A stretch of 20,634 nucleotides of DNA from a virus. The DNA lies in the IMG/VR virus record IMGVR_UViG_3300014050_000025, positions 1 to 20,634 of that record; one strand, 5' to 3'. Below, piece by piece: positions 1 to 20,634 of the stretch; the stretch's first letter is position 1; each line of letters opens with the position of its first letter. A program made the position numbers and the translations under genes. The notes below the pieces were generated by a model. The model worked only from the letters and a program-made list of their open reading frames with translations, did not search any database and was not told the origin of the DNA.

Positions 1-175
1 CGCCTTGCAAACCTGTTGGGCCGGTAGCGCCTTGCAAACCTGTTGGACCAGTAGCACCTGCAACACCAGTAGCGCCTGCAACACCAGTAGCGCCTTGCAA
101 ACCTGTTGGACCAGTAGCGCCGGCAACACCAGTAGCGCCTTGCAAACCTGTTGGACCAGTAGCACCTGCAACACC
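1..175 (-). repeat. Near-identical collagen-coding DNA repeats
   Basis: Tandem mixture of a 27-base unit (coding GATGPTGLQ) and an 18-base unit (coding GATGVA). In minus-strand order they read long, short, long, short, short, long, long. Copies differ at only a few third-codon positions, for example GCA/GCC and GGT/GGC. The array continues past the left edge, so its full length is unknown. The high DNA identity suggests recent expansion by slippage or recombination. Confidence 0.85.
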
Positions 176-661
176 ACCAGTGGCGGCGTACACGTTCATG
201 AACCGAGCAATTACGTCCGCAGAAAAATAAGGCGGTAAAGAACCAGCTAAAGCGTCAGGCAGCGGATGTAAAATTGGCCACCCGTTTTTTACCTCAAATA
301 ACAGCCCTTCACCGTCTGGTATACCGCCTTCCCCCGCTGTGTCCGGGTCAAGTAACGTGTTTTGTCTGTTTTCGTCTTCGAGCGTGCACTGCACTACGTC
401 GGCTGTTTGCGACGCAATATCAACAATTTTTAAAATGCGTCCTTGTCCGCCGGTAATAACATAATCACCAACTTGAACGTCTAAACCTGTATAAAAATAC
501 GGCGTAGGCGTTTCTGGTGAGCCGTGCGTTTGCGCTGTTAAATACAGCGTTGACGTCCAGCGATACGGGTAGCCGGACCAAATGGCGTCATCCGACCACG
601 CAACAGCCGGCGCGGTATCCGCCAGCAAAAGGCGTAAGACTTTAGTGGGGCGAAAAGCCAT
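1..661 (-). CDS. Collagen-like virion/fibre protein, 3' end outside window
   Basis: Open frame starting at an ATG (661), with GAGGG eight bases upstream, and running off the left edge without a stop, so 220 residues are visible. Residues 1-162 form a globular N-terminal domain with phrases such as [17 protein letters not shown], a Glu-Asp-Glu-Asn-Arg stretch and WPILHPLPD. From Gly163 the protein is pure Gly-X-Y: 19 triplets to the edge, built from GATGPTGLQ and GATGVA units. Collagen-like triplets in phage proteins usually form trimeric shafts of tail or head fibres; here that role is inferred from composition and position. It follows a second collagen-like gene after 15 bases, so the two are probably co-transcribed. 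The N-terminal domain resembles phage structural proteins in style, but I cannot name a family. The C-terminal tip, which would tell adsorption from decoration function, is not visible. Confidence 0.8.
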
Positions 662-676
662 CTTGTGCGCCCTCGG

Positions 677-1477
677 CTAAAAAAAACACACAATGCGCGC
701 CGTGCCGCCCGAATCACAGCCGACAACAGTATTCGACACGCGAATTTTAAACGCGGTTGTTTTTGTTGCGTCAGCTGTTGTCAATTCATTTGCCGCCGTC
801 GGGTATCGGGCGCGCCACACATCGAGCGCGGCGGTGTAGCCCCAATAGGTAACATCTTTTACTGTTTTATTGACGTTGTGCGTAACTGTTATATCGTTTG
901 ACGCGATCGAATATGCCCACCCAGACGGAAGTCCGGTTACTGCTGTTGGCGATGCGCCCGTGTAAAGTACAGTAAATTCAAAAGTTGAATTATCGCCAGC
1001 AGGACCTTGCAGCCCCGTTGCGCCGATTAAACCACTTGGTCCGGCAGGGCCAGTAGCGCCTGTCGAACCCTGCGGACCGGACGGACCTGTTGCGCCAGTT
1101 ACGCCAGTAGCGCCAACATAACCCGGCTCGCCGCGCAAACCAGATGGACCCGTAGCGCCAGCGATTCCGGTTGCACCGGTTGCGCCAGAAAGGCCGGATA
1201 AACCAGATGGCCCCGTAGCGCCAACTATTCCGGTTGCGCCGATTGCGCCCGTGGGACCGGCCACGCCTGTTGGCCCAGTCGCGCCGCGAAGCCCGGTTGG
1301 TCCGGCAGGGCCAGTCGCGCCAATAGACCCGCTGCTGCCAGCAAGATCAATAATAGCGCCGATAGTCGTGCGCTGTGTTGCAGGTTGCGTTGGGTTTTGC
1401 GTATCAACAATCGGGACAATATCGTTGACCGACGGATTCTGCTTTTCTGGCAGGGCGGAGATTTTTTTGTTGGCCAT
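677..1477 (-). CDS. Collagen-like virion/fibre protein, complete
   Basis: Protein of 266 residues. The chosen start is the ATG at 1477, with AGG eight bases upstream; a GTG at 1486 is in frame but overlaps that site. Residues 1-46 begin MANKKISALPEKQNP and include a DIVPIVDT phrase, a type of N-terminus common in phage fibre and structural proteins. Residues 47-163 are 39 uninterrupted Gly-X-Y triplets rich in GAT, GPS and GPT. Residues 164-266 form a C-terminal domain with alternating hydrophobic residues and no recognised family; it could be the trimerising or receptor-facing tip. The expected product is a trimeric shaft on the virion surface. Unlike the next gene, its triplets vary at both protein and codon level, so this array looks older. 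Two cysteines (254 and 264) lie near the C-terminus. Function is inferred from architecture. Confidence 0.85.
   Translation of the reverse strand: MANKKISALPEKQNPSVNDIVPIVDTQNPTQPATQRTTIGAIIDLAGSSGSIGATGPAGPTGLRGATGPTGVAGPTGAIGATGIVGATGPSGLSGLSGATGATGIAGATGPSGLRGEPGYVGATGVTGATGPSGPQGSTGATGPAGPSGLIGATGLQGPAGDNSTFEFTVLYTGASPTAVTGLPSGWAYSIASNDITVTHNVNKTVKDVTYWGYTAALDVWRARYPTAANELTTADATKTTAFKIRVSNTVVGCDSGGTARIVCFF
989..1339 (-). repeat. Gly-X-Y coding region, 39 triplets
   Basis: Codes residues 47-163 of the collagen-like protein. Every third codon is glycine without interruption. Proline and threonine or serine dominate the X and Y positions, with occasional charged triplets (LRG, EPG). DNA repeats are degenerate compared with those at 1-175. 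Confidence 0.85.
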
Positions 1478-1491
1478 TGCGCGCACCTAGT

Positions 1492-1791
1492 TCAGTATTG
1501 ATCGTCGTCTTCATCTGATCGCGGCCGATGCTTACGCTTTTTATCGTGTTTGACGCCCTCAAGATCGTCGGCCGCGCGCGCTAACCATTTTGCTAACTTT
1601 CGTGCGTCAGCAGGGGATAACAAAGGTAGTTGCGGACCAAAAACATCAACGACAATTCCTGCCTCGGTATAATTTTCAGCGTCCCAGTCTCCCGCTTGAA
1701 AACTTACCGTAGGCGCGTCAGCCGGCGATTTAACAGCGGACACATTCTTAAATTCTATGTGATTTGGCTGATTGATAACAACTGTGGCCAC
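1492..1791 (-). CDS. Unrecognised small phage protein, 99 aa
   Basis: Starts at a GTG (1791). AGGAGG lies ten bases upstream inside the end of the preceding gene, a near-perfect ribosome binding site that supports the unusual start. The N-terminal half looks beta-rich (VVINQPNHIEF and a GDWDAENYTEAGIVVDVFG stretch). It is followed by a predicted helix LSPADARKLAKWLARAADDL and a highly charged tail of lysine/arginine and then Asp/Glu. The helix pattern is often seen in short phage proteins annotated only as hypothetical. It lies between the collagen-like genes and a group of small unrecognised genes, so a structural or assembly-related role is possible but not shown. Confidence 0.72.
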   Translation of the reverse strand: MATVVINQPNHIEFKNVSAVKSPADAPTVSFQAGDWDAENYTEAGIVVDVFGPQLPLLSPADARKLAKWLARAADDLEGVKHDKKRKHRPRSDEDDDQY

Positions 1792-1796
1792 GTAAA

Positions 1797-2069
1797 TTAT
1801 TCCTCCTGCAAATCATCAACAATCACAGGGGTCATTTCGCTGGCGCGGAACGCCACAAATTTTCCTGTGTAATACTCATCGGCATCGTCGCGCGACAAAC
1901 CGTCGGCGAGAAGTTTGGCATAAATTTTTGACCGGCTATAAACCGCAACAGGCCCATTGTCAGCGATATAACCAAGCCCGATCAAAGCGCTGTCCATATT
2001 GTCCAGCAACACTGCTTCGGGATTTGTGTCGGCAAGTTCGGCTAAAACTCGTTGCGCGTGTGTGTGCAT
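1797..2069 (-). CDS. Small conserved-type phage protein, 90 aa
   Basis: The ATG start at 2069 shares its A with the stop of the upstream gene (TAATG), indicating translational coupling. The body reads DSALIGLGYIADNGPVAVYS, then a helix with KIYAKLLADGLSRDDADEYY and a strand ending in TPVIVDDL. This order (D-S-A-L-I-G, then A-V-Y, then a helix with an acidic A-x-E/D-Y pattern, then T-P-hydrophobic) recalls a short protein I remember as recurring in unrelated tailed phages with no known function; I cannot name a Pfam entry. No membrane segment, signal peptide or metal motif is seen. Confidence 0.72.
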   Translation of the reverse strand: MHTHAQRVLAELADTNPEAVLLDNMDSALIGLGYIADNGPVAVYSRSKIYAKLLADGLSRDDADEYYTGKFVAFRASEMTPVIVDDLQEE

Positions 2070-2578
2070 TATTTAGTTCCGTTTTGAACATCTTCCAGAA
2101 ATAAGATAGCAATATCGCTGGCGCGGCGATATCCCTCCCTGACCCCACGTTGATATTCAGGGTGCCCGGGCGGACTGTTTTTAGCCGTCATGTCAGCAAT
2201 CGTGGCCAACGCCGCAATAAACCTGTTGCGCAGCAGTCGGTATTCGGGCGAGTTAAAGATTATCGCCCGGTCAACAGATTTCGTGGGGGCGCATATATCC
2301 GCAGCTACATCAAGCTGAAGGCCCATGCGCTGTAATGCGCTCGTCGCCTGCGCCAAATCGTCGAAGTCTCGAAACGCCTGCGCTGTCCGCGGCACGTACT
2401 TTTGCGCCAGCCGATGAAGCAACAAACAAATGTTCGCGAGCGGAGAAAGCGCGAAGGCAGGCTGCGCGTGTTTACTTCGCTGCGCTCTATTTTTTGCTAG
2501 CCCCCGAACTTTTTTAACAAATTGCTCGCGATCTGATTTCTGCTGCACAACATCAAACTGAGATGCGGCATGTAACAT
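2069..2578 (-). CDS. Unrecognised phage protein, 169 aa
   Basis: ATG at 2578 with AAGGA about six bases upstream. The protein is mostly helical by composition. The N-terminal third is basic (KKVRGLAKNRAQRSKHAQP). The middle carries hydrophobic helices (NICLLLHRLAQKY). The C-terminal third, with HPEYQRGVREGYRRASDIAI, looks like a conserved amphipathic helix pair. It has one cysteine in each of its middle helices and no evident catalytic motif. It is followed by a one-base overlapping gene and preceded after 15 bases by thymidylate kinase. I do not recognise a family. Confidence 0.72.
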   Translation of the reverse strand: MLHAASQFDVVQQKSDREQFVKKVRGLAKNRAQRSKHAQPAFALSPLANICLLLHRLAQKYVPRTAQAFRDFDDLAQATSALQRMGLQLDVAADICAPTKSVDRAIIFNSPEYRLLRNRFIAALATIADMTAKNSPPGHPEYQRGVREGYRRASDIAILFLEDVQNGTK

Positions 2579-2593
2579 GCGGATCCTTTCACA

Positions 2594-3217
2594 TTAGGTA
2601 TGAACAGAGCGGCGACGCGATACCCCGGAAAACAGCCGGTAGATTTCGTTGTGCGTAATTTCAACGTCTTGGTCGGCGTTGATGTGGTGCACAATACTGG
2701 CGTGGGGTCGGTGCGCGGCGTGCGTTTTGTACGCGGCACGCATGCGGTGCTGGTCTTCGATGCACCGCCGCTCATACCTGTCAGCCGGACCGTCTGGACG
2801 ACGCTTGCGCACATTTTCTGGCGCAATGTCCATAAGAAAACAAATGTCGGGGCAGACGTATGACGTTTCACGGAAAATGTTCACAATAAGATCAATCGAA
2901 ACGTTGTTGATCTCGCCCTGATATACCAGCGTCGACAAAAGCCAACGGTCGCAGATGACGACATGGTTAGCTGCCATCAGCTCTTGTATGCGCGCCGACA
3001 GCTCGGCACGCGCAGCAGAAAACAACAACATCTGCGCAGCCGGCGAGATCGGCTCGTCGTTGTGCAGCAAGATTTGCCGGATGGCCGTTCCGATGCTGGT
3101 CGTGCCGGGATCGGCAACGAGCGTCGCGGTGATACCATCTTTGTTCAACCGCTGACACAACATGCGCGCTTGCGTTGTTTTGCCGGCGCCATCAATCCCC
3201 TCAAAACAAACAAACAC
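2594..3217 (-). CDS. tmk: Thymidylate kinase (dTMP kinase)
   Basis: Transfers phosphate from ATP to dTMP to give dTDP, in the cytoplasm, feeding dTTP synthesis for phage replication. Length 207 residues, typical for the family. Visible motifs: P-loop FEGIDGAGKTTQ (residues 5-16); DPGTTSIGTAIRQILL (36-51), replacing the usual E-P-G-G-T; D-R-W at 90-92, followed by STLVYQG (95-101), the dTMP-binding DR[YW] region; and an arginine-rich lid RKRRPDGPADRYE (137-149). The catalytic core seems intact. The DPGTT variant is the main departure. The start is a GTG (3217) with AAAGGA about five bases upstream; no nearby ATG fits the P-loop. It lies just downstream of a small protein and the HD-domain protein, so nucleotide metabolism may be grouped here. 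Confidence 0.93.
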   Translation of the reverse strand: MFVCFEGIDGAGKTTQARMLCQRLNKDGITATLVADPGTTSIGTAIRQILLHNDEPISPAAQMLLFSAARAELSARIQELMAANHVVICDRWLLSTLVYQGEINNVSIDLIVNIFRETSYVCPDICFLMDIAPENVRKRRPDGPADRYERRCIEDQHRMRAAYKTHAAHRPHASIVHHINADQDVEITHNEIYRLFSGVSRRRSVHT

Positions 3218-3231
3218 AAAAGTCCTTTCGA

Positions 3232-3546
3232 TTAGCGGCCCGTGATCTGAAAGCTCGGCGCGTCGCCCTGTACGGGTTTTGTTATCTTTGATTGCGTGCC
3301 GGTAATGCTGACTTCGCCGGGGACGGGAATGATAACTTCCGGGGCGGGTTCAAATAACAGCAGCTCGCTGCCGTCGGCGAGCCTAAGTGCCAGCCCGTTT
3401 GGAGTGTGACCTACGCCCACAACGCCCTTAGACGCTAACCACGTGGCCGCGTATTCGCAAAACGTGCGCAGGTGCGCAGCTTCCAGCGTCGGGTTGTTCG
3501 CGGTGTAGTCTTCAAGAATCTTTGTCAACACTTCGCTTGCGGGCAT
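3232..3546 (-). CDS. Unrecognised small protein, 104 aa
   Basis: The start is taken as the ATG at 3546, giving MPASEVLTKILEDY, because AAGGA lies about nine bases upstream; an in-frame ATG at 3555 overlaps that site. The gene begins inside the end of the HD-domain gene, overlapping it by 35 bases in another frame. The N-terminal half is helical (LRTFCEYAATWLASKG). The middle has a beta hairpin GLALRLADGSELLLFEP, and the C-terminal third is proline- and valine-rich and ends in SFQITGR. The style suggests a small two-part fold with a strand-rich tail. No catalytic or metal motif is seen and the family is not recognised. Confidence 0.72.
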   Translation of the reverse strand: MPASEVLTKILEDYTANNPTLEAAHLRTFCEYAATWLASKGVVGVGHTPNGLALRLADGSELLLFEPAPEVIIPVPGEVSITGTQSKITKPVQGDAPSFQITGR

Positions 3547-4285
3547 AGCGCACATCCTTTTTCTTTTTACTTGGAACGGGTTTAGCTTTTTCTGCTTTTT
3601 CAGCTTCCGCGGCGGACGCTCGTATCCCGGTTGTATATTGGGATACGAATTTGTCAAACTTAGCTTTTTGCCGACAATCCTTAATCGTTTGACTGATATC
3701 GCTGAGCAGGTTGCGGGCGGCGTGCACATACAAACGCAAAATGTAATAGCGACTGGCAGCATGAATCGCCAGTAAGTCGCCGTCTAATTGCGTCAGCATT
3801 TTTTTCGCTTTTGGTACACTCGGCATGCCGGATGTCTTCAGCATGGTTAAGATATCTTTGGCGGTGCAGAGAATGTCCGCCACGACGACAATCTGCGCAC
3901 CGACAGGGCTTTGGCTCAGCCGCCCGCGAAACTCCATGTCGCGTTTCGTTTCTACAAGCCGAAAATCTCGGCTAATGTCGGCTACCATGGCCGCAATCTG
4001 CACCGTGGTAGTTTCCGCAATATGCTCAAACGCGCAAGCACTGACGTTGAGTACATCGTGAAGCAAGGCTGCCTGAATAATTGAGGCGATGCTTTCTTTT
4101 GTGTCATCTGGTAGATAGTCGGCGCGAATGTCCTGATACAGCTTTTGCGCAATTGTCTCCGACTGATACGCCACGTTTTTACAGTGGTCAATCAGTTTCG
4201 TGCCGGTGGGCGTCTGGAGGTCGCGGTAATGCTGCGTTGCAAACTCTAGCGTCTGTTGAATAGAGGATCCGTCCTGTTTTTTCAT
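3512..4285 (-). CDS. HD-domain protein, RelA/SpoT/MESH1 hydrolase type
   Basis: Protein of 257 residues from the ATG at 4285, which has GGAG five bases upstream; an in-frame GTG at 4330 would overlap the preceding gene and lacks this site. The first 150 residues follow the order of the (p)ppGpp hydrolase HD domain: FATQHYRD (15-22), then a Gly and HCKNVA with His34, AALLHDV with His76-Asp77, and VVVADILCTAKDIL with Asp137. These four residues would bind the metal. The Glu-Asp pair after the HD motif (here Asn80-Val81) and the Asn of the R-L-x-N motif (here Thr141) are missing, so classical ppGpp or NADPH hydrolysis may be lost or the substrate changed. The C-terminal 50 residues are lysine/arginine-rich. 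It sits between a glycosyltransferase and thymidylate kinase. Fold assignment is moderate; substrate is unknown. Confidence 0.7.
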   Translation of the reverse strand: MKKQDGSSIQQTLEFATQHYRDLQTPTGTKLIDHCKNVAYQSETIAQKLYQDIRADYLPDDTKESIASIIQAALLHDVLNVSACAFEHIAETTTVQIAAMVADISRDFRLVETKRDMEFRGRLSQSPVGAQIVVVADILCTAKDILTMLKTSGMPSVPKAKKMLTQLDGDLLAIHAASRYYILRLYVHAARNLLSDISQTIKDCRQKAKFDKFVSQYTTGIRASAAEAEKAEKAKPVPSKKKKDVRYARKRSVDKDS

Positions 4286-4290
4286 GGCAT

Positions 4291-4294
4291 CTCC
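4291..4294 (-). promoter_or_regulatory. Ribosome binding site fixing the HD-protein start
   Basis: GGAG on the minus strand, five bases before the ATG at 4285. It favours this start over the in-frame GTG at 4330, which would overlap the glycosyltransferase end by 28 bases. Confidence 0.6.
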
Positions 4295-4302
4295 ATATGC
4301 CG

Positions 4303-5346
4303 CTATACAAGCTTTAGTAATGTCTGCCACCCCATTTCAAACGCTTTGCGGCGGGCGGCCAGATTGTAATTTACGCGTTTGTTGAGGTTATCAATGTGCC
4401 CGGGTTCAGCGATGAGGGTCTGCAAAACGATGATGAGTTTTTCGTAGTCAGGGGCTGCGTGTGGTACGCCATTTTCGTCGTAGTCCACGCGCGTTTTTAC
4501 AAGCACGCCGTTTGCGTCTTGATACACGAAATCCGTCTGCGGCGACAGATTAAAAGAAAGAACCGGCGTGCCGCAGCTGATAGACATTAGGCTGCAAAAG
4601 CCATAATTATCGCACTCGGCCGGAAATAGTGTTAAATCATGCGCGGTGTACATTGCCGGGCGCTTAATCAGCGGCACATTGCGCACCAGTTTTACGCGGT
4701 TATCTGTTTTTCGGCCGAGCGTCTGGAAAAACTTTGCCACAGATGGCGCAAAACGGCTAGACGTAATCGCAACCGTGAGTTGCGCATCTGGCATGCGTTC
4801 CAGCAGATATCCAAGCAGGCCAAGAAACTGACTGTGTGCGCAGCGGGCATTCCGGTCAAACCACGGCAAAAATATCTTAATTTGACGTCCGTTTACTGAC
4901 TTTGTTTTCTTCGTGGCTGGCAGCCCGACGTCAAACGGAATTAGCGTAACGTTTTTGAGCTTGTAAACTTTTGAAAACAGTTCGCGCGCCTCGGCGTTTA
5001 GTGCCACAACGTGATCAAAACGCTGCATGACTTTTCTGAACGGCCGCATTAGTTCTTGCCACATAGGAACAAGAATCGTGCGAACGTTCAGCCGGCGTGT
5101 GTAGTTCAGCGTATCTATCTTGGGCGGGTGCGTCCAGAGAATTGTGTCGCACGTCTTTGCCCAGTCCGTGAACGAACGCTTTTTCTTGTGCACTACCGTT
5201 CGATCATAGTGCGTGTTCAACTTCGCCGGCTGCGTGTTTGAGTAGATCGTCGCCGTGACACCTTGAGTGCGCAAAAAGTCGGCAAGACGAACAGCAAAGT
5301 ACGCTTCGTCACAGTGGGCGTAATGTGTGTATATGCCGATCCGCAT
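4303..5346 (-). CDS. GT-B fold glycosyltransferase (GT4-like)
   Basis: Transfers a sugar from a nucleotide-sugar donor; acceptor unknown. Length 347 residues, a usual size for phage GT-B enzymes. The N-terminal domain opens MRIGIYTHYAHCDEAYF, like enzymes that start with a Rossmann strand and a loop. The C-terminal donor domain has FLPWFDRNARCAHSQFLGLL (159-178) and AHDLTLFPAECDNYGF (235-250) followed by SLMSISCGTPVLSF. This is the E-x7-type donor-binding region of GT4 enzymes, with Glu244 as the visible acid and G-T-P conserved. It starts three bases after the portal stop with little ribosome-binding sequence, so translation is probably coupled to the portal gene. Targets could be virion proteins, modified DNA bases or host surface; context near structural genes makes virion protein a reasonable guess only. 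Confidence 0.78.
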   Translation of the reverse strand: MRIGIYTHYAHCDEAYFAVRLADFLRTQGVTATIYSNTQPAKLNTHYDRTVVHKKKRSFTDWAKTCDTILWTHPPKIDTLNYTRRLNVRTILVPMWQELMRPFRKVMQRFDHVVALNAEARELFSKVYKLKNVTLIPFDVGLPATKKTKSVNGRQIKIFLPWFDRNARCAHSQFLGLLGYLLERMPDAQLTVAITSSRFAPSVAKFFQTLGRKTDNRVKLVRNVPLIKRPAMYTAHDLTLFPAECDNYGFCSLMSISCGTPVLSFNLSPQTDFVYQDANGVLVKTRVDYDENGVPHAAPDYEKLIIVLQTLIAEPGHIDNLNKRVNYNLAARRKAFEMGWQTLLKLV

Positions 5347-5349
5347 AAC

Positions 5350-7272
5350 TCATTGCGCCGGGGCGCCTTGGCCGTACTGTTGCGCCATTACCATGGCGCC
5401 GCCCTGCGACCGGGCCTGCTGGCGAATGTCGTCGATAATGCTCGTGACCAGCGCGTGCATCGTCGAGTCGGATCGCTTGAGCTTGATAAGTTCTGAGTCT
5501 TTAACGGACTCAGGCATTGACAACAACTGGTTCGCAATCAGCTGCGCCTGTTGTTGCAAATCTTCTGGCGTACGTGGCACGTTGGGCGAGTTCTGCCGCT
5601 GCGCCAAGAACTGATCCACGGGACTAGGCATTTGACCGGGCATACCGCCGGCAGGCGCAGCGGGCTGGCCTCCGCCTTGTGCCGGAGCGCCTGTGGCGCC
5701 GGCGCCCGTGTCGCCAACGCCGGACATCATGTCGGGCGCTTGGCTCATGTCCTTCATTTGCTGCGCCTGCTGCATCTCCGCCTGCATGCGCTCTTGCTCT
5801 TCAGCGTAGATCTTTTCCTCTTCGAGCATCTGCTTGATTTCGTCTTTGTAATCCAGCCCAACGCTCGCGAGGCCCGTACTCTTGCTGATCTGCTGACCCT
5901 GCATGAGCTGCAGCTTCGCCATCTGCCGGTTGAGGTCGTCGGCGTGTGTGACGCGCACAAGCTTGGCGCTCACCGGCTCCCACGACATAACGCGAGAAAG
6001 CGAGGACACCAGCTCGTTTAAAAACAGATTCATGTTATGTGGCAGGTGGCTCCAGTTGGCTTCGAAGAGCCTGAGCGCGGCCGGAGCCGCCTGCAGCGTT
6101 AGTGTGCCATTAAACAGCTCGACGGGCATGCCGATGCACTTGAGCAGGGTATCAAGGCCCTGTTCGAGAAGGTCGCGCGGGGCGAGCTGTGTCGCGTCGC
6201 CGCCGAGTGCTTGATAGTTCACGGGGAACGGCAGCACGTTCCAGCGCGCCGGATCTGTCCTGCGCGCGCGAATCATCGCGTTTACGCGGGCACTAAAACT
6301 GGACAGGTTAATTGTGTGTACGGGATCGGACGATTGCCCGTCGCCGCCGCGGGGCGCGGGGGTAATCACACGGAACGGGATAACATAATCCAGCGCCACG
6401 GCTTCGTTGTAACGCTGCAGAATCTGGTAGTACCACGCTTGACGGAAGTTTGCCAAGATGCGCGAAATACCCCAGCCGCGGTTTCGCATGCCGGCCAGCG
6501 CGTCTTCCTTGAGGTGGAAAATCACGCCCTTGTCAAACATCAGGTTCTTGCCATCTTTGATCGCTTGTATCACTTCCCAGCTGGCGCGCTCAAGATGATG
6601 TAGATGACCCTGCTTAATCAGCGTGCGATAGTCTTCAGGAATCTTCCACACGTATGAGCACTCGCCCGTATACGGATCCCAAAGGATGTCGATCTCGTGC
6701 GGGCTCCACCTTTTGACGGCCATATGGCCTGTATCGCCGCTTCGTCGGTCGATGTGCTTCCACGGGCCGACGTATTTACAGCCCGGGCAGGTAGCGTGGA
6801 ATTGAAAGTTTTGCCATGAAAACGCGCACGCAGCCGAGTTCACGACCCGATCGAGCGGCATTTCAATTCCGCATTTCGGGCAGAACAAGTAGCGCCGAAA
6901 AGGAACAATCAAGCTGGTAAACGAGTTGCCGTAGGTCATGTAATCCATGCCTACAGTCTTCAGCACGTTCTTAATGCTAAGCGTTTCGGATAAGAAGGTC
7001 TCGTATTTTTCTTTCTCTTCACGGCCGGTTTTATTTTCGCCGATATCTTGAATTTCAACGTCAGTAATAAAGTACGACACGACGCGGTCAATAGCCTGCC
7101 GATATGGGCCATTAGCGTTCATAATGTATTCAGACCAGCGCAACGCCGTCTGAATGCTCTCCGGCATCGACAGGCTGGCGACGTCACAGAACGGGTCAGG
7201 AAACCGCTCGTCCGCCTGTACGCCGCGGCCGAGCGAGTTGTATCCCATTGAAGCAGCAGGTAGGAGCGTCAC
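5350..7272 (-). CDS. Portal protein with inserted zinc ribbon
   Basis: Forms the dodecameric ring at one capsid vertex through which DNA is packaged and ejected. Length 640 residues. Portal hallmarks in order: an N-terminal helical segment with ANGPYRQAIDRVVSYFIT (53-70), DYMTYGNSF (110-118), GVIFHLKEDAL near 249-259 and WGISRILANF near 267-276 (the clip/wing region), GMPVELFNG (381-389), and a C-terminal QISKSTGLASVGLDYKDE (461-478). An unusual insert after YGNSF carries CPKC (131-134) and CPGC (162-165), a four-cysteine zinc ribbon. The tail is methionine/glutamine-rich, then glycine/proline-rich (511-552), then helical. The start is the GTG at 7272 with GAGG five bases upstream; the ATG at 7248 has no such site. 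Assignment rests on motif order. Terminase and capsid genes are not in the window. Confidence 0.85.
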   Translation of the reverse strand: MTLLPAASMGYNSLGRGVQADERFPDPFCDVASLSMPESIQTALRWSEYIMNANGPYRQAIDRVVSYFITDVEIQDIGENKTGREEKEKYETFLSETLSIKNVLKTVGMDYMTYGNSFTSLIVPFRRYLFCPKCGIEMPLDRVVNSAACAFSWQNFQFHATCPGCKYVGPWKHIDRRSGDTGHMAVKRWSPHEIDILWDPYTGECSYVWKIPEDYRTLIKQGHLHHLERASWEVIQAIKDGKNLMFDKGVIFHLKEDALAGMRNRGWGISRILANFRQAWYYQILQRYNEAVALDYVIPFRVITPAPRGGDGQSSDPVHTINLSSFSARVNAMIRARRTDPARWNVLPFPVNYQALGGDATQLAPRDLLEQGLDTLLKCIGMPVELFNGTLTLQAAPAALRLFEANWSHLPHNMNLFLNELVSSLSRVMSWEPVSAKLVRVTHADDLNRQMAKLQLMQGQQISKSTGLASVGLDYKDEIKQMLEEEKIYAEEQERMQAEMQQAQQMKDMSQAPDMMSGVGDTGAGATGAPAQGGGQPAAPAGGMPGQMPSPVDQFLAQRQNSPNVPRTPEDLQQQAQLIANQLLSMPESVKDSELIKLKRSDSTMHALVTSIIDDIRQQARSQGGAMVMAQQYGQGAPAQ

Positions 7273-7284
7273 AATCGCCTCGTA

Positions 7285-7434
7285 TTACTTGGTGACGTTC
7301 TGCGCTGTTTCCGCGGCACGCTTGCGGAAATCACTATCCAGCTCTTTCACCTGCGCCTGCTTTTCGGCGGCCTTGGGCGCTTCGTCGCTCTCGGGGGGCG
7401 TAATGCCGGCTTTAATGACGCCACACTTTTCCAT
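7285..7434 (-). CDS. Small charged protein, 49 aa
   Basis: Short reading frame filling the gap between the portal gene and the gene before it. ATG at 7434 with GAGG seven bases upstream; TAA at 7285-7287, 12 bases before the portal start. The sequence begins MEKCGVIKAGI, followed by a lysine/glutamate/alanine-rich helix (roughly residues 15-47) that looks like one long amphipathic or coiled helix. The spacing of two bases after the preceding stop and the clear ribosome binding site support translation. Function unknown; adjacency to the portal suggests an assembly or head role, as inference only. Confidence 0.65.
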   Translation of the reverse strand: MEKCGVIKAGITPPESDEAPKAAEKQAQVKELDSDFRKRAAETAQNVTK

Positions 7435-7436
7435 GT

Positions 7437-8366
7437 TTATGCCTCGTCGTAATTCGCCCGAAGGGCCCGCTCAACGAGTAAAATGCAATACTCGCGGTTA
7501 TCATAAACATACTGAAATCCGGTCGTATGAACAAGGTATAACCGGCGGTCGTCGCTGATCTGGACGGCCCACGGACGCTGATACGGGTCATTTGACGGCG
7601 GAAACCAGCGTGCCGCATTTTGTTCAAAACGCAAATCGTAAACAAGAACGATAAACCCGTTCTCTTCAATAGTGTCGGGAGAGACCTGCGCCACCGAAAC
7701 AATAACGTCGTGGAAAAATGCCGGGACCGTGCCGATTCCCTCTTTTTCAAAGTACACAAGCTTTTGCGGCGGGCCGGATTTGTGCGCCGGCGATACGTTT
7801 GCGGGGGTAGAACTCGTGCTCTGTTTCTTCAGACCGAAAGCCGCCATGGGGCTGTAATTCCTGTCAATTTTTTCAATCGGCGGAAGCATGGGTTGCTGCG
7901 TTTCATCGGCTAACTCTTGCCGCAGCGCCTCGGCGTCGGCGAGCATGGCGTCTTCTTCCTCAACCGCCGGGGGTGGGGGCGCCACCACTTTTCGGGGGCG
8001 TGTGCTAGGTACCCGCTGTACGCCTGCTTTTTCCATTTTTGCTAACTCTTCAAAAACCATAGCTGCTCGCTCCCGTACGGCATTGATATCATTACCCGGA
8101 ATTGCTGCGCGCGCCGCCGACATTGCCCGCTCGACGGCTGGCGCCGTCATGTTGTCCAACGTCAGTCCGCCGACATTTGAACCGTTAGGGTCCACCACAT
8201 TGATTTTGATTTTGGCGCGGTCGTGCGGATCGAAGTTAATGGGTATGCCGCCCGGAGTTGCTGCGGCCACAATAACGCCCTTGAGCGCTTTGCTGCCGCG
8301 CATAACATCAAGCATCGAGCGCCCGTTTTCCATGCGCTCCTGTGCCGGATCTCGGTAGCCTGACAT
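7437..8366 (-). CDS. Unrecognised two-domain phage protein, 309 aa
   Basis: ATG at 8366 with GGAG five bases upstream. Residues 1-120 start MSGYRDPAQERMENGRSMLD and contain a beta-rich segment (GVIVAAATPGGIPINFDPHD) and helices. Residues 121-200 are a proline-, acidic- and serine-rich linker with a run of four prolines. Residues 205-309 form a second domain with many aromatic residues (KLVYFEKEGIG, RWFPPSNDPYQRPWAVQI, FQYVYDNREYC), probably beta-rich. It is the first gene after the terminator at 8383-8426 and leads into the 49-residue protein and the portal gene, so a head or connector-related role is plausible. No family recognised. Confidence 0.75.
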   Translation of the reverse strand: MSGYRDPAQERMENGRSMLDVMRGSKALKGVIVAAATPGGIPINFDPHDRAKIKINVVDPNGSNVGGLTLDNMTAPAVERAMSAARAAIPGNDINAVRERAAMVFEELAKMEKAGVQRVPSTRPRKVVAPPPPAVEEEDAMLADAEALRQELADETQQPMLPPIEKIDRNYSPMAAFGLKKQSTSSTPANVSPAHKSGPPQKLVYFEKEGIGTVPAFFHDVIVSVAQVSPDTIEENGFIVLVYDLRFEQNAARWFPPSNDPYQRPWAVQISDDRRLYLVHTTGFQYVYDNREYCILLVERALRANYDEA

Positions 8367-8382
8367 AAAAGCTCCAATAGCT

Positions 8383-8426
8383 AAAAAAAGGGGGCAACGG
8401 AAGGCCGAAGCCTAAACGTTGCCCCC
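8383..8426 (-). terminator. Intrinsic terminator overlapping a stop codon
   Basis: On the minus strand: GGGGGCAACG, then a loop containing AGGC-TTCG-GCCT (a tetraloop hairpin), then CGTTGCCCCC, then seven T. The outer stem is 10 bp and perfect, and the inner stem is 4 bp with a UUCG loop. The outer left arm codes the last residues (Gly-Gly-Asn-Val) of the upstream gene, and its TAG stop lies in the loop side. The next gene starts 16 bases beyond the T-run. This is the only clear intrinsic terminator seen in the window. Confidence 0.9.
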
Positions 8427-8699
8427 GAACGATTCTGGGGTCAAATCAGAGCACACCGCGTACAGCTGTGTTTTCGGTACGTGAAAATACAGCCGGCCAA
8501 GGGGTACCCCGCCGCCACACGCTACTTTGACATGCTCCTCAGTCGGCAATACTTCTGCGAGTATTTTGCCAGAAATGAGCTGTGCTACCACCAAACCAGT
8601 GTCAGCGTTCTCGGGGGAAAACGGCAACGTACGAGGAGTCTCGTCGATACCGAGTAACCACGTTAACGGCTGCGCGGCGGGTTCGATGAAATAGCGCAT
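8412..8699 (-). CDS. Unrecognised small protein, 95 aa
   Basis: ATG at 8699, one base after the stop of the upstream 401-residue gene; no strong ribosome binding site is visible, so coupling to that gene is likely. The protein starts MRYFIEPAAQPLTWLLGIDE, has a segment GLVVAQLISGKILAEVLP and a C-terminal RLYFHVPKTQLYAVCSDL. It has a mostly beta character, with two cysteines and no motif I recognise. Its last five codons and stop form part of the terminator stem and loop at 8383-8426, so the coding sequence is constrained by the RNA structure there. Confidence 0.72.
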   Translation of the reverse strand: MRYFIEPAAQPLTWLLGIDETPRTLPFSPENADTGLVVAQLISGKILAEVLPTEEHVKVACGGGVPLGRLYFHVPKTQLYAVCSDLTPESFGGNV

Positions 8700-8700
8700 G

Positions 8701-9906
8701 TCAGACTAACGTCGGGTCGGCGCTTTCTGCAGGGGTGTGAAACTTATACGTCGTCTTCTTTGGAACAAAGTCGACGGGGGCCAACAGTTCTCCGACATAT
8801 GGAAATGGCGTCTCTTGCCATTCCGATGCCCGATTTACCTGAATAGCGCTGAGTCGACTCAGTACTAAAGGTTTATCCGGGTTTGTCACAGCTGTAAATA
8901 GCTCTTCGTCGGTCGCCTCGCGGCTGGCCCGTTTTGAAGCCTGCATCCGCAGCATAGTAGCCGTAGTCGATGGCATCTGCTCGATAGCCACCTTAACATC
9001 AATCGTCGCCATCAGCGGGGCGTCGGGCTCCAGCAGCGCATCACACATTTCCTCGTACGTCGGCTTGATTTCGCCAAGTTCGGAGTACATCGCGCTGATG
9101 ATATCGTCGACAATCCACTGCGGCATCCCCTCTGCGCTTTCGAGTCCGTGCCGCGCCAGAATCTTACTGGCCGGATTCGTAAGCGAGACCGTCAGATCTT
9201 TGACGGCCCCAAAGGGGTTTCTTTCAAAATCGCCCAACACAGGCGAAAAATCTTCCAGAGCAGCGTCGTGCCTAATTGCCTTGGAAACTTCCTTGGCGTC
9301 CTCGGGCGTCAGAGCGGCAACATTGACGTACATCTTGTTACCGATCTGCCGAATCATATTATCTCGCAGCTTGCGCCGATACGTCTCAACCAGTTCCGAC
9401 GGGGCATTCTGAATAGCCAAAGCGGTCAACTTATCCTCGTCGACCCGCACATGGTTATTTACAGGAATGTACACCGTCGGCCAGCGGCAGGGCAGAAAAC
9501 TGACCTGCTCGCCGCGCTTATCGGCAAACCCGTAGTCGCAAATTTTGTACAGAAGATCGCAGCCTCGTTTGGCGTTCAGGCAATGCTTCTGTTTGCGGCT
9601 ACATAACTGCGTACCGAAACCCTTGTAAGAAATGGGCGCTCGGAAGTCCCATTTACCAAGCGTTTCGAGCACTACTTTGCCGGAGCGGTCTGCAATCGGT
9701 ACGACGACCGACAGATTAAGCCCGGCATTTTTCGTTACTTCAAGCACAACGGCTGACGGACGGACCCAGTCACCAAATCGACGATAGGGCGTACTGAAGT
9801 TTCGTTTTTCACCGGCGAGCCAGTGAACGGCCACGAACTCCTCGCAACGCGCAGCTACCCGATCGAACGATTCGATGATCTTTGCCTGTGTCTTCGCGAT
9901 ATTCAC
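8701..9906 (-). CDS. Unrecognised 401-aa protein with heptad-spaced cysteines
   Basis: GTG start at 9906, supported by AAAGGAG six bases upstream, inside the preceding gene. Residues 1-95 contain several strands (SAVVLEVTKNAGLNLSVVVP). A segment at 102-123 carries four cysteines exactly seven residues apart (102, 109, 116, 123) within a basic region. Then come FLPCRWPTVYIPVNNHVRVDE, a helical middle (about 160-350), and a C-terminal stretch ending APVDFVPKKTTYKFHTPAE. Length and aromatic, strand-rich ends fit a virion or DNA-handling protein but no family is recognised. The four cysteines could bind zinc or an iron-sulphur cluster, or form one face of a helix. It sits in the unrecognised block upstream of the terminator. 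Confidence 0.78.
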   Translation of the reverse strand: MNIAKTQAKIIESFDRVAARCEEFVAVHWLAGEKRNFSTPYRRFGDWVRPSAVVLEVTKNAGLNLSVVVPIADRSGKVVLETLGKWDFRAPISYKGFGTQLCSRKQKHCLNAKRGCDLLYKICDYGFADKRGEQVSFLPCRWPTVYIPVNNHVRVDEDKLTALAIQNAPSELVETYRRKLRDNMIRQIGNKMYVNVAALTPEDAKEVSKAIRHDAALEDFSPVLGDFERNPFGAVKDLTVSLTNPASKILARHGLESAEGMPQWIVDDIISAMYSELGEIKPTYEEMCDALLEPDAPLMATIDVKVAIEQMPSTTATMLRMQASKRASREATDEELFTAVTNPDKPLVLSRLSAIQVNRASEWQETPFPYVGELLAPVDFVPKKTTYKFHTPAESADPTLV

Positions 9907-10114
9907 AATTTACTCCTTTATTCAAGTTACCTTCCTTGACTTTGTTTCGGTCAAAGTGTTTCGACGAGTATTGCGACCACTCCCGCGGCGTCACGACAAT
10001 TTCTTCGTATTCTCCGTACGAATTCTTGTCGTAAAACTGCACGAGCGTCCTTGTTACATCGAGAACTTCCTGTCTGCGAACAGGGCGTCCTTTGAACCGA
10101 ATGACATCACGCAA
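9809..10114 (-). CDS. Unrecognised 101-aa protein overlapping the next gene
   Basis: The reading frame is open from 10189, but the best start is a TTG at 10114 seven bases after AAAGGGGGGG; an ATG four bases upstream of it is out of frame and hits a stop after three codons. The protein begins MRDVIRFKGRPVRRQEVLD and contains QFYDKNSYGEYEEIVVTPRE, which looks like genuine coding sequence. Its last 98 bases overlap the 401-residue gene in another frame, and that part is arginine-rich (RIVRSGSCALRGVRGRSLAR). The overlap may mean the C-terminal tail is unconstrained. Family unknown. The rare start and long overlap lower confidence in exact boundaries, not in the presence of a gene. Confidence 0.6.
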   Translation of the reverse strand: MRDVIRFKGRPVRRQEVLDVTRTLVQFYDKNSYGEYEEIVVTPREWSQYSSKHFDRNKVKEGNLNKGVNCEYREDTGKDHRIVRSGSCALRGVRGRSLARR

Positions 10115-10221
10115 ACATGATCCCCCCCTTTGCAGCAATATTACTGCGACTATGAACTCCGACCGCGCCAACGCTAAAGCGCGGTACAATAAATATGCCA
10201 GCTTATGCTGAAAAATTTAGT
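10115..10221. other. Longest non-coding gap, small hairpins
   Basis: About 107 bases with no supported gene. It holds the purine-rich ribosome binding site of the next gene, a 6-bp stem (10163-10168 with 10179-10184, loop 10), and another 6-bp stem (10207-10212 with 10221-10226) spanning the stop codon of the preceding gene. Neither stem is followed by a T-run on the minus strand. A promoter could lie here, but no -35/-10 pair of convincing quality is seen. Confidence 0.4.
10122..10130 (-). promoter_or_regulatory. Ribosome binding site supporting a TTG start
   Basis: AAAGGGGGGG on the minus strand, seven bases before the TTG at 10114. The nearer ATG at 10118 would be only three bases away and encodes a three-residue peptide, so the TTG is the more sensible start. 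Confidence 0.5.
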
Positions 10222-10671
10222 TCAGCTGTCTGGGTCTGGCAGAATGTTATCGAAGACGTTGAGAGCGTTGTCGTCTTCGTCAGAAAAAAAGTCGCCTGTA
10301 TTTACAGACGATTTTTGCGCGCCGGGCGTTTTAATTTCTGGCGGCGCTTCCAAATGAATCGGGTCAAACCCGAGATAACCAGTGTCGTCTGGCTCAAGAC
10401 TTTCTTTCGGAATGTCGAAGAGCGGGAGATTACCCCACGGAGTCAGCAAATGACGGAACGGCGGTTTAGATATGTTTAACCGGATGCCCGCAAAACTGAA
10501 CACCGTAACGTCATGATCGACAAGAGCTTTGATTCGCGCAACCAGCTCGTCTCGTGTGTCAAATGACTCGACGCCGAGTTCTCCGTCCGCGCGCAACACC
10601 ACAGCATGGTAGCCGCCGACTACGTCGTCCACGGTTTTTTCTTGATTGGTTTCCTTGCGCTCTTCTGTCAT
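10222..10671 (-). CDS. Unrecognised phage protein, 149 aa
   Basis: ATG at 10671 shares one base with the upstream stop (TAATG), so translation is probably coupled. The first 15 residues are polar and charged. Residues 20-105 form a compact domain with YHAVVLRADGELGVESFDTR, a helix ELVARIKALVD, and strands ending in FSFAGIRLNISKPPFRHLLT. A D-D-T-G-Y-L-G-F phrase follows. The final 40 residues are acidic, with DFFSDEDDN. The fold may be a small alpha/beta domain with an acidic tail. No catalytic motif is identified. The acidic tail could mimic nucleic acid or mediate protein contacts, as speculation. Confidence 0.75.
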   Translation of the reverse strand: MTEERKETNQEKTVDDVVGGYHAVVLRADGELGVESFDTRDELVARIKALVDHDVTVFSFAGIRLNISKPPFRHLLTPWGNLPLFDIPKESLEPDDTGYLGFDPIHLEAPPEIKTPGAQKSSVNTGDFFSDEDDNALNVFDNILPDPDS

Positions 10672-11315
10672 TATTCATCTCGCATGTCTAGCGGATCTTT
10701 TCCGGTGAAGCCGCCCAAAATACCGGCCGCGTGAATACTGTGAGGGATCAAATTTGGCTGCGCGGTACTAACCTTCCGAACGATTGCAGGCGCGTTCCAT
10801 TGCGGCTCTAAATAAACCACAAACGAATTCGACATCACACCGATAACCGTGACGTCAAGAAACTGGCCAATTTTTGACGTAGGGTCAGGTACGCTAACAA
10901 CGTGCAAAAACGAGTTTGCGAACAGCTTAGCTTTCGGGGCTGAATACGCGATACCGCCAAGAAATTCAAAACACTCATCTTTCCGGCGCTGGTCGATACA
11001 GTAGACCCGCTTGTCCCAGTTAATCGTGCGTTGTCGACCGGGCGCCGGCATCGCGCCAAAACCAGAAAAAAAGTACTCACCTTCGCGCGCGAGGTCGACG
11101 TAAAAGGGCCGCAAATCTTCTGACTCTGCCGGAAACCGCGCGTCAAACTCGGCGACCGGGTCGCGGTCAAAGCCGCCATGGGTAAACAATAGCGCGGCTG
11201 TAAATAACACAAGCGGATTTTCTCGCTGGTGCAACGCGTCAGCGCACGACAGCGCGGCAACTTGCTCGACGACCGAGACGGGCTCGACTTTCGTAAACGT
11301 CTCTGGCCGCGTCAT
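10671..11315 (-). CDS. Unrecognised phage protein, 214 aa
   Basis: ATG at 11315, four bases after the stop of the RuvC-like gene, with a weak ribosome binding site, suggesting coupling. The sequence has a helical start (VVEQVAALSCADALHQREN), a hydrophobic stretch VLFTAALLFTHGG too short and polar-flanked to be a secure membrane segment, then a mixed region with EFDARFPAE and aromatic-rich segments. The C-terminal part (DVTVIGVMSNSFVVYLEPQW) is beta-rich, and the final DPLDMRDE is acidic. No family recognised. The genes on both sides are tightly packed, so it probably belongs to the same transcript as the nuclease. Confidence 0.75.
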   Translation of the reverse strand: MTRPETFTKVEPVSVVEQVAALSCADALHQRENPLVLFTAALLFTHGGFDRDPVAEFDARFPAESEDLRPFYVDLAREGEYFFSGFGAMPAPGRQRTINWDKRVYCIDQRRKDECFEFLGGIAYSAPKAKLFANSFLHVVSVPDPTSKIGQFLDVTVIGVMSNSFVVYLEPQWNAPAIVRKVSTAQPNLIPHSIHAAGILGGFTGKDPLDMRDE

Positions 11316-11319
11316 GGCG

Positions 11320-11958
11320 TCACTTTTTTGAGTGCGACAACCCAGCGTTTGTTGTCTGAATTAACAGCAGCAAAACGAACGCCGCGTCGACCACATTGTC
11401 GATACCTGTCGACTTGTACTTAGTGGAATCAAAAGCAGCACCAAGAGATTTATTGGCTGCCGCAATCATGTCTTCTTTACTGGACTTGCCGTTGCCCGTA
11501 GCAAACTTCTTAATCGTACTGATAGCAAAACCAGTGGCGATAAGATCGGCTTCCTCGGCCCACGTGGCCACAGTCACCTTCATGCCGCCAAGCACTTCAG
11601 AAGCAGTAGCAACACGGGACAAAACCGCGGGAATGCCAAATTTCTTGTTAACAAAAAATTCGCGGGGCGGCGTGTACTTTACGTCTTCGTAGCCGACGAC
11701 GTCTGGATCCACCGTATTCAAAAACGCGCGGAGCCGAACAAACCGCGAGGCACCAGATTCCAATCCCTGCACCGACAAATCCCACTGAAAAAGCTGAAGC
11801 TTTTCCTGCAGCATCTTTTTCCCGGGGATGAAATCATAAACAGCGACACCACAATTGCTGCCCAAGTCGAGCCCAAGAAAACGGATCGCGTCTGCCGGTT
11901 TTTTCTCCAGCTTGCCCCCAAACTGCTTGGGGTCTTTGTACATCCTGTACTTAGGCAC
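11320..11958 (-). CDS. RuvC-like Holliday junction resolvase
   Basis: RNase H-fold endonuclease expected to cut branched DNA intermediates formed by recombination-dependent replication, so that concatemers can be packaged. Length 212 residues from a GTG at 11958, chosen because AGGAG lies six bases upstream; the in-frame TTG at 11964 would touch that site. Motifs: FLGLDLGSNCGVAV with Asp31; VDPDVVGYEDVKY with Glu91 at the end of a strand; and TGIDNVVDAAFVLLL with Asp187 and Asp191 in the C-terminal helix. These match the D-E-D/D metal-binding set of RuvC-type enzymes. The N-terminal 24 residues are a basic extension. Cellular RuvA/RuvB partners are not visible. Substrate choice (four-way versus other branches) cannot be read from sequence. 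Confidence 0.83.
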   Translation of the reverse strand: MPKYRMYKDPKQFGGKLEKKPADAIRFLGLDLGSNCGVAVYDFIPGKKMLQEKLQLFQWDLSVQGLESGASRFVRLRAFLNTVDPDVVGYEDVKYTPPREFFVNKKFGIPAVLSRVATASEVLGGMKVTVATWAEEADLIATGFAISTIKKFATGNGKSSKEDMIAAANKSLGAAFDSTKYKSTGIDNVVDAAFVLLLLIQTTNAGLSHSKK

Positions 11959-11964
11959 GCGCAA

Positions 11965-11970
11965 CTCCTA
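11965..11970 (-). promoter_or_regulatory. Ribosome binding site fixing the RuvC-like start
   Basis: TAGGAG on the minus strand, six bases before the GTG at 11958. The spacing excludes the TTG at 11964, which is directly adjacent to it. Confidence 0.6.
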
Positions 11971-11971
11971 A

Positions 11972-12652
11972 CTATTTTGGTCCCGGGTAGTCGGTCTGTT
12001 TGGACGACCAAGCAATCAACCGTTGCCACCATGTACGCGGCGGTGGTTGCTCGGCTGCCGCTGCTTCCTTGGCTTGATAAGCAAGCACTTTATCTTGAGC
12101 AGCTTGCAGCTCCTTATACACCACGTTGAGGCGCGTCTGCAAGACATCGTTCATCATTTTCAGATGCTCAGCCATGAAGTTGACGTTATACGTCGGCGTG
12201 CCGTTGCGCGCTGCGAACTCTACAACCGTCGCGGCAAACCGCGCCATACCGGCCGCTGCCGGCGACTCTTCGCCAACAACGGAAACCTCGCGCACGCCTT
12301 TAAACCACGCGGCGCAAAACACCTCGCCGATCGCCGCAAACAACGCTAACCGCACGGGATATCTAAATGAAAAGAAATCACGCCGATTCAACGCCTGCTC
12401 GAACGTCTTGACTGGGTCTGCGCCATTGACAAAGTCGCGCTGGGCTGCGGCAAGCGCCTCGGCAATCTTGACAATTTCATCTTGCGAAATGTTGTGCTGC
12501 ACGTACCAGTCGGCTGCTTCATCGGTGCGTGCCGCAAAATCAAGATTCTCAATCGCGCGCACCATGAGCGTCGGCGTGATGTACGCGTAATCGCGTTCTG
12601 GGTTGTATAGCGGCCCGCTATCGCCTTTCTGACGGTATCCAATACTGCCCAT
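11972..12652 (-). CDS. Unrecognised phage protein, 226 aa
   Basis: ATG at 12652 with AAAGGA about five bases upstream. After a short polar start (MGSIGYRQKGDSGP) the protein is largely helical. One segment, FSFRYPVRLALFAAIGEVFC then AAWFKGVREV, looks strongly conserved in style, and near 122-150 lies a G-E-E-S-P-A-A-A-G phrase. The C-terminal third has a helix rich in Leu/Gln/Ala (VLQTRLNVVYKELQAAQDK, about 170-197) that could form a coiled coil. The protein ends in a tryptophan- and proline-rich segment. The hydrophobic helix could be membrane-associated but its charged surroundings argue against a clear transmembrane span. No family is recognised. Confidence 0.75.
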   Translation of the reverse strand: MGSIGYRQKGDSGPLYNPERDYAYITPTLMVRAIENLDFAARTDEAADWYVQHNISQDEIVKIAEALAAAQRDFVNGADPVKTFEQALNRRDFFSFRYPVRLALFAAIGEVFCAAWFKGVREVSVVGEESPAAAGMARFAATVVEFAARNGTPTYNVNFMAEHLKMMNDVLQTRLNVVYKELQAAQDKVLAYQAKEAAAAEQPPPRTWWQRLIAWSSKQTDYPGPK

Positions 12653-12664
12653 AAAATTCCTTTC

Positions 12665-13516
12665 TTACTGGGCGGCTTCAGCATGCTGCGCCGCGTGATG
12701 ACGGCACCGGACGCACATTTGACTGCTGTCGCCGGGATCAAAAAACCTATCGGTTTGACACGCCTCGCAGTAACGAGTTACGTATGTCTTTGCGTGCGTA
12801 GCAAACTGACACTGGTCCTGCCCCAGCCAACAATGAATACACGCGTGCTCGTAGTTTTCGGGGCATGGCCGCGCGCGGGTACGCACTTCGATCCGGGTGC
12901 GGTTGTGCTGAAACATGCTGCTGCTGACGCTGATCGTGGAGAATGACGGCGTCTCGCGACTCTTGGCTGCCTCCACATGCGCAAAGAACAGCAGGTCAAC
13001 AAAGTGCATTGCGGTCGTAAAAGCGTAAGCGCCCCACGGCGCCGAAAAGCCCATAACCTGCGCAATCGCATAACAGCTGTTCTGACTAAAAAATTGCGTA
13101 AATTTCATCGGGCACGGTGAACCAGCAACCGCGCGACAATCAAGTAAATAGCCGGGTTTGTTCTTACGGGTATACGGTCGTACGTTTTCTACGATGACCG
13201 GCACGAGTTCGTCTTCCATTTGCCGCGTCCACGGTAACGCCGGCAAACCCGCTTTTAATTTTTCAATATTGCCGGCAATGCGCCACGCAAGTGTAGACGC
13301 GACCGGTCGTGTTAATGTTGTACCAGCCAGCGCACGAATCGAATCGAATAGCGCCGGCTGAGACACCGAATCGGGTAGCTCGGCTAACGTGTCGCGGCAA
13401 ACGTCGCGCAGCGTGTCTCCGACCATATTTGCGTCGATATATGGTCGGAGGGCACGCTGCGCAATTCGGTCGCGGTACTGCCGAACGCGAATATAACTAA
13501 ACGGTGGGCGTTTCAT
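12665..13516 (-). CDS. Protein with C-terminal cysteine-rich zinc region, 283 aa
   Basis: ATG at 13516 with AGGGG four bases upstream; the start overlaps the end of the upstream gene by 20 bases. The first 120 residues are basic and helical. The middle (about 121-215) has a hydrophobic helix-like stretch with AYAFTTAMHFVDLLFFAHVE. The C-terminal 70 residues carry clustered Cys/His: C218, H224, C226, C229, C236, then C250-x2-C253 and C268-x2-C271 followed by two histidines. This suggests one or two zinc ribbons, so nucleic-acid or protein binding is likely. No catalytic signature is visible. Codons 18-37 lie in a 22-bp inverted repeat (13406-13462). The family is not recognised. Confidence 0.76.
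   Translation of the reverse strand: MKRPPFSYIRVRQYRDRIAQRALRPYIDANMVGDTLRDVCRDTLAELPDSVSQPALFDSIRALAGTTLTRPVASTLAWRIAGNIEKLKAGLPALPWTRQMEDELVPVIVENVRPYTRKNKPGYLLDCRAVAGSPCPMKFTQFFSQNSCYAIAQVMGFSAPWGAYAFTTAMHFVDLLFFAHVEAAKSRETPSFSTISVSSSMFQHNRTRIEVRTRARPCPENYEHACIHCWLGQDQCQFATHAKTYVTRYCEACQTDRFFDPGDSSQMCVRCRHHAAQHAEAAQ
13406..13462. repeat. Long inverted repeat (22-bp interrupted stem)
   Basis: Left arm 13406-13415 (GCGCAGCGTG) and 13417-13428 (CTCCGACCATAT); right arm 13439-13450 (ATATGGTCGGAG) and 13453-13462 (CACGCTGCGC). The two 10- and 12-bp blocks are perfectly complementary, interrupted only by one base on the left (13416) and two on the right (13451-13452). The loop is 10 bases (13429-13438). 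It lies within codons 18-37 of the cysteine-rich protein gene. No T-run follows on either strand, so it is not a standard terminator. Confidence 0.92.
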
Positions 13517-14138
13517 CTGACCCCTGCAGTGTTACAGGGCCAGCCGGTGCCGCAGGCGCCGGGCCGTCCGCAACCGTCAGTGTGCTTACATCAGATCCGC
13601 GCGACACGATCTTGCGATCAGGGTTATTAGCTTCCCAAGTCTGCCGCGCTTTCGTGCACGTTTCTTCTGCCGTAGTTGCCGTTTCTTTCACGGCAGCGGC
13701 TTCCTGCTGCAGCGCCAGAATAATCGTGCCGAGTTCGCTAGACAACAGATTAGAAATGTCGCCGACGCACACGACATTCTTCACGTGCGCTACCGTCGGT
13801 TCAGACTCTTTGCCGTCCTTTACAGAGCGAAACGTGATCGAGATGTCTTCGATCTTCAACGTCTGCGGAATAGGGTCGCTAAGCGATTTGCCGTGCAGCT
13901 CGGTGCCGATCTGTCGCAGGGCGTTAAATCGCGTATAGAGATCTTCCATGCGTGCTGCAGCATCCTTAATCAGCTCGGATGGATTGACCCGCACAGTCTG
14001 CGGCTGCTGACTGGCCGCGGCCTGAATTGCCTTCGCCAGCGCAGAAGCGTCCATTTTGAGCGGTACTGTCACGCCCATAGTTCCGCCGGCCGCAGGGTTT
14101 TCCGTCTTCGTCGCGTCAACGATCGTCGTTTTTGCCAT
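13497..14138 (-). CDS. Unrecognised helical phage protein, 213 aa
   Basis: ATG at 14138 with AAGGA seven bases upstream. Layout: a low-complexity start (MAKTTIVDATKTENPAAGGT), a helix region with ASALAKAIQAAASQQPQ, a central domain containing TLKIEDISITFRSVKDGKES and VAHVKNVVCVGDISNLLSSE, then a long helix rich in Ala/Glu/Thr (about 144-170) that could be coiled coil. It ends in an alanine/proline-rich tail (ADGPAPAAPAGPVTLQG). A single cysteine sits in the central domain and another in the helix. The mix of flexible ends and a central domain fits a scaffolding, structural or single-stranded DNA-related protein equally well. No family is recognised. Confidence 0.74.
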   Translation of the reverse strand: MAKTTIVDATKTENPAAGGTMGVTVPLKMDASALAKAIQAAASQQPQTVRVNPSELIKDAAARMEDLYTRFNALRQIGTELHGKSLSDPIPQTLKIEDISITFRSVKDGKESEPTVAHVKNVVCVGDISNLLSSELGTIILALQQEAAAVKETATTAEETCTKARQTWEANNPDRKIVSRGSDVSTLTVADGPAPAAPAGPVTLQGSDETPTV

Positions 14139-14148
14139 TGCTTTGTCC

Positions 14149-14553
14149 TTAAAGAAGTTTCACTGCAAAACCAAACCAATACCGAAGGCCGCTGTGCTGC
14201 CCCGTATCTTCATCGTATAGAAGTTCGACCGGGTTTCCAGTGGCAATAAAAAAGTGTTTAACAGGTCCGGGAAGATACCCCGCGCAGGCAATACCCATTT
14301 GCAACATGAACGCCATGGCAAGGTCTGCCTTCGGATGGAGATCATACGAAAAAAGCGGAATCCGTAAATACTCGTCGTGCTCAGAAAATGCCCACGACGG
14401 CCGCTCTCCCGGAACATAGTGCTGATCCAACACGTACCAGTCAGACCCGCCGACGGCTTCAACCGGGTGAACGATCGCCGGCTCAAACGGGACGCCAGCC
14501 GGCCAGCCGTCTCGCGTTTTTTTCATATCTAAACGAGCAACAGATACCTTCAT
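14149..14553 (-). CDS. Unrecognised phage protein, 134 aa
   Basis: ATG at 14553 overlaps the stop of the glycosyltransferase by four bases (ATGA), so the two are translationally coupled. The protein contains RDGWPAGVPFEPAIVHPVEA, an aromatic-rich segment GSDWYVLDQHYVPGERPSWA, and a C-terminal part with LAMAFMLQMGIACAGYLPGP and SGLRYWFGFAVKLL. The coupling suggests it works with the glycosyltransferase or is made in equal amounts, but no family or motif is recognised. The hydrophobic MAFMLQMGIACAGYLPG stretch is not long enough for a confident membrane call. Confidence 0.73.
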   Translation of the reverse strand: MKVSVARLDMKKTRDGWPAGVPFEPAIVHPVEAVGGSDWYVLDQHYVPGERPSWAFSEHDEYLRIPLFSYDLHPKADLAMAFMLQMGIACAGYLPGPVKHFFIATGNPVELLYDEDTGQHSGLRYWFGFAVKLL

Positions 14554-15278
14554 AGTTGGTAGTCGAATCCTATGGGTAGTTCGTTTTTGCCGCGCTTTGA
14601 CCCGGCCGCTTCAACGCCGTCGGCATTGGCGTTGATCCAAACACCGTCGCGAAAATGCCCAAGCAAGAGATCCTGCTGTCGGCAAAGCTCGCCAAGCATT
14701 ACGTCTACGCCGCGGTGCGTTAATGTTTCAGGCGGCCAATCAAAACGCCGCAGGACGTCTGTGCGGCCAGCCCACCAGCTGCCGGCGGGAAACTTTACGT
14801 ACGCCTGCGGTTCTTTGCCGGCGTACCACGGCTGCGCTTTAATCCACGCGGCTTGGTTCCCTTCAAGCCTTGTGCGATAAATCGAACCGACGAAGTCATG
14901 AAACGAAAGCTGCTGCTGAATTCGCGGAAGCCACGCGGTCACGTCTGTTTCTGCAGCAATACAGGAGTCATCGTCAAACCACATGGTCAGCGGCGCAGTT
15001 GTGGGCTGCGCGTAAAACAACCGCCGCATCATCGGGTATTTCTGCGCGTTCTCCGCAGATTCAAATAACATAGCCTGCGGAAAATGCTCGGCGATTTGCT
15101 GACGAATGAACGCCCGCGTATCGTCGCCGATGGCGTTACAGCCAAATCGAAACTCGACTGGCTGGCGCGCAAGAACGCGCATGGGCGCGTTGAGCACGCG
15201 CTGCGCTAGCTTAAAGCATGTAGCGTCACTGCCGTAAAACAGTACACACACGCAGACCATAGCGGCTCCATCCGCCAT
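14550..15278 (-). CDS. GT-A fold glycosyltransferase
   Basis: Probable metal-dependent sugar transferase; acceptor unknown. Length 242 residues from the ATG at 15278, or 236 from the ATG at 15260. Both have GGAG five bases upstream, and the shorter form starts directly at the fold's first strand (MVCVCVLFYGSD), so it is a real alternative. The hallmark is WFDDDSC with Asp102-104 as the D-x-D nucleotide-sugar and metal site, preceded by KYPMMRRLFY (80-89). A later THRGVDVMLGELCRQQDLLL segment provides the usual acidic and histidine-containing region of the acceptor side. The fold differs from the GT-B enzyme at 4303-5346, so the phage encodes two unrelated transferases. The next gene overlaps its stop by four bases. 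Confidence 0.76.
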   Translation of the reverse strand: MADGAAMVCVCVLFYGSDATCFKLAQRVLNAPMRVLARQPVEFRFGCNAIGDDTRAFIRQQIAEHFPQAMLFESAENAQKYPMMRRLFYAQPTTAPLTMWFDDDSCIAAETDVTAWLPRIQQQLSFHDFVGSIYRTRLEGNQAAWIKAQPWYAGKEPQAYVKFPAGSWWAGRTDVLRRFDWPPETLTHRGVDVMLGELCRQQDLLLGHFRDGVWINANADGVEAAGSKRGKNELPIGFDYQL

Positions 15279-15341
15279 AATGACTCCGTTCAGACCGACA
15301 GGTGCTTACGACGAGCCTACACGCGCCGCATTAAGACTATC
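15279..15341. other. Short intergenic gap
   Basis: 63 bases between the glycosyltransferase and the preceding gene. It holds the GGAG ribosome binding site at its low-coordinate end. I see no hairpin with a T-run, no convincing promoter pair, and no supported reading frame. Confidence 0.5.
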
Positions 15342-15890
15342 TCAAAACTTAATCGGCGCTAGAGCGGCTTTGGCCACCGCAACCGGCAATACAACCGGCG
15401 GCGTACGTGACCGACCCAGCAAAGTCATCGCGCGAACGACATCCTTTTCTTCCGGCGCTTTGCCGCGCTTTACTGCTTTTACCATTTTGTCGATCGCCTG
15501 CAAAAATGACGTACGGTCGCTTACGGTCGAGAAGTTAAACCGCACAGAGAACTGCGTTACGGTTTTACCGGCGTGCTCGTCAGCCACGTCGCAACGTTCC
15601 CAAGTCGACCGTTCAGCGCCGCGCGTATAAACGCAGCTAAGACGGCCAAGGAAATCATAAACAACGAGGACCGGAGATTTGTCCACGTCGGCCACCAACG
15701 AGAACACGTGCGGAAACTGCGTGGCGGGAATAAACGGCAATTTCTCAACTACACCCTCCGCAAGTTCGAGTCGCTGGATTTGCAACGGAAACGTGCGGTT
15801 ACCCAGCTTGTCGTCTTTGATGAAAAACTCAGACTCCAGCGCGCCTACGCCGGGTTCAATTACAATCGGGACATTCTTTACGGAAAACAT
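15342..15890 (-). CDS. Unrecognised phage protein, 182 aa
   Basis: ATG at 15890 with a perfect AGGAGG four bases upstream. The first 90 residues look beta-rich (KNVPIVIEPGVGALESEFFI, PHVFSLVADVDKSPVLVVYD). Then comes a region with TVTQFSVRFNFSTVSDRTSF, a basic helix KMVKAVKRGKAPEEKDVVRA, and a proline- and valine-rich end. The strong ribosome binding site suggests high expression. No catalytic or metal motif is visible and I do not recognise the family. Its stop is 63 bases before the glycosyltransferase start. Confidence 0.75.
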   Translation of the reverse strand: MFSVKNVPIVIEPGVGALESEFFIKDDKLGNRTFPLQIQRLELAEGVVEKLPFIPATQFPHVFSLVADVDKSPVLVVYDFLGRLSCVYTRGAERSTWERCDVADEHAGKTVTQFSVRFNFSTVSDRTSFLQAIDKMVKAVKRGKAPEEKDVVRAMTLLGRSRTPPVVLPVAVAKAALAPIKF

Positions 15891-15898
15891 AAAACCTC

Positions 15899-16786
15899 CT
15901 ATCGCGTCATGTCGGAACGGCGACGCGGGGAAGCATCTTGCTCTTCCGTATCGTCTTCAACTTCTTCTCGTTTGTTCAGCTCTTCCTGAACTTTGGCGCA
16001 CATTGCGCGGTGATCAGCCACAAGATCCGACATTTTGTCGAAGTTCTCGATAATTTCCGCAAAATATCCCTGCGTTGTTGCATCAAACTTAGTCGGCGAC
16101 GCATTTGCGATGTCATCGTAAATATTGTCGCGCTTTTCGTTCAGCCACAGCGTTTCGGATCGCGCGATCCAACGCCGCTGATGCTGTAATAAATCGTGCA
16201 GCTGCTGCTTCAGGCCCTTGGGCGCCTGATGCGTGCGCCCGCTACTCTTCTGCTTGCCCCGCATCTCCTGCAGCTCGGTAGCCAGCGTACGAGCAGTGTA
16301 TGCTTCTTCAGCGCACTTCTCCTCGATGGCTGCGCGCTGCTGATCGTCGGGAATCTGCGCCAGCAACTGTACGTGCGACGTTGTCAGCCGCCACCGCGGA
16401 CGATCGGGGCAGCGCAGCGACAAGAGCCGGACGATCTCAGCCTCGCTGGGATACTTCTCGAAGAAGTTTACAGCCCCGCGAAGCTGATCCACGGTGTACA
16501 CAGGCGCGAAAATCGACATGAGCAAAGCCGCGCCGTCGATATGCTGTGCCTGCTGTTCCGCGGTCAGGTACTGCTCGGGGTCGCCCTTGACCTCTGTAAT
16601 GAGTCGGCCAATCCGCCAGTACGCCGTCAGACTTGCGGCCTGCGCGTCACTAAACAGATTGTCGATCTCAGACACTACATCCTGCAGTGCCGGCGTCAAA
16701 TTCTCCACGGCTGCTAAATATGGCGAATTTCTCGATTCAACAAGGTCAGCTTGAATCATCGCCGCGGCCTTTGACTTCCTACCCAT
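15899..16786 (-). CDS. DUF1016 N-terminal-like protein, 295 aa
   Basis: ATG at 16786 with AAGGAGA about six bases upstream. In order it shows AYWRIGRLITEVKG (55-68), VDQLRGAVNFFEKYPSEAE (99-117), RWRLTTSHVQLLAQIPDDQQ (131-150), and a helix EAYTARTLATELQEM (161-175). This is the order of the DUF1016/YhcG N-terminal domain, whose family members have Y-W-x-I-G-R, then a pattern like W-S-H-x-x-L-L, then a helix reading R-E-L. No C-terminal PD-(D/E)XK nuclease motif is seen. Instead the last 110 residues are charged helices ending in an Asp/Glu-rich then arginine-rich tail. So it may be a DNA-binding module without a nuclease. The similarity is by eye and moderate. Confidence 0.5.
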   Translation of the reverse strand: MGRKSKAAAMIQADLVESRNSPYLAAVENLTPALQDVVSEIDNLFSDAQAASLTAYWRIGRLITEVKGDPEQYLTAEQQAQHIDGAALLMSIFAPVYTVDQLRGAVNFFEKYPSEAEIVRLLSLRCPDRPRWRLTTSHVQLLAQIPDDQQRAAIEEKCAEEAYTARTLATELQEMRGKQKSSGRTHQAPKGLKQQLHDLLQHQRRWIARSETLWLNEKRDNIYDDIANASPTKFDATTQGYFAEIIENFDKMSDLVADHRAMCAKVQEELNKREEVEDDTEEQDASPRRRSDMTR

Positions 16787-16815
16787 AAAATCTCTCCTTG
16801 AAACGTGTAATCAAC

Positions 16816-17970
16816 CTATTTATGTTTCCGACTTTTTACGTCGGGAATCAACAACTTGAGTGCTGTTGTTTGAAGCATGTCGCGCAGCGTATGGTAGTGT
16901 CCGCGCGAGTATCGAAGAATAGAACAAAACAAGTCATACGCTGTGCGAGTGCGCAGCACTTCTTTTGTGTAAACATCAATCGGATCGCGGGGCTCAATAT
17001 CAGCCCCGACTACCGCCGCGTTTTTGACGATTTGTTTGGCGTCTTCCCGCGGCACTTTGAATTTTCCAAGATACGCGATCCACTTCTCGTTTGCTGCTTC
17101 CATCGTGGCGCGATCTGGCGAAAACTCTAACGACAAGCCGGCTAGCGCGCGCACGCGTTTCGCCACCACGTCCATGTCGATTGCCCGTTCGGCAACCTTG
17201 GCCGCCAGAATAGACGTCCGGCCAATCAAGTCGGCGCCGGTGTGATTCAATCTGCCACCGACGCCCGGCGGCGAAATCGCAGCGCCAAACCGGGTATACA
17301 CGCACGTAGACGCACGAATTGCGTTACCTGTGTCTTCGCGATTTGAGAAATACCAGCCGCCGGCGAACGAGTGGCGCGGGTCGATATAGATATCAGTACG
17401 GCGCGATTTGGGGTCGATGAAATACAGCCGCAGTTCGCGACCCAGCAGCTCAGCCCGAAAAAACTCAGCGGACGGTTGTTTGTCTGCCAACTCGTTCCGT
17501 ACGGTCTCCAGAAACACGCTGTTATCGAGCATCCTGTGGTCGAGCCCTAGGAAGCCCTCAATCGTCTGCTCGCGGTGATTCACGAGCAGATTGCGCTCGC
17601 GAAGCGCATCAAAGCGGACCCGCAGCGTTGTGTTGTACACGCTGACAGCCGCCGCTATGTCAGTCGCGCGCTCCAGCGATTTAAACTGTCTAACGTTTTC
17701 GCCAGACAGCTCATTAAACAGTTGCGACAACCCGACAGATAATACAGATGCCAACGCACGAAAGCCGATGGCGTTGAACCGGTAGCCGTTTTCAAGAATC
17801 CGTCCGTCAGGCCCCATGATCAGCTGGGACTCTTCTACGATCGGAACGGACTCGGTACTGGCGGAGCGTGTCTCTAAAAAATTGCGGCAGTCCTCGTACT
17901 GCTGCGCCGAGAAAGAGAAAGCCGGCACGGGCGCAAACACACTGCGGCTTGTTGACGCAACCGACGACAT
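16816..17970 (-). CDS. Unrecognised phage protein, 384 aa
   Basis: ATG at 17970 with AGGAG six bases upstream. A flexible serine-rich start is followed by YRFNAIGFRALASVLSVGLS and a helix with NELSGENVRQF, a long helical region (TTLRVRFDALRERNLLVNHR), then RMLDNSVFLETV. A central beta part contains AELLGRELRLYFIDPKSRRT and SFAGGWYFSNREDTGNA. The C-terminal half is helical and ends in a lysine-rich tail. The order of a beta domain amid helices vaguely recalls the DUF932 group of phage/plasmid proteins, but I cannot confirm that. It is one of the larger unrecognised genes in the recombinase-proximal block. No catalytic residues are assignable. Confidence 0.74.
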   Translation of the reverse strand: MSSVASTSRSVFAPVPAFSFSAQQYEDCRNFLETRSASTESVPIVEESQLIMGPDGRILENGYRFNAIGFRALASVLSVGLSQLFNELSGENVRQFKSLERATDIAAAVSVYNTTLRVRFDALRERNLLVNHREQTIEGFLGLDHRMLDNSVFLETVRNELADKQPSAEFFRAELLGRELRLYFIDPKSRRTDIYIDPRHSFAGGWYFSNREDTGNAIRASTCVYTRFGAAISPPGVGGRLNHTGADLIGRTSILAAKVAERAIDMDVVAKRVRALAGLSLEFSPDRATMEAANEKWIAYLGKFKVPREDAKQIVKNAAVVGADIEPRDPIDVYTKEVLRTRTAYDLFCSILRYSRGHYHTLRDMLQTTALKLLIPDVKSRKHK

Positions 17971-17986
17971 CCGACGCTCCTACCAA

Positions 17987-18547
17987 TCAGTCGTAAAACC
18001 AGTCTGATCCGACTGTCCCGAAGAACATGGCTGTTGGCTCGACAACCAGCGGGCGTGTGCCTTGCCCGAGATTAAGGCGCCACGATACGCGCGGCTGATT
18101 TATGTCCTCTGTTTCGTAGTTGTGCGCGCAAAACATGGTCCGCACGACAGGGAAGCAGAAAATAAACCGACGGCTGCTGTCAATTTCATCGCGATGAAGA
18201 CTTTTGGCAATAGCAGAGCACAGACGATTTTTGCCGTTGCTGGATATCTTTAACAGATCTGCCAAAGTAATTTCGTGTAGCCGTGGGATACGCCGACCAC
18301 ATAATATGCCCGGAAAGCGCTGAAACGTTGAGTTGAACCAGCTGAAGTTTAACTTGTCGTGTCCGGTCATATTTCGGCATTCGTTTGCGTATCGTCCCCA
18401 GCCGGATACTGAAATTCCGCACTCTTTAAACACGCGCTTGATAATGCGCTCTTCAAACGCCAGCTGCCGCTGAAACCGAATAGCTTCCGCGCCTTGGCTG
18501 TCGTTACTGAACAGCTCGCCGAAGAACTGGTCGCGCGGGTCAGCCAT
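17987..18547 (-). CDS. Unrecognised phage protein, 186 aa
   Basis: ATG at 18547 overlaps the end of the upstream DUF551-like gene by eight bases, with no strong ribosome binding site, so it is probably coupled. Residues 1-60 are helical and charged. The middle has KLNFSWFNSTFQRFPGILCG then RIPRLHEITLADLLKISSNG. The C-terminal third is rich in aromatic residues and strands (RRFIFCFPVVRTMFCAHNYE, VVEPTAMFFGTVGSDWFYD). It has several cysteines (including 43, 58, 83 and 109) without C-x2-C pairs. No family is recognised; it looks like a compact alpha/beta protein. Confidence 0.73.
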   Translation of the reverse strand: MADPRDQFFGELFSNDSQGAEAIRFQRQLAFEERIIKRVFKECGISVSGWGRYANECRNMTGHDKLNFSWFNSTFQRFPGILCGRRIPRLHEITLADLLKISSNGKNRLCSAIAKSLHRDEIDSSRRFIFCFPVVRTMFCAHNYETEDINQPRVSWRLNLGQGTRPLVVEPTAMFFGTVGSDWFYD

Positions 18548-18758
18548 TTGACTGCTCGCGCAAACCCTTGAAAAACTCGCGCACAGATTCCGGGCTGGCG
18601 AGCGGCGCCCAGTATTCGAGCGACAGATCGGCGGCTAGCTCTGCCCCGGTAACCAGCGACTGTTCGCCACTATTTGGATCGACGGCGAGCACTCTTTCGT
18701 CGCGGCCCGGCATTCGTTCGTTTACGCTGATCCAGTTTCCCAGTTTTAACTTTTTCAT
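18540..18758 (-). CDS. DUF551-like small protein, 72 aa
   Basis: ATG at 18758 with AGGA six bases upstream. The sequence WISVNERMPGRDERVLAVDP near the start and EYWAPLASPES near the end give the DUF551 pattern: W-I-x-V-x-E-R-x-P, a V-L-A strand, then Y-W-x-P-L. Such short proteins are common in phages and prophages; the function is not known. Its first 89 bases overlap the end of the preceding gene in another frame, and its last eight bases overlap the next gene. Length matches the family's short type. Confidence 0.72.
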   Translation of the reverse strand: MKKLKLGNWISVNERMPGRDERVLAVDPNSGEQSLVTGAELAADLSLEYWAPLASPESVREFFKGLREQSNG

Positions 18759-18960
18759 ACTGCGTCCTTTCTGTGCCTGTAATTGCCGAAATTTGCTTCA
18801 GCAACTCATCGGCTTCAATTATTTTGTCGCAGGCTGATTCCCCGGGCTGGACGCACTGGTGTGTTGCCAGTACGTCCCGCACCACCCACGCCAGCCAGCC
18901 AATTTCATCCGTGGTGAACGAAATGGTCATGCCGAGTTGATGTGTCTCTTCACTGCTCAT
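18670..18960 (-). CDS. Unrecognised small protein with basic tail, 96 aa
   Basis: The start is taken as the ATG at 18960 (MSSEETHQLGMTISF); the alternative at 18930 has no ribosome binding site and the farther in-frame start at 18993 lies deep in the upstream gene. The start overlaps the upstream stop by 11 bases. Residues 10-70 form the likely domain, with SFTTDEIGWLAWVVRDVLA and a helix CDKIIEADELLKQISAI. The last 26 residues are strongly basic (KRTNAGPRRKSARRRSK) and lie wholly in the region that also codes the DUF551-like protein in another frame. Basic charge could bind nucleic acid, or the tail could be a by-product of the overlap. Family unknown. Confidence 0.65.
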   Translation of the reverse strand: MSSEETHQLGMTISFTTDEIGWLAWVVRDVLATHQCVQPGESACDKIIEADELLKQISAITGTERTQYEKVKTGKLDQRKRTNAGPRRKSARRRSK

Positions 18961-19381
18961 CGGGTTCGCTCGCGAATTTAGGGCCGCCGACAATGATGTT
19001 GTCCATATAGTTATCTAAATCTTGCCCGGCGTAAGCGTAAAACGACAGCTTCTCGCCGGTGGCGTGATTAAACTGCGTGAGCATCACGTAGATGTGATGA
19101 TCGTCTAAAACCGCGCCCAGCATGTTGTCCGGGTTTAACGCCGGATCAACTTCTTCGCCGAGGTTGTTCGGCGTACTTTGCACAACAAAACCGTTTTCAG
19201 TCGCGCTTCTGACAATCACCGGTTGCGCCGGTATGAAGTGGTTTGAAAAGTTCTTCTGCCCGTCATACGGACCGCCGTACAAAACATACGACTGCGCCCC
19301 GCCGAAAAACTCTTTAAGTTGTTCGGGGTCCATGTCGTCAAAATCCGTATCGTCAATATCGTCAATATCGTCGTAGTCCAT
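18950..19381 (-). CDS. Unrecognised acidic protein, 143 aa
   Basis: ATG at 19381 shares one base with the recombinase stop (TGATG), with AGGTG five bases upstream; a GTG at 19384 is also in frame. The first 25 residues are an Asp-rich segment (DYDDIDDIDDTDFDDMD) coded partly by a direct DNA repeat. Then comes a domain with SYVLYGGPYDGQKNFSNHFI, PVIVRSATENGFVV and HIYVMLTQFNHATGEKLSFY, mostly beta strands. It ends in an acidic SEPDEQ. A very acidic N-terminus next to a recombinase could interact with basic DNA-binding proteins, as speculation. Family not recognised. Confidence 0.74.
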   Translation of the reverse strand: MDYDDIDDIDDTDFDDMDPEQLKEFFGGAQSYVLYGGPYDGQKNFSNHFIPAQPVIVRSATENGFVVQSTPNNLGEEVDPALNPDNMLGAVLDDHHIYVMLTQFNHATGEKLSFYAYAGQDLDNYMDNIIVGGPKFASEPDEQ

Positions 19382-20634
19382 CACTCCACCTGTCCAAGAG
19401 GATCAAAGTCGGCAGCCACAACTTCACCCACAACGCTCGACGCGGCCATCAGCTCAGGCACGTCAGTCATCTGGTTATTCTTCAACTCCTCCATGACCTG
19501 CTCGCGATAACGGCGCGCCGGGTCACAGACGGTGTAGTCGTTGACACCTAACAGGCCGTGCAGCATCCCCAATACCTTCGGATTGTCTTCGAGCATGATG
19601 GATGCCTCGACTTCCGAGACGGCCTCCTGCTTCGAGATGCCGAGAGCTTTGGAAAACACCAGCGGCGTTTCAGCGTTTTTGGTGCCGTGCTTGTACTCCA
19701 GATCGCAGACCTGCTTGAGCAGGCCCGGTAGCTTGGGGTCCATGCCGGGCACTGGCTTGCCGTCGCCGGCCTGCAGCTCCATGAGCAGCCGAATAGACGC
19801 GGTGTGCCAATCCCAGAAATGAAACTGCTGATTCTTGAACGTCTCGTTGCCGTTCTTGTCAACGCACGGGACGATCTCGTTGTACCACAGCAAGTTAACA
19901 ACAATCTTGCGCCCGGGCGCGCCAAGGTTGTTCTTCGTCGCCGTGATACGGATTGACGAACCCTCGTAACGGCTGGGGATGTTCTTCTGCGACGCGCGGG
20001 ACATATCGAGAATCAACGTCGGGTAGTAGTCGAGGCTCGCGCCGCCCGGAGCGTACTTCTTCGGCGGGCCGAAACCCATCGAGTTAATCTCCTCCTTCAG
20101 GTGGTTGGTAGCCACCAACGCGATCGGATAGTGCCGCAGCGTGGGCACCAACGCCGTCCGCATGAAGTCAGACAGGTTCCGCGCCAGATACGGGTGACCC
20201 GCTGCGGCGTGACCCTCGTCAGCTACTTTCTCCACGCGCCGATCGACCTCGACGGCGGAGATAGAATCAACGCCGATGCAGATCGGGATCACACGGTCGG
20301 GCGAGTTAGCCGCGTCGATCTGCTTGTGAATAGCCTGACAAAAGCCCATGTACGCCTTCTGCCACTCTTCCACGCTAGCCGCCGTCTCAACGCGTGTCCT
20401 GCTGATGTACTGCTGGTTGTGACCGAATAGCCCAGCCATCATCGTCGGCGAGCCCTTGTTCTCAGTGTCGATCATAATGGCGCCGCCGCCATACATATGA
20501 AACCAGCGCATGATCTCGATCAGCAGCGCCGACTTACCGGAGCTGAACTCGCCGCGAAGCTGCGTGAACCGCGACAGCGGAAAGATGTTTGCCTGCAGCA
20601 AATACCGCGCAGCGAGCGTCGGGAGCGGCAGGCC
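19381..20634 (-). CDS. RecA/UvsX-type recombinase, 5' end outside window
   Basis: ATP-dependent strand-exchange protein; 417 residues visible, entering at the right edge without a start. Numbered from the first visible codon: Walker A GEFSSGKS (28-35); MIDTEN (54-59) with Glu58 at the place of the RecA catalytic Glu; IGVDSISAV (120-128) as Walker B; ATNHLK (175-180), where RecA has an Asn-Gln switch and this protein has Asn-His; and YAPGGASLDYYPTLIL, the conserved glycine-pair strand. The Asn-His form is what I recall for T4 UvsX, so a UvsX-like role in recombination-dependent replication and repair is likely. The C-terminal 150 residues are helical and acidic at the end. A TTG at 20601 lies in frame but too near the P-loop to be the true start. 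Confidence 0.9.
   Translation of the reverse strand, partial: GLPLPTLAARYLLQANIFPLSRFTQLRGEFSSGKSALLIEIMRWFHMYGGGAIMIDTENKGSPTMMAGLFGHNQQYISRTRVETAASVEEWQKAYMGFCQAIHKQIDAANSPDRVIPICIGVDSISAVEVDRRVEKVADEGHAAAGHPYLARNLSDFMRTALVPTLRHYPIALVATNHLKEEINSMGFGPPKKYAPGGASLDYYPTLILDMSRASQKNIPSRYEGSSIRITATKNNLGAPGRKIVVNLLWYNEIVPCVDKNGNETFKNQQFHFWDWHTASIRLLMELQAGDGKPVPGMDPKLPGLLKQVCDLEYKHGTKNAETPLVFSKALGISKQEAVSEVEASIMLEDNPKVLGMLHGLLGVNDYTVCDPARRYREQVMEELKNNQMTDVPELMAASSVVGEVVAADFDPLGQVE

Follow-up and report, generated by a model that had tools for sequence, protein, structure and literature searches.

A Long Hairpin Within a Phage Coding Sequence and Its Recurrence in Related Phages

In phages T4 and RB69, the operator of gene 32 is a folded mRNA element whose sequence has diverged between the related phages while its function was kept. 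The T4 element folds as a pseudoknot and precedes the ribosome-binding site, within the 5' leader (PMC535899, PMC3014915). The locus described here is similar in combining a folded mRNA element with a phage product that is weakly predicted to be an OB-fold, ssDNA-binding-like zinc protein. It differs in that the element is a plain hairpin inside the coding sequence, and no sequence homology of the 283-residue product to gp32 was found. Because the pseudoknot of T4 sits in the leader, the parallel can be drawn at the level of function only. A gene 32-type leader, with a pseudoknot and A/U-rich repeats over the ribosome-binding site, was not seen in the fold of positions -40 to +170 under a model that excludes pseudoknots.

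Like the coding-region mRNA structures of E. coli (PMC3763529), in which folding is conserved at synonymous sites within the coding sequence, the phage hairpin beats synonymous shuffles and shows compensatory pairing, here in a clade of five phages plus the phage of the window. Unlike them, it is a single 22-bp hairpin, the strongest in its window, is found in a dsDNA phage, and shifts position between lineages. Near-perfect inverted repeats inside genes for conserved proteins are also described in reports on template-switch hairpins (PMC8794818) and on Nematomorpha mitochondrial palindromes (PMC6649704). In Nematomorpha the coding palindromes occur in large numbers and reach 284 bp (PMC6649704), whereas the phage hairpins are short and few, with covariation and synonymous conservation. 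No description of comparable hairpins in phages of this type was found in the literature searched.

The hairpin and its host gene

The window is a stretch of 20,634 nt from the viral record IMGVR_UViG_3300014050_000025, and the hairpin lies at 13406-13462 in a minus-strand gene (Table 1). Direct reading bears out the arms of 10 and 12 bp, 10-base loop and 1/2-base bulge described in the initial annotation, with the correction that the structure spans codons 19-37 rather than 18-37. All 22 of its 22 pairs are Watson-Crick in the window phage, and the 12-bp inner arms were also recovered by a repeat search of the window. The hairpin lies 54 nt past the start codon, and the fold leaves the ribosome-binding site uncovered. 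A likeness to an intrinsic terminator is limited to the strong GC-rich stem: the hairpin is intragenic, within a 283-codon ORF and not between genes, has a 2-nt/1-nt internal bulge, and is followed by no T-run (GACGTTTGCCGC in mRNA sense), as the annotation had remarked. Programmed frameshifting was also set aside, as no slippery heptamer was seen by eye just upstream of the stem.

The annotation had judged by eye that nothing else in the window approaches the hairpin, and it is the most stable 70-nt segment there, at -41.7 kcal/mol; all such segments average -18.1 (sd 5.4). The two strands of the hairpin fold at -42.6 and -45.3 kcal/mol. When synonymous codons were permuted within the hairpin's own gene, the shuffled versions averaged -18.8 (sd 4.0) and 0 of 1000 reached the native stability (z -5.7), in keeping with the claim that such a stem was very unlikely by chance. 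Across 300 shuffled versions no segment of the gene folded better than -37.6. The stability of the hairpin thus goes far beyond what is needed to encode the protein. These values weigh against the structure being a chance extreme noticed in a 20-kb window, although it was indeed picked as an extreme and some control genes also hold hairpins with z < -5.

A 14.2-kb contig, IMGVR_UViG_3300012000_001176, has the identical hairpin and matches the window with 1 mismatch in 14,200. This makes an assembly error less likely, though the contig represents the same virus. The annotation had proposed looking for the palindrome elsewhere in the genome; the 65.7-kb parent record holds no second copy, and the hairpin is therefore neither a repeated nor a mobile element. 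An Rfam scan of the window gave no match above the curated gathering threshold.

The 283-aa protein has no match in Pfam, PHROGs or the PDB sequence profile, the gene has no DNA match in annotated phage records, and GTDB genomes encode no homologue. Viral contigs were scanned with the 283-aa protein, one homologue and a large 640-aa neighbor as queries. The scans gave about 40 distinct homologues in uncultured phage contigs, several of these contigs being of ~200 kb. The 640-aa neighbor has no PHROG match and is provisionally taken to be a portal-like protein. Modelled with AlphaFold2 on the alignment of the family (pLDDT 84), the protein is predicted to have N-terminal helices, an OB-fold-like barrel at residues ~103-196 (strand-strand-strand-helix-strand-strand) and a Cys-rich C-terminus that is probably zinc-binding. 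The best PDB matches in Foldseek are ssDNA-binding OB folds, PrgE (E 1e-3) and LEF-3 (E 0.035), with a TM-score to the query of only 0.2, and matches in BFVD include DUF669/SSB-like phage proteins; the scores of all these matches are weak. The model weakly suggests that the product is possibly an ssDNA-binding protein. The SSB family PF00436 was not found in the parent record or in the records of six relatives, so the 283-aa protein might serve the phage as its ssDNA-binding protein. Genes for a UvsX-like recombinase and a RuvC-like resolvase are encoded in the same window.

Two side observations concern the gene and the window. At 13496-13501 (codons 6-7), Ser7 is encoded by AGY in 36 of the 36 homologues with Ser at that place, while about 40% of the family's other Ser codons are AGY; the bias may be inertia, as going from AGY to TCN needs two changes. 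At the window end, 1-1486, two genes have collagen-like Gly-x-y / GATGPTG repeats, and the near-identical contig is cut inside the repeat.

Table 1. Coordinates of the hairpin, its host gene and other hairpins; positions are those of the window unless the parent record is named.
Feature	Position	Strand	Details
Host gene of the hairpin, 283-aa protein	12665-13516	-	ORF and translation
Outer stem, one arm	13406-13415	-	GCGCAGCGTG; 3' arm in mRNA sense, codons 34-37, 10 bp
Bulge T	13416	-	Read directly
Inner stem, one arm	13417-13428	-	CTCCGACCATAT; 3' arm in mRNA sense, codons 30-34, 12 bp
Apical loop, 10 nt	13429-13438	-	Sequence and fold
Inner stem, other arm	13439-13450	-	ATATGGTCGGAG; 5' arm in mRNA sense, codons 23-26, 12 bp
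Bulge GG	13451-13452	-	Read directly
Outer stem, other arm	13453-13462	-	CACGCTGCGC; 5' arm in mRNA sense, codons 19-22, 10 bp
Genes with further conserved coding hairpins, clade scan	genes 16816-17970, 15899-16786, 8701-9906, 17987-18547, 11320-11964		Consensus fold
Coding hairpins	16601-16666, 8827-8898, 18446-18505, 11890-11955	-	Minus-strand genes; significant consensus folds in the five-phage clade
Strong hairpins, parent record G000:C1	48007-48072, 57258-57323		Between called ORFs, terminator-like
Strong hairpin, parent record G000:C1	53353-53418		Touches 5' end of an ORF call
Very stable intergenic hairpin, parent record G000:C1	20698-20763		Just outside the window, immediately upstream of the UvsX-like recombinase gene

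Recurrence and covariation among relatives

In a tree built without the hairpin region, the window phage falls outside a group made up of L008, L007/L009 and a clade of five phages (L013, L002, L016, L014 and L015), with L010 further out. Fourfold-degenerate sites differ at 0.54-0.64 between the window phage and the five-phage clade, and similarly between any of these lineages, suggesting that synonymous sites between the window phage and the clade are near saturation. The same hairpin is found at the homologous place in all five phages of the clade (z -4.9 in L014, -3.1 in L015, and -1.5 to -1.9 in the others). Pairing of the inner stem is above the synonymous null in L001, L014, L015 and L016 and weaker in L013 and L002. 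The window phage and L014 both have z < -3 at the same folding window, which in other genes occurs in 1 of 1498 folding windows.

The hairpin is lineage-restricted, not universal. It is absent at the homologous place in L008, L010, L007/L009, L025 and L067, with the amino acids kept, and two of these lineages (L008 and L007/L009) are intermediate in the tree, separating the window phage from the clade that has the hairpin. The initial annotation had named, as what would refute its reading, homologues with conserved amino acids and lost pairing together with synonymous shuffles that fold as stably; these lineages display the loss of pairing, while five others keep both pairing and amino acids. 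The full 10-bp outer register is private to the window phage, while 5 of the 10 outer pairs are kept in 6/6 hairpin-bearing phages. Q20 and M31 are residues of this segment private to the window phage among its close relatives.

We tested the consensus fold prospectively, with the place predefined and the window phage left out, by permuting whole alignment columns of same-amino-acid codons so that relatedness was kept. For L014, L015, L013, L002 and L016, RNAalifold gave -26.7 against -12.3 in the shuffles (sd 3.2, z -4.5), a value that 0 of 500 reached. The hairpin-less set of L008, L010, L007, L025 and L067 served as a working negative control (z 0.1). Three of the 22 pairs in the RNAalifold consensus have both sides changed. 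Columns 9/55, which join the third base of codon 20 to the first base of codon 36, are G-C, G-U or A-U in 6/6 hairpin-bearing phages. Within the clade these codons read GAG/CTG, GAG/TTG (G-U) or GAA/TTG, all synonymous, and L002 suggests a G-U intermediate. Columns 21/44, the third base of codon 24 and the second base of codon 32, are A-U in the window phage and G-C in the clade. Pairing is kept by paired changes in this one clade, with the caveat that only six sequences carry the hairpin and few pairs have double changes. A plain pair-count control was modest, its covariation score being reached by 20/500 shuffles, and the case for the hairpin is therefore not rested on it. Paired codons in L013, L002 and L016 are identical in 7/8 cases, against 92/249 elsewhere (p 0.006).

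The prospective test, in which relatives independently show the hairpin at the homologous place, largely refutes chance, which we now regard as highly improbable. RNA-level constraint is a better explanation of the hairpin than chance.

Recent palindromic duplication, another origin put forward in the annotation, is unlikely to be the sole explanation, because the same hairpin is present in lineages with near-saturated synonymous divergence. Template-switch "perfecting" of an older hairpin is possible. A broader proposal is that template switching ("quasi-palindrome correction") accounts for the hairpin entirely. In this process one arm of an imperfect inverted repeat is copied onto the other during replication; amino-acid and codon constraints would seed quasi-palindromes in the gene, and replication errors would perfect them in some lineages, no function being involved. 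The process is established and can both create and maintain hairpins with apparent compensatory changes (PMC8794818; PMC7202029), and its effects in coding sequence are documented (PMC8604942). The patchy distribution of the hairpin among close relatives would suit it, as would Q20 and M31, both of which improve pairing, though selection fits these residues equally. Unselected palindromes should, however, decay at synonymous sites, yet paired codons are conserved here and in the second hairpin described below, and the structure persists across near-saturated divergence. Branches of the tree are long. We consider template switching without function possible but somewhat unlikely; persistence and synonymous conservation favor selection, for which template switching may have provided the starting structures.

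A second hairpin in the gene and hairpins elsewhere

In a scan of 442 ORFs (367 kb) for the strongest hairpins, three of the top 30 had z < -5, and all three are in this gene, in the window phage, L014 and L046. The L046 homologue is 52% identical and belongs to a more distant clade, and its hairpin is a different one, equally long but placed 10-12 codons downstream at codons 32-49, with segment 32-36 in common with the right arm of the first hairpin. L055, L095, L096 and L098 also have the hairpin at codons 32-49. Its columns 6/54 show an exchange of C-G for G-C, and other paired changes are present. With relatedness kept, the consensus fold of the five phages has a z of -2.95 (P 0.004), while the subsets give -4.9 for L046, L055 and L095 alone and -5.5 for L096 and L098 alone. 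In L046, L055 and L095, 9/11 paired codons are identical compared with 43/171 elsewhere (p 0.00025), and no other stretch of the gene is as conserved at synonymous sites. A search for further homologues of the two hairpin clades found no new members. Overall, a 5'-region hairpin with z <= -4.2 is present in 10/40 homologues and in 7/131 members of four neighboring gene families, a comparison made with unequal shuffle numbers (120 and 50).

The coding sequence of these phages in general folds somewhat better than its synonymous shuffles, with a mean z of about -0.4 to -0.5. Hairpin-rich coding sequence is therefore common to these phages and part of the signal is not specific to the gene. This general excess of coding hairpins also accords with template switching. 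In native alignments of 21 genes from the five-phage clade, 41 windows had z <= -3 and 15 had z <= -4, compared with 8-14 and 1-5, respectively, in shuffled ones. Conserved coding hairpins are 4-6 times over-represented elsewhere in the operon region. These coding hairpins and the one studied suggest a genome-wide set, so that the latter stands out as the strongest case of a broader trend and is no isolated oddity. Perfect stems of 7-8 bp are in about 1.45-fold excess in native over shuffled genes; a mutational process and selection are not separable by stem counts, as long stems are too few.

A second long inverted repeat in coding sequence (14 nt, 93%) was observed at 16880-16948 in the minus-strand gene 16816-17970, and also at ~16963-17034. 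In relatives, nearby homologous segments fold into a hairpin that is conserved and shows paired synonymous changes, CACGCGGG/CCCTGCGTG versus CGCGTGGG/CCCTACGCG.

Outside the window, the parent record has comparable hairpins of -38 to -43 per 66 nt. The intergenic one next to the window is present with diverged arms in L006, L016, L007 and L009. With the upstream gene on one side and the UvsX-like gene on the other, it fits an intergenic terminator or processing role better than the studied hairpin does.

Probable selection on the folded mRNA

Perfect Watson-Crick pairing in the window phage lets the hairpin fold well on both strands, and the gene is near those for the UvsX-like recombinase and RuvC-like resolvase. 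Both features would suit a DNA-level site, whether duplex, extruded cruciform or ssDNA hairpin, used for replication start, recombination or protein binding. The palindrome is single copy, though, its sequence diverges between lineages, its position shifts within the gene, and relatives have G-U pairs in the sense RNA. No positive evidence emerged for the replication or recombination site that the initial annotation had offered, and we think a DNA-level role quite unlikely. The sense strand gives a slightly better consensus fold than the antisense strand for both hairpins, a difference within the null spread for the hairpin at codons 19-37. Tests of G-U versus A-C and of sense versus antisense lean to the sense RNA, not decisively for that hairpin. 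The sense preference of the other tested hairpins is biased because they were chosen by sense folding.

On balance, and leaving function aside, we favor by a little the reading that the hairpin is an mRNA structure under selection. The annotation's idea of a structured RNA controlling translation or decay gains from the compensatory synonymous changes and the consensus fold as regards selection on pairing; the control role itself we only infer. The selected molecule would be the folded sense RNA, a long hairpin in the mRNA of a gene from the replication and recombination region. Its exact position would be flexible within the first ~60 codons, and it would be one of several such hairpins. It may act as a local structural barrier, or as a target for a protein or RNase, and so tune translation or mRNA lifetime; as a specific mechanism we rate this as unlikely. 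If the product is an ssDNA-binding protein, one might speculate about autogenous repression by analogy with T4 gene 32. Doubtful still is a fuller scheme, in which movable coding-region hairpins would regulate the replication and recombination gene block in large uncultured phages of this lineage and the predicted OB-fold ssDNA-binding protein would control its own synthesis via this one.

Conserved RNA structure inside the genes of dsDNA phages is a little-studied subject. Here, one gene of a divergent phage family has two structurally independent hairpins with compensatory synonymous changes, so that selection on RNA within a protein-coding gene can be tested here directly. The family also offers a natural test of whether hairpins may arise by template switching and then be kept by selection.
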